64,000 bases of DNA. It comes from Bacteroidota bacterium (lineage in GTDB: Bacteria > Bacteroidota > Bacteroidia > Bacteroidales > FEN-979). Position numbers and translations under genes: made by a program. Positions 1 through 64,000 of the stretch are shown piece by piece (position 1 is the stretch's first letter; each line of letters begins with the position of its first letter). The notes beneath the pieces were generated by a model. That model was not told where the DNA came from and ran no database searches. It was given only the letters and a program-made list of their open reading frames with translations. The stretch spans positions 1 through 64,000 of the forward strand of contig JAPLDJ010000025.1 in the NCBI GenBank assembly GCA_026391805.1. Direction: 5' to 3'.

Positions 1-524
1 CTCATCGTGCCGATGAGAAGTATGAGCAACCCGATCATTTCATTCATATTCACCGATGACCGGAATGCTGCTGCTACCTTCTCACCGAACATCAAAGTGA
101 CGCCGATAAAACCAAAGATCAAACCCGTAATGATGGAACGGTTGGTGAGGTTTACCTTCCATTTTGGCACATCCATTATAACAAACCAGAAGGGAGAGGA
201 TGAAATAAGGACAGCCACCAAAGAACTTGGAAGCCATTTTTCCGACCAGATCACGGCGCCGGTGCCCACAAACAACAACATCAGCCCGGTGATGATGGCA
301 GGCCTGATCTGGCGCCAGGAGCCGAATCCCTCTCCCCTGTAAAGGCACCATCCCATCAATAAAAGCCCGGCTGCCAGGAAGCGGAGAGCCCCCAGCACCA
401 TGGGAGGAAAATGCTGAACGGCAGCCTGGATAAAAAAATAGGTGGATCCCCAGACAATATAAACAGTGGCAAAGGCAATAACTACAAGTCCGGTTGAGGG
501 TTTTTTTATTGCAGGAGTCGTCAT
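1..524 (-). CDS. EamA/DMT-family transporter, 3' end outside the window
   Basis: Reading leftward from an ATG at 522-524 gives an open frame that leaves the window, so only about 174 N-terminal residues are visible. It opens with a short basic stretch, then a first membrane helix containing VYIVWGSTYFFIQ, followed by ALRFLAAGLLLMGW and further helices (IITGLMLLFVGTGAV, SLVAVLISSSPFWFV, SIITGLIFGFIGVTLMF). The WGSTYFFI and RFLAAG pattern is typical of EamA (drug/metabolite transporter) proteins, which have ten helices in two repeats; the first repeat is seen here. The substrate cannot be read from sequence. Family confidence is good; the C-terminal half is not visible. Confidence 0.82.
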   Translation of the reverse strand, partial: MTTPAIKKPSTGLVVIAFATVYIVWGSTYFFIQAAVQHFPPMVLGALRFLAAGLLLMGWCLYRGEGFGSWRQIRPAIITGLMLLFVGTGAVIWSEKWLPSSLVAVLISSSPFWFVIMDVPKWKVNLTNRSIITGLIFGFIGVTLMFGEKVAAAFRSSVNMNEMIGLLILLIGTM

Positions 525-716
525 AGCATTATGGTTGAGAAATAATCGGAAGTTATACGTTGTCCAATTCTTTCAAAAAAAACAGGCACGCGTAAACTAC
601 GAGTACCTGTCAAATATGAGAATAAAAACCACGCGCCCTCTTACGGCGAAAAAACCAGTGACGCGTAATCGCCATGGAGATGTAAATTTATTTCTCCTGG
701 CAATGCAAACTTTGTC

Positions 717-953
717 CTACTTTTTCTTGGCAACTACCTTCTTGACAACTTTCTTAGGAGCGGCTTTTTTTACGACTTTCTTTGCTGCTGCTTTTGGAGC
801 TGCCTTCTTGGCTGCTACAACTTTCTTAGCTGCTGCTTTTGGAGCTGCCTTCTTGGCTACTACTGCTTTTTTTACAACTTTTTTCGGAGCTGCTTTCTTA
901 ACAACTTTTTTCGGAGCTGCTTTTTTTACTACTTTTTTTACTGTTTTTGCCAT
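717..953 (-). CDS. histone H1-like lysine/alanine-rich DNA-binding protein
   Basis: A 78-aa protein starting MAKTVKKVVKK. An upstream in-frame codon at 989 is possible, but the MAKT start is the normal one for this family. The whole protein is built from short units of the types KKAAPKKVVKK and KKAAPKAAAKKVV, giving almost only Lys, Ala, Val and Pro. Such proteins resemble the C-terminal tail of eukaryotic H1 and chlamydial Hc1-type proteins, and are expected to bind and condense DNA non-specifically in the nucleoid. The DNA is itself repetitive, so copy number of the repeat unit probably varies between strains. It stands alone between divergent neighbours. Confidence 0.8.
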   Translation of the reverse strand: MAKTVKKVVKKAAPKKVVKKAAPKKVVKKAVVAKKAAPKAAAKKVVAAKKAAPKAAAKKVVKKAAPKKVVKKVVAKKK

Positions 954-1413
954 AGCTTTAATTTTTAATGTTGTTGTAAAGCTCAGCACAATTCATCAGA
1001 TATTGATACAGCATCTTAAAATTTTATCAACAGCTTTATGCACATTGTTCTTCCGGAATTTTTAATCATGTGTTACTTTACCAGCATTTTCAGGCATTTC
1101 AGAAGGACACAAAAAAAAATCAGCATTGCATTTTTCATCTGATCAGGAAAAAATAAAATGAATTTCGGAAAATGACGTGCGAAAATTTATTCGTATTTTT
1201 TTCTTCCGTCACTGATCTTTGCTCTTTTTTACCAATGCATCATGATAAAATGCAAGGTGCAAATTGCAAAATGCAAATTGCAAAATGATTTGCACTTCGC
1301 GATTCAGACTGTCAGGATTTTCAATGGACCCGGTTGATTCTGGTGAATTTTATATTAACTTAGATGCGACATGATCTGCAGAACTTTGTTGGTAACCTGA
1401 TCCATTTTACCAA
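954..1413. other. intergenic region with degenerate TGCAAAATGCA repeats
   Basis: About 460 bases lie between the divergently transcribed H1-like gene and the sulfotransferase operon, with no convincing gene. At roughly 1248-1290 there is a run of direct repeats built on TGCAAATTGCAAAATG, a degenerate intergenic repeat also seen near 8645, 15100-15150 and 20525. The rest is AT-rich and should hold both promoters. Confidence 0.6.
1334..1363 (+). promoter_or_regulatory. candidate Bacteroidetes sigma-A promoter for the sulfotransferase operon
   Basis: TTG at 1334-1336 is followed after 19 bases by TAACTTAG at 1356-1363, one mismatch from the TAnnTTTG minus-7 box of Bacteroidetes. The first ATG lies 50 bases downstream. 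Position and spacing fit, but the match is imperfect. Confidence 0.35.
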
Positions 1414-2502
1414 ATGAAAAAGATAATCTTTCAGATCCTTTTTATTCCTTTTTTCCTGGTCACAGAATTAATTAACTGGCTGTTCATTTTAATGGATGAA
1501 CTTTTTTTCCCTTCCTATAAAAAGATTGCCGTAACGGCTCCATTGTACATCACGGGAATGCCAAGAACAGGGACGACCTTTATCCACAACATCCTCCACC
1601 AGGACAGCAAACGCTTTACAACTATGATGCTGTGGGAAATTGCCTTTGCTCCTTCAATCCTGCAAAAAAAAATCTGGATCTTCATCAACAGGATTGACGG
1701 GCAACTGAACCGGCCGTTAAGAAAATCTCTTGTACATCTTGAAAAGAGGATTTTAAAAAAATTCAACTCTACTCATCCGTTAAGCCTTTTTCAGATTGAG
1801 GAGGATGAATACCTGCTGATCCATAATTTTTCCTCGGCCCTGCTGGCTTTTTTCTTTCCCGCATTCAGATCCGTTTTCATTTCATCCGTCTCCCGGAACA
1901 GTGACATACCTGCCGGCGAGAAAAGACTTCGGTTTTACCGGAATTGCATAAAAAAACATCTGTACGTGTTTGGAAAAGACAAGAGCTATCTTGCAAAAAG
2001 TCCGGCCCATATTCTTCGATACAGCCCGTTAAAGAAGATCTTCCCCGATCTTAAAATGATTTACATGCTGCGTGACCCGGAAAAATCGATCCCTTCCACA
2101 ATCAGCCTTTTCCAAAATTTTAATACGATTTTCCATTCGGGACTGAAGCGTGATGATATCATCCAGAAAACTTTACTCATGGCTGATCAATGCTTCAATG
2201 CAATAACAAAACCCGGGATGAAAGAGAATGACCCGTCGTTTGTGATCATTCTGTTTGAAGAATTCATTGCAGAGCCGATGAATACAGTTACAAATATCTA
2301 TAACCGGTTCGGGTATGAGATGTCTGATGAGTCGAAGATCAAAATAGATTCCTGCTGCCGGATACAAACAGAATTTATTTCCGGTCATCAATATTCCCTG
2401 GAAAAATATTCTCTGACCAGGAGTCTCATCCGTAACAGGTACCGGGATATCTATACAGCGTTTTATCCTTCAAAAGAATCATCAGCAGAAAAAAACAATT
2501 GA
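1414..2502 (+). CDS. sulfotransferase family protein
   Basis: A 362-aa protein. After a hydrophobic N-terminus (residues about 3-30, possibly a membrane anchor) comes the 5'-phosphosulfate-binding loop GMPRTGTTFIHNIL at about 48-61. The 3'-phosphate-binding motif, LRDPEKSIPST, is near 217-227. This two-part signature belongs to PAPS-dependent sulfotransferases (Sulfotransfer_3 type), which move sulfate from PAPS to a hydroxyl or amine. The acceptor is unknown. It is the first gene of a tight operon: 16 bases separate it from the radical SAM gene, and 12 bases separate that from a GNAT-like gene. The three may therefore modify one small molecule or lipid, which is inference. Confidence 0.82.
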   Translation: MKKIIFQILFIPFFLVTELINWLFILMDELFFPSYKKIAVTAPLYITGMPRTGTTFIHNILHQDSKRFTTMMLWEIAFAPSILQKKIWIFINRIDGQLNRPLRKSLVHLEKRILKKFNSTHPLSLFQIEEDEYLLIHNFSSALLAFFFPAFRSVFISSVSRNSDIPAGEKRLRFYRNCIKKHLYVFGKDKSYLAKSPAHILRYSPLKKIFPDLKMIYMLRDPEKSIPSTISLFQNFNTIFHSGLKRDDIIQKTLLMADQCFNAITKPGMKENDPSFVIILFEEFIAEPMNTVTNIYNRFGYEMSDESKIKIDSCCRIQTEFISGHQYSLEKYSLTRSLIRNRYRDIYTAFYPSKESSAEKNN

Positions 2503-2518
2503 TTAAAAAAAAGGGAAA

Positions 2519-3721
2519 ATGGAAATCAATAAAAATGAATTGTACCGGTTCCCCTGGTCAAAGACGGATAATCCCGGGGGATGGGTCGAAGTGACCGACA
2601 AGTGCGATATCACCTGTGAAGGTTGTTACAGGCACCAGCTGGCCGGCCACCGGTCTCTCGATGATATAAAACAGGACATAACCCGGCTGAAAGCACTCAC
2701 CAATTGCGATTTTATCACAGTTGCCGGGGGCGAGCCGCTTATTTATCCGCAGATCCTTGAAGTGATCCGTTTTATCTCCGGGCTGGGATTGAAATCTGTG
2801 ATCTTTTCGAACGGGGAAAAATTCACCTATGAATTCGGACGGGAGCTGAGAAAAGCAGGCCTGACAAAAATTCATTTTCATGTCGACAGCGGGCAAAACA
2901 GGCCGGGATGGGAAGGTAAAACCGAAACGGAGATCAACGTGCTCAGGCAAAAACTGGCAGATACCGTTTACCGGATCCGCGGATTGCAGTGCGGGTTTCA
3001 TGTAACGGTTTACAGGTACAGCCTTCCAGAGATTCCGGAAATTGTCGGCTGGTGCATGAGAAACATCCATAAAGTTCAGCACATCTCGCTGATCGCTTTG
3101 CGCGGAATACCTGTCAGCGATCGTTTGAAGTACTTTGTGAACGGCCGTATGATCCGTGCGGAATCATTTAACAACAGCAGCATCAGGCCGGAGGATATCA
3201 GCATTACCACGGAAGAGATCTATGCGCTGCTGAAAGCCCGGTTCCCGGAACTGCATGCGAGCGCCTACCTTAACGGCACATCAAAATACGATTCCTACAA
3301 GTTCCTGATCATGGTCAATGTGGGATCAAAATACCGGCGTTACGGCGCAGCCGGTAAAAAGACCATGGAATTTGCCCAGGTTTTTTATCATCTCTTTTTC
3401 GGAAGGTATTTCACCTTCATGGGAAGGCCTGCCATAGGCAAGAAAATATTTTTCCTTTCCTTTTTCGATAAGAATGTCAGGAAAGCATTTTTCGAATTCT
3501 GCAGAAGGTGTCTGATTAACCCGGTGAGGTTCTTTACGAAAACTTACCTCCAGAGCATCCATATCCAGCAGCCCAATGAAGTGCTGAACGGGAAAATAAA
3601 TCTGTGCGACGACTGCGTCAACATGATGGTATATGAAGGGAACCTGATCAATCCCTGCCAGATGGATGAATACCGGTTATTCGGAGGGCCGGTCGTGGTA
3701 CTGGAACAAACGGAAAATTAA
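2519..3721 (+). CDS. radical SAM enzyme with C-terminal cysteine cluster
   Basis: A 400-aa protein. Cys29, Cys33 and Cys36 form the CX3CX2C signature (CDITCEGC) that binds the S-adenosylmethionine-cleaving 4Fe-4S cluster, and VAGGEPLIYP is the SAM-contacting GGEP motif. A C-terminal group, LCDDCVNMMVYEGN followed by NPC, looks like ligands for an auxiliary cluster of the SPASM/Twitch sort. Residues about 270-350 are rich in Phe and basic residues and could associate with the membrane. The fold is clear but the substrate is not. It is the middle gene of the sulfotransferase, radical SAM, GNAT operon, so the product is probably a modified peptide, lipid or small metabolite. Confidence 0.85.
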   Translation: MEINKNELYRFPWSKTDNPGGWVEVTDKCDITCEGCYRHQLAGHRSLDDIKQDITRLKALTNCDFITVAGGEPLIYPQILEVIRFISGLGLKSVIFSNGEKFTYEFGRELRKAGLTKIHFHVDSGQNRPGWEGKTETEINVLRQKLADTVYRIRGLQCGFHVTVYRYSLPEIPEIVGWCMRNIHKVQHISLIALRGIPVSDRLKYFVNGRMIRAESFNNSSIRPEDISITTEEIYALLKARFPELHASAYLNGTSKYDSYKFLIMVNVGSKYRRYGAAGKKTMEFAQVFYHLFFGRYFTFMGRPAIGKKIFFLSFFDKNVRKAFFEFCRRCLINPVRFFTKTYLQSIHIQQPNEVLNGKINLCDDCVNMMVYEGNLINPCQMDEYRLFGGPVVVLEQTEN

Positions 3722-3733
3722 ATCAGCACCATC

Positions 3734-4864
3734 ATGAACACAAATCAGGATATACAGATCATCCCTGTAACGAACCGCAGGCTGCTGAGGAACTTTATCT
3801 ACCTGCCCAGGATCCTCCACCTGAATCATCCGAAGTGGGTGCCTTCGCTTTATTCAGAAGAATGGAAATATTTCAATCCCCGGAAAAATCCGGCTTACGG
3901 TTATTGCGATGTTGAACTGGCGATATGTCTCTATAAAAATAAGCCGGCCGGAAGGATCATGGGTGTCATCAACCACAGGTACAATTCTATTAAAGCCGAA
4001 AGTACCGCACGTTTCTCAAATTTTGAGAGCATTGACAATCCTGCAGTATCGGCCGCACTGCTGAATCATATCGAGCAATGGGGGCGTGAAAAGGGGATGA
4101 ATTCCGTCATCGGCCCCTTCGGCATGTGCTACCATGAACCCATCGGTTTCCTGATTGAAGGTTTTGAACATGAGCCATCCATTAGTACCTACTGTAACTT
4201 CGGATATCTGCCCGGGCTTTTGGAAATGGCCGGATACAGGAAAAAATACGACCTGGTCGCCTATAAAATCGACATAGAGGATGATGTGCCTGAATTTTAT
4301 AACAGGATACGCGACAGGGTGATGAAGAAGAGCAACATCAGGATGGTGAAATTTTCATCTAAAAAAGAGATGCAGAAAATGGTCATGCCCCTGCTTGCCC
4401 TGTTCAATGAGTGCTACCGTGAAATCGACGGCTATTCGCCGTTGGACGAACACGAAATGCGGATCCTGGCCAAACAATATCTTCCGGTGCTAGATCCTGA
4501 ATATGTAAGAATGGTTTATGTAAATGATGAACTGGCGGCATTCATGATCGGCATGCCCAACATCAGTCACGGGATAAGGGCTTCCGGAGGAAAATTATTT
4601 CCATTTGGCTTTTATAAGATTTTAAAAGCATTTAAAACTGCCACCCAGCTTGACTTCCTGCTGGCAGGAATAAAGAAAAAATTCCAGGGGATCGGAGTTG
4701 AGGTGTTGATGGGCTATGATATCATCTACACGGCCAAGCGTAACAACTTTAAGTTTATCGACAGTCACCTGGAAATGGAATCCAATTATAAGGTCCGGGC
4801 AGAAATGGAAAAACTCCGCGGCCGGGTCTATAAGAAATACCGCCTGTTTCAAAAAGAAATTTAA
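3734..4864 (+). CDS. GNAT-like N-acyltransferase, YghO type
   Basis: A 376-aa protein whose N-terminus (LPRILHLNHPKWVPSLYSEEW, then NPRKNPAYGYCDVELAICL and KPAGRIMGVINHRYN) follows the pattern of the YghO-like GNAT family, in which a conserved Pro-x-x-Asn-Pro block precedes the acyl-CoA-binding GRI strand. The middle carries GPFGMCYHEPIGFLIEGF. Family members are predicted acyl/acetyltransferases, mostly uncharacterised. As the third gene of the operon it probably acylates the compound handled by the sulfotransferase and the radical SAM enzyme. Its stop is followed at once by a long palindromic repeat element that could also end transcription. Confidence 0.68.
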   Translation: MNTNQDIQIIPVTNRRLLRNFIYLPRILHLNHPKWVPSLYSEEWKYFNPRKNPAYGYCDVELAICLYKNKPAGRIMGVINHRYNSIKAESTARFSNFESIDNPAVSAALLNHIEQWGREKGMNSVIGPFGMCYHEPIGFLIEGFEHEPSISTYCNFGYLPGLLEMAGYRKKYDLVAYKIDIEDDVPEFYNRIRDRVMKKSNIRMVKFSSKKEMQKMVMPLLALFNECYREIDGYSPLDEHEMRILAKQYLPVLDPEYVRMVYVNDELAAFMIGMPNISHGIRASGGKLFPFGFYKILKAFKTATQLDFLLAGIKKKFQGIGVEVLMGYDIIYTAKRNNFKFIDSHLEMESNYKVRAEMEKLRGRVYKKYRLFQKEI

Positions 4865-4879
4865 TCTGTTAAAGAAAAT

Positions 4880-5019
4880 GACTCAAAAGCTGGTTTCACG
4901 CAGAGAACGCAAAGATTTTCGCAAAGGACGCTAAGAGTAAATATAGAAATTAAACCCTTGGCGAATTTTGCGTTTTACCTTTGCGGCCTTTGCGTGAAAC
5001 ATTTTCCGGCTTTTGAGAC
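4880..5019. repeat. palindromic intergenic element, copy A
   Basis: A 140-base imperfect palindrome between convergent genes. The ends are GACTCAAAAGC (4880-4890) and its near-complement GCTTTTGAGAC (5009-5019). Inside are CGCAGAGAACGCAAAG, CGCAAAGGACGCTAAG and the opposing TTTGCGTTTTACCTTTGCGG and CCTTTGCGTGAAAC. A related copy is at 7641-7797. The terminal AAGAGGTTGTCTCAAAA-like inverted repeats suggest a non-autonomous mobile element (MITE-like). The position between stop codons suggests it now acts as a bidirectional terminator. Confidence 0.6.
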
Positions 5020-5063
5020 AACCTCTTCAGACATCAGAACTCAGACATCAGAACTCAATCTTC

Positions 5064-6014
5064 TTACGCAACCGGGATTTTCGCTGCATTCTTTTCAAGC
5101 CACTGGTCGAAGCTCTGCAGTTCAGGATTCAGTTTACGGGCATTGTCCAGGTCGCGGATACCAACATAATAATCGTTGAAATCGCGCTTGAACTGGAACA
5201 TGTTTCCCATTTCATCGGCCCCCTGGAATCCAAAGGTCCGGTAAACATCCGCATCAACTGCATTGTAGAAGACTTCTTTGCCTGTCGCCTTTGTAAGCGA
5301 AGCAGCCATCTGCGTTCCACTGACATGCTCGCCGGCGATGTAAACTTTTTTCCCGATCAGTTCGCTTCCCTGTTTGAAAATTCCGTAGGCACATTTGCCG
5401 ATGTCTTCGGATGAGATCCCCGGCAATTTTTTATCGCCCATGGGCATGGTAAGATAGAGCTTTCCATCGGGACCTTTCTGAGGACCGGCTCCGAAATAGA
5501 TCAGGTTCTCCCAGTAAAAAGCGGTATAAAGAAAGGTTGTAGGAACACCGGCTGCAACAAAGAATTCGTTCGACTCTTCCTTGGCATCGAAATGAGGAAC
5601 TTTGTATTCTCCCATCAGCGTGGGCATGCGGTTATCGGTAAGGGGGATGAATTTCCGTGTATCTTCCAGCGTCGACCAGATCGCATGTTTTACTCCTGCA
5701 GTTTTCAGCGCCGCTGCCATGGCACGGGCGCCTGCTTTTTCCTTGTCGGGAGAAAAGTGGGCCCAGAAAAAGGTCACGCAGAAAGCTCCGTACGCCCCGG
5801 CAAATGCATTTTCCAGGCTTTTCTGATCCTCCAGGTCGGCAAATACAACTTCCGCACCCATGGCTGCCAGTTCACGCGCTTTGTCGCTGTTCACATCGCG
5901 GGTCACTGCGCGTACTGTAAACGGACTCTCTTTATCATTCAGGATGGCCCGGGCAAGGCCGCCACCCTGTGCCCCGGTGGCTCCCATTACAGCAATTATC
6001 TTTTTTTCAGTCAT
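5064..6014 (-). CDS. NmrA-like NAD(P)-binding protein
   Basis: A 316-aa protein. IAVMGATGAQGGGLARAIL at the N-terminus is a Rossmann GxxGxxG dinucleotide-binding loop, and VRAVTRDVNSDKARELAAMGAEVVFADLED follows as in NmrA/HSCARG-type atypical short-chain dehydrogenases. These proteins sense the NADPH/NADP ratio or reduce small substrates. The middle has GVKHAIWSTLEDTRK, in place of a classical YxxxK. The length is normal. It is a single gene, convergent with the GNAT gene and separated from it by the palindromic element. Whether it is a redox sensor or an enzyme cannot be told. Confidence 0.82.
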   Translation of the reverse strand: MTEKKIIAVMGATGAQGGGLARAILNDKESPFTVRAVTRDVNSDKARELAAMGAEVVFADLEDQKSLENAFAGAYGAFCVTFFWAHFSPDKEKAGARAMAAALKTAGVKHAIWSTLEDTRKFIPLTDNRMPTLMGEYKVPHFDAKEESNEFFVAAGVPTTFLYTAFYWENLIYFGAGPQKGPDGKLYLTMPMGDKKLPGISSEDIGKCAYGIFKQGSELIGKKVYIAGEHVSGTQMAASLTKATGKEVFYNAVDADVYRTFGFQGADEMGNMFQFKRDFNDYYVGIRDLDNARKLNPELQSFDQWLEKNAAKIPVA

Positions 6015-6266
6015 GATGATTTCTTGTTTTATGAATTATTAATGTACTATTTGACGAACAACCCGCACCGGTTATAAAACCGGAAAACACGGAAGTTGCA
6101 GTGCAAAGATACACTATTTATTCATATTCAGTCTAAATTAAATCATGGAGTATTCATCCTGATCAATTCCAACCGGGAGAAATCCAATGACAGGGAGTTC
6201 GTCTCCTTCCGGCTGGATGAATGTGAGTACCGGCCTTTTTTTCTTATGGCCGGAAGAAAATCATTT

Positions 6267-7097
6267 CTATAACGAAAAGATCATTGAAAGGCGGGTCTCA
6301 GGAAGGATAAATGCATGGACATCCTTTAGCTTGGAATAAACGAATTGCTCGCCTAACTGGAAGGCAACAACCCGTGATATTTTCTGCCGTATACCGAGGC
6401 CAAAAAGAAAGTCGCCGTGCAGTTCTGAAACGTCACCTGCAAGAAATGCGAACTTAACCATCCTCATCCCTGCACCAGCCATGATGTAGGGACTCGGGTA
6501 TTTGTTTCTCGCCTTGAACGGGTATAAGCTGAAATGAAAATCGACGCATTCGGAATAGCCTGAAAAATCATCGGATGCAGACGGATCAAACGTCGTCACT
6601 TTCATGCTGGCACCGTAAATTGCAACCTCGCAATCAATCATAAAATCCGGGCGCCGGTTCTTCCCGATCGAAAGATAGGATATTCCAAGGCCTCCCAATC
6701 CGCCGTTTTTATATTCAACCTCATAAGCAACATTCTGATGAGAGTAGTTGCCGTCAATCGTCGCAGTTCCGTTATCCGTCATTTTCCCGTAGGAGCTTCC
6801 GCCAAAAAAATAAATCTCAATGTAAAATTTAGAGTTGTCCCTTGAAGATGTTTTCTTTTTTATGTTTACCGAAGCCTTATCAATTTTTTCAATTTCATCC
6901 ATTTTGAAAACGAGGACGCTCTTGTCTGCGGTCTGAATTTTAACAGATTGTTCGGGGATCTGTTCAATAATTATTCCCCGCACCACACTCCCGTTCTTAA
7001 GATGGATAACATCTTCATCATAAGCCTGGCATTTTGAATGAAGGGGAAGAAGGAGGGCAAGAATAATAAATGCCAGGAAAAATGATGGCCTGTTCAT
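6267..7097 (-). CDS. exported protein with predicted C-terminal beta-barrel
   Basis: A 276-aa protein with a signal peptide (FFLAFIILALLLPLHSKCQA). Next comes DVIHLKNGSVVRGIIIEQIPEQSVKIQTADK followed by VFKMDEIEKI, a small beta domain common in Bacteroidetes exported proteins. From about residue 90 it has alternating hydrophobic strands with glycine and aromatic girdles (YEVEYKNGGLGGLGISYLS, YIMAGAGMRMVKFAFLAG, FLFGLGIRQKI) and ends RLSMIFSL, which looks like an outer-membrane barrel of OprF/porin-like size. Function unknown. It is followed by two other small exported-protein genes on the same strand. Confidence 0.6.
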   Translation of the reverse strand: MNRPSFFLAFIILALLLPLHSKCQAYDEDVIHLKNGSVVRGIIIEQIPEQSVKIQTADKSVLVFKMDEIEKIDKASVNIKKKTSSRDNSKFYIEIYFFGGSSYGKMTDNGTATIDGNYSHQNVAYEVEYKNGGLGGLGISYLSIGKNRRPDFMIDCEVAIYGASMKVTTFDPSASDDFSGYSECVDFHFSLYPFKARNKYPSPYIMAGAGMRMVKFAFLAGDVSELHGDFLFGLGIRQKISRVVAFQLGEQFVYSKLKDVHAFILPETRLSMIFSL

Positions 7098-7133
7098 GGG
7101 GTCAGAATTAGTGGGTAAGTTTATTAATAGGAA

Positions 7134-7592
7134 TTATTCGTCGGCAATCAATTTGCATTTGGCGATTCTTTTTCTTGCCGTGGAAGGTTTGACCAATTCA
7201 ATGACTGGTGTGATTGTGCCCACAAATCCCGTTTTAATTGAACCTTCAACAAAATAGGGTTCTCCTTCCCTGACTCCAATCTGAATACTGTCCTTTTTCC
7301 CGTCTTTCAAGGTTGATAAGGTGAGATACCCAAGACTGGAATAATAAACGAAATATCCGCCACTGTATAAGGCAGGTTTAACCGGAGTGCCGTTTGCATT
7401 AACACGAAAAGAATATCCGTGTTTCACTTTTAAACTGTAAACATAAACCACACCCTTACCTTTTGGAATTTCCTTAACTTCCTGGAAGAGGGTTGTCATT
7501 TTTTGTCCTGAAAGGTTCAGTGACAGGATCAGAAAAGCGCCAATAACGATGTTTCTGATAAACAGTTGAGGGGTTGTCATGGTCAGTTTCAT
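7134..7592 (-). CDS. exported DUF2846-like protein
   Basis: A 152-aa protein. The N-terminal hydrophobic stretch IRNIVIGAFLILSLNLSGQ is a signal peptide; a second possible start, MTTPQL, lies four codons in. The mature part contains KGVVYVYSLKVKHGYSFRVNANGTPVKPALYSGGYFVYYSSLGYLTLS, which has the pattern of DUF2846 proteins (VYVYR, a small ligand-like loop, then GGYFVYY). Function unknown. It lies 36 bases upstream of the beta-barrel protein gene on the same strand, so the two are probably cotranscribed. Confidence 0.55.
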   Translation of the reverse strand: MKLTMTTPQLFIRNIVIGAFLILSLNLSGQKMTTLFQEVKEIPKGKGVVYVYSLKVKHGYSFRVNANGTPVKPALYSGGYFVYYSSLGYLTLSTLKDGKKDSIQIGVREGEPYFVEGSIKTGFVGTITPVIELVKPSTARKRIAKCKLIADE

Positions 7593-7640
7593 TTGTGAGA
7601 CTTAATTTCCAACAACGAAGTGCACTGAAATTTGTTCGTC

Positions 7641-7797
7641 GAAGAGGCTGTCTCTAAAGATAATTTCACACAGAGAACGCAAAGAAAAACGCTAAGGCCG
7701 CAGAATGTAATTTCTAATTTACAAGGTCTTTGTGGTCCTGGCGTTTTTCTTTGTGGCCTTTGCGTAAAACATTTTGAGGTTTTTGAAACAACTTCTT
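7641..7797. repeat. palindromic intergenic element, copy B
   Basis: Second copy of the element at 4880-5019. The left end is GAAGAGGCTGTCTCTAAAG (from 7641) and the right end is TTTTGAAACAACTTCTTGC. Inside, CACAGAGAACGCAAAG and AAAAACGC face GGCGTTTTTCTTTGTGG and CCTTTGCGTAAAAC. The order of motifs is the same as in copy A, but the sequence has diverged while the pairing is kept. Confidence 0.58.
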
Positions 7798-7831
7798 GCG
7801 GTTAGTTTTTCAATCAGCAACCGGGTATCCG

Positions 7832-8455
7832 TTATTTTTTACTGTAAACGGTCTTCGCCATGTATTTTCCGAATGCTTTACCGGCTTCAGTATATGCAGA
7901 AGCAATCCTGACCCCTGATGTATAACTGTAATCACCTGCGGTGCTCTTGACACCATTAATTCTAACAACAGCAATTTCTTTCTCGGGATTATTCCCTTCA
8001 TAAAAGGTAAAAAGAAGATTAATCTCTGAAGGCTTATTTGCATATGACCAACCGGTGAATCCTATCTCAAGGAAAATTGTGCTCACTTTTACAGTGTATT
8101 TGGCTGATGTTTCCTTTTTACCGATCACCACGCCATATTTCTTTGTGTATTTATTGAAACTCGTAATAAATGCGGGTTCAAATTTGATAGGCTTGTTGTC
8201 ATTCCACTCGGTAAGCCATTGATTTCCCTTGCCGGGTTCTTTGTCATTGTGCTCTTTTACTTTCTTTGCGGTATATTCTGCTTCGTTGGGCAGCTGGCCA
8301 ATGGCCATTTGATCATACGTAAACTCAGCATTTAAGAGTTTCTCACTTTTCAGGATGCTTAAGTCACCTTTAACAACCTCGATCTTCTGGGCATGGAGGT
8401 TAAACGTCATTAAAACAAACAGAATAATGACCTGAATTGCAAACAATTTTTTCAT
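7832..8455 (-). CDS. hypothetical exported protein
   Basis: The protein starting MKKLFAIQVIILFVLMTFNLHAQ (207 aa) has a clean signal peptide. The longer frame opening 12 codons earlier would put a hydrophilic stretch before it, so the ATG at 8453-8455 is preferred. The mature part has KIEVVKGDLSILKSEKLLNAEFTYDQMAIG and ends with VRIASAYTEAGKAFGKYMAKTVYSKK, a helix like those closing small periplasmic proteins. No family recognised. The copy B repeat lies just after its stop. Confidence 0.6.
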   Translation of the reverse strand: MKKLFAIQVIILFVLMTFNLHAQKIEVVKGDLSILKSEKLLNAEFTYDQMAIGQLPNEAEYTAKKVKEHNDKEPGKGNQWLTEWNDNKPIKFEPAFITSFNKYTKKYGVVIGKKETSAKYTVKVSTIFLEIGFTGWSYANKPSEINLLFTFYEGNNPEKEIAVVRINGVKSTAGDYSYTSGVRIASAYTEAGKAFGKYMAKTVYSKK

Positions 8456-8666
8456 GGCTTTTGTGGTTAGGTTAGTAGTTTGATTAAACATGGAATTATG
8501 TGATAGATGGTAAAAATTAATTCAGAAAGATTTGCAGGTAACGCAGCTATTCCCGACAAATATATTAAAATTATTTCTTATTCTCCGCAAGCTGCGTGGA
8601 ATTGGCCTTCAAATGAAAATTCCAAGGCGCAAGGTCCAGGATAACTTGCATTTTGCATTTTACACG

Positions 8667-9836
8667 TTACTCTTCAGCATCCACGAACTCTTCCGAATCC
8701 TCGTAGACCTCCATTTTGCGTCCGAGCAACGGAAGGATCTTTCCGGCCACCAGACCCGTGAGAAATGCACAAAGGATGGTGATCAGGATCCCCCACAGCT
8801 GGCTTTGCATATGGAGCCCCTTGATGATGGGCAGGGCGGCAAGTCCGCCCATGAGGCCCGGAAGACCATGCAGGTTGGTGACGCCGCAGGTATCGATGAT
8901 CTTCATCAGCTTTTGCTGGCGCGACTGGATGATCGCAAATCCGAAGGTGGATAATCCGCCGGCCATTACACCGATGAACACAGCCAGCGTATGACTGGCA
9001 TCCATGCAGGTGGAACCGATGGCAACACCGCCGGCAAGGGCTGCATTGGCAATGTCGGCAATGCTGATCTTCTTGCGGATGGAAACGGAAACAAGATAGG
9101 TTGTCAGCGTTGAACCGCATAGGGCAAGTATGACATTCACCACGGTATGGGGCATCCTGGCGGCCGGGACCAATGCTGCGCAGAAGCTGGGCCAGAAGAT
9201 CCACAGCATCATACTTCCCAGCATCGAATACCGGTCGCTCGTGGAATCCGATTCGATCGTCTTCTCAAAATCCTGTTTGGTGGTCATGGTCAGCGCCACT
9301 CCCAATCCGAAAATGGCCCCGAAGGCATGGATGACGATGGAGCCGCCGGTATCCACCACGGCTCCGGCCTTGATCAGCCCCAGGCCTCCCTGGAGTACGA
9401 TCCATTCGTTCAGCATGTAGCAGGGAATAAACAGCATCCCCAGCAAAACATATTGCTGCATCTTCAACCTTCCCAGCACAGCCCCTGCAGCGATCAGCAG
9501 GCTGGCTGCACCGAATTCTGCAAGGATCAGCCGTTCAACTTCATTTCCGTCAGAACCATGTCCGAGGACATTACCGAGCATATATAACGGGAGAGAAATA
9601 CTGACCAGTAAAAAAGTTGCCGTTAGCGCCGAACGGCCATATTTACGGACAAATACCATGAGAAATCCAAACCCTACCAGCAGCATGGCCATGATGTGAA
9701 TGGCGCGGTTGTAATGCTGATCATCGGCGATGGCCGGGGCCAGGGATGAATTCAGGACCTCTTCGGCCTGTGAAAGAAGGGGTAATCCTGTCAAAAGGAG
9801 AAAGGTTAGCAGTGTTTTAGTCCGGCTGTTTTTCAT
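8667..9836 (-). CDS. amt: Rh-like ammonium transporter (Amt/Rh family)
   Basis: A 389-aa inner-membrane channel for ammonia/ammonium with a cleavable signal peptide (LLTFLLLTGLPLLSQAEE) and about 11 helices. The twin pore histidines are present: IVIHAFGAIFGLG at about residue 168 and GVTNLHGLPGLMGG at about 322. The second motif, with DTCGVTNLHGLPG, is closer to Rh-type proteins than to classical AmtB (which has the DDxxDVFxxHG form). No glnK/PII gene is adjacent, which is unusual for bacterial Amt and agrees with an Rh-like type. A well-matched promoter lies upstream at 9900-9931, giving a leader of roughly 55 bases. Confidence 0.86.
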   Translation of the reverse strand: MKNSRTKTLLTFLLLTGLPLLSQAEEVLNSSLAPAIADDQHYNRAIHIMAMLLVGFGFLMVFVRKYGRSALTATFLLVSISLPLYMLGNVLGHGSDGNEVERLILAEFGAASLLIAAGAVLGRLKMQQYVLLGMLFIPCYMLNEWIVLQGGLGLIKAGAVVDTGGSIVIHAFGAIFGLGVALTMTTKQDFEKTIESDSTSDRYSMLGSMMLWIFWPSFCAALVPAARMPHTVVNVILALCGSTLTTYLVSVSIRKKISIADIANAALAGGVAIGSTCMDASHTLAVFIGVMAGGLSTFGFAIIQSRQQKLMKIIDTCGVTNLHGLPGLMGGLAALPIIKGLHMQSQLWGILITILCAFLTGLVAGKILPLLGRKMEVYEDSEEFVDAEE

Positions 9837-9899
9837 AAAAAATCAGATATGATTAGTGAATTACTGAAAGAATTATACGTGATTTACTTATTTGCGGCG

Positions 9900-9931
9900 C
9901 AAAAATATTGTTATTCTCTTCACAAAACAAA
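9900..9931 (-). promoter_or_regulatory. Bacteroidetes sigma-A promoter for amt
   Basis: On the minus strand TTTG (9928-9931) is followed after 20 bases by TATTTTTG (9900-9907), an exact match to the TTTG-n19/21-TAnnTTTG Bacteroidetes consensus. The amt start codon is about 65 bases downstream. The palindrome TTTGCGGCGCAAA overlaps the minus-7 box and could be an operator. Confidence 0.55.
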
Positions 9932-10050
9932 GATTAATTATGGAGTTTAGGAGGAAGAGTTTTCAAAACCGGTATTGGCATGATAACCTTCCTTGTTTTC
10001 TTTTACTGCCACCATTATTGGTTAAAACAGACCAGTAACTACTTTTCTGT

Positions 10051-10100
10051 CTTGCCCGCAGGCAGCCTGCCGGCAGGCAGGGGCGGGCCTCGTCGCTGAA
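10051..10100. repeat. GC-rich palindromic repeat (GCCCGCAGGCAG type)
   Basis: In the 337-base gap between the 710-aa secreted protein and amt. It is made of nested palindromes (GCCCGC with GCGGGC; CTGCCGGCAG) followed by GGGCGGGCCTCGTCGC. The same 3' core recurs near 12394-12409 and, inverted, near 35418-35433. It is probably an interspersed REP-like repeat. The rest of the gap holds nothing else that I recognise apart from the amt promoter. Confidence 0.5.
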
Positions 10101-10173
10101 ACCGGTTGCCTTAGAAAGAAAAACAGGCGAATATGAGAATAAAGAATACGTAGACAGGTTTCATGGACCAGCA

Positions 10174-12306
10174 TCAGTGAGAGGCGCCCCCCAGCCAGAT
10201 AAGCCGGGCCGTCAAAGGATGTTTTTCCGCCTTATCCTTACCGGAACAATACCCTTTGATAAAATATTCTCCTGCAGGCAGTGTCCCGTCAAGTTTTATT
10301 TCCTGGAAAACTGTTCCGCGAACATGTTCGACAAGGAGTGGCGATCCAACCTGCCTCCCGGATGCATCGAAGAATGCCAGGCTGATGTCCGACCAGTCCG
10401 GGACAAATAATTCCAGGGTGGCTTTATCTGTTACCGGGTTTGGGAAAACCTTCATCTCGGCGTTATTCACATCCTTTCTGTTATCCGCAATCCCTGCATT
10501 CAACGGCCGGAGCAGCACGGCCTGGTCAAGGATCACCTCCATGGGATCAGGTCCTATTTTGGTAATGGAGTTCACATAAAGGCGGAAGCCAAAGTTTGCA
10601 GTATCATCAACATTGATTCCTTCCATGGTGTGATTGGTATCGGAGGGGACGATGTAGACAAACGGATTGCCGGGAATGGGGTGGCGTGCAAAACAATAGG
10701 CATAGAACCGGTCGGCTATAGCGGAATCTCCAACGAATTGTCGTGCACTTTTTTCCATCTGCGTATTTGTGATGCCTCCGTACCCTGCCATGTATTTTGT
10801 ACTGTAGATCGTTGCATTCGTATAGACCGACTTGCCGGTAAGCGTATGGTTCACCCCGTACGTCAAAGCAATATCATTCTCCTTTAATAGAAAATCGGAT
10901 GTTATGACATACAATGCATCATGGTTATCCCCGAGCGCATCCATTCCCTGCTGTATCGCTACAAACCCTTCAATGACCCAGGGGCTGGGCTTAAGCCAGA
11001 TCATATCATAATCTGCATGGTAGGTGTTATAGATCCCCTCCTCCAGCAATTCCAGATCCGGCAGGAGGTCAAACTCATTGATGCCGCATGACCTTGGCAG
11101 AAAGGAACGAAGCGTGAACATGGACTGCTGGGGCGTTGTTTTTGGAGTGATCCGGAGGATCTCAATGGGAGGATTGTTCACATAATCGTGCTGGGCAGTG
11201 CTGTCCTTGAAAAGCGAGATCCTGTGTGCGAACATGCCCCAGTCTGCCGCCGGGTTGACGCCAAACTGGAACATTCCTTCGGAGGGAATAATGTCAAAAT
11301 AGATATCGGCGGCAGCTATTTCCGGGACTGAAGCCAGAATTTTGCTTCTGACATCCATTGCTACAAGGCTGTCACCGGCCATTATTAAGGCGAATTTTCT
11401 TCCAAACATGGAATCCAGCGGCAAATCGGGACGCATGCGGTACAGGTTTGTCATGTCACCAAGGCTGGCATTGATCTTCGTTCGCGTGGTCGATGGGGGA
11501 AAATTGTAGAGGCGGTTCATTAGGTAACTCCGGTAACTGAAATATTTGCATTCCGGCGGCGTTCTTCCGATCAGCACCATCGCTTCATCCGCATTGAAAT
11601 TAAAATTTATGGGAACAGAGAAAAGGCTGTCCATGTTGGGCGGGGGCGGCAATTGCATGCCCAGGTAAGGAACGCCGACATTGTTTCCGTTGGCATTCGG
11701 AGTATATCCTGCCAGGCAAAAATCGATGAGGTTCTCGCTCGTGATCTCTCCCTGCTGCACTTTGTAGTCCGCATCCAGGGCCGTGGCAAGGTTTGCGGCA
11801 GCCGGGAAGATTGATCCGATTGCCGGTGCCGGAGCAACAATGACACTCAGCATAGCTTTGCTGGTGTCGTAAATAATTGTTCCCCCCATAGCATTGGCTA
11901 AAAACCCAAGTGGGGCAAAATAGATCTTTTCACTGCCGATCGTCTGAATGGATACTGGCGGCTCCATCTGGACCATCTTCAGGTTCACAAACCCCTGGGC
12001 GAAGTTCAGCCGTGCAAATGAAATAAAGCGCCCGTACTGTACGATAATGCCGTCCTGGTGAAAGATATGCGAGATGGGGTAGTAGCTTCCGCCAGAGGAA
12101 GACATGAATTTTTTCACTTCAGCCTGAGGTCCTGCCGCCGACAGGAGAAGGTACATGGAATCCGGCCGTATGGTGTCGTTAACCTTAATGGCTACCCGGA
12201 CCAGGGAATCGCCGGATGTTTCCCCTGAGTAGGAGAAGAGGGGATTCACTGCTACCATGGCCATAATAAGAATCATGTTCCATGGGATAAAAGCTTTAAT
12301 TTTCAT
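10174..12306 (-). CDS. type IX-secreted protein of unknown function, 710 aa
   Basis: Signal peptide at the N-terminus (IPWNMILIMAMVAVNPLFSYSG), then about 590 residues without a recognised domain. They include FLANAMGGTIIYDTSKAMLSVIV, which resembles the copper-amine-oxidase-N or stalk type of small domain, and a run with HTLTGKSVYTNATIYSTKYMAGYGGI. The end is a Por secretion C-terminal domain: VFPNPVTDKATLELFV, then SLAFFDASGRQV and LPAGEYFIKGYCSGK, except that about 18 extra residues (KHPLTARLIWLGGASH) replace the usual short ending. The protein should cross the outer membrane by the type IX system and stay on the surface or be released. Single gene. Confidence 0.72.
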   Translation of the reverse strand: MKIKAFIPWNMILIMAMVAVNPLFSYSGETSGDSLVRVAIKVNDTIRPDSMYLLLSAAGPQAEVKKFMSSSGGSYYPISHIFHQDGIIVQYGRFISFARLNFAQGFVNLKMVQMEPPVSIQTIGSEKIYFAPLGFLANAMGGTIIYDTSKAMLSVIVAPAPAIGSIFPAAANLATALDADYKVQQGEITSENLIDFCLAGYTPNANGNNVGVPYLGMQLPPPPNMDSLFSVPINFNFNADEAMVLIGRTPPECKYFSYRSYLMNRLYNFPPSTTRTKINASLGDMTNLYRMRPDLPLDSMFGRKFALIMAGDSLVAMDVRSKILASVPEIAAADIYFDIIPSEGMFQFGVNPAADWGMFAHRISLFKDSTAQHDYVNNPPIEILRITPKTTPQQSMFTLRSFLPRSCGINEFDLLPDLELLEEGIYNTYHADYDMIWLKPSPWVIEGFVAIQQGMDALGDNHDALYVITSDFLLKENDIALTYGVNHTLTGKSVYTNATIYSTKYMAGYGGITNTQMEKSARQFVGDSAIADRFYAYCFARHPIPGNPFVYIVPSDTNHTMEGINVDDTANFGFRLYVNSITKIGPDPMEVILDQAVLLRPLNAGIADNRKDVNNAEMKVFPNPVTDKATLELFVPDWSDISLAFFDASGRQVGSPLLVEHVRGTVFQEIKLDGTLPAGEYFIKGYCSGKDKAEKHPLTARLIWLGGASH

Positions 12307-12486
12307 GGGATTATGATTTAAGACTTTATAAAGTTAAATGAATTTTCCTGAGGAAGAGATAATTTTCCTAAAAATCTGTGAATGATGAATGCCGGGCGGG
12401 CCTCGTCGCCGCAACGCGTCTTCGCCAACTATTTTTATCGCACATCAAAAAAGCACTACCTTTACTAAAGGTTCCATGACCCCCCA

Positions 12487-14157
12487 ATGATGAAAAAGTT
12501 CCCCCGAAAATTCCTTCAGGTTTGCCTTATCCTTCTCCTCGCCACCATATGCACCCCGTACGGAGGAAAAACGCAGAACATCCCCCCAATCGGTTTTGAA
12601 ATATACGACTCTGCGGCGACCCAAGGCTATTATTTCCTGAGTCCCTATTCGAATATGCCACCGTTCGCATACGACCGCCCGCACCTCATCCTCGACCGGT
12701 ACGGCCGCATCGTTTATTACAGGATCTTCCCGGGCGGTCCGTTACAGACCCCGACCATCGACTTCAAACTCCAGCCCGACGGCCGCATGAGCTATTTCCA
12801 CATCAGCATGGTGAAGTTCCTACTCATGGACAGCACATTCATGGTGGTCGACACAATCTCATGCACGAACGGCTTTGCCACCGACCAGCACGACATGCAG
12901 GTGCTCCCCGGAGGCCATTACCTGCTTTTCGGGGAGGAAACCCGGATCATGGACCTTTCGTCCTACCACTGGTTTGGGTTCAACCACAACCAGCCGGGTT
13001 CAACAACTGCCCAAGTCTCCGGGGTGGTGATCCAGGAATTCGACGAAAACAAGAACCTGGTTTGGGAGTGGAAGGCTCATGATCATTACCAGTTCGGGGA
13101 TGTCGACCAGAAATGGCTTTCCAACGCAAACAAAGTGGATTGGACGCATGCCAATGCGGTGGAGCTCGACCACGACGGCAATGTCCTTGTTTCTTTAAGG
13201 CATTTCGACGAGGTCACAAAGATCAGCCATGCCACGGGTGATATCATCTGGCGGCTGGGCGGAAAGAGGAACCAGTTCGCCTTCCCGAACGATCCCGTCA
13301 GGTTCACCGGCCAGCACGACATCCGGAGGGTCAACGACTCTTGCATCACGATCCTCGATAACGGACAGTACACCAGTCCCGCCATGTGCCGCGGGCTTGA
13401 ATATGCGCTGGACGAAACAAATCTGATTGCAACGCTGGTATGGGAATACATCCAGGACAGTACCGAATACAGCCTTGCCTGCGGCAGCCACCAGCTCATC
13501 GCCAACGGCAATCACCTGGTCGATTTCGGCTTCCTCACCAGCACGAACCCCTGGATGGTCGTCGCAAAGCCCGACAAGTCGAAAGTGGTTGAACTTTCAC
13601 TTCCGCTCGGATACATCAGCTACCGTGCATTTAACTACGTCACCCTGCCGTGGCAGCTGAACCGGCCTGAAGTCACCTGCAGGAAGGATGCGGGGGATAT
13701 TTACCTCGATGCGGCGCCCGGCCACCCCGAATACCGCTGGTCGACGGGGGCAACAACCGCATCGATCAAAATAACCCAGCCCGGCGACTACTGGGTGTTC
13801 GTTCCTAAAGGATCGGGATACATCAGTTCGGAGCACATCCTCATCACCGACCTGGCGAATGCCTGCACGAATACGGGGATCTCACAACCTGTCCCTCCTG
13901 CTGAAACCACACTCACATCCATGCCAAACCCTGCAAGTGACAGGATCCGGGTTGTTTTCGGCCTGCCGTCCGGTTCAGACGTCCGTATTTCCCTGCATTC
14001 TTTGACGGGAAATGAAATTCCAGGTCCGGTGACGGGCCGTTATCCGGCCGGTATCCATGAAACCAGCCTCGGTGTCGCTTCCCTGGCACGGGGCGTTTAC
14101 CTGCTTTCCCTAGCGACGGATAAGACGCAGATTAACAGGAAGGTTGTTCTTCAGTAA
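12487..14157 (+). CDS. secreted arylsulfotransferase (ASST) with type IX sorting domain
   Basis: A 556-aa protein beginning with a signal peptide. The central region shows the ASST beta-propeller: HDMQVLPGGHYLLFGEE, VIQEFDENKNLVWEWKAHDHY, WTHANAVELDHDGNVLVSLRH, then FTGQHDIRRVND and ACGSHQLIANGNHLV. The repeated histidines match those that carry the sulfate in PAPS-independent arylsulfate sulfotransferases, which move sulfate between phenols. The last 80 residues (SMPNPASDRIRVVFGL, then YPAGIHETSLGVASLARGVYLLSL) are a type A Por sorting domain, so it acts outside the cell. Single gene with its own leader. Substrate unknown. Confidence 0.84.
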   Translation: MMKKFPRKFLQVCLILLLATICTPYGGKTQNIPPIGFEIYDSAATQGYYFLSPYSNMPPFAYDRPHLILDRYGRIVYYRIFPGGPLQTPTIDFKLQPDGRMSYFHISMVKFLLMDSTFMVVDTISCTNGFATDQHDMQVLPGGHYLLFGEETRIMDLSSYHWFGFNHNQPGSTTAQVSGVVIQEFDENKNLVWEWKAHDHYQFGDVDQKWLSNANKVDWTHANAVELDHDGNVLVSLRHFDEVTKISHATGDIIWRLGGKRNQFAFPNDPVRFTGQHDIRRVNDSCITILDNGQYTSPAMCRGLEYALDETNLIATLVWEYIQDSTEYSLACGSHQLIANGNHLVDFGFLTSTNPWMVVAKPDKSKVVELSLPLGYISYRAFNYVTLPWQLNRPEVTCRKDAGDIYLDAAPGHPEYRWSTGATTASIKITQPGDYWVFVPKGSGYISSEHILITDLANACTNTGISQPVPPAETTLTSMPNPASDRIRVVFGLPSGSDVRISLHSLTGNEIPGPVTGRYPAGIHETSLGVASLARGVYLLSLATDKTQINRKVVLQ

Positions 14158-14232
14158 TATTCGTCTTATTTCTATTCGGAGAAAATTCCATTACTTTGTT
14201 CCGCAGAACATAACCTTGATGACTCTGCCCGG

Positions 14233-14280
14233 TGCAGGTGATTAAAAAGGAAAATAAAATACTTTTAGTCAACACCTGCA
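14233..14280. promoter_or_regulatory. inverted repeat upstream of scpB
   Basis: Perfect 8-base arms TGCAGGTG (14233-14240) and CACCTGCA (14273-14280) enclose a 32-base AT-rich spacer. The purine-rich GGAGGAGAGG directly follows. It lies between the arylsulfotransferase stop and the scpB start and may be a terminator of the first or a leader structure of the second. Confidence 0.3.
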
Positions 14281-14317
14281 GGAGGAGAGGCCAAAAGAAC
14301 ATTTTAAATCCAACACT

Positions 14318-15097
14318 ATGACCCTGGTAACAACTGAATTCAAAAACAAGATCGGCTGGATCACAATGGACCACGATGCCAAACGCAATGCCCTGAGTTT
14401 TGAAATGCTGTGCAACCTGATCGACGCCCTCGACGAAATGCTGATGCGTAAAGCCCGGGTAGTAATCATCCGCGCCAACAAAGGCGCAAAGGTATGGTCG
14501 GCCGGGTTTAACATTGAAGAGCTGCCGCGCGACGGGCGCGATCCCCTTGCCTATGACAATCCCCTTCAGAAGGTGATCCGGGCCATTATGGATTTCCCGG
14601 CGCCGGTAATAGCCATGGCCGAAGGAAGCATCTGGGGTGGCGCGTGCAACATCGCTTTCGTCTGCGACATCGTGATCGGCACGAAAGAGACCTGCCTGGC
14701 CATCACGCCGGCCAAGATCGGTGTTCCTTACAACACCTCCGGGATCCTTCAGTTCATCGACATCATCGGGGCTCACATCGCGAAGGAGATGTTCTTCACC
14801 GCCGATCCGGTTCCTGCTGAAAAAGCCCTAGCCTTAGGCATTCTTAACCATGTTGTGCCTGTGGAGGAGCTGGAAGCCTTCACACTGAAGATCGCCGAGA
14901 AGATAAAATCCAATTCCCCACTCAGCATCCGTGTGATCAAGGAACAATTGAACATCCTCGGGAACGCCATGCCCATCTCCCCGCAAACCTTCGAGCACAT
15001 CGACATGCTCCGCGGCATGGCCGCCAACAGCAAGGATTACCTGGAAGGGCTCAATGCGTTTTATGAGAAGCGGAAGCCGGAGTTTAAAGGAGAATGA
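14318..15097 (+). CDS. scpB: methylmalonyl-CoA decarboxylase
   Basis: A 259-aa crotonase-fold enzyme that decarboxylates (R)-methylmalonyl-CoA to propionyl-CoA. It follows E. coli YgfG/ScpB closely along its whole length: GSIWGGACNIAFVCDIVIGTKE (oxyanion hole region), AITPAKIGVPYNTSGI, KEMFFTADPVPAEKALALGILNHVVPVEELE, and the C-terminal IRVIKEQL, MLRGMAANSKDYLEGLNAFYEKRKPEF. It stands alone here; mutase or CoA-transferase genes are not adjacent. A degraded copy of its last 60 codons lies at 20559-20745. Confidence 0.88.
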   Translation: MTLVTTEFKNKIGWITMDHDAKRNALSFEMLCNLIDALDEMLMRKARVVIIRANKGAKVWSAGFNIEELPRDGRDPLAYDNPLQKVIRAIMDFPAPVIAMAEGSIWGGACNIAFVCDIVIGTKETCLAITPAKIGVPYNTSGILQFIDIIGAHIAKEMFFTADPVPAEKALALGILNHVVPVEELEAFTLKIAEKIKSNSPLSIRVIKEQLNILGNAMPISPQTFEHIDMLRGMAANSKDYLEGLNAFYEKRKPEFKGE

Positions 15098-15205
15098 AGG
15101 AATGCAGGAATGCAAGATGCAGAATGCAGGATTAAAAATATTTTGCACTTTACGTTTCGCGTTTCAGACTTCAGACCTCAGATCTCAGACTTCAGACATC
15201 TCACC
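15097..15205. repeat. degenerate AATGCAGGAATGCA and CAGACTTCAGA repeats
   Basis: Just after scpB, short direct repeats of AATGCAGGAATGCA are followed by TTTTGCACTTTACG and then a run of CAGACTTCAGACCTCAGA units. Similar runs occur at 5024-5060 (CAGACATCAGAACT) and 39250-39310. They look like low-complexity intergenic repeats typical of this genome. Confidence 0.45.
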
Positions 15206-15258
15206 TGCCTTCACCAGGGCAAAAGTCAGCTAATGTTTTCGGGATTTCACAGATAGGA

Positions 15259-15290
15259 TTTGCTTCCGGCAGGCCGAAGGAATAAATTTA
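15259..15290 (+). promoter_or_regulatory. candidate promoter of the ankyrin/MBL gene
   Basis: TTTG at 15259-15262, a 20-base spacer, then TAAATTTA at 15283-15290, one mismatch from TAnnTTTG. The start codon follows 22 bases later. Confidence 0.42.
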
Positions 15291-15312
15291 TACTGATTTA
15301 AAGCCTGAAGCT

Positions 15313-17262
15313 ATGAACCCAAGATCCCTCAAAACAGGAGCCATCCTGATCGTTTCGTGGCTCTTCTCGGCAGGAAGCCCGGCTGTGACGGCACAGCCCG
15401 TTCCACCTGACACCACAAACCCTTCTTACCGCATCACGAAAGCCGTGGAAACAGGCGACATCAAGGCGGTCAAAAAACTGCTTGCCACCGATCCCTCGCT
15501 GATCAATGTAAAGGAGCCGGGGATCGACGATCCGCTGCTGGTATGGGCTGCGAGGAAGAACCAGCCTGCCATGGTCTCGTTTCTCCTCAAATCAGGCGCC
15601 GACATCCATGCCCTCAACCGGCTGGGAAGCAACGCGCTGCACCTGGCTGCCTTCACGGGCGACTATGCAATGATGGAGCTGCTGATGAAAAGCGGTGCCG
15701 ACTGGAACCTCCGGAACCAGCGTGGAAAGGTACCGGTGGATTACGTGTCGTTTGGTAAAAACCCTCACGTCTTCGAACTTTTTCTCGAAAAAGACAAGAA
15801 CATCCTGCAGGAGAAAACCCCCGACGGCGCTACACTGCTGCACCTGGCAGCCAGCGCGGGCGATACGGCCGGTTTTTCCTTCCTGCTGGACCACGGGCTC
15901 GATATCCATGCAAAAGATACCCGGGGGGTAACGGTGGTGATCTACGCGATGGACAGCAACAATCCGGGCATGCTGGATTACCTGGGGCGGATGGGAGCTG
16001 ATCTTGATACCCCGGAAAACATGGGATTCACCCCGCTCTTCATCGCTGTGATCATGCAAAACCAGGGATCTGTCCTATATTTTACTGACCGCGGGGCCGA
16101 TGTAAACCACCGGACCAACGAAGGTCTGACACCGTTTCTGATGGCGGCACAGGCCGACGCCCTTCCGATGCTCGAACTCCTTGCTTCAAAGGGCGCTGAT
16201 CCGTTGGCGGCGAATAATGAAGGAAAGACCGCCCTCCACCTTGCAGTGATGAACGGTAGCCTGTCCGTAGCAACTTACCTGTTGGGCTTGAACCTTCCTC
16301 CGGATGCACGGGACAAGAACGGGATGACGCCTCTTCACTATGCGGCCATTTACGGGTATGCCTCCATCGGCAAGGCCCTCCTGGAGAAGGGGGCCGATCC
16401 TGCCATCACCGACAATAATAAGCACGATGCCGCTTATTACTGCGAATGGTACTGCAACACAAAGCTGTGTCAGCTGCTTGTACAGAAGGATGGGGCAAAG
16501 CCTGAAGGCAAAGATCCCGTGAAGCCCCTTGCAGGTAAGCTCGGCAAGGGAGAGGCAGTAGTTCATTACCTGAATCACAGCGGGTATGCTGTAGAAACCG
16601 ACAGGTACCTCCTGGTGTTTGACTACTTCCAGCCGAACCCGGTTCCTTCTACGCCCTCGCTGCTGAACGGCCGGATCAATCCCGCCGAGCTCGGGGATAA
16701 AAAGATCATCGTCTTCGTGAGCCATGAACACACCGACCATTACGACACGGCAATCTGGGAATGGCGCAAGGCGAGACCTGATATCACCTATGTCATGGGA
16801 TTCAGGCCTGCCACCGCCCATCCCTGTGATTTTATCGCCCCGCACGAAGAGAAGACCATCGGGGATGTCAGCATCCACGCCATCCGTTCAACCGACTCGG
16901 GTGTCGGGTTCCTTGTTGAAGCCGATGGCATCGTGGTATACCATCCCGGCGACCATGCCAACAAGACCAAAGTCGTGGGACCTGAATTCAAGGATGAGAT
17001 CGATTACCTGACCGGACTGAAGAAAAAGGTCGATATCGCCTTTTTCCCGGTAAGCGGCTGTTCCTTCCCCGACCTGGAAGCCGTTAAAACCGGCAATTAT
17101 TACGTGATCGGTGAAATGAAGCCCGGGATCTGCTTTTCCATGCACGGTGACAATGCTTCGTGCTCTGCTTATTCCTGTGATATTACGAAAACTTTTTCCA
17201 GCCAGCCCTCCGCCTTCGGAACCTTCCCGGGCGACCGGTTCTTTTACAGCTCGAGGCAATAG
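15313..17262 (+). CDS. exported ankyrin-repeat / metallo-beta-lactamase fusion protein
   Basis: A 649-aa protein with a signal peptide (ILIVSWLFSAGSPAVTAQ). Residues about 40-400 are ankyrin repeats with typical units such as NALHLAAFTGDYAMMELLMKSGAD, ATLLHLAASAGDTAGFSFLLDHG and TPLHYAAIYGYASIGKALLEKGAD. After a short linker, residues about 410-649 are a metallo-beta-lactamase fold of the UlaG-like kind: VVHYLNHSGYAVETDRYLLVFDYF, metal ligands in VSHEHTDHYD, then GVGFLVEADGIVVYHPGDHAN and a final CFSMHGDN. The ankyrin part should bind a partner; the MBL part is likely a periplasmic hydrolase. Monocistronic. The combination is uncommon and no substrate can be named. Confidence 0.82.
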   Translation: MNPRSLKTGAILIVSWLFSAGSPAVTAQPVPPDTTNPSYRITKAVETGDIKAVKKLLATDPSLINVKEPGIDDPLLVWAARKNQPAMVSFLLKSGADIHALNRLGSNALHLAAFTGDYAMMELLMKSGADWNLRNQRGKVPVDYVSFGKNPHVFELFLEKDKNILQEKTPDGATLLHLAASAGDTAGFSFLLDHGLDIHAKDTRGVTVVIYAMDSNNPGMLDYLGRMGADLDTPENMGFTPLFIAVIMQNQGSVLYFTDRGADVNHRTNEGLTPFLMAAQADALPMLELLASKGADPLAANNEGKTALHLAVMNGSLSVATYLLGLNLPPDARDKNGMTPLHYAAIYGYASIGKALLEKGADPAITDNNKHDAAYYCEWYCNTKLCQLLVQKDGAKPEGKDPVKPLAGKLGKGEAVVHYLNHSGYAVETDRYLLVFDYFQPNPVPSTPSLLNGRINPAELGDKKIIVFVSHEHTDHYDTAIWEWRKARPDITYVMGFRPATAHPCDFIAPHEEKTIGDVSIHAIRSTDSGVGFLVEADGIVVYHPGDHANKTKVVGPEFKDEIDYLTGLKKKVDIAFFPVSGCSFPDLEAVKTGNYYVIGEMKPGICFSMHGDNASCSAYSCDITKTFSSQPSAFGTFPGDRFFYSSRQ

Positions 17263-17353
17263 GTGCGCTGATAAGACAAGTTATCAAAATCCGTATTACC
17301 TTTTCGTATTCCGGCGGATTAAGGAGCATTTTACATTCTATGACAAACAAAAT

Positions 17354-17409
17354 AAGTTCACATAGTGTGAACTTTTACGATTTTTTTGTATCTTTGCATG
17401 AAAGTTCAC
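17354..17409 (+). promoter_or_regulatory. HigA-type operator and start-adjacent promoter
   Basis: A perfect dyad AAGTTCAC (17354-17361), 5-base centre, GTGAACTT (17367-17374) lies upstream of higB. A third AAGTTCAC half-site is at 17402-17409, inside the first codons. Between them is TATCTTTG (17389-17396), an exact Bacteroidetes minus-7 box ending one base before the ATG at 17398. Transcription would then begin at or a few bases into the start codon, giving a leaderless message. The antitoxin probably binds the dyad to repress the operon. Confidence 0.6.
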
Positions 17410-17730
17410 CTGGTAAAAAAACAAAGCATCCGGGATTTCGCCTCCTCACGGGTCGGGGCCGCAAAACCGCTTGGGTTGTGGCTTACAGCTATTAAATATG
17501 CAGACTGGAACGCTCCTGCGGATATAAGGGCAACATTTGGTTCTGCGGATCTGCTGGGGCAAGGAACTAGCCGGGTTGTTTTTAATATCGGCGGGAATAA
17601 ATTCAGGTTGATTGCAACCTATTATTTCGGGGAGGCAAATGTTCATCTTTTCGTCAAATGGATCGGAACACATTCGGAATATGAGAGGCTTTGCTATCAG
17701 GAGAAACAATATACAGTTGGTAAATATTAG
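17398..17730 (+). CDS. higB: HigB-type mRNA interferase toxin
   Basis: A 110-aa RelE-superfamily toxin of the HigB type, which cuts mRNA on the ribosome. Recognisable parts are a basic N-terminus (MKVHLVKKQSIRDFASS), WLTAIKYADWNAPADIRATFGSADLLG, then VVFNIGGNKFRLIATYYFGEANVHLFVKWIGTHSEY, the core strand pattern of the family (VFNIxGNKYRLI, then FIxWIGTHxEYD). The ATG at 17398 is preferred because it gives the family-standard MKV start. Only 9 bases separate it from the antitoxin gene. Confidence 0.88.
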   Translation: MKVHLVKKQSIRDFASSRVGAAKPLGLWLTAIKYADWNAPADIRATFGSADLLGQGTSRVVFNIGGNKFRLIATYYFGEANVHLFVKWIGTHSEYERLCYQEKQYTVGKY

Positions 17731-17739
17731 TAAAAGGAA

Positions 17740-18153
17740 ATGGAAACGCTGAAATATACGGTCATCAAGTCAATCGGACAATACAACCGGTACTGTAGAA
17801 CAATGGAATTGCTTCTCATAACCCCTGTAAAAAGTAAAGCAGTTAAGGACGAAATTGAACTGCTTTCCCTGTTGGTTGAAAAATGGGACGCCGTACATTC
17901 CCGAATGAATGATGCTGATCCGGTTGAATTGCTCCAGGCGCTGATGAAGGATCGGAACCTGAAATCGAAAGACCTGGTCAGCATGCTGGGGGTCAGCAAA
18001 GGGCTAATCTCTGATATCCTGAATTACAGGAAAGGATTATCGAAAGATATGATCCGGAGGCTGGCTCTTGAGTTCAGGGTTTCGCAGGAAGCGTTCAACC
18101 GGCCCTACAGGCTCAAATGGCAGGATGCAAAATTGCAACCCAGCTTGGTTTGA
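17740..18153 (+). CDS. higA: HigA-type antitoxin with XRE helix-turn-helix
   Basis: A 137-aa partner of the preceding toxin. The N-terminal 60 residues hold the toxin-binding helices (ELLLITPVKSKAVKDEIELLSLLVEKWDAVH). Residues about 65-125 are an XRE/Cro HTH: LLQALMKDRNLKSKDLVSMLGVSKGLISDILNYRKGLSKDMIRRLA. It should bind and neutralise HigB and repress the operon through the dyad at 17354-17374. It ends 18 bases before the convergent GH89 gene. Confidence 0.88.
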   Translation: METLKYTVIKSIGQYNRYCRTMELLLITPVKSKAVKDEIELLSLLVEKWDAVHSRMNDADPVELLQALMKDRNLKSKDLVSMLGVSKGLISDILNYRKGLSKDMIRRLALEFRVSQEAFNRPYRLKWQDAKLQPSLV

Positions 18154-18171
18154 ACTTATCCTAATGGATTT

Positions 18172-20418
18172 TTAAAAGCTTCCCCTGTACTTATCCCATA
18201 TTCGCCTGGCCGTGGATACCGGGTCGCCTTTCGGCTGTAACGGGAACTGTTCATGCTGCCTGCACCAGCTCTTCTCCCATTCGCAGGATTCTGAATAAAA
18301 ACGAGACCGGTCCCATTCCTGATTTTTCTGAACGGATGATTCAAGTTCATCAAAGAATTTTGTCCAGCGAACAAGGTGATAGCTCCGGAACATGCCCGAC
18401 CATTGCTTCAGGGCGTAATTGTTCAGGTCGTCGTTCTGGCCCTCTGTACATTCATTTCCCCAAAGGGTGATCTGGTTCTTAGCATTCCACTCGTACAGCT
18501 CTTTTTCCGCTTGCGTATTTCCCCACGACTTTGCTTCTTCGATCCAGCTCCCCAAAAGGTATTCCTTCCGGGTTGCCAGCAGGTCGTCGAGATCCGTGAT
18601 CAATCCAAAAAAGAGCTGCCTGTATTTTCTGATCTTATCCAGGTCTTTTTCATGATAAGCCTTTTCGGTTTCCTTGATCCATTTGAGTGAGAGTGGACTC
18701 AACACCTGCCGGACAAGGTTGACCAGGTCGAACTGCCAGGTTTCCTGTTTCTGGAATTCAGCGGGACAACTCAGTAGCTCTTCCAGTGCATTAATCAGTG
18801 TATCCTGACTGTACGATATGACCGGGCCGGACCGGTACGCCTGTTTCGGATCATAGAAGCCGGGCCGTTCACAGCAGAACATCCCGTTTTGTTTGTGGGT
18901 ATTATAAACCGTGGCGAGCATTCCCTGCCAGGCTTTTTCCGCATGCTCATTCTTTTTACCATACCGGTCGCGCGCATAGTTCACGATCCACTCGCGGGTA
19001 TCGGGAACCCCGCTGTTCCATACCCGGTCCATTACGAATTCCTCGATCACCGGGTTGTTCCCGAAATACTCCATGGTCATGCCGATGCCGGAGAAGTTTC
19101 CTTTCTCCGGACTTTCCAGGACTGTCTTGTAATTATCGGCCATCGCTTTGATGTTGCCGCTCATGCAGGTCCGCCCGCCGAAATTGTAAAGCACGTTCCA
19201 GACCCAGGGTTTCCCGTAAAAGGATTTCTGGCTCTTCCACACCGGGAACCGTTCGCTCCAGAGATCGAGAAGGATCAGCTTGTCATCCGGTACGGCGCCG
19301 ATGAAGGCCCTGCTCTGCGGTTCCTTCCAGAAATCCTTCTGGTAATAAAGGAACCATGCCTGCATCACCCACACCGCGCTGGGATCCGCCGAGGCCATTG
19401 CATTATAAACGGAACGACTCATCCGGGCAAGGAACGCGGTATCGTTCGTATCCGGATCGACCTCATTGAAGCAATCCGCCGAGTAAAAATGGCTGGTGCC
19501 GTAAAGTGCAGTCTGCTTTTCGATGAACAGTCGCCCGATCCGCTGAAACAATTCATCATTCGGATCAAGGAACCATGTTCCGTCGAATCCCGCCGACCAC
19601 TTCCCGGTCTTATGGATCTTTGCCTGGGGAAATATTTTAACCAGCGACTCCGGCACATGTCCGGTAAAGCCCTGCAGCACCGGGCTCATGCCAAGCGCCC
19701 GTTCACGGTTCACAATTTTCTTCTGCAGCTCTTTGTGCGATTCTTCCCAGGATCCCGGCAGCGGGCCGCCAAAGCCATCCACGTTGCCCATCCATCCCCA
19801 CGGAAAATAGGCCGGTCCCGTAATGAAGCCGACGATCTGCTCCTCCTTAAGCCCGAGCTCCCTGTACACCTCATGCCATACCGCTTCCTGTCCCGTGATC
19901 GCCAGCGGCAGGTTGATCCCGTTCATGGCCATCCAGTCGATCTGCCGCTCCCACTCTTCCCATCCCCACCAGGCCATGGTATAACCGAATGTACAAACAT
20001 TGAAGAAATACCGGTACTGGTAAGGTGTTCTGATCCGTATCGTTTCTATTGGCATAGGGAGCTTTTCCGGCAGGTCAATGTGGCTGTCGATCACAGTAAA
20101 TTGTGCATTGCAATAGTTTTTTAAATACCAGTTCAGCCCTGAAGCCAGGTCGATGCCGGAGTTTCCCCTGATCACGATCTTCTTTCCCCATGCCGACAGT
20201 TCGAATGCATTCCGTGCAGTGTCATTTTCCAATCTTTTGAATACAAACTCGCCGGCGCGATCACCCAGAACACGCTTTGCCAGGTTTCTGGCTTCGGTCA
20301 GCATTGAATTATCGTCCGGGGATGATTTCGCTGAAACAATCCCGGGGTGGCAGGTTATTACTATTAAAAAGAGCAGTTGGAATATGAATATTCTTCTGAA
20401 AGGGATGACCTTCTTCAT
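18172..20418 (-). CDS. alpha-N-acetylglucosaminidase, glycoside hydrolase family 89
   Basis: A 748-aa exported enzyme (signal peptide IFQLLFLIVITCHPGIVSA) that removes terminal alpha-linked N-acetylglucosamine, as in mucin or heparan-type glycans. The NAGLU order is clear: an N-terminal domain to about residue 120, then the catalytic barrel with YQYRYFFNVCTFGYTMAWWGWEEWERQIDWMAMNGINLPLAI, and a helical C-terminus. Candidate acid/base and nucleophile are the Glu in SADCFNEV (about 316) and in GIGMTMEYFGNN (about 449), close in position to the two catalytic glutamates of human NAGLU. Length is normal. No SusCD pair is adjacent, so it is not in an obvious polysaccharide-utilisation locus here. 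Confidence 0.92.
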   Translation of the reverse strand: MKKVIPFRRIFIFQLLFLIVITCHPGIVSAKSSPDDNSMLTEARNLAKRVLGDRAGEFVFKRLENDTARNAFELSAWGKKIVIRGNSGIDLASGLNWYLKNYCNAQFTVIDSHIDLPEKLPMPIETIRIRTPYQYRYFFNVCTFGYTMAWWGWEEWERQIDWMAMNGINLPLAITGQEAVWHEVYRELGLKEEQIVGFITGPAYFPWGWMGNVDGFGGPLPGSWEESHKELQKKIVNRERALGMSPVLQGFTGHVPESLVKIFPQAKIHKTGKWSAGFDGTWFLDPNDELFQRIGRLFIEKQTALYGTSHFYSADCFNEVDPDTNDTAFLARMSRSVYNAMASADPSAVWVMQAWFLYYQKDFWKEPQSRAFIGAVPDDKLILLDLWSERFPVWKSQKSFYGKPWVWNVLYNFGGRTCMSGNIKAMADNYKTVLESPEKGNFSGIGMTMEYFGNNPVIEEFVMDRVWNSGVPDTREWIVNYARDRYGKKNEHAEKAWQGMLATVYNTHKQNGMFCCERPGFYDPKQAYRSGPVISYSQDTLINALEELLSCPAEFQKQETWQFDLVNLVRQVLSPLSLKWIKETEKAYHEKDLDKIRKYRQLFFGLITDLDDLLATRKEYLLGSWIEEAKSWGNTQAEKELYEWNAKNQITLWGNECTEGQNDDLNNYALKQWSGMFRSYHLVRWTKFFDELESSVQKNQEWDRSRFYSESCEWEKSWCRQHEQFPLQPKGDPVSTARRIWDKYRGSF

Positions 20419-20558
20419 TGCTGCTTCATTAGGTGTAAGACAAATTTACGTTTTTATCTTATCGGGAAAATTATAATCAGATAATTCAATGGAGACTTGT
20501 ACGGGTTTAATGCTGGATACTGGATGCAAAATATTTTACCTCTTGCATTTTGCATCTA

Positions 20559-20745
20559 TGAGCCCTGTAGCCATCCGCGTTATAAAGGAACAGTTTAACC
20601 TCCCCTCCATTGCCATATCCAATTCCCCTCAAACCTTCGAGCACATCGACATGCTCAGCGGTATGGCAGCCAACAGCAAGGATTATTACCTGGAATGAAT
20701 CAATGCATTTATGAAAAGAGGAAGCCGGAGTTTAAAGGGGAATAA
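20559..20745 (+). pseudogene. degraded copy of the scpB 3' end
   Basis: Translation gives SPVAIRVIKEQFN, then SPQTFEHIDMLSGMAANSKDYY, which matches the last 60 residues of the intact scpB at 14318-15097. The copy has an extra tyrosine codon, an in-frame TGA, and a frameshift, after which YEKRKPEFKGE and a stop can still be read in another frame. Everything upstream of this part is missing. It sits at the left edge of the AT-rich island. Confidence 0.85.
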
Positions 20746-20761
20746 ATGGGTTTAATAAGAT

Positions 20762-20927
20762 CCACCTTATTACAAAATATTGTACAGAAGAAATGTTCGA
20801 TAATTGGTCTGTTATGTGTAGGCAATTACCACCTAAATTCATGTAAATCGTGGGTTTTCATATGTCAGCTAATAAGTACATCTTGGCGATGAAAACCCTG
20901 TTTTGAATGGTTAATTAAATAAGGTGG
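20762..20927. repeat. nested inverted-repeat element beside the giant NTPase gene
   Basis: Outer arms CCACCTTAT (20762-20770) and ATAAGGTGG (20919-20927) enclose a second perfect pair, GGGTTTTCAT (20852-20861) and ATGAAAACCC (20889-20898). No reading frame of note is present. It lies 40 bases past the stop of the 1895-aa NTPase gene. It could be a terminator, a MITE or a structured RNA. Confidence 0.45.
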
Positions 20928-20966
20928 TTTACATTTAGACAGCTGTGTCCCTAGAAAATTAACAGA

Positions 20967-23900
20967 TTAGTATTGTGTTTTCGTAAAATATTCATACTGA
21001 TAAAGCTTTGATATTTCATTGAACTTTTTAATAGTATCGATTTTATTCCCGATGTTTTTATTATTTAAGCTAAATCTTTCCAAAGCTGCAAAAAAGTGTG
21101 AGAATTTATCATTAAAATCATCATTAAGAAAGAACATTTTATCTATAAAGTATCGATATGATTTCCCTCCGATATGTGTCTCATACGCTGAATAATATCG
21201 TTTAACAGCCATTTCAGCATGATAGACGATTGATTGTGATTCAAGCGCGTCATGGTCCATCCAAGACATTAAATATCCTTGAAGTGTATCACTCAAATTA
21301 TTAAATAAATTATCGTAATTGATAACTTTAGGTAATGAAAGAATCTTCGGATCATTTATAAACCTTGGTTCGTAAATGAATTGCGAATTGCTCTCTAATG
21401 CTATATACCATATTGACCAAAATAGCATTTTTTCATGTGCTGCACCAATAAATGAATTATTTAATATATACGATCTACCATAGGCATTTGAGATTTCTAT
21501 TATTTCATTCAGGCAATACATTGAATCCGATATTAAATGGCAAAACAATTCTGATATCCGTACCATTTTAAAGATATTAGGATCATTATCATCCATTAGC
21601 TTTATTTCGTCATTTAAGAAGAAATATTTATAATTGGTTGCAATGATTTTTAAATATTCCATATACCAAAAACTGGTATCCCCGCCTTTAGGTATTGTTG
21701 AATTCCTTTCATTAAGTTTTAATTCATTTAAGGGCATAATGTCCTCAATGTTTATATTAAAACAATGGGAAAGAAGTTGTTTAAACAATCTGAAATTTAA
21801 TTTTACTTTATAGTTTAATCGTGAGATCCGGTTGATGATTGTGTCAGTCTCACTATACGGTGATACCAGATTCTTAAGATACAATTCGGGGACTAACCCT
21901 TTGAAAACCATTCCAGCATTACTATCCATGAATTCAATAGGATTATTGATAAAATTAATATCCCAAACCAACATCTTTATTTCACTGAAAAGCAAATTGA
22001 TCTCTTCAACATCACTGTTTACTGAACTTCTATTCAATGAAGCCTGTCCTGGGTTGTCTAAATCATAACTTATGTTCCGTTTTTGTTTTGAAACTTCATT
22101 CATATGGGCATTTTCATAAGATGCCCAGCAACCCCGAATTGCTTTTCTGACAATATTCATTTCACAATTAGTAAGCATGTTTTGTAAATTGACTTGCATT
22201 GCTAAATTATGATTATGTATTGTAATGTTTTGCAGAAACTCTTTTAGGATATACAATATTTTGGTCAATTGCCAGATATACCCTTTCATATCATTCGCCT
22301 TCTTGTACATCTTGGCAGAAAAATAATATTGTTGAATTATTCCCGTAAGTGAAAAACTATAAGGTTGCGAAACACCATCCGTCCCCGGTTTGGGATTCTC
22401 AAGAAACTTAAATATATCTTTTATATCCGTATCGAAATAATTCATCCGATAACATCCAAATTGAGCATCTGCAATGTCAGAGATAAGCCCTCCCAAAATT
22501 CGGATTGAAGTATGAGACATTGTAAATAAAGCTTCATAATGATCTATTAAGAAGTTATAAGTTGAAGTAACTGATTGAAGCTTGTCATAACCGATACTAC
22601 TACCATTAAAAGTATTTATGGTATATAATCTTAGGCTGTATAAATAAAAACTACATGCAGCGCAATGCATCTCAGGCCCTGTAACTTTTTCTAGATCGCT
22701 ATCATTTACATTATAAATTGTTCTATCCTTGAAATTTTCAATTCGATCTTTTTGATTATTAATTTCTTCGTATTCTAAATAATTCCATTCCTTGGAATCG
22801 CACCAATCGATAGGATTAGAAACTTTTTGCCTAGAATTTAATGAGCAATTACATGAATTAATTTTTACGCGTTGATCTTTCTTTAGTTCAACATTCCCCT
22901 TTTTAAAGAATAAAATATCACCAAGTTTATTATAAAATTCAATCTTGATCAAATATTTTTCATTTTGATTTATGGCTTTCTGCAAAAAAGCAAATTCTTT
23001 TTCAACCCTGAAAATATCAGTAGATTTTATACCTCCTAAAATACATTTCTCCATTATTTGTGTTCTGGCAAGTAGAGGTTGATATATAAGCCTTAATCCT
23101 TCAAATGATGAAATCTTCCCAATAATCTTTTCAATTAAAGGATTTAATTCGATGGTTATCCTGTTAATGAAAGTATCTTTTGTAGCAAAGAATTCATCCG
23201 AACTTGAATAATGATTTTCTCTGGGGAAGTTTTCCTGAAAAGTTCTAATTGGGTTATTCGCTTCGTTCCAATTATCACCTAGTTTGGGATCGTCAATCGA
23301 TGGGCCGACTAAGATTGTCTTGCCTTCTTTGTTTGTTTTCTCATAAAGACCAATTTCCTTCAGATTAATGTATCTATTTTTAATGAGGATAAGACAAAGT
23401 TCATTATACGTTTCGTAGGCAGATGAAAATGTTTTTCTCTTCTCAAATGCTAACCCAAGACGAAGCATGTTTCTGATCAAAATTAGCAACAAAGAAAAAT
23501 TCTCATCGGAGAATCCTTGATAACGCAACGATTGAATTGAATCCATATATTCAATGATCGAATCATTGTATTCCTCATCATGGAAATATAAATCTCCAAG
23601 TATCGTATGAACCATAGCGATTGAATGAATATATTCAGTTCGTTCTAAGGAAATTTTTTTGTACCTATCCTCAAGTCTGGTTAGTAGACTATGATAATAG
23701 TGTTTTATTGCGAGGGATTCGTCAAGGGTAAAATTGAATGAAGCAGAAGCTTCTTCAGAGACTCTAGATAAAAATGAAATTTCGTTGGACAGTCTGAGAT
23801 TAAATCTATAAGTATATAATCCAGTTAAAATGACTTGCAAATGAGTTTGTAATAAATGGTTTAAAACGTCTGATATAAATCCTCTTAATTCCGGAGTTCT

Positions 23901-26654
23901 GTTTATTTCAAGAATTTCCGGGATGTATTCTATATTTCGCCAGGAAAAACCGTCTTTATGAAATTTAAGAATGTGGTCGAAAAGAAATGTGGCAGAAACC
24001 AACAACTTATCACCGTAGTTTTTTATGTGATTACTTATTGAAAGTATTATTGGAAGTGTTATATAATTTATGACTCCAAGCTCATGTTGATGGTTATAAT
24101 TAAAAACCAAATAGGGATTTTGCCTGTTTTGGGTCCATTTAGACTCATAAAGGGAGATAATCATTTTTGGTTGTTCCTCCTTTTTCTGGAATCCAATTTT
24201 GTTTTTATATTCAATTTTCAGGGAAAGAAATTCAATAAAGTTTTCAAAATAATTTGTGATTTTTTTTGGTGCTCCATTGCTTGCATGTGTCAAGTAAATA
24301 ATAAAATGTTGAATAGTGTTGACAACTTTTTCACGTTGTTGTCTCGCTAAGATTTTATCTGCAACTGTTTGGTCATCATTCTCATTCTCATTATATTTAT
24401 CTCCGAAGCTATCTATAAGGAATTTATTGAAAGTCTGTAGTGTATATAATTCCAACCTTTCTTTTTTTTGATTTTTTTCTTTTTCCCATCTTTTAATTTC
24501 AAAATCGATATATGAAGGATGAATGATAAACTGACAAATATATTTTTCAATCATGCTTGTTATATCAGAGGGTTTACTGTCCGTTTTATCTGAAAGGAAA
24601 GAATTCACATTGATAACATCATGAAAAATACTACCCATAAAATAGTTCCTGTCTGAAATATCAGCAAGAGATGCATCATACATTTCTCGGCCTGCAATAA
24701 AAATAAATTTTGCATTGGCGTCACTTAAAAAGTATTTCAGGTTCGAAAGGAGCAGTTGTAAAGTTTGCTGCCTTTCACGGGTTCCATCTATCGTGAAGGA
24801 TGGATTTGGTTGTTTAAGTAGATTCTGAAGTCCTGTATCAGATTCTACTTTTTCTTCCGTCATCCTTGCTACATTGTAGGTATGAGTTTCTATTTTATCC
24901 AATTCATCAAATACAACCACAATATCAGGGCGAGAATAGGGAAAACGGATCTGATTTATATCATCAAGTATTTCGCTCAAATATTTTTCAATTTCCCTGA
25001 CATCAGCAAGGCTTCTCTTCTTTGTTTTTGGAGACAGGAAAGAAAAAAGATTAAAATTTGATTTTTCAGATGAGAGGGTCATCTTATCAACTGTTACTTC
25101 GGAAACAATGATCTCATTTAAATCTTTAATCTTTTTAATGATCTCTTTCGGACTTTTAGCCTGAAATATTCTGTTTAATAATAATTTTCTACATAAAAAA
25201 TAAAGACAAAGGATATAAATTAGAAAAAAGTAATCGAGATGATAAGGGATCAATGTATAAGTCATCCAATAACCATTATAATGCGAATTTATTGATGGAT
25301 TCTGAAGTGATATCCAATGTCCGAAGAGAAATCCATCTATCAATATTTTTCTCGAATAATAATAAATAAGATAAACATAAGTGTCTATAAACACAATAGC
25401 AACTGAAACCGCCGTTGCAGTTTTCTCCCACATATACTCAAGTACTGTCTTGTGTTGAAAATTAATATAAGAAGGATATTTCGTTTCATGAAATAATGTT
25501 GTAATATTATCTTGACACTCCTTATAAAGACGATCTACCTGTAAAAATGGTTTTGTTTCTTCCTGCCGAATCAAGAAAACCGAATCCTGAGACCGAAAAT
25601 ATTGATTGAATCCAATTTGGGTTTTAATTACATTATGTGCCCGGAAAACTGCAGGTTGATAATAAATGAGGTAAGTCATTGTATAGATAAAATAAAAAAT
25701 AACCAGCGAAAGAATAACCCTTGCAAATGTTTTCGTTCTGTAATATTTAATCAATTCTGTTTTCAAATTGCGAGCCAATAATTTTAAAATATCAACTTCT
25801 CTCAACTTGGTATGGCCTAGGTTAAGCTTAATAAATATGTTCGTTCGAAATTTTAAAAAACCTGTAAAGAAACTTCTCCAATTATCTGTACTTATAGTTG
25901 TATTAAAATTTTTATACGCGGAAATAAGGTTTTTACCAATATTTATTATCAACATTGAGTAATATGGGATACAAAGCCAGGTTAAATATGAGTAAGAAGA
26001 TCCTTGAGTGTTACAGATGAAATATATTAAACAGAACATAATGGGTATCAATGTCAAACAATACCAGGGAAGATATGCTGTAAAATATTTTTTTTCCTGA
26101 AAACTAAGATCTTTAATAAAAAATACCCGTGCTAGTATATTCAAGATCCTATCCTTAGGTGACCACCAATTCAAACGGTTTTTTATTGATATGTTTTTTA
26201 TAAAGACAATTAAAAGAGTAGCAAGAAAAAATGAAATAAAAAGTAAAAACACTGAGGCAATAATTTTTATTAAATATGGATGAAACTTAGCAATCTCGCT
26301 CATCCATTTCAAGCAAAAGAATGAAAAAAGAAAATAGAACAATGGGATTAATATATATCCGATGAGATTGCCGTTTAGAAAATTTCTCCTATTTTCAATA
26401 TCACAAATTACCTTATTTACCAAACTGGTCTTTCCCGACCCCCGATACCCAGTTATCAAATAAGCCCCGGTTGAATATTCTGCATTTGTAAAAAGGGACT
26501 TCAGTTTATCAAGTATCTTTTCTCGCCCAATAAATCTGCGGTCACCGTGTGTTTCTTCATATGGGCAATGGTAATACTGGTAATCATGTAACTGGATAAA
26601 TATCTTTTTTATCCTTGAAGAATACTCATTATGAAATTCCTTTTGTGAAGCCAT
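20967..26654 (-). CDS. giant membrane-inserted P-loop NTPase, KAP-like, 1895 aa
   Basis: The N-terminus has RRFIGREKILDKLKSLF and the Walker A loop ITGYRGSGKTSLVNK (about residues 67-81). Next come about seven predicted membrane helices (roughly 97-490, for example LIGYILIPLFYFLFSFFCL and LIKIIASVFLLFISFFLATL). Walker B follows at about 577-585, IVVVFDELDKIE, then FIFIAGREMYDAS near 650. Membrane helices inserted between Walker A and B are the hallmark of KAP NTPases. Residues about 900-1895 are helical, TPR-like in places (IHSIAMVHTILGDLYFHDEEYNDSIIEYMDSI), with a Cys/His cluster near 1265-1340. The function is unknown; KAP proteins are often found in mobile and antiviral contexts. The gene is much more AT-rich than the flanks, with no frame breaks, so it is probably intact and recently acquired. 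Confidence 0.7.
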   Translation of the reverse strand: MASQKEFHNEYSSRIKKIFIQLHDYQYYHCPYEETHGDRRFIGREKILDKLKSLFTNAEYSTGAYLITGYRGSGKTSLVNKVICDIENRRNFLNGNLIGYILIPLFYFLFSFFCLKWMSEIAKFHPYLIKIIASVFLLFISFFLATLLIVFIKNISIKNRLNWWSPKDRILNILARVFFIKDLSFQEKKYFTAYLPWYCLTLIPIMFCLIYFICNTQGSSYSYLTWLCIPYYSMLIINIGKNLISAYKNFNTTISTDNWRSFFTGFLKFRTNIFIKLNLGHTKLREVDILKLLARNLKTELIKYYRTKTFARVILSLVIFYFIYTMTYLIYYQPAVFRAHNVIKTQIGFNQYFRSQDSVFLIRQEETKPFLQVDRLYKECQDNITTLFHETKYPSYINFQHKTVLEYMWEKTATAVSVAIVFIDTYVYLIYYYSRKILIDGFLFGHWISLQNPSINSHYNGYWMTYTLIPYHLDYFFLIYILCLYFLCRKLLLNRIFQAKSPKEIIKKIKDLNEIIVSEVTVDKMTLSSEKSNFNLFSFLSPKTKKRSLADVREIEKYLSEILDDINQIRFPYSRPDIVVVFDELDKIETHTYNVARMTEEKVESDTGLQNLLKQPNPSFTIDGTRERQQTLQLLLSNLKYFLSDANAKFIFIAGREMYDASLADISDRNYFMGSIFHDVINVNSFLSDKTDSKPSDITSMIEKYICQFIIHPSYIDFEIKRWEKEKNQKKERLELYTLQTFNKFLIDSFGDKYNENENDDQTVADKILARQQREKVVNTIQHFIIYLTHASNGAPKKITNYFENFIEFLSLKIEYKNKIGFQKKEEQPKMIISLYESKWTQNRQNPYLVFNYNHQHELGVINYITLPIILSISNHIKNYGDKLLVSATFLFDHILKFHKDGFSWRNIEYIPEILEINRTPELRGFISDVLNHLLQTHLQVILTGLYTYRFNLRLSNEISFLSRVSEEASASFNFTLDESLAIKHYYHSLLTRLEDRYKKISLERTEYIHSIAMVHTILGDLYFHDEEYNDSIIEYMDSIQSLRYQGFSDENFSLLLILIRNMLRLGLAFEKRKTFSSAYETYNELCLILIKNRYINLKEIGLYEKTNKEGKTILVGPSIDDPKLGDNWNEANNPIRTFQENFPRENHYSSSDEFFATKDTFINRITIELNPLIEKIIGKISSFEGLRLIYQPLLARTQIMEKCILGGIKSTDIFRVEKEFAFLQKAINQNEKYLIKIEFYNKLGDILFFKKGNVELKKDQRVKINSCNCSLNSRQKVSNPIDWCDSKEWNYLEYEEINNQKDRIENFKDRTIYNVNDSDLEKVTGPEMHCAACSFYLYSLRLYTINTFNGSSIGYDKLQSVTSTYNFLIDHYEALFTMSHTSIRILGGLISDIADAQFGCYRMNYFDTDIKDIFKFLENPKPGTDGVSQPYSFSLTGIIQQYYFSAKMYKKANDMKGYIWQLTKILYILKEFLQNITIHNHNLAMQVNLQNMLTNCEMNIVRKAIRGCWASYENAHMNEVSKQKRNISYDLDNPGQASLNRSSVNSDVEEINLLFSEIKMLVWDINFINNPIEFMDSNAGMVFKGLVPELYLKNLVSPYSETDTIINRISRLNYKVKLNFRLFKQLLSHCFNINIEDIMPLNELKLNERNSTIPKGGDTSFWYMEYLKIIATNYKYFFLNDEIKLMDDNDPNIFKMVRISELFCHLISDSMYCLNEIIEISNAYGRSYILNNSFIGAAHEKMLFWSIWYIALESNSQFIYEPRFINDPKILSLPKVINYDNLFNNLSDTLQGYLMSWMDHDALESQSIVYHAEMAVKRYYSAYETHIGGKSYRYFIDKMFFLNDDFNDKFSHFFAALERFSLNNKNIGNKIDTIKKFNEISKLYQYEYFTKTQY

Positions 26655-27062
26655 ATTGAATAAATTAGGATGGTACTGTAATTATGTATATACTTAAATG
26701 TACTCTATTTTACAATCAATAATCTGCAGCAGAGTTTATATTGTGAACATGTATCCTATGCAGTAAAAATAAAAAATATTTGAATCGTATCGTAAATAAT
26801 CTTCGTAGATTACATTATTTGAACTTTTATATATAACATCTAATCTCGGCATTTTCTAATAATTGGCAGCAAGGTTTATTTTTACATCCGCTTCTCTGAA
26901 ATTCGGTTACATTATCATATAAAGCTTTCTTCATACCATTAAAAGGAATGTTGTTAAATATTAATATTGGTGCAATGGCTCATTAATATATAATTTTCCT
27001 ATATTTGACTTTCCATCCAAAATTATTACAGGTCTGAATTATATCTAACCGTCTCCCCCTCA
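26655..27062. other. AT-rich divergent intergenic region
   Basis: About 400 bases between the giant NTPase gene and the hsd remnant, with no coding frame of note. TATATTTG at 27000-27007 is an exact minus-7 box pointing at the hsd remnant, without a well-spaced TTG. The low GC continues the island. Confidence 0.5.
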
Positions 27063-27469
27063 ATGGCTAAAACAAAAAAAGAACCTGTCGAAGAACCCCT
27101 CGAAAAGAAACTCTGTAAAGCGGCCGACAAGCTCCGCAAGAACATGGATGCCGCGGAATACAAGCATGTGGTTATGGGGCTGATCTTCCTGAAATACATA
27201 TCGGATGCCTTTGAGGAGATGTACCGGAAACTGGTTGCGCAGAAAAGCGAAGGTGACGATCAGGAAGGTAATAATGAAAATACTGCTAAAGAGGTAAGGG
27301 CCAGCGCCATCATCGACTGGACAATTCGTGAAAGCGAAAGGGTCAGGCTCATGGTAACTGTCAAACGAACGCTAAACAAGTATGGTTATCCGCCTGATAA
27401 GCAGCAGAAGGCTATTGAAACTGTTTAAAGCAGGCGGAGATGATGGCGGAGTATTGGGTAAATGGATAA
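27063..27469 (+). pseudogene. type I restriction-modification deletion scar: hsdM start joined to hsdR end
   Basis: The first 70 codons encode the N-terminus of a HsdM methyltransferase ([41 protein letters not shown]). From about codon 80 the frame is the very C-terminus of a HsdR nuclease ([41 protein letters not shown]). Nothing of the methyltransferase core, HsdS or the HsdR helicase remains, so one in-frame deletion removed several kilobases. The frame then stops early at 27426-27428. Adding one T to the T-run at 27424-27426 would let it continue as [14 protein letters not shown] to a stop at 27467-27469, the expected end of HsdR. The region cannot restrict or methylate. Confidence 0.85.
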
Positions 27470-27796
27470 AAGGAAAATTTTGTGTGTACATTTGTTTAAG
27501 AAAAATCAGTCTAATTGCCAGTCTCCGTTAATTTGCAATTGTCTTTTTTATTTATTGAAGTTAAAATATACAGATTGCTCAATTAAAACTGACGCAAGAA
27601 AGGATGTTTGACCGGTGCATCCATACCAAAGCCAAAGCTATAATAGATAAATTACCACAAAGGAATTTAGCCATAGCGTTATTGGAGATATGTGCAGCAA
27701 GATCCGGAAAATGAGCAGGGGGGTGTGTTATTTGAATGGATAAAGTAAGAGAAATTTAAGTAGATTTTATTGTAAGTCAATATTAATAACGCGGCT
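27470..27796. other. AT-rich spacer with one short unrecognised frame
   Basis: Between the hsd scar and the TPR gene. A 36-codon frame at 27604-27714 reads through KAKAIIDKLPQRNLAIALLEICAA, an amphipathic helix that could be the remnant of a small gene, but I do not recognise it. Nothing else supported. Confidence 0.35.
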
Positions 27797-29137
27797 ATGA
27801 AATCAAAAAAAGAAATCCAAGAAGAGATAATTTCAAGGTTTTTAACAGCGTATAAGTTTATTTATAAAAAAGAAGACAAACTAACTTTTATAACAAAATT
27901 TTTAAGGCAAGGAAAAGAATTGGATAATAAGCTGTTAAGTTCTTTCTTTAGTGGGTATAAATTTTATATTAATGAAGATTATGAAAAAGCAATAATGGCT
28001 TTTAATAAAGCCATTGAACTCGATCCGAAATTTAGTTATCCATGGAATGGTCTTGGCATAGTTTATAGTGACCTGAAAGACTATGATAAAGCAATCAAGG
28101 CCTTTAACAAAGGGATCGAACTCGATCCGAAATTTAGTAATCCATGGAATGGTCTTGGCAATGTTTATGATGACCTGAAAGACTGTGATAAAGCAAAAGA
28201 GGCTTATAACAAAGCAATCGTGCTCGATCCAAAAAATAGTCATCCATGGAATGGCCTTGGAATTGTTTATTTCAAACTGAAAGACTATGATAAAGCAATA
28301 GAGGCCTATTACAAAGCAATCGAACTCGATCCAAAATTTAGTTATCCATGGAATGGTCTTGGAATTGTCTATCGCAAACTGAAAGACTATGATAAAGCAA
28401 AAGAGACTTATAGTAAAGCCATTGAACTCGATCCAAAAAATAGTTATCCATGGAATGGTCTTGGAAATGTTTATAGTGACTTGAATGACTATGATAAAGC
28501 AAAAGAGGCTTATAATAAAGCCATTGAACTCGATCCAAAAAATAGTTATCCATGGAATGGTCTTGGAAATGTTTATTGTGACCTGAAAGGCTATGATAAA
28601 GCAATAGAGGATTATAACAAAGCAATCGAACTAGATCCAAAATATAGTACTCCATGGAATGGTCTTGGAATTGTTTATTTCAATCTGAAAGACTATAATA
28701 AAGCAAAAGAGGCCTATTTAAAGTCAATCGAATTTGAAAAAATCAATTCACATGCAAATAGAAATCTAGGATTATTACTTTTCAATAACTTAAATGCAAA
28801 TGATGAGGCAATTAAGTATTTTCAAAAAGCAAAGGAACTATTTGAAAATGAAGGGGATAATTATTATGTTTCCGTTACTCAAAATAATATCAACTCAGTC
28901 CTTGAGGCTATAAATCTTGAAAAACAGATTGAAAAAGAAAAGACCAGCAAAGAAATAAAGGATCCTTTATTTGATATACTTCGAAAAACAGAAGATTTTG
29001 AAAAAGAGATTTACGAAAAGCAGAAAAAATTTCTGTCTTTTGTTGAAGATCAAAAACCTATAGTAGATGATAATTGTTATATCAAGGTGTTTCACATGCT
29101 CATAACGATCATACTTCCGATCTGGAATCAATTTTAA
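27797..29137 (+). CDS. TPR-repeat protein, truncated N-terminal part of a TPR/MBL gene
   Basis: Residues about 61-300 are seven almost identical 34-residue tetratricopeptide repeats (DYDKAIEAYNKAIELDPK, then SYPWNGLGIVY and a short SDLK-type turn), followed by two degenerate repeats and a helical linker to about residue 425. It ends NCYIKV and then an out-of-frame tail, VFHMLITIILPIWNQF. In the other frame the same DNA continues as VSHAHNDHTSDLES, a metallo-beta-lactamase metal site. In related proteins the two parts form one chain with about 50 residues between these points, so this gene has lost an internal segment. The TPR part may still be made and bind a protein partner. Confidence 0.75.
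   Translation: MKSKKEIQEEIISRFLTAYKFIYKKEDKLTFITKFLRQGKELDNKLLSSFFSGYKFYINEDYEKAIMAFNKAIELDPKFSYPWNGLGIVYSDLKDYDKAIKAFNKGIELDPKFSNPWNGLGNVYDDLKDCDKAKEAYNKAIVLDPKNSHPWNGLGIVYFKLKDYDKAIEAYYKAIELDPKFSYPWNGLGIVYRKLKDYDKAKETYSKAIELDPKNSYPWNGLGNVYSDLNDYDKAKEAYNKAIELDPKNSYPWNGLGNVYCDLKGYDKAIEDYNKAIELDPKYSTPWNGLGIVYFNLKDYNKAKEAYLKSIEFEKINSHANRNLGLLLFNNLNANDEAIKYFQKAKELFENEGDNYYVSVTQNNINSVLEAINLEKQIEKEKTSKEIKDPLFDILRKTEDFEKEIYEKQKKFLSFVEDQKPIVDDNCYIKVFHMLITIILPIWNQF
27977..28690 (+). repeat. seven tandem 102-base repeats encoding TPR units
   Basis: The DNA repeats with a 102-base period from the codons for DYEKAI to those for YFNLK. Copies differ at few positions, and the segment encoding PWNGLG is nearly invariant. 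This points to recent unequal duplication and makes the copy number liable to change and to assembly error. Confidence 0.8.
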
Positions 29138-30069
29138 CCCTGTTAAACAATTGTAATAAAAGAAGGAAGGGCATCGATGATTTAATTAATGAGGATACAG
29201 TAAGGTCAGATCTTGCAAAAGCGAAAGGAGTAGATATAGCATCAATAACAGAACCTGAAATTGAAAGGGCATTTCTTGAAAAATCCCCCAGGCGGAAAAT
29301 AATTCAATTCTTTCTTACAAAAAGTGTAGTAAAAAAGTTTAGCGGTATGCTGAATTCTTACGCCTCTGAAGATTATATATATCATACAATTGAAGAAGGT
29401 GATGAGAAAGAAATTATAAAAGATTTAGTTAAGGTCAAGATGATATTTGCTGCTCATGATGATATCATTTCCGACAGAGATTCATTAGGTTTTATCTTTT
29501 ACTTTCAAGATAATGTTTTAGTTTATACAGGAGATACAGGATGGAATGAAAAAATTGAACAACAATATAAAGAAGAGCGTAAAAGTTTAAAAGATAAAAA
29601 GATTATTCTGCTTTGTCATATGGGGGGATTTAAATCAGAGGAGAATAGGTATTTTGAACCTAAACAAAGGAGTGTATCATTCTACCTGCAACATTTAGGT
29701 AGGTTGGGGTTAGGAAAATTGATCATAACATTGAAACCAGACCTTTGTATTATTTCTGAATTTGGTGAAGAATTAAAAAATTTCAGGGAAAAAATATGCG
29801 ATGTATATCAGAAAGTATTTCCTGATACAAAGTTTCTTCCTGCGGATATAGGGTTGGAATATCATTTTATAACAAATAAAATAATGGCCATTTCAGAGTT
29901 GGATCTTGAAACCTACAAATTTAAAACGGAACTGACAGATCCTAAGAAAGTAAAAACCTGCCTTTTAAGAAAAGATTATTCCTTGCATTATTATAAAAGT
30001 GGTGGTGGTTTCTCTGAGAGCGATTTGATACAAGTTCTCATTGAGAATTTTAATGAAAGTACAAAATAA
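29074..30069 (+). pseudogene. metallo-beta-lactamase-fold remnant downstream of the TPR part
   Basis: Starting in the frame that reads VSHAHNDHTSDLESILTLL, this carries the HxHxDH metal motif, then AAHDDIISDRDSLGFIFYF, VLVYTGDTGWNE and LLCHMGG with later metal ligands, and LGLGKLIITLKPDLCIISEFGEEL. These belong to an MBL-fold hydrolase family often joined to repeat domains. The first strands of the fold (usually a GGGYFI and VIDPG region) are missing. The breakpoint is near 29079-29090, where the TPR frame ends NCYIKV. The rest of the frame is open to 30069, so the damage is probably recent. An assembly error across the junction is possible. Confidence 0.7.
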
Positions 30070-30472
30070 TTGATTTTATCTAAAGTATTTCCCAGTGCGA
30101 GCTCAGCGAAATTGTAGGGGCGATTTATCAATAGATCCGAAGGCAGGTTTAGAACAGGTAATTCAGGATTGTAAAGATTTCCGCACGAAATCCATTTTTG
30201 TAAAACCGTGAAAAGCCCCTATCAAATTTCCGTAGGAAATTCATTATATGATATCTGGATAATGCATCCCGTACCGGGATGAGACGATATTGGATAACGT
30301 TTTTTATACAAAAATGGATCACCGATGGGGATCACCGGAAGGTGGTTTATCAGTAGGTGCGCTGCGACGAAGCAACCCCCAAACTTGAAGGAGTGTGACT
30401 GCCAGATAACGAGTGTGGCGAATTGAAATTTCGGGCCGGATAGACTCTTTGCAATTTGACCTCAGGCCGGAT
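30070..30472. repeat. palindrome-rich non-coding region at the right edge of the island
   Basis: No gene. Short palindromes include AATTTCCGTAGGAAATT (about 30222-30240), CATCCCGTACCGGGATG (about 30267-30284), and inverted arms CCATTTTTGTA (about 30191) and TACAAAAATGG (about 30307). Close by is GCGCTGCGACGAAGCAACC, part of a Bacteroidetes interspersed repeat. It looks like the debris of a small mobile element or REP-type repeats and marks the return from low to normal GC. Confidence 0.45.
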
Positions 30473-31465
30473 TCATTTGAATTTAAACGTAAAATCGGGG
30501 TAGGGGCTGCCTGGTATTACCAAGCTGTCCTTGACCCAAAGCGTGTCATTGCCAAATGGTTTGTACCCCTTAATGTAATATTTGCCGTTTTGCGCAAGGC
30601 CGGAAACATACCCGAGCCCGTTGATGTTCGTGGAGGATGAATAAAAGCTTCCTTCGCAGGGTTTCGGTTTGTAAAATGGCCGGGGATCTGAATAGAGGCA
30701 CCAGGTAACGTTAGGTTGAGGAGTGCTGCCCGATCTGTCCAGAATCATTATCCTGACAAACCCGACGGAATCCGTGGGTAATAACTCCAGAAGGTTTCCT
30801 CCTACCCTGAACTCCGAAAAGGTTCTGATGCGTGAAAATGTCATCATCCTTCCGCCGATGAAGATGTTTTTTGTCGCAAAGAAAGTGTAATTAAGGGTGT
30901 CTGAAAAAGGTACAAGAGGACTGATAAAGAATCCGTTTGCATCACTCTGCAGCTTATAAGTATAGTGGGTCGAGTTGGGGACAAAGTTATAACCGATGTA
31001 AACATCGGCCGATCTGACGGTCATGGAACCGTTGGTCAGAGAATCGTGCATTTCAACTACTCCAGAAAGACGTCCGGTTTTGAGATCGGGTCTGAGAAAC
31101 AGGGTCAGGTTTTCCTGCGGATAGCCAAGGTTTGTGTCAAGCGAAACGGTGTATTGTACACCATCCCTGAGGTAACTTTTTATGGCATAAAGCTGGTACT
31201 TGCCGTCTGATAGTAAAAACGGTATCTCAAAATGCCCGTATTTATCAGATGGTGTCTTATAACTATAGGTTACAGTATTGGGTTTATAGTCAAACCCCAC
31301 ATAAACCATCGCATTGGGAACCGGAACCTTTCCGTTTGAAAGAGAATCGTTCGTTATCAGGTTCCCTGAAATTTTCCCGGAGCTGCCGAAACCACTTTTT
31401 TCCTTCACGCAGGATGTAAATGCAACAGCTACAGCAAGCATCATAAAGAAGATTAACTTTTTCAT
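30473..31465 (-). CDS. lipoprotein with two tandem carboxypeptidase-regulatory-like repeats
   Basis: A 330-aa protein with lipoprotein signal MLAVAVAFTSC. Two homologous domains of about 100 residues follow: GKISGNLITNDSLSNGKVPV with AMVYVGFDYKPNTVTYSYKT, and GRLSGVVEMHDSLTNGSMTV with ADVYIGYNFVPNSTHYTYKL. Each then has a GHFEIPF or GFFISPL strand, as in transthyretin/CarboxypepD_reg-like folds. A third, diverged copy may form the C-terminus (GFVRIMILDRSGSTPQPNVTWCLY). It is probably a surface or periplasmic binding lipoprotein, and the last gene of the three-gene operon headed by the protease gene. Confidence 0.65.
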   Translation of the reverse strand: MKKLIFFMMLAVAVAFTSCVKEKSGFGSSGKISGNLITNDSLSNGKVPVPNAMVYVGFDYKPNTVTYSYKTPSDKYGHFEIPFLLSDGKYQLYAIKSYLRDGVQYTVSLDTNLGYPQENLTLFLRPDLKTGRLSGVVEMHDSLTNGSMTVRSADVYIGYNFVPNSTHYTYKLQSDANGFFISPLVPFSDTLNYTFFATKNIFIGGRMMTFSRIRTFSEFRVGGNLLELLPTDSVGFVRIMILDRSGSTPQPNVTWCLYSDPRPFYKPKPCEGSFYSSSTNINGLGYVSGLAQNGKYYIKGYKPFGNDTLWVKDSLVIPGSPYPDFTFKFK

Positions 31466-31524
31466 ATTTTCGATTTCTGAATTGATAAGTTAATTGTTTT
31501 CATGCTTTTTTAACAACCTGACCC

Positions 31525-33825
31525 TTATTTTTTAAACGCAAAGAACTGTAACATTTTAAGTGCAAGCGACAGGTCAATGTTGATTCCGATATAAAGGTTT
31601 TTCCAGTCGAGGTAATCCTTTGATGTCGCCGTTCCGTTTACATATTTCCATTGTTTCTTGACGATAAGCTGGGAGCCGGCTGTCAGCGACAGGCCACTCC
31701 AAAGGTCAATGCCAGCGCCGATATAATAGATGTTCGGCATGTTCAGTGCATCCACCCCCAGGACGAGAAAGATCTTCCGGTAGTCAAAGTAGGGGCGGCG
31801 CTTAGAGGATATTACAAAATAGGGATCCATGACAGCAGTCCGCCAGGGATGGATCGTTAATCCGGCCATGAGGTACATTCCGCTGTAATATTTCGTCGAT
31901 AAGGTTCCGTCCGAATTTATCGTGACCTGCGGATCCTTTGCGAAACTGTACAGGAACCCCGCAGTGGGCCAAAAAAGGTAGCGCTTGTTCTTCCTGTATT
32001 CAAAAGAATCTATCCGGTTACCCTGTTTGATCTGATAGCATACCTTGTAGGAGCTGACAAAATTGGGAAGGTTTTTCCCCGTAGTGTCCTGGGTGTGTTT
32101 TAACGGGGTTGACGCCGGTAGCTGGAAATAATCAAACCAGGGAGAATATTTAAGTATTTTATTAAAAAACCCCATGTCCCTGGTTACGCGTTCTTGAGTA
32201 TTCGCATCAATCTGATCCTCGCATGGTGCACCATCACCACTTTTATTTATCAAGCCCTTTACATTTGTTATAAAATCAAGGATCTTTCCTAATGCCGGTA
32301 ATGCCTCCGATTCAACTACTGAAACATCCGTAACTGGCTTTATGAACTGGGTAAATTCAGCCTTTTTTGTTGTATTCTCGATCATGATCATTACATGGGA
32401 GGTTTCATCATAATTATCCATGAACGACATCATTGGCAAGCATCCGTTCTCCGCATCATGCTCACGGATAAACGTGTTCCCGGAAGGCCTGCATATGGGT
32501 CCGGAGTTGACGACCACCTTCCCCGCGTAAAGAAAAACATCTTTTTGCTGAAGTTTCTTCCTGCGGTCTTTAACTATTGAATCTGCCCTCGCATTTTCTT
32601 TATTCTGTTTTGCAAGATCCAGGTTTGTATCGATTATCATTTGTATTCTAAGCCTTATCTGGCCTAGCTTTTCTTCAAGACGGAGCAAGGTGTCGGGTAT
32701 GGAACCAAGGCAGGTGTCACATCCGGCATGATTGGCTGAAAGCACGGATGCAATGGCGCTTTTCTTTTCAGTCAGGCCATTTAATTCAACTTTAGCATGT
32801 GCAATAATTGTATCATTACCGGATATCTTCTTATTCCTATTGACAATGGTATCCTTGTAAGATATCATGCTCGATTCCGTCTCAAAGGGAATAAATGACG
32901 GAACGCCCCCGGTATACCATAGGAACAGTTTGATCCACTCCTTGTTCTTTTTCAGATAGGTTCTTATCTGCTCGCACTGAGTTTTATCCAATTGGTCTAG
33001 CAAGTTTTGAGTTTCTTTGATATTCTCACATTTTTCTTCCCGGAGATTCGCATGAATTTCTTTAGTAATTTTCACAGCTTCGTTAAAAACATCCAAAACA
33101 GCTTTGAATTCTTTGGCATCAGGGATATTCTCCTGTATTGCTTTCTGATTGTTCTGAACATACCTGCTCTCAATGGGTGTAAAACGTAATTCATAACGGA
33201 ATCCGTCTGGAATATTATTTCTAGTTGATCGGAGGATCTCCTGAACCTGAGCGGGGGTCAGCATGGTACTGTCTGAAAAATTCAGGATGATTGGTTCAAC
33301 ATTATTCGAAACAAGTATCTCTATCGTAAAGAATTTTTCGTAGGTTTCTTTCCTGAAATTTTCAGCTACGGCATTGTCATAGTATTGTATGCTATCTGCT
33401 TCATCCACCCTTGAATTTACGAGGCTCTTCTCAAATTTGAACTTGCCGTTTAGAAAAACTGCGGTTGACAGGTATTCTTGCATCAGCGTCTTTATTTCAG
33501 CCGGCTTAAAATCAAAGTAACGGGTGAGGACTTCCTGGTTTTCCTGTTTTTTTAAATGCGTGAATGCATCCAGATACTTATTCAAGACGGGCTGGATCCG
33601 ATTCCGTAATGTCCTGTCGTTGTCTTCAATTTTAAAATAAATCGTACGCTTCTTTTTCAGCAAAGGATAGTTGTTCTTTACTCCTTCGATCCTTAATAAA
33701 CGGCCGTTTGCATTAAAGATGTAACCGATGGATTTGTTCTTCGGCGAAGCCGCTACCGAACCGGCAAGAAAAACTGCAAGACCGATGGCAAAAAACAAAA
33801 ATGAGATCCTTGATTTTGTCGACAT
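31525..33825 (-). CDS. large exported protein with C-terminal barrel-like region
   Basis: A 766-aa protein with signal peptide FLFFAIGLAVFLAGSVAASPK. The N-terminal third has helical segments (for example LDQLDKTQCEQIRTYLKKNKEWIKLFLWY) and a coiled-coil-like stretch near residues 340-420. The last 150 residues have beta strands with aromatic and glycine patterns (KYYSGMYLMAGLTIHP, IYYIGAGIDLWSGLSLTAGS, NLYIGINIDLSLALKMLQFFAFKK), resembling an outer-membrane barrel. No known family recognised. Its start is 2 bases after the protease stop, so the two are translated together. It contains NSRVDEADSI, a motif also found as NSSRVDETEGI in the protease. Confidence 0.55.
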   Translation of the reverse strand: MSTKSRISFLFFAIGLAVFLAGSVAASPKNKSIGYIFNANGRLLRIEGVKNNYPLLKKKRTIYFKIEDNDRTLRNRIQPVLNKYLDAFTHLKKQENQEVLTRYFDFKPAEIKTLMQEYLSTAVFLNGKFKFEKSLVNSRVDEADSIQYYDNAVAENFRKETYEKFFTIEILVSNNVEPIILNFSDSTMLTPAQVQEILRSTRNNIPDGFRYELRFTPIESRYVQNNQKAIQENIPDAKEFKAVLDVFNEAVKITKEIHANLREEKCENIKETQNLLDQLDKTQCEQIRTYLKKNKEWIKLFLWYTGGVPSFIPFETESSMISYKDTIVNRNKKISGNDTIIAHAKVELNGLTEKKSAIASVLSANHAGCDTCLGSIPDTLLRLEEKLGQIRLRIQMIIDTNLDLAKQNKENARADSIVKDRRKKLQQKDVFLYAGKVVVNSGPICRPSGNTFIREHDAENGCLPMMSFMDNYDETSHVMIMIENTTKKAEFTQFIKPVTDVSVVESEALPALGKILDFITNVKGLINKSGDGAPCEDQIDANTQERVTRDMGFFNKILKYSPWFDYFQLPASTPLKHTQDTTGKNLPNFVSSYKVCYQIKQGNRIDSFEYRKNKRYLFWPTAGFLYSFAKDPQVTINSDGTLSTKYYSGMYLMAGLTIHPWRTAVMDPYFVISSKRRPYFDYRKIFLVLGVDALNMPNIYYIGAGIDLWSGLSLTAGSQLIVKKQWKYVNGTATSKDYLDWKNLYIGINIDLSLALKMLQFFAFKK

Positions 33826-33827
33826 TA

Positions 33828-35021
33828 CTAATATTTTTTTAAAGCGTTAATAATTCTTTCCACTTTTTCACCGAAATGGTTTTCGGGATAATCCTCTGGA
33901 TGGTGAGTAGATACAGCACAGCCGGTAGCTCCTTGTTCAAAATCATTGTTTCCGCAAACCAGCATGCCCACAACTTTTTTTGTGCCGGAACGAAAGACCG
34001 GTGATCCTGAATTCCCTGCATATGCATTAAGGTTTGTGATGAAATAATTATCTGCGGAATAGGATATCTTTCCATCCGGAGCATATTTTAATGGCAGCCC
34101 CAGCGGATGCCCGAGCATGAATAAGCGTGTTGTTATCGGATTAATGGACGAGGGGGGTACATTGTCCAACTCCGCATACCTGAACTCCGGAACAGGACGA
34201 TCGACCTGGATAATTGTAAATTCCAAGTTTTTGTCTTCCGGTTTAAGGGTTACTTTGCCCACCGGTCTAAATACCCTTGTTTTTGATATTATTGCGCCCG
34301 AATCAATCTCAAGGAAATCGAAAATAAATAAGTAGTTACTATAATCGGTTTCATTATTTTTCTTAAAACAATGGGTAGCGGTGACAATTAAATTGTCCTT
34401 ATACGCCCACCCTGTTCCTGTTGAAGCACAGATCTCTTCTATGAATTTTTCACTCCTGCACAATTGTAAACTTACCGAGCCTGCAGTAACAAATTTGTAG
34501 CATAACTTAGAAGCTTTTATAGTGTATCCGGTATCTGTCTCTGTCAAATAACTTTTATTAATGATTGCACAAACACACCTCGCAGATTTGAGGACCTCGG
34601 AAGGAAGGATAGTTGTTTTAAATGAGTATATCCCGGTGATAGTATTAACTCCGTAATACAAGGACTTGTTTTTATTCAGTTCTTCTGTCCATTTTTTCTT
34701 GTTCTTTTCGTCATTGATCATAGACCTGATACCTTCAGTTTCATCGACCCTTGAAGAGTTGATATCGTCAGCAGGAAGATCCTTTGCAGCATTTATCATA
34801 GAAGCACTGTCTGAAATATGTCTCCTGACCTGAAACAGTAACAAAGAATTCAATGAATCAATAACCTTCCCGATCGAATCAAGGTTAATGTGTTCTGCTT
34901 TATTCTTTGTGCTTGAATCAGCTCCGGAAGTCTGTTGTATCTGCGCAGTGGCCGACAGGGTAATGGCCAAGAAAATTATCGCTGCAGAAAACTTTGGGAT
35001 ATTTAACCGGTGTTTAACCAT
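33828..35021 (-). CDS. secreted trypsin-like serine protease
   Basis: Signal peptide FSAAIIFLAITLSATAQ; the start at 35021 (MVKHRLN) is preferred over the one at 35048. After an N-terminal region of about 190 residues the chymotrypsin-fold domain shows the catalytic His in LIVTATHCFKKN, an Asp near EFTIIQVDRPV, and the Ser in AYAGNSGSPVFRSG, the classical GNSGSP motif. It should act in the periplasm or outside. It leads a three-gene operon with a large exported barrel-like protein and a lipoprotein, so it may process or be displayed by one of them. Target unknown. Confidence 0.82.
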   Translation of the reverse strand: MVKHRLNIPKFSAAIIFLAITLSATAQIQQTSGADSSTKNKAEHINLDSIGKVIDSLNSLLLFQVRRHISDSASMINAAKDLPADDINSSRVDETEGIRSMINDEKNKKKWTEELNKNKSLYYGVNTITGIYSFKTTILPSEVLKSARCVCAIINKSYLTETDTGYTIKASKLCYKFVTAGSVSLQLCRSEKFIEEICASTGTGWAYKDNLIVTATHCFKKNNETDYSNYLFIFDFLEIDSGAIISKTRVFRPVGKVTLKPEDKNLEFTIIQVDRPVPEFRYAELDNVPPSSINPITTRLFMLGHPLGLPLKYAPDGKISYSADNYFITNLNAYAGNSGSPVFRSGTKKVVGMLVCGNNDFEQGATGCAVSTHHPEDYPENHFGEKVERIINALKKY

Positions 35022-35330
35022 ACGAAAGATTCGTATAAGATGAAACATGCGTCAAATTATATCTGATGCGTAAATATAATCATAATTAAGTATTCTGCAT
35101 TACTATAAGTAAATATTTTTTGGATAAAGCGTTTATCGCCAGCTGCGGAGGGGGGAGCCGCTTTTCTTCCTTCTTTACGAAATTTGCGTAAATAAAATCA
35201 AATTCCTCCCGGCTGAGCGGAATTTGTAATTCCACTTAGCAGGGTAATTCATTTATTAATTTGGAATACGGGAATGACAAATATGCGAGTGAGAGGTAAA
35301 TAGTTTCAAAGAAAAAAACCAATTACAGTC

Positions 35331-35416
35331 GCCACATAAGCAGCCTTGGCTGGGGCATCCGCCGCAGGCGGATCGAACGAAGTGAGATAGCCCCAGACGC
35401 AGCTGCGATGTGGCGA
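35331..35416. repeat. nested palindrome (three-stem structure)
   Basis: CGCCACAT (35331-35338) pairs with ATGTGGCG (35409-35416). Inside, CTGGGGC pairs with GCCCCAG, and within that ATCCGCC pairs with GGCGGAT around a GCA loop. It is followed by a GAGGCCCGCCCGGCC repeat. The surrounding 440-base gap (35049-35492) has no gene. It looks like a REP/BIME-type element or a structured RNA. Confidence 0.55.
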
Positions 35417-35492
35417 TGAGGCCCGCCCGGCCTGAGGGCAAGTGAATCAGATGGTAAAATGGTAAGATTGTAAAATTGGATTTCGTTTTACC

Positions 35493-35837
35493 CTATTTGT
35501 TCCTGATACGCTTAAGAGCCGCTTGATGTCTGTAATTCTTACGGAGATATCCCTTCACCGCACCACGAAAGAATATCACGAAACCAACAAGCAGTATTGC
35601 ATGAACGGAATAGATCACAATGCGCCCCGTGTCGGTATGCAGGAAATGCGGGTTGCGTGAAACATGCCGGTGAATCCTGCCAGCCGTATCAGGATCATTT
35701 GATAACGGGCTGGTGGCAGTGGTGATACTATAAAATATCCACGCAACAAGCGCAATTAACCCGTTCGCGATCAGGTTGCTCAGGACCGGGTCCTTCCAGA
35801 TTTTTTTTATCAGCCGGCTAATTTCTTTCATTTTCAT
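35493..35837 (-). CDS. small membrane protein of unknown function
   Basis: A 114-aa protein with two hydrophobic segments: LIANGLIALVAWIFYSIT near residue 22 and IVIYSVHAILLVGFVIFF near 73. They are separated by a polar loop with HRHVSRNPHFLHTDTGR, and the ends are basic. It is likely an inner-membrane protein with both termini in the cytoplasm. No family recognised. Four 22-base tandem repeats lie upstream, in its likely promoter region. Confidence 0.55.
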   Translation of the reverse strand: MKMKEISRLIKKIWKDPVLSNLIANGLIALVAWIFYSITTATSPLSNDPDTAGRIHRHVSRNPHFLHTDTGRIVIYSVHAILLVGFVIFFRGAVKGYLRKNYRHQAALKRIRNK

Positions 35838-35875
35838 TTAACGGTTTGTTGTAGCTGCAAATACGTTCAAAAATG

Positions 35876-35954
35876 GTTGGGCAACGGCTGAAATTTGTTG
35901 GGCAACCGTTAACAATTTGTTGGGCAACCGTTGATGATCCGTTGGGCAACCGTT
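35876..35954. repeat. four tandem repeats of a GTTGGGCAACCGTT unit
   Basis: Units start at 35876, 35897, 35919 and 35941, a period of 21-22 bases, close to two helical turns. Each has the core GTTGGGCAAC, which is itself nearly palindromic, usually followed by CGTT. The period is not a multiple of three, so it is not coding. It looks like an iteron array or protein-binding sites upstream of the small membrane protein gene. Confidence 0.65.
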
Positions 35955-36040
35955 TTGAATTTCCCGAAGAACAATCTAACACGATCTTTTTCAATATATT
36001 AAAAATGTTTGTGTAGGAAAGTAAAATTTTACTAAAAAAA

Positions 36041-36065
36041 CCTCCGGTGGGGGTGCCACCGGAGG
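36041..36065 (-). terminator. rho-independent terminator of the HU-like gene
   Basis: A 10-base stem, CCTCCGGTGG (36041-36050) with CCACCGGAGG (36056-36065), has a 5-base loop and, on the minus strand, seven T residues (36034-36040). It lies 20 bases past the HU-like gene stop. Confidence 0.85.
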
Positions 36066-36085
36066 GATTCTTGCCCGGAAAAAAC

Positions 36086-36466
36086 CTATACTTTGGTCGC
36101 CTCCATTTCCTTAAGCTTTTTTGCAAATTCTTTTCCGGCCCTGAACAACAACCTGAAACCAGTAATATTGGCAGATGTCAGTTCTTCAGGGGTTGCTGCT
36201 CCTTCACTTTGCAACGTGATCCTGAAAGTGCCATAATCGCCCAGGTAGACAATGTTACCGTCGATCAGGAAAAAGGGTAAGGCCTGGGTCAGGGCTTCAA
36301 GCACCGCCATTGTATCGGGGATGCTGATGGTGGTTTGCGTTCCGATCATTGTAGCGATCTTTCGCATGGTGATCTTGTCTTTATAGACCGGGTTAGCATA
36401 ATACTTCGCCGGGTCCTGCGGCTTTAAAGGGTTTATCCTTTTAGCCGGCTGAAAATTGATTGCCAT
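36086..36466 (-). CDS. HU-like DNA-binding protein, Bacteroidetes HU/HIG type
   Basis: A 126-aa protein: MAINFQPAKRINPLKPQDPAKYYANPVYKDKITMRKIATMIG, then TISIPDTMAVLEALTQALPFFLIDGNIVYLGDYGTFRITL. This is the Bacteroidetes long form of the HU/IHF fold, in which a short N-terminal extension precedes the histone-like domain, and the strand YGTFRI matches the GFGTF arm region of HU. It probably shapes DNA or acts in nucleoid organisation. A strong terminator follows, and two perfect dyads lie upstream, towards the divergent response regulator. Confidence 0.85.
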   Translation of the reverse strand: MAINFQPAKRINPLKPQDPAKYYANPVYKDKITMRKIATMIGTQTTISIPDTMAVLEALTQALPFFLIDGNIVYLGDYGTFRITLQSEGAATPEELTSANITGFRLLFRAGKEFAKKLKEMEATKV

Positions 36467-36568
36467 AATTTTGTTTTTTAAGGTTTAACATTAAAATTAT
36501 CTTGCTTCCTGCAGGAAAGCTTTGGAATATTGTGAGGTAAAAGTAATAACATGAAACAGTACGTGTCA

Positions 36569-36619
36569 ATAGGTATTTATACCTATGTTTTATCCGGATA
36601 TAGGTACTTGTACCTATAT
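36569..36619. promoter_or_regulatory. two dyads with NarL-heptamer half-sites
   Basis: ATAGGTA (36569-36575), 4 bases, TACCTAT (36580-36586) is one dyad. ATATAGGTA (36598-36606), 4 bases, TACCTATAT (36611-36619) is the second. Their centres are 31 bases apart, about three helical turns. TACCTAT fits the NarL heptamer TACYYMT. They lie between the HU-like gene and the NarL-type regulator, so either gene could be controlled here. The rest of the 361-base gap holds TATCTTCG near 36768, a near-match minus-7 box for the regulator. Confidence 0.65.
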
Positions 36620-36827
36620 ATTTTTTGTATTCATTTGTTTTTCATTGTTTTAAAAATTCTGAATATTTTTTGCAGAAATTGCTGGACCGGATGATCCTGA
36701 ATGAATTTGTTAATAAACAGGCTGAATTCTTATGTATATATTATGTTTTTTTAATTTTTCATTTTATCTTCGCACCGGGATCATGGGAAACGGCGGCAGA
36801 ATTGCTGGATTCACAAAAACCAGCACT

Positions 36828-37472
36828 ATGAATACCCGGATTCTTGTCGTGGATGATGAACACCTTATCCGTAAAGGGATCATCTCCATTCTTCATCAGT
36901 ATGAACCTCAGTGGGAGATCATGGAAGCAGGCGATGGCCGCGATGCCATCGTCAAGACCGGTATTTTTCAGCCGCAGGTGATCCTGATGGATCATACCAT
37001 GAAAATCCTCGACGGGACCTCAGCCTCCATCGTGATCTCCAAAAAATACCCTTCCGCCAATATCATCATGATCTCGAACAGGATGCGCGAAGAGATCATC
37101 ACGGACAGGCTTCCGGAAAGTGTGAAAGGATTTGTCCCGAAGATCTCCGCCGACACCGGGCTGATAAAAGCCATCCGCCGTGCCCTCAACGGCGAGTTCC
37201 GACTCCTCCGGAAAACCTTGAAAAGCACCAATCAACCAAAGGAAAAGAAGCGGTTTCAGCGGGATCCTCTGCAAAAGATCTTCACCCCGCGTGAAGCCGA
37301 GATCATTGAATTCATGCTGAAAGGATACACTTCCCGCCAGATTGCAGACAAGCTCGACATCAGCAAGCGAACCGTCGACCATCACCGTGCCAGCCTCCAC
37401 TCCCGCACCGGCACCCGCACAATGATCGAACTGATAAAATTCATAATGAATGTGCAGAGCGCCGAAAGTTAG
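36828..37472 (+). CDS. orphan NarL/FixJ-type response regulator
   Basis: Start chosen at MNTRILVVDDEHLIRKG (214 aa), the normal receiver opening; longer frames add only non-homologous residues. The receiver domain has the acidic pair VVDDE, the phospho-acceptor Asp in VILMDHTMKILDG, and the Lys in GFVPKISAD. The C-terminal LuxR HTH is FTPREAEIIEFMLKGYTSRQIADKLDISKRTVDHHRASLHSRTGTRT. No histidine kinase gene is adjacent. Two NarL-like dyads about 210 bases upstream suggest self-control or control of the divergent HU-like gene. Confidence 0.88.
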   Translation: MNTRILVVDDEHLIRKGIISILHQYEPQWEIMEAGDGRDAIVKTGIFQPQVILMDHTMKILDGTSASIVISKKYPSANIIMISNRMREEIITDRLPESVKGFVPKISADTGLIKAIRRALNGEFRLLRKTLKSTNQPKEKKRFQRDPLQKIFTPREAEIIEFMLKGYTSRQIADKLDISKRTVDHHRASLHSRTGTRTMIELIKFIMNVQSAES

Positions 37473-37480
37473 CTTGAATA

Positions 37481-37568
37481 TTTTCGCTATCTCGCTATTT
37501 TTCTCACCACAGATTTACGCAGATAACCACAGATTAGTCACAGATTATTTCGCCACCTCGCTATTTCG
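37481..37568. repeat. CGCTATTTCGCTACTT and CACAGATT interspersed repeats
   Basis: A stretch of TTCGCTATCTCGCTATTT, then CCACAGATTTACGCAGATA and CACAGATT units, then CGCCACCTCGCTATTTCGC, ends in the stop of the next gene. Related runs are at 41208-41247 and at 40195-40350. Confidence 0.5.
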
Positions 37569-39221
37569 CTACTTAATAATGCTTTCTTCAGCCAGCCTGA
37601 CTGCTGTGTAATCGGGGTTCTGTCCGCCGCTGTTGCTGTCGAGATTATACTGGTACAACGCTACGACATCAAGGTCTGATCCCGTCCATTGCCCCGGCCA
37701 GATCAGCAGGAAGGTGCGTACAGGATTGGAGCATAATTCGGCATTGACCCAGGAACCGGAATTCGCATAGATGCCCTGGTAATTATTGCCGGCAGGGGTC
37801 ACTTTCAGTTCCGGCTTATGGGTATGGCCGAAGGCCGCTATTTTATACCTTGCTGGTGAAGAAGAAGAGAGGTACTCATACGAAGCCGCCAGGAAAAGAT
37901 CCTCCGTCCCGTCAAGTATGGCCATGAGCACCGGGATCGGCAGAGGCATGGCATTCAATTGCTGGGTTGCAGGCCAGCTGTTTTCAATGGAAGCTGCATA
38001 CATGTCCCTTACGCCGTTATACGAATACATTCCTGAATACCCGTCGATACCATTCATCAGGATGTTGGCCGAATCCGGGTGACCTGTAAGGGAGTATTCC
38101 GCAAGGAGGTACTCATAAGCAAGTGTCCAGGCAACCAGGAATTCAGAGGAACCACCCGGGGCGGAACTGCTTTTCAAGGCATGTCCCGGATTTTCCATTA
38201 ATCCTTCTGCCTGAAGCCGGGAGATAAAATATCCGGGTGGCAGCATATGGCCACTGTTAACCAAAGGCTGCGGACAATTAAAGAGATCAAAACGATGACC
38301 ATGTTCCATGATGATCTCATTTACCGGCGAATAATTCCCAAGCCCGCTGACCGTTCCCTGCCAGACAACGCCCGGGATGATCTCCTCCAGGATGCTCCGG
38401 GTCAGCAGCATGTCATGATTCCCCGGCACATAAATCAGTTGGATGCTGTCGCCTGCCGCAATCTCCCTCAATTTGTTAATGACGGGAAGATTGACGGGTG
38501 AGCCGGCCACCGACAAGAAATAATCCCTGGAGTTATGAATCCCGGAAATGGTGTCGAACGGCGCTAGCCGGTAAGGGATCACCCACTCGTCGAACAGATC
38601 TCCCATAATGACCACTTGCCGGACAAGCTGGCTCGTCAGCACGGTATCCAGTAAATCGAGCAGCGCCGGTTCATTTTTACTGAACCAGCAATAGTTTCCC
38701 GCCACAGCCCTGTACTCGCCCATATGGATATCGCTGATGCACAGGATGGCATCCCGCTTTGTTTCTCCTTGTCCTCCGGTCAGTGATGTGGTCCTGGTTC
38801 TGATCTCAATGACCTTTGCAGAGGAAAAGGTGATCCCCGAAACCGATCGCAGTCCTGTCGTTATTGTTATCAGGTACCTCCATCCCGGTTTCAGGCTGAA
38901 GTCGGGCTTGAGGAACATAACAATCTTCCGGTCCAGGGAAATCAAAGTGTAAGCCGAATCCAGGGATCCGTTCATATCCGACAAAGAAATATTCCCGCGG
39001 ATGGATGCCGTATCAATCGCCTGGCTGAATTCCAGCTCAATGGTCCGTTCATGATTGTCGGCCGGGTAATATAAACCTGACTGCAACACAAGCTTCGGAA
39101 GTTCTACACTCAGGTAAACCGGTTCTGCGGGAGTTTCTTTCTTCTTGCAGGACTGGAGGAAAATGCAGACAGTAATTGCTGAAAGTATGATTACCTTCAA
39201 AAGGATACGGGATGCTTTCAT
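37569..39221 (-). CDS. metallophosphoesterase lipoprotein
   Basis: A 550-aa protein with lipobox IFLQSC. Residues about 30-150 form a beta-rich Big_5/Ig-like domain (GLYYPADNHERTIELEFSQAIDTASIRGNI). Then the calcineurin-like phosphoesterase motifs appear in order: ILCISDIHMG, VVIMGDLFDEW, IYVPGNHDML, EHGHRFDLF and IAAFGHTHKPEL, providing the two-metal site. The motif set resembles UDP-2,3-diacylglucosamine hydrolase-type enzymes, but anchoring outside the cytoplasm argues for a different, periplasmic or surface, phosphoester. Single gene. Confidence 0.85.
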   Translation of the reverse strand: MKASRILLKVIILSAITVCIFLQSCKKKETPAEPVYLSVELPKLVLQSGLYYPADNHERTIELEFSQAIDTASIRGNISLSDMNGSLDSAYTLISLDRKIVMFLKPDFSLKPGWRYLITITTGLRSVSGITFSSAKVIEIRTRTTSLTGGQGETKRDAILCISDIHMGEYRAVAGNYCWFSKNEPALLDLLDTVLTSQLVRQVVIMGDLFDEWVIPYRLAPFDTISGIHNSRDYFLSVAGSPVNLPVINKLREIAAGDSIQLIYVPGNHDMLLTRSILEEIIPGVVWQGTVSGLGNYSPVNEIIMEHGHRFDLFNCPQPLVNSGHMLPPGYFISRLQAEGLMENPGHALKSSSAPGGSSEFLVAWTLAYEYLLAEYSLTGHPDSANILMNGIDGYSGMYSYNGVRDMYAASIENSWPATQQLNAMPLPIPVLMAILDGTEDLFLAASYEYLSSSSPARYKIAAFGHTHKPELKVTPAGNNYQGIYANSGSWVNAELCSNPVRTFLLIWPGQWTGSDLDVVALYQYNLDSNSGGQNPDYTAVRLAEESIIK

Positions 39222-39440
39222 TTTTTCAGGATTTCAGAATGAAGTTGTAAAAATATGAAAACCTGCATTCCTGCATTCATCTTTCCCGCATTCCCGCATT
39301 TACATTCCCATTGTTAAATTATAAACAACTGATTCAGAGAAAGTTTAATTTAATTTTCGAACCGGATTTTTGTAAACCCGTTGTACCTTGCACACTGTTT
39401 CTGCATTAAATCAACACAGTATTAATTTAAAAATTTGAAC

Positions 39441-40175
39441 ATGAAAAGAAATATTTTCCTGGCATTGTTAACGCTATTGTCAGCATTTACAGCTTTTTCG
39501 CAATCAGCTCCGGATGCGACCCCCATGGTGATCGAGAGCCAGATGATCCTGCCGAAAACGGGGATGGAGGATAAATTCGAGGCGGCGGTCCTTGCACACA
39601 ACAAGAAGTTTCACCCCGAAGGAGCCTATGTGGCCGCCTTGCGCAAGATCGATTACGGTCCGAAGGCAGGATGGTACGTATGGGTCATGGGCCCGACCGT
39701 TTGCGGATCGCTGGATACGCGTCCGACAAAAGAGAGCGGACATGACCAGGACTGGAGCACAACGATTGAGCCGTTGGTGGCGCAGTACGGGGGAACAACC
39801 CTGTCAACCTATAACACAAATCTGTCGTACGGCCTCGATCTCTTTAAAAAATCCAAACATTACGAAATATGGATGGTGGATCTGAAGCCCGGCCAATATT
39901 ACCGGTTCAAGGCGTTGTGTGAGAAGCTGAAAAAAGTCTATGAACAAATGGGCACTACTTCTTTCGTGGTTCTGGAAAATGCTTTGCACGCACCCGGCGG
40001 ACCTGATGTTGCAATCATCTGGAGCTTTAATACCTATTCAGAATGGTACAGTGATAACGGCCCCAAAAAGGATTATGAAAAGATCTACGGTGAAGACTCA
40101 TGGCAGACGCTGATGGAGGAGTGGAAGGATATGATCGTGGATTATACGTCCGAACTTCGTTCGAACATTTTTTAA
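39441..40175 (+). CDS. exported protein of unknown function
   Basis: A 244-aa protein starting MKRNIFLALLTLLSAFTAFSQS, a clear signal peptide; the ATG at 39441 is used instead of the in-frame TTG two codons earlier. The mature part appears to hold two ferredoxin-like alpha/beta halves (IESQMILPKTGMEDKFEAAVLAHNKKFH, and YEIWMVDLKPGQYYRFKALCEKLKKVYEQ). This pattern is similar to dimeric alpha/beta-barrel (ABM/NIPSNAP-like) proteins, but no family is certain. A terminator follows. Confidence 0.6.
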   Translation: MKRNIFLALLTLLSAFTAFSQSAPDATPMVIESQMILPKTGMEDKFEAAVLAHNKKFHPEGAYVAALRKIDYGPKAGWYVWVMGPTVCGSLDTRPTKESGHDQDWSTTIEPLVAQYGGTTLSTYNTNLSYGLDLFKKSKHYEIWMVDLKPGQYYRFKALCEKLKKVYEQMGTTSFVVLENALHAPGGPDVAIIWSFNTYSEWYSDNGPKKDYEKIYGEDSWQTLMEEWKDMIVDYTSELRSNIF

Positions 40176-40197
40176 TAACCCAATTTGTTTTATCAGG

Positions 40198-40233
40198 ATA
40201 GCGAAATGGCGAAAGCTGTTTCGCTATTTTTTT
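40198..40233 (+). terminator. rho-independent terminator
   Basis: A perfect 9-base stem, ATAGCGAAA (40198-40206) with TTTCGCTAT (40219-40227), is followed by T residues at 40228-40233, just past the preceding exported-protein gene. The arms are also part of the genome's CGCTATTTCGC repeat family. The remaining 240 bases of the 304-base gap carry ATTGCGAGGAGCGCAGCGAC and CACAGATT repeats and an exact TATATTTG minus-7 box at 40448-40455 for the next gene. Confidence 0.75.
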
Positions 40234-40479
40234 ATTGCGAGCAAAGCGAAGCAATCTCCTTCGATTATTACCCGCCATTGTCATTGCGAGGAGCGCAGCG
40301 ACGAAGCAACCTAATATTTAACCACAGATTTCACAGATTACACAGATTCTTTCGCTTTTCGCCAATTAATTTCTGGGCACGTGTCAGAGATTTATCCGCC
40401 TTTGGAGGACGCACGCCTGCCATATAAGGAATCCGCCAGGAATGAATTATATTTGTTATGATAAAACAAAAAACACACT

Positions 40480-41187
40480 ATGCGGACCCGTCTGAGCAAA
40501 ATACGAGAAAAACTTCTGAAGGAAGGAAAACTGTTAAAATACCTGACCTATGCTTTTGGTGAGATTATCATCGTGGTGGTCGGGATCATCGTCGCATTGT
40601 ACCTGAACAACCGGAACCAGGAAAGAGGCAATCATAAACTGGAGATCCAGTATTATCAAAGCATGAAAACGCAACTGCAGGATGACCTGAATACGCTGAT
40701 CGATGTAATGGATTACGATCAGCACCATTTCGACCAGTTTATCTGTGCAAAGAAGTTGATTTTACTGAAGGACGAGAACCAGATGGACACGCTGGGTAAG
40801 ATCGCCCTGAAAATGGTGAGGTACGGTGATTTCAGGAGAAAAAGCAACATCTACCAGACCCTTGTGAGCAGCGGGGAGATCGTAATCATCAACAACAAAA
40901 AGATCAAGGAAAAACTGGAAAGCCTGGAACAGGATTACCTTTATATAAACCGGTTGGAGGAGAACCATGAAACGATTGTGTATTCGCACATTGTCCCGGA
41001 CCTCAGGCAGGTGATCCGGTTTGATCCTGTAAAAGTAGAGGATCCAGGCGCCTTGTACAGCTATAAGTTCCTGAATAATTTTGTTATTTTAATTACGATC
41101 ATGGCCGAAAAAAAGAAAGCCTACCTGCTGGCGGAAAAAGAAATTAAATCCATCCTTGAACTGATCGACCAGGAACTAAAAGACTAA
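40480..41187 (+). CDS. DUF6090 family membrane protein
   Basis: A 235-aa protein with the family opening: basic N-terminus (RLSKIREKLLKEGKLLKYLTYAFGE), one membrane helix (IIIVVVGIIVALYLNNRNQ), then a mostly helical, coiled-coil-like domain exposed to the periplasm. DUF6090 proteins are widespread single-helix proteins of Bacteroidota with no known role. Monocistronic. Confidence 0.78.
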   Translation: MRTRLSKIREKLLKEGKLLKYLTYAFGEIIIVVVGIIVALYLNNRNQERGNHKLEIQYYQSMKTQLQDDLNTLIDVMDYDQHHFDQFICAKKLILLKDENQMDTLGKIALKMVRYGDFRRKSNIYQTLVSSGEIVIINNKKIKEKLESLEQDYLYINRLEENHETIVYSHIVPDLRQVIRFDPVKVEDPGALYSYKFLNNFVILITIMAEKKKAYLLAEKEIKSILELIDQELKD

Positions 41188-41274
41188 TATGGGATTGACG
41201 GTGGTATATTTATTTCGCCACATCGCCTTTCGCCTTTCGCTACTTAATTGGAAGTACTCATGCACGGGTTGGGA

Positions 41275-41706
41275 CTAGGGTTTCCCCACCGTGCATTTGA
41301 TCCCGGCCATTTTGCAGACCCTGAGAATGGCTTCAACCGCCATATCCGTTGATTTTTTCGTTGCATCTTCCGAATGCTTCGACGCAACGGTGATCTGCGT
41401 CAGGCCATTCTCGAGCGAGTCGACCTGCATCGAAACCGTATAGCTCTTCGCGGTAAATTCAACAAACCGTTTGTCATTATTCCTGCTGATAACCGAGAAT
41501 TTCTTGTCCGTCGTCAGGGTATCCATGATCGCCCGGTACACACGATAGGTTTTGGCGTCAAGCATCACCGTCGAAATATCGGTCTCGGGGGTATGCATGG
41601 ATTTAACCTTTCTTACGAGGGTGACCCATTGCGCCTGGGCAGGCAGGGAAGCAAGAAGAACAATCCCGATCACGAGGAAGAATGAATAGTGTTTAACCGT
41701 TTTCAT
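41275..41706 (-). CDS. small exported protein of unknown function
   Basis: A 143-aa protein with signal peptide FFLVIGIVLLASLPAQAQ. The mature part has YRVYRAIMDTLTTDKKFSVISRNNDKRFVEFTAKSYTVSMQVDSL followed by helical TDMAVEAILRVCKMAGI, a plain alpha/beta unit like DUF3568-type or BON-like periplasmic proteins, without a certain match. Confidence 0.6.
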   Translation of the reverse strand: MKTVKHYSFFLVIGIVLLASLPAQAQWVTLVRKVKSMHTPETDISTVMLDAKTYRVYRAIMDTLTTDKKFSVISRNNDKRFVEFTAKSYTVSMQVDSLENGLTQITVASKHSEDATKKSTDMAVEAILRVCKMAGIKCTVGKP

Positions 41707-41802
41707 AGTAGTTTCTTTATATCATTGTAATCCGGTTGTATGAGAACAAATATAATAAATGTTCCTGTTATGAGGCTGTTTCAATAGATCTCCGTGAAAC
41801 TC

Positions 41803-42786
41803 TTACGCGTGTCCCAGCACCGGGTGCGGCTGGTAAAGTTCCTCCAGCTTATTTATTTCCTCCTGAGTCAACTTCACGCTTAAGGCAGCGATGGCATCTT
41901 CCAGGTGGCCGGGTTTGCTTGCCCCGATGATGGGCGAAGTGATGAACGGCTTGCTCAGCATCCAGGCCAGCGCCACCTGGGCATCCGGTACACCTTTTTG
42001 TTTTGCAACTTCACTCAGTCGGTCAACGATGTCAAAATCCGAATCCGATTTATACAACATTCTTGCATATTCATCTGTTTTGGCGCGAAGGGTTTCATTT
42101 CTTTCCTTTGACCGCTTCCCTGTCAGCAGTCCTCGCGCCAGCGGAGACCATGGAATCACCGCGATCTTCTGATCCTGGCAGAGGGGCATCATCTCCCGCT
42201 CCTCCTCGCGATAGACCAGATTATAATGATTCTGCATGGAGACAAACCGGGTCAAGCCGTGCAGATCGGCCGTGTACAAGGCCTTTGCAAACTGCCAGGC
42301 GTACATGGAGGAGGCACCGATATAGCGTGCCTTGCCTGCCTTGACAATATCGTGAAGGGCTTCCATGGTCTCTTCAATGGGCGTCTCATAATCCCAGCGG
42401 TGGATCTGGTAGAGATCAACATAATCGGTCTTCAGCCGCTTCAGGCTGTTATCAATGGAGCTCATGATGTGTTTGCGGGAAAGTCCCCGGTCATTGGGAG
42501 CCTTGCTCACCGGGTGAAACACCTTGGTGGCGATCACCACCTCGTCGCGTTTTGCAAAATCCTTCAGCGCGTTGCCAACGATCTCTTCACTGACGCCGGA
42601 GGAGTACATGTCGGCCGTGTCAAAAAAGTTGATCCCCAGCTCCAGCGCCTTCTGAATGAACGGCCGGCTCTCTTCTTCATTCAGTGTCCATTTCCACCGT
42701 TCCGACTTATTGTCGCCGTAGGTCATGGTACCGAGGCACAACCTTGACACCTTCAATCCTGTGTTGCCGAATCTTACATATTCCAT
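41803..42786 (-). CDS. aldo/keto reductase
   Basis: A 327-aa NADPH-dependent TIM-barrel oxidoreductase. The catalytic tetrad is present: Asp and Tyr in FFDTADMYSSG, Lys in VVIATKVFHP and His in DLYQIHRWD. Other family blocks are RFGNTGLKVSRLCLGTMTYG and PWSPLARGLLTGK. It belongs to the YajO/YghZ-like subgroup. Physiological substrate unknown. Single gene; a possible solo end of the palindromic repeat family (GAGGCTGTTTCAA) lies past its stop. Confidence 0.88.
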   Translation of the reverse strand: MEYVRFGNTGLKVSRLCLGTMTYGDNKSERWKWTLNEEESRPFIQKALELGINFFDTADMYSSGVSEEIVGNALKDFAKRDEVVIATKVFHPVSKAPNDRGLSRKHIMSSIDNSLKRLKTDYVDLYQIHRWDYETPIEETMEALHDIVKAGKARYIGASSMYAWQFAKALYTADLHGLTRFVSMQNHYNLVYREEEREMMPLCQDQKIAVIPWSPLARGLLTGKRSKERNETLRAKTDEYARMLYKSDSDFDIVDRLSEVAKQKGVPDAQVALAWMLSKPFITSPIIGASKPGHLEDAIAALSVKLTQEEINKLEELYQPHPVLGHA

Positions 42787-42894
42787 TTCCTGAATCTTTA
42801 TAAGTTAAATGATCTGAAAAATATGTCTCACATGCCTCAGACTGTTTCAAGACAGTCTCCACAAAATTACGACGAAAATCAGAAAAGAACCCGG

Positions 42895-44298
42895 CTAAAA
42901 GTAACTCGAGCCGTCCCAGCAATGGGTGCAGAGCTTCTCCTTGGGCAGACCGATGGCTTCCACGAGGTCATTCAGTTCCTGGTATTTCAGGCTGGTGCAT
43001 CCAAGTTTCCCGCTGATATTTTCGATCATGGCGTGGTACCTGGGAGTTCCCGGGGTGGCATATTCGTCGAGATGGGCATCCTCCTTTCCTTCCAGCTCCT
43101 TAATCGCTTTTCTTCCCGCCAGGTCGAGCGACGACCGGGAGGTGGAAAAGTTCAGGAATTCGCAGGGGAAGATCAGCGTCGGGCAGGCCGGTCTTACATG
43201 TACCTCTTTCGCCTCGTGTTCGAAGAGGATCTTCACATTGTCTTTCAGCTGTGTGCCCCTTACGATGGAATCATCGCACATGGCGATGCGTTTCCCCCGG
43301 ATGATATCCGTCGTCGGGATGAGCTTCATCTTTGCTACAAGGTCCCTTGTTTCCTGGTTCTGGGGCATGAAACTGCGCGGCCAGGTGGGCGTGTATTTGA
43401 CATATGCCCGCTTGTAGGGGATCTTTTTCTCATTGGAGTAACCGATGGCATGGGCGATTCCCGAATCGGGCACGCCGCAGGCGAAGTCCACCACGGCATC
43501 GTCCTTCCGTGCCAGGGCAGCACCGCAGCGGTAGCGGCATTCCTCGACGTTGATCCCTTCGTAGTATGAGCTCGGATAGCCGTAATAGACCCAGAGGAAG
43601 GTACAGATCTGCATTTTATCATTGGGCTTCCTTCGTTGTTCCCATCCATCCGCAGTGATGAACAGGATCTCACCAGGGCCAATGAATTTTTCGACCGAAA
43701 ATCCAAGGTTCGCAAATGAGGTGGTTTCCGAACTGAGGGCAAAGGCGGATTCCTTCTTTCCCAATACCATGGGGGTGCGGCCCAGTTTGTCGCGCGCTGC
43801 AAAAATGCCGCCGGATGTCAGGATCAGGATCGTGCATGATCCCTTTATATGATGATAAACGTTTTCAATTCCTTCTTCAAAGGAACTGCATTCATTGATA
43901 AGCAGGGCAACAAGTTCTGTCGGGCTCACTCCCATGGAGCTTGTCTCGGAGAAGTGGAGGCGCTTTTTCATGGCCCTTTCGGAAAGTTCCTGCAGGTTCA
44001 TGATCTTGCTGACGATCGCGATCGCATATTCTCCCAGGTGGGAATGGATCAGCAGGGGCTGCGATTCGGTATCGCTGATCACCCCGATCCCGCTGTTCCC
44101 GTGAAGGTGCTGAAGCTCCGGTTCGAATTTCGTCCTGAAATAGGAGTTTTCAAGATTGTGGATGAACCGTGTGAACGTTGTTCCGTCGCACACCGCCATG
44201 CCTCCCCTCCTCGTCCCAAGGTGGGAATTATAGTCTGTACCGTAGAACAGGTTGCTTACGCAATCCTGCTTTGAAATAGTCCCGAATAATCCGCCCAT
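42895..44298 (-). CDS. amidophosphoribosyltransferase homologue without the catalytic N-terminal cysteine
   Basis: A 467-aa protein starting MGGLFGTISKQDCV, the PurF position, which argues against the longer frame from 44370. PurF makes 5-phosphoribosylamine from PRPP and glutamine in purine synthesis. The PRPP loop is intact (MCDDSIVRGTQL), as are YGTDYNSHLGTRRGGMAV and RDKLGRTPMVLG. The residue after Met is Gly instead of the Cys nucleophile of Ntn amidotransferases (MCGIVG in PurF). It should therefore be unable to hydrolyse glutamine in the usual way. I recall similar MGGFFG-type proteins in other Bacteroidetes, so this may be a distinct subfamily, perhaps ammonia-dependent or regulatory. 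Confidence 0.8.
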   Translation of the reverse strand: MGGLFGTISKQDCVSNLFYGTDYNSHLGTRRGGMAVCDGTTFTRFIHNLENSYFRTKFEPELQHLHGNSGIGVISDTESQPLLIHSHLGEYAIAIVSKIMNLQELSERAMKKRLHFSETSSMGVSPTELVALLINECSSFEEGIENVYHHIKGSCTILILTSGGIFAARDKLGRTPMVLGKKESAFALSSETTSFANLGFSVEKFIGPGEILFITADGWEQRRKPNDKMQICTFLWVYYGYPSSYYEGINVEECRYRCGAALARKDDAVVDFACGVPDSGIAHAIGYSNEKKIPYKRAYVKYTPTWPRSFMPQNQETRDLVAKMKLIPTTDIIRGKRIAMCDDSIVRGTQLKDNVKILFEHEAKEVHVRPACPTLIFPCEFLNFSTSRSSLDLAGRKAIKELEGKEDAHLDEYATPGTPRYHAMIENISGKLGCTSLKYQELNDLVEAIGLPKEKLCTHCWDGSSYF

Positions 44299-44458
44299 GA
44301 TCTGAATTGTTTTACCGGTTATGAATATCATAATACCTGCAGACGGGAATCCTGGCAGGTCTATAAACAAAAAGAATGCATTTACGAGATCCCGGATAAA
44401 ATTAGGTAATTTTTAACAATATCAGTTCCCTTCCCGGGGACTACTCATTTATTTTCTT

Positions 44459-44466
44459 TATCTTTG
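44459..44466 (+). promoter_or_regulatory. exact minus-7 box immediately before a start codon
   Basis: TATCTTTG ends 4 bases before the ATG at 44471, so the transcript would have almost no leader. The same arrangement is seen at higB. Confidence 0.4.
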
Positions 44467-44470
44467 AGTT

Positions 44471-45007
44471 ATGATTCAGGAACTTCTAAAAACAGTAACC
44501 CGTCTACTAGATCAGAAGGGAATCGAGTATATGGTTTCCGGCAGTCTTGCCCTGAATGTTTATTGTATCCCGAGAATGACCCTGGACATTGATATTGTTA
44601 TTCACCTTGATCCGTCAAACCGGGATGATTTTTTAGAAATATTCAAAAAGGGTTTTTATCTGGATAAGGATTCTGTGAACCAGGGGATACGAAGGAAAGG
44701 GATGTTTAATGTGATTGATCACCAATCGGGGTTAAAGATCGATTTTATAATCCGGAAAGACACAGAATACCGGCAACTTGAATTTTCAAGGAAAACCCAA
44801 AAGGTGATTGATGATATTCCCGTATGGATGGTTACGGCGGAAGATCTTATCATCTCTAAAATAGAATGGATACAGCAATTGCAAAGCGATAAGCAGATAC
44901 AGGACATTATAATGTTGTTGAAACTGCACGGAATTGACAGGGATTATATTTCTTTGTGGTGTAAGAAACTGACCCTTAAAACTTATGATCTTCTGAAAGA
45001 AAAATGA
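44471..45007 (+). CDS. nucleotidyltransferase-fold protein
   Basis: A 178-aa protein with VSGSLALNVYCIPRMTLDIDIVIHL (the GS and DxD elements of the polymerase-beta/AbiEii-like nucleotidyltransferase fold), a third Asp in LKIDFIIRK, and AEDLIISKIEWIQQ, a common segment of this group. It overlaps the next small gene by 4 bases (ATGA), so the two are translationally coupled. Such pairs often act as toxin-antitoxin modules, with the nucleotidyltransferase as toxin or as antitoxin, but the role is not proven here. Confidence 0.75.
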   Translation: MIQELLKTVTRLLDQKGIEYMVSGSLALNVYCIPRMTLDIDIVIHLDPSNRDDFLEIFKKGFYLDKDSVNQGIRRKGMFNVIDHQSGLKIDFIIRKDTEYRQLEFSRKTQKVIDDIPVWMVTAEDLIISKIEWIQQLQSDKQIQDIIMLLKLHGIDRDYISLWCKKLTLKTYDLLKEK

Positions 45008-45270
45008 CAGATACCAATGCTGAAATAGCAAGTAAACAACTTGAGATACTGCTTTCGAAATCAGAATCAGAACGGTTCCGGATCGGCGATGAATTAAATA
45101 TGTTTGGCAGGAAAATACTGGAAAGTTCAATCCGTGCGGAAATTCCGGGGATCTCTGAGATTGATTTAAAAATAGAGGTCTTTAAAAAGTGTTATTCCAA
45201 TTTCTTTTCACAGGATGAAATGAACAGAATCATTTTTTCCATGAGGGAATATTTTCGGCAGAAAGAATAA
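45004..45270 (+). CDS. small partner protein of the nucleotidyltransferase
   Basis: An 88-aa, mostly helical, charged protein (ASKQLEILLSKSESERFRIGDELNMFG, then EIDLKIEVFKKCYSNFFSQDEMNRIIFSMREYFRQKE). It has no HEPN RxxxxH motif and no recognised family. The ATGA overlap with the preceding gene indicates a stoichiometric partner, possibly the antitoxin. Confidence 0.6.
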   Translation: MTDTNAEIASKQLEILLSKSESERFRIGDELNMFGRKILESSIRAEIPGISEIDLKIEVFKKCYSNFFSQDEMNRIIFSMREYFRQKE

Positions 45271-45345
45271 ATAAGCTGGTGCCTGTCAGGTCAAAAAATG
45301 GCTAGATAGCGAAATCAGATATATTTGTCAAAAGCTATACTTGCT

Positions 45346-47763
45346 TTATTCTCCGTTATTATCAAACTCGAATTTCGGTTCTTTTGATTTTTTCCCGTTC
45401 GTACCGAAGTTGAAGACAAGTCCGGCATAGACCGCACGTGCATCGCGGCGGCGTGTTGATTGCTGGACAAGTACGGGCGTGCTGACGTTGGATTTCCATG
45501 CCTGTGAGTTGAACAGGTCGGAAACGGTAGCAATGAATGAGATCCGTTTTTTCCAGAAATCCTGGCGGAAACCGAGGTTCACCACCCATGAAGGCAGCCG
45601 GTAGCCCTGGGCGGTCAGCGCTTCAGACCTGTACTGGCCATTGACCTGGAAAATAGTGGTCCGGGTAATGCTTATTGAAGCATTGAGCTTGGCATTCCAT
45701 GAAAAAGCCCCCTTCTTGTCGCTGTACCCGATGTTTGAAGCATCGATCTGATTGTAAAAAGCGGAAGCGCCGAAGTTGATGCCTGCCACCTTTGCGATCT
45801 GCCATGTTCCGCTGAAGTCGATCCCGGCCGACTGGTCGGTAGCAAGGTTCTCCATCGTGGTAACAAGTATTGTGTCATTAAGGCTTGTGGTAACCCTTGT
45901 AAATCCGTTTACCTTGTAACGATAAAAAAGTGTGGGAATCAGTGTAAGGTTTTTCGGCTGGTAGGAATATCCAAGCTCAAATGAATGTATGTCTTCCGGT
46001 TTCAGGTCAGGATTTCCCTTGAATATATTTCTCGGATCACGGTATTCGGGAACAGGATTCATCTCATCAACATCAGGCCTGTTAACCCTCCGGCTGTAAT
46101 TCAGCTGCCATTCATTCTTTCCCGAGGTAATGCCCATGTGGAGGGTCGGATATATCGCAAAATACGAGGTTTTTGTCGCGGTATCGGTCGAATTGTATTC
46201 AAGGTCGAGCAGCGCCTCTTCCGCCCGCAGCCCTCCCATTATGCTTAGTTTCTTCCATGAGTAATCCACCAGCGCATACAATGCAAGAACAGACTGGTTG
46301 CCGTAAAAACGGTTGCCTGCCTCTGCATCAGGAACCCATCCGGCAGAATCAGCATACATGTGGAATACGTCCTGCTGCTGGTCCAGCAGGCTGGTAGTGC
46401 TTTCATAACCGGTTTCAAGCGTCAGCTCTTTCCGCAGCGGACGGTTGTAGTTGAGCAAAAAATTGATCTCCTGCTGCTTGTTATTTCCGATCGTATGATC
46501 TTTCCCGTCAGGATATGCCGGGAAACTGTAAACATTGGTCCAGTAATCATCTTCTTTCTCAGCTTCACTCTGATACTCGAAATCCATCTTCAGCTGGTGC
46601 TCCTGCTCCCTGTTGAAGGTATGTTCATAGTAGGCCTTAAGTCCGGCGCTGTTCTCGGTTTCGGTTCCGTCAAGCGTGCGGGTGAATTCTTCTGTCGGCT
46701 GCTGTTCGTTGTCCTGGTAAAGGTTCCATGCGTTATCGTTCCGTTCGACCTTCCTGTAATTGTAGGTTCCCGAGATCCCAGCAAGGTCTTTTTTACCGAG
46801 GTTCCAGTCAAGACCCAGCTGCGCCAGGTGGGAAAGGAGTTTGATGGTTCCTTCCGAGGTCTGCCAGAGGTAAACCGATTGGTTGTCGGAAGTGTCAATG
46901 GCCTGGGAATAAAGATCACCCGACCGGATACGGTAATCCTGGCGGAAGCCATAACTTCCGAAAACATTGACCTTACCGGTGTTCATGTTGAGCTGGAGGT
47001 TTGTATTAAAACGGTCGTGATTCCCTGCGTTCGCCCCGATGATGCTGTTAAACCCCGATTTCCGTTCCTTCTTCAGGATGATGTTGATGATCCCTCCCGT
47101 TCCGTCAGGCCTGTATTTTGCCGATGGATTTGTAATCACTTCAATTTTTTCAACCAGGGAGGCCGGCATCTGGTCGAGGTTGGCCACTCCCGCCATCAGC
47201 GACGGCCTTCCATTGATCAGCACGTTCACACTCTCAGATCCCCTCAGGCTGATGTTTCCGTCCACATCCACCGAAACCGAAGGGATGTTCTTCAACATAT
47301 CTATTACAGTCCCTGTTTGGGCCATAACGTCCTTTTCCACATTGAACACCTTCCGGTCGATCTTTGTGATCATCATGCTCCTTTCGGCCGTGATGTTCAC
47401 TTCTTCCATGTTAATGGCCGACGGGAGAAGCTCAAGTTTCCCGAAATCGTGATTTGACCTTTTCTTACTAAGGACGAATGTTTTCGAACGTTGCTTTTCA
47501 TACCCGATAAAGCTGTACTCGATATAATATTTCCCCTGAGGAATTCCTTTTATGATGAAAACCCCCGTACTGTCAGAAACAACACCTGTAACCATCGTTC
47601 TTGTCAGGGTATCGTAAAGAACTACATTGGCATACTCCACCGGTTCAAGTGTTTTTGCATCAAGGATCTTACCTGAAATGATTCCCGGGCCCCGGGTCTG
47701 GGCCATGGCCGCAAGGGAAATCAATGTAAATACCAGTATGAAGAAAGTTGATCTTAACATCAT
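45346..47763 (-). CDS. TonB-dependent outer-membrane receptor
   Basis: An 805-aa protein with a signal peptide, an N-terminal CarboxypepD_reg domain (GIISGKILDAKTLEPVEYANVVLYD), then the plug: VIDMLKNIPSVSVDVDGNISLRGSESVNVLINGRP and EVITNPSAKYRPDGTGGIINIILKK. The barrel of the outer_membrane_beta-barrel_3 type runs to the end (RRDARAVYAGLVFNFG). It imports an unknown ligand with TonB energy. It lies 57 bases past a P-type ATPase and a DedA-like gene on the same strand, which suggests a role in metal-ion handling, though that is inference. Confidence 0.88.
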   Translation of the reverse strand: MMLRSTFFILVFTLISLAAMAQTRGPGIISGKILDAKTLEPVEYANVVLYDTLTRTMVTGVVSDSTGVFIIKGIPQGKYYIEYSFIGYEKQRSKTFVLSKKRSNHDFGKLELLPSAINMEEVNITAERSMMITKIDRKVFNVEKDVMAQTGTVIDMLKNIPSVSVDVDGNISLRGSESVNVLINGRPSLMAGVANLDQMPASLVEKIEVITNPSAKYRPDGTGGIINIILKKERKSGFNSIIGANAGNHDRFNTNLQLNMNTGKVNVFGSYGFRQDYRIRSGDLYSQAIDTSDNQSVYLWQTSEGTIKLLSHLAQLGLDWNLGKKDLAGISGTYNYRKVERNDNAWNLYQDNEQQPTEEFTRTLDGTETENSAGLKAYYEHTFNREQEHQLKMDFEYQSEAEKEDDYWTNVYSFPAYPDGKDHTIGNNKQQEINFLLNYNRPLRKELTLETGYESTTSLLDQQQDVFHMYADSAGWVPDAEAGNRFYGNQSVLALYALVDYSWKKLSIMGGLRAEEALLDLEYNSTDTATKTSYFAIYPTLHMGITSGKNEWQLNYSRRVNRPDVDEMNPVPEYRDPRNIFKGNPDLKPEDIHSFELGYSYQPKNLTLIPTLFYRYKVNGFTRVTTSLNDTILVTTMENLATDQSAGIDFSGTWQIAKVAGINFGASAFYNQIDASNIGYSDKKGAFSWNAKLNASISITRTTIFQVNGQYRSEALTAQGYRLPSWVVNLGFRQDFWKKRISFIATVSDLFNSQAWKSNVSTPVLVQQSTRRRDARAVYAGLVFNFGTNGKKSKEPKFEFDNNGE

Positions 47764-47820
47764 CAGATTACCTGGAGGCAGTTAAAAAAGTGAGAGATGT
47801 AACGGGTTGATTGTTCAGGT

Positions 47821-50367
47821 TCATTTTTTTCTGAAGAATTTGATGGCTTTATATAACTCGAACCATACGACAGTCAGGAGACCTGCGGCAATGCAAACCA
47901 GGGTATCCTTCGTCCCGATCTGTTCGAACAGGAACAGTTTTAACAGGAAAGGAATATTCATGATCAGGAACATGAAGATGACAGCACCGCCGATCACCCA
48001 CATGGCCGCTTTATTCCGGACTACCAAAACTTCCAGGATGCTTCGCGTCCATGAACGGTTTGACAGGATAACGGCAATATTTGCGACTATGAGGGTCGTA
48101 AAAGCCATCGCGCGGATCTGGCCTTCGGAATGGCCGGTGTGATAGCTGTATAAATAGATGCCCATGACAAAGGCCAGGATTCCGGCTCCCTGAAGGCAGC
48201 TGATGAATATTTTTTTCATGCCGAAGAACCGTTCATGGATATCCCTGGGCGGCCGGTTCATTACATTCTTTTCGGCTTCTTCAGCTTCAAAGATCATCGA
48301 ACAGGCAGGATCAATAATGAGTTCCAGGAATACAATGTGCACAGGCCACAGTATCAGCGGGAGGTCAAGGAGAAAGATCGGGATCAGTGAAAGACCGGCG
48401 ATGGGTACATGAATCGCAAAAATATATCCGAGTGCTTTCTGAAGGTTGTCAAAGATCCGGCGGCCCATGGCAGCTCCTGCGACGATCGATGAAAAATTAT
48501 CATCCAGCAGTACCAGCGAGGAAGCCTCCCGGGCGACATCCGTTCCCTTTTCACCCATGGCGATCCCGATATGGGCGGTTTTCAGGGCAGGGGCATCATT
48601 GATACCGTCGCCGGTCATTGCAACGATCTCCCCGTTTTTTTTCAGGGCATTCACCAGCAGGAGCTTCTGTTCGGGAATGACCCTCGCAAAAACATTTACC
48701 GTCCGGATCTTCGTGCAGAGCTCTTCTTCTGTCATGATCTTCAGTTCCTGTCCGGTAATGCATTCATCCGGGTTTTTCAGTCCGATCTCTCCCGCAATAT
48801 TCATTGCAGTCACAGGATAATCCCCCGTGATCATGATCACCCTGATCCCGGCACGGTAACACTCGGCGACAGCATCGCTTACTTCAGGCCGGATGGGGTC
48901 GGAAAGGCCGATCAGGCCAAGGAATTCAAAATCGAAATCATGCTGGTGTTCCGGAAGGTCATCGGATGTGATCGGTGCCATTGCGACACCAAGTACACGC
49001 AAGCCTTTTCCCGCCATCTCCCCGATGGCTCCGACAAATTTCTGACGAGTATCCTCCGGCAGGTGACAAAGATCGAAAATGGCCTCCGGGGCACCTTTTG
49101 CTGCAATGCTCCGTTTCCCTGTCTGACGGTCGGAATATGCCCGCGACATGCTCAGAAGTTCTTTCGTAAGGGGATACTCCCTGATCATTTCCCATTCATG
49201 ATCCAGGTGCTCGGTCCCGCGGAGGAACTGTTCGCCGAGGTGTGTGATCGCTTTTTCCATCGGATCAAACGGTTTGGCCTGGCTGGCCAGGATCCCGTAT
49301 TCGGCAACACGGTGAAATGCTTCGGGCAATTCCTTCTCCTTATCAATAAAAAAGAGCTCTTCCCCGTTGAATAATTGCCGGACCGTCATCTTATTCAATG
49401 TAAGCGTACCCGTCTTGTCCGTACACAATATCGTTGCAGAACCGAGTGTTTCAATGGCTGATGGTTTCCTTGTCAGTGTATTTTTTTTCGACATCCGCCA
49501 GGCGCCAAGGGCCATGAAAATTGTAAGAACGACCGGGAATTCCTCGGGAAGCATGGCCATGGCAAGGGTAATCCCGGCAAGGAAACCCTTCAGAAGATCA
49601 CCGCGGGTCAATGAATAGACTACAATTACACCAAGGCACATAATGATTCCGGAAACGGCCAGCCATTTTACCAGCTTTCCCATCTCTTTCTTCAGCCGTG
49701 TCGGTTCTTCCGTCACTTCCCCGAGCGCTTTTCCGATCTTCCCGATCTCCGTATTGATCCCCGTTGCCGAAACCCTTGCAAATCCGGATCCCTGGACGAT
49801 CATTGATCCGGAGTAGACGAATGGCAGGTCATCGCCACCGGGGTGAGCCTCCGTGATGCTCCCGTCCCAATCCTGCTTCCTTACCGGCACGGATTCACCT
49901 GTCAGTAAAGATTCATCAGCCAGAAGGCTGACGGAAGAGAGAACTGTTGCATCAGCAGGAACGCGATCACCTTCCTGCAGGATCAGGATGTCGCCTGTTA
50001 CAACTTCCCTTCCCGGTATCCGTATCTCCATCCCGTCGCGTAAAACAAGTGCCCTTGGGCTGGCAAGGTCGCGCAGTGCATCCAGTGCCTTCTCCGTTTT
50101 CTTTTCCTGGTAGAATTCAATGCCCATGATGAAAAAAACAAAACTGAGCAGCATCAGGCCTTCCTGGATATCTCCCAGGATCATGTAAAGCGTTCCGCAT
50201 GCCACCAGCAGAAGGAACATTGGTTCCTTAATGACGCCGATTGCAATGGTCAGGAAGTTCCCCGATTTCGAGGAGGGTAATTCATTGTACCCTTCGGATT
50301 CCAGTTTTTTTGCGGCTTCATCAGAGGTAACCCCCGTCAACTTACCGGGATCAAGATTAAATTTCAT
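47821..50367 (-). CDS. cation-transporting P-type ATPase, type II
   Basis: An 848-aa inner-membrane pump. Motifs in order: actuator-domain LLTGESVPV, the membrane motif LPEEFPVVLTIFMALGAWRMSKKN, the phosphorylation site CTDKTGTLTLNKMTV, and the hinge MTGDGINDAPALKTAHIGIAMGEKGTDVAREASSLVLLDD. C-terminal helices contain FLELIIDPACSMIFEAE. The family is near the Ca2+ ATPases, but the classical PEGLP ion-site motif reads PEEFP, as in one bacterial subgroup, so the ion should not be assumed to be calcium. Its N-terminal helices and length are normal. It lies between the DedA-like and TonB receptor genes. Confidence 0.9.
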   Translation of the reverse strand: MKFNLDPGKLTGVTSDEAAKKLESEGYNELPSSKSGNFLTIAIGVIKEPMFLLLVACGTLYMILGDIQEGLMLLSFVFFIMGIEFYQEKKTEKALDALRDLASPRALVLRDGMEIRIPGREVVTGDILILQEGDRVPADATVLSSVSLLADESLLTGESVPVRKQDWDGSITEAHPGGDDLPFVYSGSMIVQGSGFARVSATGINTEIGKIGKALGEVTEEPTRLKKEMGKLVKWLAVSGIIMCLGVIVVYSLTRGDLLKGFLAGITLAMAMLPEEFPVVLTIFMALGAWRMSKKNTLTRKPSAIETLGSATILCTDKTGTLTLNKMTVRQLFNGEELFFIDKEKELPEAFHRVAEYGILASQAKPFDPMEKAITHLGEQFLRGTEHLDHEWEMIREYPLTKELLSMSRAYSDRQTGKRSIAAKGAPEAIFDLCHLPEDTRQKFVGAIGEMAGKGLRVLGVAMAPITSDDLPEHQHDFDFEFLGLIGLSDPIRPEVSDAVAECYRAGIRVIMITGDYPVTAMNIAGEIGLKNPDECITGQELKIMTEEELCTKIRTVNVFARVIPEQKLLLVNALKKNGEIVAMTGDGINDAPALKTAHIGIAMGEKGTDVAREASSLVLLDDNFSSIVAGAAMGRRIFDNLQKALGYIFAIHVPIAGLSLIPIFLLDLPLILWPVHIVFLELIIDPACSMIFEAEEAEKNVMNRPPRDIHERFFGMKKIFISCLQGAGILAFVMGIYLYSYHTGHSEGQIRAMAFTTLIVANIAVILSNRSWTRSILEVLVVRNKAAMWVIGGAVIFMFLIMNIPFLLKLFLFEQIGTKDTLVCIAAGLLTVVWFELYKAIKFFRKK

Positions 50368-50406
50368 TTTCCGTCAAATAACTTTTGTTCATTTTCAATA
50401 CAAATG

Positions 50407-51021
50407 TCATAAAACATTAAAAACAATAATAGCAATGGCAATACCTGCAATACCTATAATTGCCAGGGGTCTGTTAAAGGACTCAACCATTTTTTTAACT
50501 TCCGGGCCAATTTTTGTCACAAGCAAAGCCATTAAATAGAATCGTATTCCCTGGCTTAAAAATGTTGCAAAGCAAAACATAAATATATTAATATCAAAGG
50601 CGCCCGCCGAAATTGAAAAAATATTAAAAGGAAGAGGCATAAACGATGCTATGACCAGGATCCAGAAATTCCATTTTTCAAACTGTAGCCGGATATCATT
50701 GTATCCTGACTGAGAAAATCCGGGAATATGGTTAAGCATAAATTGTGCAAACCCGGTAAATTCTCCGTTCCCGTTCAGCCAGACAAAATGGCCTATCAGG
50801 TAACCCACCATTGCACCAGCAGCAATTCCTGCAGTCCCGATGATCGCATATGTGTATGCCTTCCTTGTTTTCAACAATGCCAGGGTCAGAAACAACACAG
50901 GCGTTGGCAATGGTAAAAATGTTGCATCCGCAAAAGCACAAATGAACAATGCCCAGCTGCCCCATTTCGTGCCAGCCCAATTCAAACTCCAATCCTGTAA
51001 AGATTTAAATCCGTTTTTCAT
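50407..51021 (-). CDS. DedA/VTT-domain membrane protein, YqaA-like
   Basis: A 204-aa protein with four to five helices. WALFICAFADATFLPLPTPVLFLTLALL and MVGYLIGHFVW, then PGFSQSGYNDIRLQFEKWNFWILVIASFMPLPFNIFSISAGAFDINIFMF, follow the VTT (SNARE-associated Golgi) pattern. These proteins act in lipid or small-solute flipping and membrane homeostasis. It is 39 bases upstream of the P-type ATPase gene on the same strand. Confidence 0.82.
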   Translation of the reverse strand: MKNGFKSLQDWSLNWAGTKWGSWALFICAFADATFLPLPTPVLFLTLALLKTRKAYTYAIIGTAGIAAGAMVGYLIGHFVWLNGNGEFTGFAQFMLNHIPGFSQSGYNDIRLQFEKWNFWILVIASFMPLPFNIFSISAGAFDINIFMFCFATFLSQGIRFYLMALLVTKIGPEVKKMVESFNRPLAIIGIAGIAIAIIVFNVL

Positions 51022-51064
51022 ACTGCAATCAATAGCCGTTTATATTACCTGACGGGACAGGAAT

Positions 51065-51415
51065 TCATTTTCCTGAACCCTTCAGAAGTTTATCAAGAAA
51101 ACCGGTTATTGCATCCGATAATCCCCGCAGACCATTATGTCCGATATAATCAAAAAGTTTTAATATAAACGGAAGAAGAACCACGACCAGGATAACGGCT
51201 GTCATTAAAACAACAATAGCGGCAGCTGCAACAAGCAGTCTCAGTTTTTTGCTGCTCCGGATCCTGTCCAGAATAACCAGCCATTTTTGCCGGTAAACCT
51301 TTTCATGATAAGAATGGCGACGATACACCGGATATCCGTAATCGTCATCATCATCATAGCCCTTGTAATTTCCCTGAATCCTTTGTCTTTTTTCAAAAAA
51401 ATCCTCTAAACCCAT
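51065..51415 (-). CDS. small membrane protein of unknown function
   Basis: A 116-aa protein with a polar N-terminus rich in Tyr, Asp and Arg (including a run of Asp), one strong hydrophobic segment (LLVAAAAIVVLMTAVILVVVLLPFIL), and a short amphipathic C-terminus. No family recognised. It is on the same strand as and just upstream of the DedA-like gene, so it may be the first gene of that operon. Confidence 0.5.
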   Translation of the reverse strand: MGLEDFFEKRQRIQGNYKGYDDDDDYGYPVYRRHSYHEKVYRQKWLVILDRIRSSKKLRLLVAAAAIVVLMTAVILVVVLLPFILKLFDYIGHNGLRGLSDAITGFLDKLLKGSGK

Positions 51416-51533
51416 ATGTTGTGTATTTACTTAAATGATGGAAAATGATTACTTACGATGGCTGACCATGTGCAATTTCAACAGGCATAAGCTGAATACT
51501 CGTGCAGGAATTGCAGGGTAACCACAAAGAAGA

Positions 51534-51839
51534 TCAGGAAATTTCCGGAGGGTGCCAGACGGACAGGAAGACGTTATATACCATGGGGCTGTTATGAGGG
51601 ATAAGAATCGGGTTCCCCCTCTTCGCTAATGAAGTCACATCATTGGCATGGATGATCTGGTCGTCATATAGTGGGTCATTATCAGGAATAAAAGTCCCAC
51701 CTGCGCTGTTTTCGACTGCTGAAAATTCAACACCAACGGTCAGGAAATTGTAATCAGAACAGGTTTGTATTCCAACGCAAAAAAGCGCTGACAGCAAAAA
51801 GCAGATTCTGATTATCGTATTCCTCCCTGTTTTCATCAC
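51534..51839 (-). CDS. short exported protein, unknown
   Basis: A 101-aa protein. A hydrophobic N-terminus (IIRICFLLSALFCVGIQTC) with a Cys suggests a lipoprotein or signal peptide. The rest (FLTVGVEFSAVENSAGGTFIPDNDPLYDDQ) has no recognised domain. Confidence 0.4.
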   Translation of the reverse strand: MMKTGRNTIIRICFLLSALFCVGIQTCSDYNFLTVGVEFSAVENSAGGTFIPDNDPLYDDQIIHANDVTSLAKRGNPILIPHNSPMVYNVFLSVWHPPEIS

Positions 51840-51924
51840 AAAGCAAAAGTACTATTATCCATGCACTGAAACAGGATATCAGCGTTAAATAAAAGTTAAA
51901 AGGATGTTTTAGAAAAGGGTTGAT

Positions 51925-53160
51925 TCATCTTATTATCACCATTTTTCTTGTCAGTGCAGTTCCACTCTCCATCGTCAGTTTACAGAAGTAAATCCCGGCA
52001 GGCAGTTGCGAAGCATCCATGGTCATCGAATGCTTACCTTTCCCAAAGGATCTGTTCCTGCATAAAACCATTGAACTGTTCCCTGTCTGATCAAAAATCT
52101 CAAGTGATATTTTCATTGGATCCGGGAACTCGAAAAACAACGTTGTTTGATTTTTAAAGGGATTTGGCTGGTTCTGGTACAATTTCACGGCCGTCTTTGA
52201 TTCTGCTTCATTTTTTATCCCTGCAATCGTCCGGAGCGTGTCGATGATGGCGGCGCTGATCCAGTAGGGATTGTAACCGATATCCCCGGACCGGCCGGTA
52301 TTAAAGAAAAGATATTTTTTATCCGGGGTTACAACCGGGAAGAAGGCCCCGGTGGCATTTACCTCGTATCCCATGTTAATGGCCCCGGTCCATGTCTGAT
52401 CCGGTTTTTTGAAGCTGATGTACAGGTCATACTGTCCTCCGAACCCGCCGGGCCGGTCGGAACAGAAGATAATATAATTCTGATCAGGGTCAACGAACGG
52501 GCAGAACTCATTGTAAGCGGAATTGATCTCCGGACCCAGCACTTCTGGCTCCTGGTAATTCCCGTTCTGAAATCTTGAGACGCAGATGTTCGATTCACCG
52601 GCCAGCTGGTCGGATTCATCAAAATAAAGATCAAGGTCTTTATTCACCGATAATGAATTACCATGGAAATAGCCAGTCGCATTGGGGATCATCAGGGGTT
52701 GCGGCGTCATCCAGCCGGCTGTTGTCCGGATCACGCGGTTGATAAAGGAAGAAGTCCGTTCGGAATAGTAAAAAAGTGTATCCTCCCCGGCCGGTAAACA
52801 AGGATTGTTTTCTTTGTAAGTGGTATCCGCGAATTCCGGCCGGTGAATGGCGCTCCAGTTGTTATTCTCGACCCGCATGGTATAAATTTCCAGGTGGAAA
52901 ATGCTGCCTCCCGACTCGGAATATTCCGTCCAGAACATTTCCAGGCCGCCGGCGGTGAACGCCGGCGATCCATGCCACATCCAGGTGCTGGTCGCCAGCA
53001 GGGAATCGGGCGGAAAACGCAGTGCCGTCAGCCCGGGGGCCGGACGCCCGAGGTAAGGCTGGTTATTTTGTGCAACTGCCCCGGAGGCAGCTGATAACTG
53101 ATAAAGAAGAAAAAAAAGGACAACCCGCCACAGGTTTGAAATGTAAATGTTTGTTTCCAT
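51925..53160 (-). CDS. PD40/WD40-like repeat protein with type IX sorting domain
   Basis: A 411-aa protein with a signal peptide (VVLFFLLYQLSAASGAVAQ). Residues about 40-310 contain WD40-like PD40 (TolB-type) blades, for example FCPFVDPDQNYIIFCSDRPGGFGGQYDLYISFKKPDQTW and FFPVVTPDKKYLFFNTGRSG. The C-terminus is a Por sorting domain: LYQNQPNPFKNQTTLFFEF, then LPAGIYFCKLTMESG. It is probably an extracellular or surface binding propeller. Ligand unknown. Confidence 0.8.
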   Translation of the reverse strand: METNIYISNLWRVVLFFLLYQLSAASGAVAQNNQPYLGRPAPGLTALRFPPDSLLATSTWMWHGSPAFTAGGLEMFWTEYSESGGSIFHLEIYTMRVENNNWSAIHRPEFADTTYKENNPCLPAGEDTLFYYSERTSSFINRVIRTTAGWMTPQPLMIPNATGYFHGNSLSVNKDLDLYFDESDQLAGESNICVSRFQNGNYQEPEVLGPEINSAYNEFCPFVDPDQNYIIFCSDRPGGFGGQYDLYISFKKPDQTWTGAINMGYEVNATGAFFPVVTPDKKYLFFNTGRSGDIGYNPYWISAAIIDTLRTIAGIKNEAESKTAVKLYQNQPNPFKNQTTLFFEFPDPMKISLEIFDQTGNSSMVLCRNRSFGKGKHSMTMDASQLPAGIYFCKLTMESGTALTRKMVIIR

Positions 53161-53261
53161 ACTGTCATCATCTTTTGTGATCGTGATTACTTCAGATAAA
53201 AATAGTATGAAAACCCCACTTTTCTCAGCGGATTCTATGTATTCCTCGATAAATCGGGTTA

Positions 53262-53282
53262 TTGACCGTAAATACCGGTCAA
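53262..53282. promoter_or_regulatory. short dyad upstream of the PD40 gene
   Basis: TTGACCG (53262-53268) and CGGTCAA (53276-53282) form a perfect 7-base inverted repeat with a 7-base centre in the gap between two minus-strand genes. No T-run follows on the minus strand, so an operator fits better than a terminator. Confidence 0.35.
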
Positions 53283-53301
53283 GTGGGATTATAATTAATG
53301 A

Positions 53302-56300
53302 TCAGCAAAAATTGATAAAGTACATTTCAATCATTTTGTTATTCTTTGTCTTGCTTTTTCCCCGGTATTCGCATTCAAATTTATCCTTAACATACTGATA
53401 GGTTGCCCTTGTGACATTTACTCTTCCGACAGCACCGCTTTTTTCCATATGGCTAGCGATATTAACCGTGTCTCCCCAGATATCGTAGGCAAACTTATTT
53501 ATTCCAACGACTCCTGCAACCACAGGCCCTGTATTCACCCCTATGCGCAGTTCCAGGTAATGTTCTCTGCGGGCTTCTTTCATTATCCTGCGTTCCCACA
53601 TAAATTGCTGGATCTCCTCCGCCGCTTTTATAACATTAAAAGCATGTGTTTTATTGGGTGTGGGAAGACCCCCGGCTGCCATGTAGGAATCACCGATCGT
53701 TTTTATTTTTTCAATCCCGTTTTTTTCCATGATGCGGTCGAACGCTGAGAAACATTCGTGAATTTCCGCCACCAGCTCCCGGGGAGAAACCCTTTCAGAA
53801 AAACGGGTAAATTCTTTAAAGTCGGTAAAGAGGACGGTGACCTCCTTGATAAGTTTTGACTCGACAGCGTCTTTCGCTTTCAACTCCTCGGCTATTTCCG
53901 ACGGCAGGATATTCAGTAGCAGATTGTCGCTGCGTCTTTTTTGCAGTTCGAGTTCATTTCTTTGTTTTTCAACAATTCCATTCTGAATCTGCAACTCATG
54001 GTTGGCCATTTCGATCAGATGAGCCTGCTGCAATTCACGGTCAATGGTCCGTTTGCGCTCCCTTTCAATGACCCTGTCAGTCTGAATCCGGTCAACCAGG
54101 ATGATCCCGCCAATAAATAACAGGGTGTAGATAAAATAAGCCCAGGTTGTTTCCCACCAGGGCGGTCGAATGGTAAAGGTGTACTTTAATTCATTGCTCC
54201 AATACCCTGCCCTGCTCATGGCTCTTACCCTGAAAGTGAACGTGCCGTCGGGCAGGTGGCCGTAGGATGCACTCATCTGGTCTGTGAAGGCAACCCATTT
54301 TTTACCGAGACCGTCAAGTGAGTATTCGTACCTGACATTTTGTGCCGACGGGGTGGTGATGCCGATAAAATTGAATATGAGAAAATTGTCATCGTAGGCC
54401 AGGCTTAAATTCTGCGGGATGTTATACCATCCGGATAGCCCGTCGAATTTAACATTGTTGACCACTGCCCCGTTATTCAGGACCCTTCGTGATTCTTTGT
54501 TCTTCTCCAGAATGTTCCACGGAATCGGTTCATTGAACAGTTCAACACCCGTCAGTTGTATGTTCGGCGGGATCGTGTCCGTAATCATTTCACCCGGGTG
54601 AAAGGCCGTAAGCCGGTCGTTGGCCCCGATCCAGATAACGCCGTTGTTATCCTCACACATCGCATTAGCGTTACAGCCAATGCCAAAAAACCCGTCTTCA
54701 TAACAGTATGTTGAAAATTGCTTGCCTTGACGGCCCTTTCTCTTAGCGGAATCATCGGACGAGGCACCGATCTGTTCCTTTGAAAGCTTGTTAAAGCCCC
54801 TGCGGGTTCCGATCCAGAGGTTCCCGCTTTTGTCTTCCATAAGCGACATTACACCATCTTCGCATAAGCCGTCTTTTTTAGTATAATAGGTGAAATATTT
54901 ACCGTCAAATTTTGTCACACCTCCCCAGGAGTTCCCGATCCAGATATTTCCGTGCCGGTCTTCAAGTATGGAGATCACATCGTTGCTGGGCAGGCCCCCT
55001 GTTTCGTTGTAATGCGTAAAGGATCCCTGACCTGTGCCGGATTTTCCGGCAGGCCTGTATTTTGTCACGCCTTCATTCGTCGCGAACCAGATGTTCCCCC
55101 TTTTGTCCTGCATCATGCACCTGACGGTGCTGCCGCTCAGTCCCTCTTTTTTACCGTAATGGAAAAAATGCTTCCCGTCGTATTTTGTAACCCCTTTTTC
55201 CTGGGTTCCGAACCAGAGGTTTCCGGAGGCGTCCTGCAGCATGCTAATGACTGCAATACTGGTCAATCCTTCTTTTTCTGTATACCGGGTGAACCTGGTT
55301 CCGTCAAATTTTGCTATGCCGCCCATTGTCCCGAACCAGAGGTTGCCTTTTTTATCTTCGAGAAGACTTCTGACATCATTATTGATTAACCCTTCCTTTT
55401 TGGTGTAATATGTAAAGGATTTCCCGTCGTACTTTGATACACCCGCCCCCCACGTGCCAAACCAGAGGTTGCCTTTTTTGTCTTTTACAATGTTTTGTAT
55501 ACGGTTCCGGTTTGTACCCTCCTTGACAATAAAATGTTCAAAGGAATCCCCGCTATACCTTGCAACGCCTCCTGCCATCGTCCCCATCCAAATGATGCCT
55601 CCCTTACCCTCGAAAACACAGAGGATCTCATTTTTCGGCAATCCCTCCTTTTCGTCGTAGTGGGTAAAGAATTTCCCGTCATATTTGTAAATTCCGTCAC
55701 CCCATGTCCCGAACCATATGTTGTTGTTTCGATCTTCAATAACCGAATTGACAGGATTATTGCTCAGCCCGTTTTTTCCTGTAAAATAAGTGAAGCACTT
55801 TCCGTCATATAACGACACGCCTGCATCCGTTCCGAACCAGATCTTTTCGGTCTTATCCTGTAAAATAGTTCTGATCCCGTTGCTGCATAAACCTTCTTTA
55901 ACGGTAAAATTTGAAAAGGATCTTCCATTGTACCGGGAAACGCCGCCATCCGTTCCAAACCAGATGTTTCCGCCCCTGTCTTCGCAGATTGCAACAACAT
56001 GGTTATCCGTTAAGCCTTCTTTTTTAGTATACCGGGTGAATGATGATCCGTCATATTTTGAAGCTCCTCCCTTTGTACCGAACCAGATGTAACCGTTCTT
56101 ATCTTCCAGGATGGACGAAACAGTATCGCTGGACAGGCCTTCTTTCATTGAAAAATTGGTAAATGTTTTTCCGTCGTATTTTGTAACCCCGCCTCCTGCA
56201 GTCCCGATCCAGAGGTTATTGTTTTTATCAAGCAGGATGGAGAGGACATTATTGTTGCACAAGCCTTCGTCACTGGAATAATGAGTGAAGGAATATCCGT

Positions 56301-56808
56301 CGTATCTCGTGATGCCTCCTGATGTTCCGAGCCATATGTTGCCGAAATGGTCCTGTGTTATGCAGTAGATGTTATTGGTCTTTAATCCCTGGAATTTTCC
56401 GAAAGAGCTGAGGTTGTAAGGGCTGTTGGAGGAAATATGAGCCTCTTTTGCAATGACCACTTCGGGGATGCCCGCTGCAACACTGTTTTTGATTGCAGGA
56501 ACCTTCCGGGGCATGGAGTACTTGCCTTTTCCGGGAACGCAGATCACCGGTGTCCCTGCTTTAACTGATTTAAGGACTCCGGCCGGGTGAATGTTTGTGT
56601 TAAGGAGTACTTTTTTCGGATGGCCAGCTTTTTTTACGACCGGTTTACCGGCCATTATCATCCCGGGTTTTGCAACGCTGTCGGCCGGCAGAACAAATCC
56701 TCTGGCTTTAATTATGCCTGGGGATAAACTGCCATTGGGAACCGGTTCCTGCCGACGGGTACAGGAAAATTCAATGAAGAGAAGAAGGAGTAATATATAA
56801 CCCCGCAT
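53302..56808 (-). CDS. membrane-bound adenylate cyclase with double seven-bladed sensor propeller
   Basis: A 1168-aa protein. Lipobox-like N-terminus (LLLFIEFSC), then a linker to about residue 125. Fourteen two-component-regulator propeller blades follow (units such as NIWFGTDGGVSRYNG and FTHYDEKEGL), enough for two seven-bladed propellers. Next come a Y_Y_Y domain (YEYSLDGLGKKWVAF), one membrane helix (TWAYFIYTLLFIGGIILV, about 890), a coiled coil, and a class III cyclase domain. Metal Asp residues are in LFTDFKEFT and IGDSYMAAGG; Lys before the second and Asp in YDIWGDTVN point to ATP as substrate. The expected transition-state Arg reads His (NIASHME). An extracellular signal probably controls cAMP synthesis. 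Confidence 0.87.
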   Translation of the reverse strand: MRGYILLLLLFIEFSCTRRQEPVPNGSLSPGIIKARGFVLPADSVAKPGMIMAGKPVVKKAGHPKKVLLNTNIHPAGVLKSVKAGTPVICVPGKGKYSMPRKVPAIKNSVAAGIPEVVIAKEAHISSNSPYNLSSFGKFQGLKTNNIYCITQDHFGNIWLGTSGGITRYDGYSFTHYSSDEGLCNNNVLSILLDKNNNLWIGTAGGGVTKYDGKTFTNFSMKEGLSSDTVSSILEDKNGYIWFGTKGGASKYDGSSFTRYTKKEGLTDNHVVAICEDRGGNIWFGTDGGVSRYNGRSFSNFTVKEGLCSNGIRTILQDKTEKIWFGTDAGVSLYDGKCFTYFTGKNGLSNNPVNSVIEDRNNNIWFGTWGDGIYKYDGKFFTHYDEKEGLPKNEILCVFEGKGGIIWMGTMAGGVARYSGDSFEHFIVKEGTNRNRIQNIVKDKKGNLWFGTWGAGVSKYDGKSFTYYTKKEGLINNDVRSLLEDKKGNLWFGTMGGIAKFDGTRFTRYTEKEGLTSIAVISMLQDASGNLWFGTQEKGVTKYDGKHFFHYGKKEGLSGSTVRCMMQDKRGNIWFATNEGVTKYRPAGKSGTGQGSFTHYNETGGLPSNDVISILEDRHGNIWIGNSWGGVTKFDGKYFTYYTKKDGLCEDGVMSLMEDKSGNLWIGTRRGFNKLSKEQIGASSDDSAKRKGRQGKQFSTYCYEDGFFGIGCNANAMCEDNNGVIWIGANDRLTAFHPGEMITDTIPPNIQLTGVELFNEPIPWNILEKNKESRRVLNNGAVVNNVKFDGLSGWYNIPQNLSLAYDDNFLIFNFIGITTPSAQNVRYEYSLDGLGKKWVAFTDQMSASYGHLPDGTFTFRVRAMSRAGYWSNELKYTFTIRPPWWETTWAYFIYTLLFIGGIILVDRIQTDRVIERERKRTIDRELQQAHLIEMANHELQIQNGIVEKQRNELELQKRRSDNLLLNILPSEIAEELKAKDAVESKLIKEVTVLFTDFKEFTRFSERVSPRELVAEIHECFSAFDRIMEKNGIEKIKTIGDSYMAAGGLPTPNKTHAFNVIKAAEEIQQFMWERRIMKEARREHYLELRIGVNTGPVVAGVVGINKFAYDIWGDTVNIASHMEKSGAVGRVNVTRATYQYVKDKFECEYRGKSKTKNNKMIEMYFINFC

Positions 56809-56931
56809 GACAAAGCCTTAATTCTTATGTAGACTGAATTAAAACAAAGATACGCACAACTTGGTAACTTTTCCAAATTATCGGGTTAAAATTTGAAATA
56901 ATGTTATTTTAATTTTAGGGTGTGGGTTGAT

Positions 56932-57552
56932 TTATTTTTTCTGCCCCGGTTCGACACGGGCCCTTACGCCGCTCATTACCTTGATCGGTGTTTCAGTGAT
57001 CACCATGTTGTAGAGCCAGGCCGGTATGCTTCCGCCCGGATCGACAAAACCCTCCAGTACGGCGTGGACCGTGTTGGGGTTGATTTCTGTGAGGATCCAT
57101 TTCTGCCAGTAATTCTTTATCCTGACAATGCCTTTCTTCTCCGGCACAGCAGCAGGCAACGGCTTTGCCAAAACGGTCTTTATTCCTTTCACCGTATCGT
57201 ATGTAATGAACACTTCAACGCTCAGGTCCCGGTCGTCGAATGGCCATGGCACGTCATATACAAGGTAATATCTGGCATGTTTCCCGGGTTCCGCTTCCAT
57301 CACGTTCAGATCCTTCACATTCTTGTCCCACCAGTTGAAATTCTTCACATTGCCGATAAACTTACCCAGATCCGCCATAGTGGCATGGTACGTGGTTTCG
57401 CCTTTGAAACATTTGAACGTAGAATTTTCAGCTGTACGGGTATAAATTTTAATCCCGTCCTTTTCCTTGATAAAATTCCATGACTGGGCGCGAATAGTAA
57501 GGCTGCTGATCATGAAAATCAGAAACAGGGCAAGGGTTGAATGTGATATCAT
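56932..57552 (-). CDS. exported START-domain protein
   Basis: The 206-aa product from MISHSTLALFLIFMISSLTIRAQ has a normal signal peptide; starts at 57597 or 57600 would add a long polar leader. The mature part (WNFIKEKDGIKIYTRTAENSTFKCFKGETTYHA, then YYLVYDVPWPFDDRDLSVEVFI and INPNTVHAVLEGFVDPGGSIPAWLYN) is a START/SRPBCC lipid-binding fold, usual for hydrophobic ligand binding. TACCTTTG at 57638-57645 on the minus strand is an exact minus-7 box. Confidence 0.78.
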   Translation of the reverse strand: MISHSTLALFLIFMISSLTIRAQSWNFIKEKDGIKIYTRTAENSTFKCFKGETTYHATMADLGKFIGNVKNFNWWDKNVKDLNVMEAEPGKHARYYLVYDVPWPFDDRDLSVEVFITYDTVKGIKTVLAKPLPAAVPEKKGIVRIKNYWQKWILTEINPNTVHAVLEGFVDPGGSIPAWLYNMVITETPIKVMSGVRARVEPGQKK

Positions 57553-57814
57553 CCGGCAATGTTTGACGGTAAATCCGGGATCAATGGTTGGTTTCATCAT
57601 GTTTTTAGCGCGAAAGGTAAGAAAGCTGTCAAGTAAGCAAAGGTAAAGATACGGATATTTCTTTTTAAAGACAACTTCCCATTGAACCTGTTTTTCCATT
57701 CATTTTTTTCCTCTGTAATCATGACATGGAGTAATTCTTACGATGGATATGAAACTTTTCCGACGATTTAGTAATTTAGTGAAAATTCTCTGCTGACAAT
57801 TTAACAAACGGGAT

Positions 57815-58417
57815 ATGAAAAAATGGACTTTCTTGCTTTTAATGGCACTCGGACTTTCCGGATGCACTTGTGATAAAGGGAAATTGCTTGATTTTCCGAA
57901 TACAAGACAATCTTACGGATACAGTTGCGGACCCGGGGCCGTACAGGTGGTGATGGCTTATTACGGTGAAGACTTCCACGAATCTGAACTGATCGATATG
58001 CTCAAAACAGACACCAGTGAAGGAACCTATGTGAGGGACATCGTTAAATTTTTCCACTTTAACGGGTTTACAACCCGCCTGAAGCAGAAGATGACCCTCG
58101 ATGAATTGCGCAGTTATATAGACAGGGGTATTCCGGTCATTACACTGATACAGGCGTGGGGGAGTAAAACTGATTTAAAAAATGGTTATAAGGATTGCTG
58201 GAACGATGGCCATTTTGTGGTGGTGATCGGGTATAACGATAAATTCATCCTGTTCAGTGACCCGTCATTGTACAATACAGGTTATATCCCGGTTTCGGAA
58301 TTTATGAGCAGATGGCACGACCTGGATCAAAGTACGATTAAAACCTATCAGCTTGGGCTGGCCGTTTATGGAAGGAAACCTGTCTTCAAACATGACCAGT
58401 ACGTCAGGATAGAGTAA
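57815..58417 (+). CDS. C39-type cysteine peptidase-like lipoprotein
   Basis: A 200-aa protein with lipobox LGLSGC. The catalytic Cys is in YGYSCGPGAVQVVMAYYG, His in NDGHFVVVIGYND, and Asp in LFSDPSLYNTGY, which gives a papain-like C39 triad. Bacteriocin-processing C39 domains cut double-glycine leaders, but this one is a free-standing, exported member without an ABC transporter, so a general peptidase or an inactive binding role is also possible. Confidence 0.75.
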   Translation: MKKWTFLLLMALGLSGCTCDKGKLLDFPNTRQSYGYSCGPGAVQVVMAYYGEDFHESELIDMLKTDTSEGTYVRDIVKFFHFNGFTTRLKQKMTLDELRSYIDRGIPVITLIQAWGSKTDLKNGYKDCWNDGHFVVVIGYNDKFILFSDPSLYNTGYIPVSEFMSRWHDLDQSTIKTYQLGLAVYGRKPVFKHDQYVRIE

Positions 58418-58526
58418 AAAGAATTTTAATTATATTTTTTTATTTCCGTCGGATCACAGTGATTTTTTATATTAATTTTACCTTCTTAGTGCAAATCCTG
58501 AATACGTAAATTAAAACAAGGTCATT

Positions 58527-59012
58527 ATGAAAAACAAGGTCATAAAAGGAGTATTGTTTTCCTGTGTGATGTCATTCATCATCGGTTGCAGTCCAAAGAA
58601 AGAAGAATCCCCGGCAACGGTGGTTGACACTCTCCAGATCAAAAAAGAAATTCAGGCCAAGGAAGATCAGTTTGCTGCAACCTATAATGCAAGGGAATTA
58701 AAAAATATTGGCTATTATGCCGACGACGCGACATCCTTTTCTCAAAACAGGGCTCCGTTAGTAGGCAAAACAGCAATTATTGAATCTTTAAAAGCCAATA
58801 TAGGATCCTCCCCCAAATCCAATCAACTTTCATTTTCCACGATTGAGGTTTTTGTAACAGAGGGAGGCAACCAGGTGGTTGAAATCGGAGATTATAAAGT
58901 AATTGACTCTACCAAAACCACTGTTAATTCCGGACATTATATAAGCCTGTTTGTAAAAAGAGACGGTAAATATGTCTGCCTGAGAGACATGAGTACTTCT
59001 GACATGCCATAG
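58527..59012 (+). CDS. DUF4440/SnoaL-like lipoprotein
   Basis: A 161-aa protein with lipobox FIIGC. IKKEIQAKEDQFAATYNARELKNIGYYADDATSFSQN, then GKTAIIESLKANIG and SGHYISLFVKRDGKYVCLRD, is the cone-shaped NTF2-like fold of the DUF4440 family. The usual role is ligand binding; none known here. It is convergent with the next gene, with 8 bases between them. Confidence 0.75.
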   Translation: MKNKVIKGVLFSCVMSFIIGCSPKKEESPATVVDTLQIKKEIQAKEDQFAATYNARELKNIGYYADDATSFSQNRAPLVGKTAIIESLKANIGSSPKSNQLSFSTIEVFVTEGGNQVVEIGDYKVIDSTKTTVNSGHYISLFVKRDGKYVCLRDMSTSDMP

Positions 59013-59020
59013 AAATAAAA

Positions 59021-60226
59021 TTATCGTCTGCCGCCGCCTCCCCTGGAGCCGCCACCTCCCCTGGAGCCGCCACCACCTCTGGAACCGCTGCTGCCTCCAC
59101 CACTCGAACGGGATGATCCCATTGAAGATGATGATCTCGAAGGAGAAGATCCTGCTGACTGACGGTTAGATGGCTGTGTCGAGGGTGAAGCACCACCCGA
59201 CTGACGGTTTGATGGCTGTGCTGAGGGTGAATTACCACCTGACTGACGGTTAGATGGCTGTGTCGAGGGTGAAGCACCACCCGACTGACGGTTTGCTGGT
59301 TGTGTTGAAGGTGAATTACCACCTTGCCGACCATTTGATGGTTGTGTTGAGGGTGATTTACCACCCGACTGTCGATTTGCTGGTTGTGTCGAAGGTGAAT
59401 TACCCTTTGATGCATTGTTACGATTATAATTACCGTTGGCGTTATTATGGTTCACGGTATTGGAAGTGTTCCTGGTATTATTATAATTATTATAACTGTT
59501 ATGATTAACAACAACAGTTGTATTTCCATGATAACCATAGGCGCCTCCATGATAATAGGCATGATTATGACAATAAATACCAACCGCCATTACCGTAAAT
59601 GCTGCAAAATAGGGCGGGTAAAATCCATAATAATAAGGCGGAACATAGGGCACATACACAGGTGAATACACATATTGTACGATGGGTGTTTGTTCGACTA
59701 CCACGACGGTAGTCGATGCCGGAACCGGTACTGGTACAGGCTCGGAACCGGTATACGCGGGATTGGGAGTAACTGCAGGGGTTGTGGTGGTTTTGGGTTC
59801 AACAATATAATCTTTGCCGTATAAAGCCTTGTCTCCGACAATCTGCATCGTGACTTTTTTATTTTTATCCTTTGATACTAATATGACAGCAACATCTTGT
59901 TTTTCTTTTTCATTGACATCAACCTGAAGGATAAATGTAAAATCCTCCCCGTTTTTCTTTGTCACGACCTTGATGAAATCAACTTTACCGTCTAAATTCA
60001 GATCCAGGTTATTGATTCCTGTTTTTTCTTCATTCAATGATTTTTCAAACTCCTCAATGGTCTTTGACTTTTGAAAAAGATCCAGTACGGCATAAAGATC
60101 CAGGTTATCTCCCGGCAGGCCAAGTAATGTCGTATCCTTTTGTGTCTGACTCCCTGTCTGGGAAAATGCAGGAAGGCTTAGCAAACTCGTTGCTAATACT
60201 ACAAATGATAAGATAATGCTTTTCAT
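59021..60226 (-). CDS. exported protein with 14-residue repeats and glycine/arginine-rich tail
   Basis: A 401-aa protein with a signal peptide (LSFVVLATSLLSLPAFSQ). Residues about 25-140 are a folded domain (LDLYAVLDLFQKSKTIEEFEKSLNEEK). Then come a Pro/Tyr-rich hydrophobic stretch (YVYSPVYVPYVPPYYYGFYPPYFAAFTVMAVG), an Asn-rich stretch, six 14-residue repeats of GGNSPSTQPSNRQS, and a tail of SRGGGG units. It looks like a disordered surface or matrix protein. TATATTTG at 60307-60314 (minus strand) is an exact minus-7 box. Confidence 0.6.
   Translation of the reverse strand: MKSIILSFVVLATSLLSLPAFSQTGSQTQKDTTLLGLPGDNLDLYAVLDLFQKSKTIEEFEKSLNEEKTGINNLDLNLDGKVDFIKVVTKKNGEDFTFILQVDVNEKEKQDVAVILVSKDKNKKVTMQIVGDKALYGKDYIVEPKTTTTPAVTPNPAYTGSEPVPVPVPASTTVVVVEQTPIVQYVYSPVYVPYVPPYYYGFYPPYFAAFTVMAVGIYCHNHAYYHGGAYGYHGNTTVVVNHNSYNNYNNTRNTSNTVNHNNANGNYNRNNASKGNSPSTQPANRQSGGKSPSTQPSNGRQGGNSPSTQPANRQSGGASPSTQPSNRQSGGNSPSAQPSNRQSGGASPSTQPSNRQSAGSSPSRSSSSMGSSRSSGGGSSGSRGGGGSRGGGGSRGGGGRR
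59157..59408 (-). repeat. six 42-base tandem repeats inside the preceding coding region
   Basis: In-frame repeats of 42 bases encode the 14-residue GGNSPSTQPSNRQS-like unit. Copies differ mainly at two positions per unit, so the copy number is likely to vary. Confidence 0.65.
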
Positions 60227-60404
60227 GATATTATCCTGTTATAAGAAACAAATTCATGCTTAAAGTTATGAAAAAAACGAACCGTTACCGGGTTAAAATG
60301 ATAACACAAATATACTAACATTATGTGTGAAAGGTGATGGGCAACATATAACTTTATACTTATGACATATGACGTATGACGTATGACAGATTACGGATTA
60401 CGAA

Positions 60405-61592
60405 TTACACAACCGCCAGCCCTCCTTCCGCTGTTTCCTTATAGATGTTCGGAAGATCCAGTCCTGTTTCTTTCATTGCTTTTATGACCCGGTCAAAACC
60501 GACGACGTGGTGTCCGTCGGTCATGAGGGCATAGGTGGCGGAATCAACGGCCCTGGAGGATGCCAGCGCATTCCGTTCGATGCAGGGGATTTGCACCAGC
60601 CCTTTCATCGGATCGCAGGTGAGGCCGAGAAAGTGTTCCATGGCAATGGATGCGGCATACTCCACCTGTCCTGGAGAACCCCCGAGTAGCTGCGCTGCCG
60701 CTGCTGCCGCCATCGAACAGGCGCTTCCCACTTCACCCTGGCAGCCCACTTCGGCACCTGAAATGGAAGCATTGGTCTTGATCAGGTTGCCGATCAGTCC
60801 GGCCGTTGCGAGGGCCCGGATCAGCTTTGTTTCCGAATAATCACTATCGGTCTTGAAGAGGTAGAGAACCGCAGGGATGACGCCGCAGGAACCGCATGTA
60901 GGGGCCGTCACAACGATTCCCCCGGAAGCATTTTCTTCCGAGACGGCGAGCGCATAGGCATACATCAGCGGACGCCTGTTAACAGGAGCCTGAAAAAATT
61001 TTGCACGCTGAAAAAATGACTCTGCTTTCCTCGGCAGTTTCAGCCCCCCGTGCAGGACACCTTCCGCATCAAGTCCTCTTTTAATGGCATCCTGCATGGT
61101 ATTCCAGGCCGCTGTAAGAAAATCCCATATATCGCCGGATTCGCGGCTTTCTATGTATTCCCAGAAGGAACAGCCCTCCGATTCACAGAAATCCAGGATC
61201 TCCTTCATCGTTGTATGTTCGTAAACCTTTTCGCGGCTTTCGCGCTGACCGGTGTCGCTGATGTCGCCCCCACCGATGCTGTAAGTTGTCCATGTATCGG
61301 TAACCTCTCCGGCCGTGCCGATCGCTTCAAACATCATCCCGTTGGGATGCAGCGGCAGGAAAACCTCCGGTTCCCATTTTATCTCAACCTCGCGTGGGGC
61401 GAGGCTTGCCAGGATCGCCTGGTCTGTCAGATGGCCTTTCCCGGTTGCAGCGAGGCTGCCGTAAAGCGTGACCCTGAAAGAGGAACACTCCTTGTTCCGC
61501 TCCTTAAAAACAGTCGCAGCTTTTTTCGGTCCCATGGTATGGCTGCTCGAGGGGCCATTCCCGGTCTTGAAGATCTCCCGGATCGATTCCAT
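60405..61592 (-). CDS. sdaA: L-serine ammonia-lyase, iron-sulfur type (fused alpha/beta)
   Basis: A 395-aa enzyme that turns L-serine into pyruvate and ammonia. The N-terminal beta-type domain has TGNGPSSSHTMGPKKAA and LYGSLAATGKGH. The C-terminal alpha-type domain has TAPTCGSCGVIPAVL, GAEVGCQGEVGSACSMAAAA and FLGLTCDPMKGLVQIPCIERNA, with Cys residues for the labile 4Fe-4S cluster. Length is a little short of proteobacterial single-chain SdaA (about 455). Single gene, cytoplasmic. Confidence 0.92.
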   Translation of the reverse strand: MESIREIFKTGNGPSSSHTMGPKKAATVFKERNKECSSFRVTLYGSLAATGKGHLTDQAILASLAPREVEIKWEPEVFLPLHPNGMMFEAIGTAGEVTDTWTTYSIGGGDISDTGQRESREKVYEHTTMKEILDFCESEGCSFWEYIESRESGDIWDFLTAAWNTMQDAIKRGLDAEGVLHGGLKLPRKAESFFQRAKFFQAPVNRRPLMYAYALAVSEENASGGIVVTAPTCGSCGVIPAVLYLFKTDSDYSETKLIRALATAGLIGNLIKTNASISGAEVGCQGEVGSACSMAAAAAAQLLGGSPGQVEYAASIAMEHFLGLTCDPMKGLVQIPCIERNALASSRAVDSATYALMTDGHHVVGFDRVIKAMKETGLDLPNIYKETAEGGLAVV

Positions 61593-61663
61593 ATTCCCTT
61601 GTTATTATGCTTTACAAATATGGAAAAATTTTCACACCCCAGGGCGGAAAAAAATGACCCCTA

Positions 61664-61694
61664 CCCAACCTTTCGGCATAAATCAGGAGTATAT
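61664..61694 (+). promoter_or_regulatory. bipartite ECF-type promoter-like motif, copy 1
   Basis: CCCAACCTT at 61664-61672 and GTATAT at 61689-61694, with conserved GGC, TA and ATCAG in between. It precedes the 29-aa peptide gene. Confidence 0.6.
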
Positions 61695-61742
61695 GTAAGT
61701 AGAAATCGAATGAAAGAACAATTGTAAAACAAGGAGGGCGAA

Positions 61743-61832
61743 ATGAAAATCATAGAAGAATCAATGGAATGGGCACTTTTTATAACAGTTCCTGCTTTTA
61801 TCATCGCTGTAGTTGTCATCTCCATCGTCTGA
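61743..61832 (+). CDS. 29-aa single-helix membrane peptide
   Basis: A short frame MKIIEESMEWALFITVPAF ending in about ten hydrophobic residues (IIAVVVISIV). AAGGAGG, a full Shine-Dalgarno sequence, lies 5 bases before the ATG, which is unusual in Bacteroidota. A bipartite promoter-like motif is 50 bases upstream, and the same motif occurs before the next gene. It should insert in the inner membrane. No family known; the sigma-factor context suggests a regulated stress or envelope peptide. Confidence 0.6.
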   Translation: MKIIEESMEWALFITVPAFIIAVVVISIV

Positions 61833-61892
61833 TGACGCCGGGAGGGCAAACAAACAAAATAAACCGGATGAACTGAAATAAGTTTCAGACGA

Positions 61893-61923
61893 CCCAACCT
61901 TCAGGCCTATGATCAGAGTATAT
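61893..61923 (+). promoter_or_regulatory. bipartite ECF-type promoter-like motif, copy 2
   Basis: CCCAACCTT at 61893-61901 and GTATAT at 61918-61923, the same 25-base spacing between element starts as in copy 1 and the same GGC, TA and ATCAG inside. It precedes the 250-aa lipoprotein gene. Confidence 0.6.
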
Positions 61924-61982
61924 ACCAATGGATTATCGATAGCCAGAATCTCAATTAGTATTAACAATTAAAATTCACTGAT

Positions 61983-62735
61983 ATGAAAACCAAAATCATG
62001 ATTGTAGCATTTGCTACCTTACTGCTGGGAATCACTTCCTGCAACAAAAAAGACCGTAACGACAACCAACCGGCACCGACTTCAGTCAGTGCATCGAAAA
62101 CCTCAAAGATCAAAAAAGGGGAACCAATCAGTTTCAGTTTCTCTCAGGCGCCAGCAGGAAGCAATGTTTTGTGGACTGTTGCACCTGCCAGTGATGTTCA
62201 GATAAATCCTTCAGGTAATTCGGCATCCGTTCTTTTCAACAATGCCGGATCCTATACTGTGAATGCAAGCTATGGCTCCCTCAACGGGAGCGTGCAGATA
62301 GGCGTTATTGACAGTATTTACAACCCGGGTGGCGGCGGAACGCCCACCTACCAACCACTGACCGGCGACCAGATCTTCATTACGGTATCAAAAATGGACA
62401 GCATGGGCATTACCGGGTTAGGTTTCCGGTTCATCACCGCAAACAAATACAACTGTCTGAACCACTCCCTGTTGTTTGATAATAATTTCTCAGGGCAGGA
62501 TCTCCAGGTTGTTTTTAATTGGGTATATATACCTTCAGAGGAATCCTGCACTGCCGGCGAAGACTATGCATCATCCGGAACTTCCTGGTTTCCGGTTGCA
62601 GAAGGCACGCATGGATTTGAGGTCGTTCTCGACGGAAATACCTATACCGGCTCGTTTGTGAAAAGCGGGTCAACCTTCACGTTCACATGGCCGTATACTT
62701 CCGGTGTTACGGTCACACCGCTTATTCTGTATTAA
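61983..62735 (+). CDS. lipoprotein of unknown function in the sigma-factor module
   Basis: A 250-aa protein with lipobox LGITSC. Residues about 30-110 form an Ig/PKD-like beta domain (GEPISFSFSQAPAGSNVLWTVAPASDVQINPSGN, then AGSYTVNASYG). After a Gly-Pro linker the C-terminal domain has TVSKMDSMGITGLGFRFITANK and TSWFPVAEGTHGFEVVLDGNTYTGSFVKSG. No family recognised. It follows a copy of the bipartite motif and is a likely target of the ECF sigma factor encoded next, with a strong terminator between. Confidence 0.65.
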   Translation: MKTKIMIVAFATLLLGITSCNKKDRNDNQPAPTSVSASKTSKIKKGEPISFSFSQAPAGSNVLWTVAPASDVQINPSGNSASVLFNNAGSYTVNASYGSLNGSVQIGVIDSIYNPGGGGTPTYQPLTGDQIFITVSKMDSMGITGLGFRFITANKYNCLNHSLLFDNNFSGQDLQVVFNWVYIPSEESCTAGEDYASSGTSWFPVAEGTHGFEVVLDGNTYTGSFVKSGSTFTFTWPYTSGVTVTPLILY

Positions 62736-62748
62736 ACTTGTTATCTTT

Positions 62749-62787
62749 GGGTTGACTAAAAATGCACAAAGGATTTTTAGTCAACCC
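62749..62787 (+). terminator. strong rho-independent terminator
   Basis: A perfect 15-base stem, GGGTTGACTAAAAAT (62749-62763) with ATTTTTAGTCAACCC (62773-62787), has a 9-base loop and is followed by T residues at 62788-62792. It ends the lipoprotein transcript and lies directly before the sigma factor start. TATCTTTG at 62742-62749 is an exact minus-7 box on the stem's edge. Confidence 0.85.
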
Positions 62788-62795
62788 TTTTTCAC

Positions 62796-63332
62796 GTGAA
62801 AGACCTACACGACATAATCGAAGGCTGTAAAAGAAACGACAGGTCGAGCCAGGAAAAATTGTACCGTCAGTTTTATCCCGGTTTGTTTGCTTTGTGCAAA
62901 AAATTCTTCCACGACAACCATGATGCACTCACTTCACTGAACAACGGAATGCTCAATGTATTTAAAAACATCGGCAAGTACGATCCTGCAAAAGGTGAAC
63001 TTTTTAACTGGGCCTATACAATCGTCCGGAATGCAGCCATCACACACCTGAACAACATGAAAATCGTTCAGCAAACCACTGAAATCACAGGGGAGATGGA
63101 GCAGTCGTTATTTTCCAGTCCTTTTAAAGAACTGGAATGGAATGACCTTTTCTCTTACCTTGACAAACTGCCTCCTGCCACGCGCGCCGTTTGTTCCCTT
63201 CATTACATCGAAGGATTTGCGGTACGGGAGATTTCTGAACAGCTCAGCCTGAGCGAGGGCACCATCAAATGGCACCTGAGTGAAAGCCGTAGCCGGCTGA
63301 AAACATTGTTTTTTAAAACTTCCATACACTGA
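62796..63332 (+). CDS. ECF-type RNA polymerase sigma factor
   Basis: A 178-aa sigma-70 family protein of the ECF class, with a GTG start. Region 2: SQEKLYRQFYPGLFALCKKFFHDNHDA and FKNIGKYDPAKGELFNWAYTIVRNAAITHLN. Region 4: LPPATRAVCSLHYIEGFAVREISEQLSLSEGTIKWHLSESRSRLK. The next gene, 2 bases after its stop, encodes a likely membrane anti-sigma partner. Two upstream genes carry a shared bipartite motif that may be its promoter. Confidence 0.9.
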   Translation: MKDLHDIIEGCKRNDRSSQEKLYRQFYPGLFALCKKFFHDNHDALTSLNNGMLNVFKNIGKYDPAKGELFNWAYTIVRNAAITHLNNMKIVQQTTEITGEMEQSLFSSPFKELEWNDLFSYLDKLPPATRAVCSLHYIEGFAVREISEQLSLSEGTIKWHLSESRSRLKTLFFKTSIH

Positions 63333-63334
63333 AA

Positions 63335-64000
63335 ATGAATGACGAAAATCTACATATAACCCCTGACCCTGAAAAAGGGTTCCCCGCACCGGAAATCCCT
63401 GCCGATGAGGCCTGGAATAATATGGCCGGGTTGCTCGATGTTGAGTTACCGGTATCACAGCCTGATCCCTCAGCATCGCCGAAACCCTCTAAACCGGGCA
63501 GCGGTGGAATATTGGGCGGCAGCAGCCATATCTGGAACATCATCCTGATCGTGGTGGGCGTTGCAGGCCTGCTGACATGGAGCATTCTGCACTTTACCAG
63601 TAAACCGCAAACAGCCATCAATAGAAACGATACAATAAATGTGATCAAAAAGATCGCAGTTACTGATTCCCTGAAGTCAGTCCATCAAAACAACCCATCC
63701 TCTCATGAAAAGACCAGTTCTTATGAAAAGATTGAATTCTCTGAAACAAAATTGAATTTACCGGCAAGACAGTCTGTCAGCAATAGCTTTGTTCAGTCAA
63801 CCGCTTTTGCCCAATCTGCCGATATAACCAAAAAAGAAGAACATTCCGCTCCAAAAACTACTGCTGTTACGGATAATCCTTCAGCCGCTGTTCCGTCTCA
63901 ACCCGGAACCGGCAAAACAGTCCCTATGGGTAAAATTATTAATGAGCAGACACCTGTAATCCCAGACACATTATGGAGTAAGGCTGCGAATTCCAAATCA
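63335..64000 (+). CDS. probable anti-sigma or membrane partner protein, 3' end outside the window
   Basis: An open frame from the ATG at 63335-63337 to the window end (222 codons visible). The N-terminal 70 residues are cytoplasmic (EIPADEAWNNMAGLLDVELP, typical of Bacteroidetes partner genes that follow ECF sigma factors). Then comes one membrane helix (WNIILIVVGVAGLLTWSI) and a long polar, Ser/Lys-rich periplasmic part. The gene order sigma then single-helix protein is the usual arrangement for sigma/anti-sigma pairs. There is no classic zinc anti-sigma motif, so the role is inferred from context. Confidence 0.65.
   Translation, partial: MNDENLHITPDPEKGFPAPEIPADEAWNNMAGLLDVELPVSQPDPSASPKPSKPGSGGILGGSSHIWNIILIVVGVAGLLTWSILHFTSKPQTAINRNDTINVIKKIAVTDSLKSVHQNNPSSHEKTSSYEKIEFSETKLNLPARQSVSNSFVQSTAFAQSADITKKEEHSAPKTTAVTDNPSAAVPSQPGTGKTVPMGKIINEQTPVIPDTLWSKAANSKS

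Follow-up and report, generated by a model that had tools for sequence, protein, structure and literature searches.

The closest described relatives of the protein discussed here are the KAP P-loop NTPases (PF07693), among them PifA, QatA, Tmn and Kidins220. Their NTPase core is related to that of the protein (hhalign 96-98%), and where KAPs bear internal membrane segments, these too lie between strand 2 and the Walker B motif. One record annotates PifA, which is a real KAP, as 'phage T7 exclusion protein', and QatA is a KAP relative with an anti-phage annotation. Tmn is presented as a KAP-family defence system, an NTPase with two transmembrane domains that is active against T2, P1, phiVi and phiX and whose defence mechanism is called unexplored (PMC11846954). 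For Tmn and Kidins220, the likeness is taken from descriptions.

STAND proteins (NACHT, NB-ARC, CED-4 and the FxSxx TPR proteins) resemble the protein in another set of features, namely a probable AAA_16/NACHT-type Walker A region, a winged-helix-like region suggested by the model, a TPR-like arm and an Arg after strand 4 that we take to be the STAND motif. In addition, the modelled core resembles CED-4 and NB-ARC in VIA-align, with Z scores of about 12 (12.2 and 12.1). However, the profile similarity to STAND is limited to the first part of the family core, and membrane segments inside the NTPase are, to our knowledge, not a STAND feature. The best structural matches of the core model are the AAA+ ATPases Orc1/Cdc6 and TnsC (Z 14.8 and 14.4), which are without membrane helices and act on DNA; the shared fold does not show a shared function. 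A further match of the core model, with Z 13.6 along 291 residues, is chain H of 8hr8, which is RdrA from the RADAR defence system. RdrA forms a ring with a partner deaminase, and no RADAR-like deaminase partner was recognised here. With Foldseek alone, the N-terminal model found no significant match in the PDB (best E 0.064).

The gene studied here was found in a stretch of 64,000 nucleotides of Bacteroidota DNA, referred to as the window. The initial annotation had suggested that it may represent an undescribed system, and 'undescribed' holds within the scope searched: none of the Pfam, NCBIfam and PADLOC models corresponds to the family, and no title or abstract opening describes it in a literature search that subscription papers mostly fell outside. 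Among 24 members, no NCBIfam match was better than 1.5e-4 and no PADLOC match better than 0.00096, with none of the eight PADLOC families listed being KAP-type. The PADLOC models for PifA and QatA do recognise real KAPs. From the alignments and profiles described below, we conclude that these proteins form a distinct family between KAP and STAND, which shares one membrane insertion site with the membrane-bearing KAPs and adds a second site and a TPR arm.

Architecture of the gene product

The open reading frame runs without internal stop from an ATG at 26654 to a stop at 20967. The chance of an open frame of such length is about 10^-69 given the local base composition, and relatives of similar length support its reality. 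Its GC content is 0.309 compared to 0.46 in the flanks, and 2-kb windows between 20 and 30 kb of the window have a GC of 0.30-0.35, forming an AT-rich island. The initial annotation had reported an intact gene for a protein of 1895 aa, very AT-rich against its flanks, with Walker motifs about 500 residues apart, about seven predicted membrane helices between them and a helical domain of more than 1000 residues behind the ATPase. All of this is borne out: the coordinates are exact, the gene lies on the minus strand and has relatives, K75 and D583 are 508 residues apart, and the helices and the C-terminal part are as detailed below. Its remark that the protein is far longer than ordinary KAPs is true with respect to 16 KAP proteins fetched from genomes and plasmids, which span 479-849 aa, but KAP reading frames on viral contigs reach at least 1306 codons among the 25 matches listed. 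The features of the gene are collected in Table 1.

Table 1. Features of the NTPase gene and of a neighbouring ORF, in window coordinates
Feature	Residues or length	Coordinates	Strand	Basis
Whole gene, intact	1895 aa	20967..26654	-	ORF reading and homologues
Walker A, GYRGSGKTS	69-77	26424..26450	-	K75 in 30/30 covered members, R71 in 29/30
Membrane insert 1 (predicted), site 1	95-269	25848..26372	-	4 predicted segments (3 at looser threshold)
Strand 2 of NTPase core, then N-L-G	270-278	25821..25847	-	Alignment and AlphaFold2 model
Membrane insert 2 (predicted), site 2	308-550	25005..25733	-	3 predicted segments, ~80 residues between the first two
Walker B, VVVFDELDKI	579-588	24891..24920	-	D583, E584, D586, K587 in 33/33
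GREMYD motif after strand 4	655-660	24675..24692	-	G655 31/33, R656 31/33, E657 30/33, D660 32/33
PKK, counterpart of NPR in KAP	796-798	24261..24269	-	K797 30/33; aligned to NPR by hhalign
Winged-helix-like region, highly conserved	831-975	23730..24164	-	Order of helices and short strands in model
C-terminal TPR superhelix	976-1895	20970..23729	-	Pfam TPR matches in members and structure model
Cysteine-rich loop in TPR part (C-N-C ... H-C-A-A-C)	1268-1334	22653..22853	-	Alignment
HsdM/HsdR fusion ORF	121 aa	27063..27428	+	PF12161 (HsdM N-terminus) 1.6e-14; PF11867 (HsdR-type C-terminus) 1.1e-13

An AlphaFold2 model of residues 1-1000, built with 32 sequences (mean pLDDT 69.9), places the strands of the P-loop core at 63-69, 270-278, 575-583, 649-653 and 679-683. 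It follows from these positions that the core has two insertion sites. Site 1 separates the Walker A helix from strand 2, and site 2 separates helix 2 from the Walker B strand. The conservation of K75, D583 and E584 in all covered members makes it likely that the NTPase is an active ATPase. The GREMYD motif presumably occupies the sensor-1 position, and the winged-helix-like region gives no match as a domain by itself. The window protein and its nearest relative, L018, are 66-79% identical at the N-terminus, at Walker A, strand 2 and Walker B, and in the winged-helix-like region and the first TPR parts. For the stretch behind strand 5, the middle and the C-terminal end, identity is 42-55%. Insert 2 stands at 48% and insert 1 at 33%, the lowest among the regions compared.

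Membrane segments are concentrated between the two Walker motifs. In the window protein, a hydropathy scan predicts seven there at a threshold of 1.6 and six at 1.4, and the AlphaFold2 model has helices in this interval at low confidence (pLDDT ~39-61 in insert 1). The same holds for the 30 members that have both motifs, in which the interval from Walker A to Walker B holds 128 of the 133 predicted segments (149 of 182 at a looser threshold), a density of 10.0 per 1000 residues compared to 0.13 outside. The two sites are filled differently. Site 2 is occupied in 30/30 members, each with one to three predicted segments, and site 1 is without segments in 7/30 and holds two to six in the other 23. 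Two of the smaller relatives, the Croceitalea L028 and Dyadobacter L042 proteins, carry their predicted segments at site 2 alone. The number of segments at site 1 is even in 18 of these 23, as expected if hairpins were added in pairs. On the strength of these predictions, we infer that the family protein is localised to a membrane.

The C-terminal part is helical and was modelled as a TPR-like superhelix (residues 840-1895, mean pLDDT 71.1, pTM 0.80). It matches the TPR domains of LGN and KLC with Z scores of up to 15.2 (LGN), a value near that which helical models often reach by chance according to the tool's own note. Pfam TPR models match several members, with TPR_2 found in 8/24. In a loop of this part, 19 of the 31 covered members have a CxxC followed by an aromatic residue or Lys, and 17 of these 19 have at least two further Cys upstream. 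The loop is probably a zinc site, judging from this pattern. No effector domain is recognisable in the protein.

Proposed mechanism and gene neighbourhood

The reading that we favour, while stopping somewhat short of calling it probable, is that of a membrane-embedded signalling NTPase of the KAP/STAND group, in which the TPR arm senses a trigger and the membrane bundle acts, plausibly in defence. A cytoplasmic ATPase core would be interrupted at two points by transmembrane hairpins and, since the hairpins are placed within the core, a nucleotide-driven change of the core would have to move the membrane helices directly. The winged-helix-like region would lock the core and, together with the TPR superhelix, hold the NTPase off until the TPR arm binds its trigger. 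Once ATP is bound and the protein oligomerises, the membrane bundle would be rearranged or opened, which in turn may cause cell damage or an alarm signal. Metal binding, autoinhibition, oligomerisation, membrane action and the role in defence are all elements that we infer. P-loop ATPases rarely have membrane helices inside them, and in this family the predicted set ranges from a single segment or hairpin up to eight segments, with the same catalytic core in each case. This natural variation provides a ready test series for the coupling between nucleotide state and membrane.

Defence seems the likeliest single reading of the biological role, because the KAP relatives PifA, QatA and Tmn are known or annotated to act against phages; patchiness and AT-richness fit other accessory roles too. 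If defensive, the family would add one that the PADLOC library does not see. The initial annotation had suggested an antiviral system, for which the surroundings of the homologues offer no clear backing. Near 18 homologues, 71 PADLOC models were matched by 108 ORFs, compared to 59 models by 107 control ORFs (one 3045-aa control protein was left out for its length), so that defence genes are not clearly enriched beside homologues at these 18 loci relative to control regions. Among the matches listed, those near homologues (25 of 71 models) take in methyltransferases, a CARF-HEPN protein and an RtcR-type protein, and those in the controls (25 of 59 models) take in KwaA/B, PtuB and AbiLi. One neighbour of a homologue matches the PADLOC model CARF_HEPN_mCpol at 1.5e-214, and one matches an RtcR-type CARF regulator model at 1.2e-88.

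Another account, unlikely in our view yet deserving some weight, is that of a membrane scaffold or receptor-type NTPase, comparable to eukaryotic Kidins220. ATP would here be used to assemble proteins at the inner membrane, in a role unrelated to phages. This would suit the very large TPR-like surface, the clustering of phyla on the tree, the Xylanibacter copy, which seems to lie among envelope and polysaccharide genes (names assigned by eye), and the Nitrospirota copies, which include magnetotactic bacteria. It would also suit the presence, in 8 of 24 loci, of a short-gap neighbour of 150-450 aa with one to three transmembrane segments, compared to 6 of 45 large control ORFs (Fisher p 0.06) and 22 of 152 control ORFs of at least 200 aa. 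However, of the eight loci, L031, L032 and L048 are close kin, and the downstream flank of L048 is only 61 bases long (7/23 without it). The adjoining small membrane proteins are possible partner subunits, with an excess over controls that does not reach significance. Further points against a scaffold are that fewer than 1% of the sampled genomes of the class and order carry the gene, that it has no fixed partner gene, and that it is AT-rich compared to its flanks. With respect to partners, no neighbour family recurs across loci except common types and those of close kin; response regulators are found near the gene in 7/18 loci and 4/18 controls, and TPR proteins in 5/18 of each. With respect to composition, the GC content of the family gene is lower than that of the flanks in 24 of 27 loci, in 23 of them by more than 2 points, with a mean of 8.2 points. 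The longest ORF of 18 control regions from the same genomes has a GC content below that of its flanks in only 2/18 (Mann-Whitney p 2e-7, with relatedness ignored).

By eye, the adjoining small proteins combine membrane segments with apparent coiled coils. They are encoded at 8727-9989 in L019, 8678-9910 in L200, 9302-9979 in L031, 9306-9986 in L048, 1355-1948 in L032, 14331-14984 in L028, 15575-16555 in L030 and 15698-16234 in L033. Those of L031, L032 and L048 are alike; the others are unlike in sequence.

The membrane-embedded signalling NTPase favoured above can be taken further, to a membrane counterpart of the resistosome, a version that is speculative and on the whole doubtful. It would be a KAP/STAND-type immune switch whose effector is the hairpins at the two core sites and not a fused domain. 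If true, a zinc-bearing TPR arm would bind the trigger, and assembly driven by ATP would lead directly to an open membrane pore. In that case the family would link KAP to STAND NTPases. Site 1, the least conserved part of the protein, where hairpins grow in pairs, would be its evolving, pathogen-facing element.

Relationship to KAP and STAND NTPases

With the inserts cut out, hhalign relates the family core to 16 KAPs at 98.1% over 274 of 375 core columns, to KAP at 96.4% over 178 columns under slightly different settings, and to 53 KAPs at 97.9% (E 6e-13, 200 columns). With the inserts kept, the values are 95.9 and 96.3% for KAP and 93.0% for STAND. Against 8 STAND proteins, the family scores 95.9% over 146 columns, a first comparison with 3 sequences (73%) having been too shallow. 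At similar alignment depth, the scores are 81.7 for KAP and 78.4 for STAND, a near tie, and the KAP and STAND profiles are kin to each other at 91.6-97.0%. As a negative control, the TPR part of the family gave 0.1% with KAP. AAA_22 was also considered as nearest kin and rejected (hhalign 0.2%, with an AAA_22 set that consists of the longest frame per locus and may be poor).

Pfam searches do not place the protein within KAP. No PF07693 (KAP_NTPase) match was reported in the window protein at E<=10, with search filters that drop most matches above about 0.1, and the model is weakly matched in 5 of 24 members (best 0.0052), compared to 3e-43 and 6e-56 for real KAPs run as positive controls. AAA_16 is reported in 24/24 members, and NACHT, nSTAND and TPR models are also matched. 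In the window protein, AAA_16 reaches 31.3 bits against a cut-off of 32.6, over residues 40-100 only, and 34.3 bits in a genome-wide search.

The family further differs from KAP at three positions of the core. These were counted in the 53 KAPs that have both motifs by the patterns used, out of 79 candidates (16 fetched proteins and 63 viral-contig frames). The Walker A Trp of 51/53 KAPs is an Arg in 29/30 family members, the Arg that follows DDLD in 53/53 KAPs is a Lys in 33/33, and the Arg of the NPR motif, present in 53/53 KAPs, is a Lys in 30/33. Additional differences are the second insertion site, with zero to six segments, and the TPR arm of about 900 residues. A predicted segment between the Walker motifs is found in 6 of the 53 KAPs, in all six after the strand-2 Trp motif and therefore at site 2, and is absent from the other 47; one of the six (L260) is doubtful, its segment being the Walker B strand itself. 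Eleven further KAP_NTPase matches, inspected by eye and by hydropathy, yielded none that was useful as a membrane-bearing KAP.

These data bear on the possibility of a true KAP NTPase that is merely enlarged and functions as Tmn or PifA do, which we regard as improbable. The kinship to KAP does extend over the largest number of core columns (274, and 291 at 96.5% with the QatA-type subset), and the membrane segments lie at the same site as in membrane-bearing KAPs. Against this stand the Pfam results, the near tie with STAND, the 76.4% obtained with the PifA-type subset alone, the replacement of the KAP Trp and of both Arg residues by Arg, Lys and Lys, the extra insertion site 1 and the STAND-like TPR arm. 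The initial assignment to the KAP type is therefore retained for the topology, as the segments of site 2 are placed as in membrane-bearing KAPs, and for the profile kinship. Plain KAP membership is given up, with PF07693 unreported, the Trp and Arg positions changed and the STAND kinship nearly equal.

Distribution and surroundings of the gene

An alignment query built from three proteins gave matches at 37 loci of genome contigs. Of these, five weak ones (L050-L054, E 8e-7 to 3e-5 over short stretches) were left out of all counts, leaving 32 related loci, most of which belong to Bacteroidota or Nitrospirota and a few to other phyla. When genome and viral contigs were scanned with single sequences, nothing was found, the family being met in genome contigs only by the alignment query. 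The family is rare, occurring in less than 1% of the sampled genomes of its class and order. In the class, relatives were found in 2 of 394 genomes other than that of the window (G199 and G307, whose copies are L039 and L035; L015 and L016 duplicate these, and L017, which spans two frames and has a stop, was excluded). The search of the order gave matches at E<=0.001 in 8 of 393 genomes, the clear ones being the window's own, G199, G603 and a fragment in G736 (3 of 392 others). The copies of G603 and G736 and loci L199 and L200 stand outside the counts of 33 and 30 members, L199 and L200 being inside the 24-locus neighbour count.

The 33 aligned proteins, the window's own included, comprise 20 from Bacteroidota, 5 from Nitrospirota (including Candidatus Magnetobacterium casense), 3 from Pseudomonadota, one each from contigs labelled Ignavibacteriota, Calditrichota and Bacillota, and 2 that carry no group label, one of which is the window protein. 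Its nearest relative, L018, comes from a Lake Pavin MAG that appears to be G777, a genome of the same family as that of the window and of another genus. It is 54% identical in the best segment, and the match spans residues 6-1894. The two proteins pair on the tree with a support of 100/100. The tree has long branches and 8 open forks and was used only for this pairing and for the clustering of phyla. The phylum labels need 5 changes, the least possible; frequent transfer across phyla is therefore not supported, and most spread between phyla, if any, was not recent. The exception is L043, on a contig labelled Pseudobutyrivibrio (Bacillota), which on the tree lies beside a rumen Bacteroidales. 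Its copy is very close to that of L033, a rumen Bacteroidales, reflecting either a recent transfer or a binning error.

Some genomes have two copies (G807 and G820). Broken copies with internal stops are seen at L017 (G307:C160) and in a fragment at G736:C25:55658-56419, which indicates that the gene is lost as well as gained. Patchiness, AT-richness and absent synteny are compatible with horizontal gain, and the clustering of phyla speaks against frequent recent transfer between them. An empty site could not be read from sister species because the flanking genes are missing from most relatives, the first being present in 1 of 9 other genomes (in pieces) and the second in 0 of 9.

The initial annotation had also raised a mobile-element system, and a selfish or mobile-element gene for plasmid or phage maintenance or exclusion, stranded on chromosomes, would account for the patchy and AT-rich occurrence, the lack of synteny and the double and broken copies, but is highly improbable in view of the clustering of phyla, the lack of a tRNA in the window and of a convincing att-like repeat at the island, and the outcome of searches that, at the sensitivity they had, met no family member among 50,697 phage records and 72,556 plasmid records or when viral contigs were scanned by pattern. 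The alignment query likewise found no family relative in viral contigs, where the same tool found KAP relatives at 64 loci.

In the window, an unrelated gene of 748 aa follows 548 bases downstream on the same strand. The dead restriction genes that had been reported beside the NTPase gene are confirmed in small measure, by one 121-aa ORF that fuses HsdM and HsdR ends (Table 1). It is read as a putative scar of a deleted type I restriction operon, divergent from the NTPase gene. Beyond it, at 27797-30069, a TPR gene that carries a 102-base repeat in tandem (seven overlapping copies) continues into a metallo-beta-lactamase-like ORF. What we take to be the metal motif of this ORF is found almost at the beginning of the frame, which may mean that this second gene is truncated or that the pair is frameshifted. 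On the other side, at 17386-18153, a small ORF is followed by a Cro/C1-type HTH protein, a pair that we assume to be a putative HigB/HigA toxin-antitoxin system. Finally, a short tandem array with a 22-base unit, GTTGGGCAACCGTT..., is found at 35892-35962.
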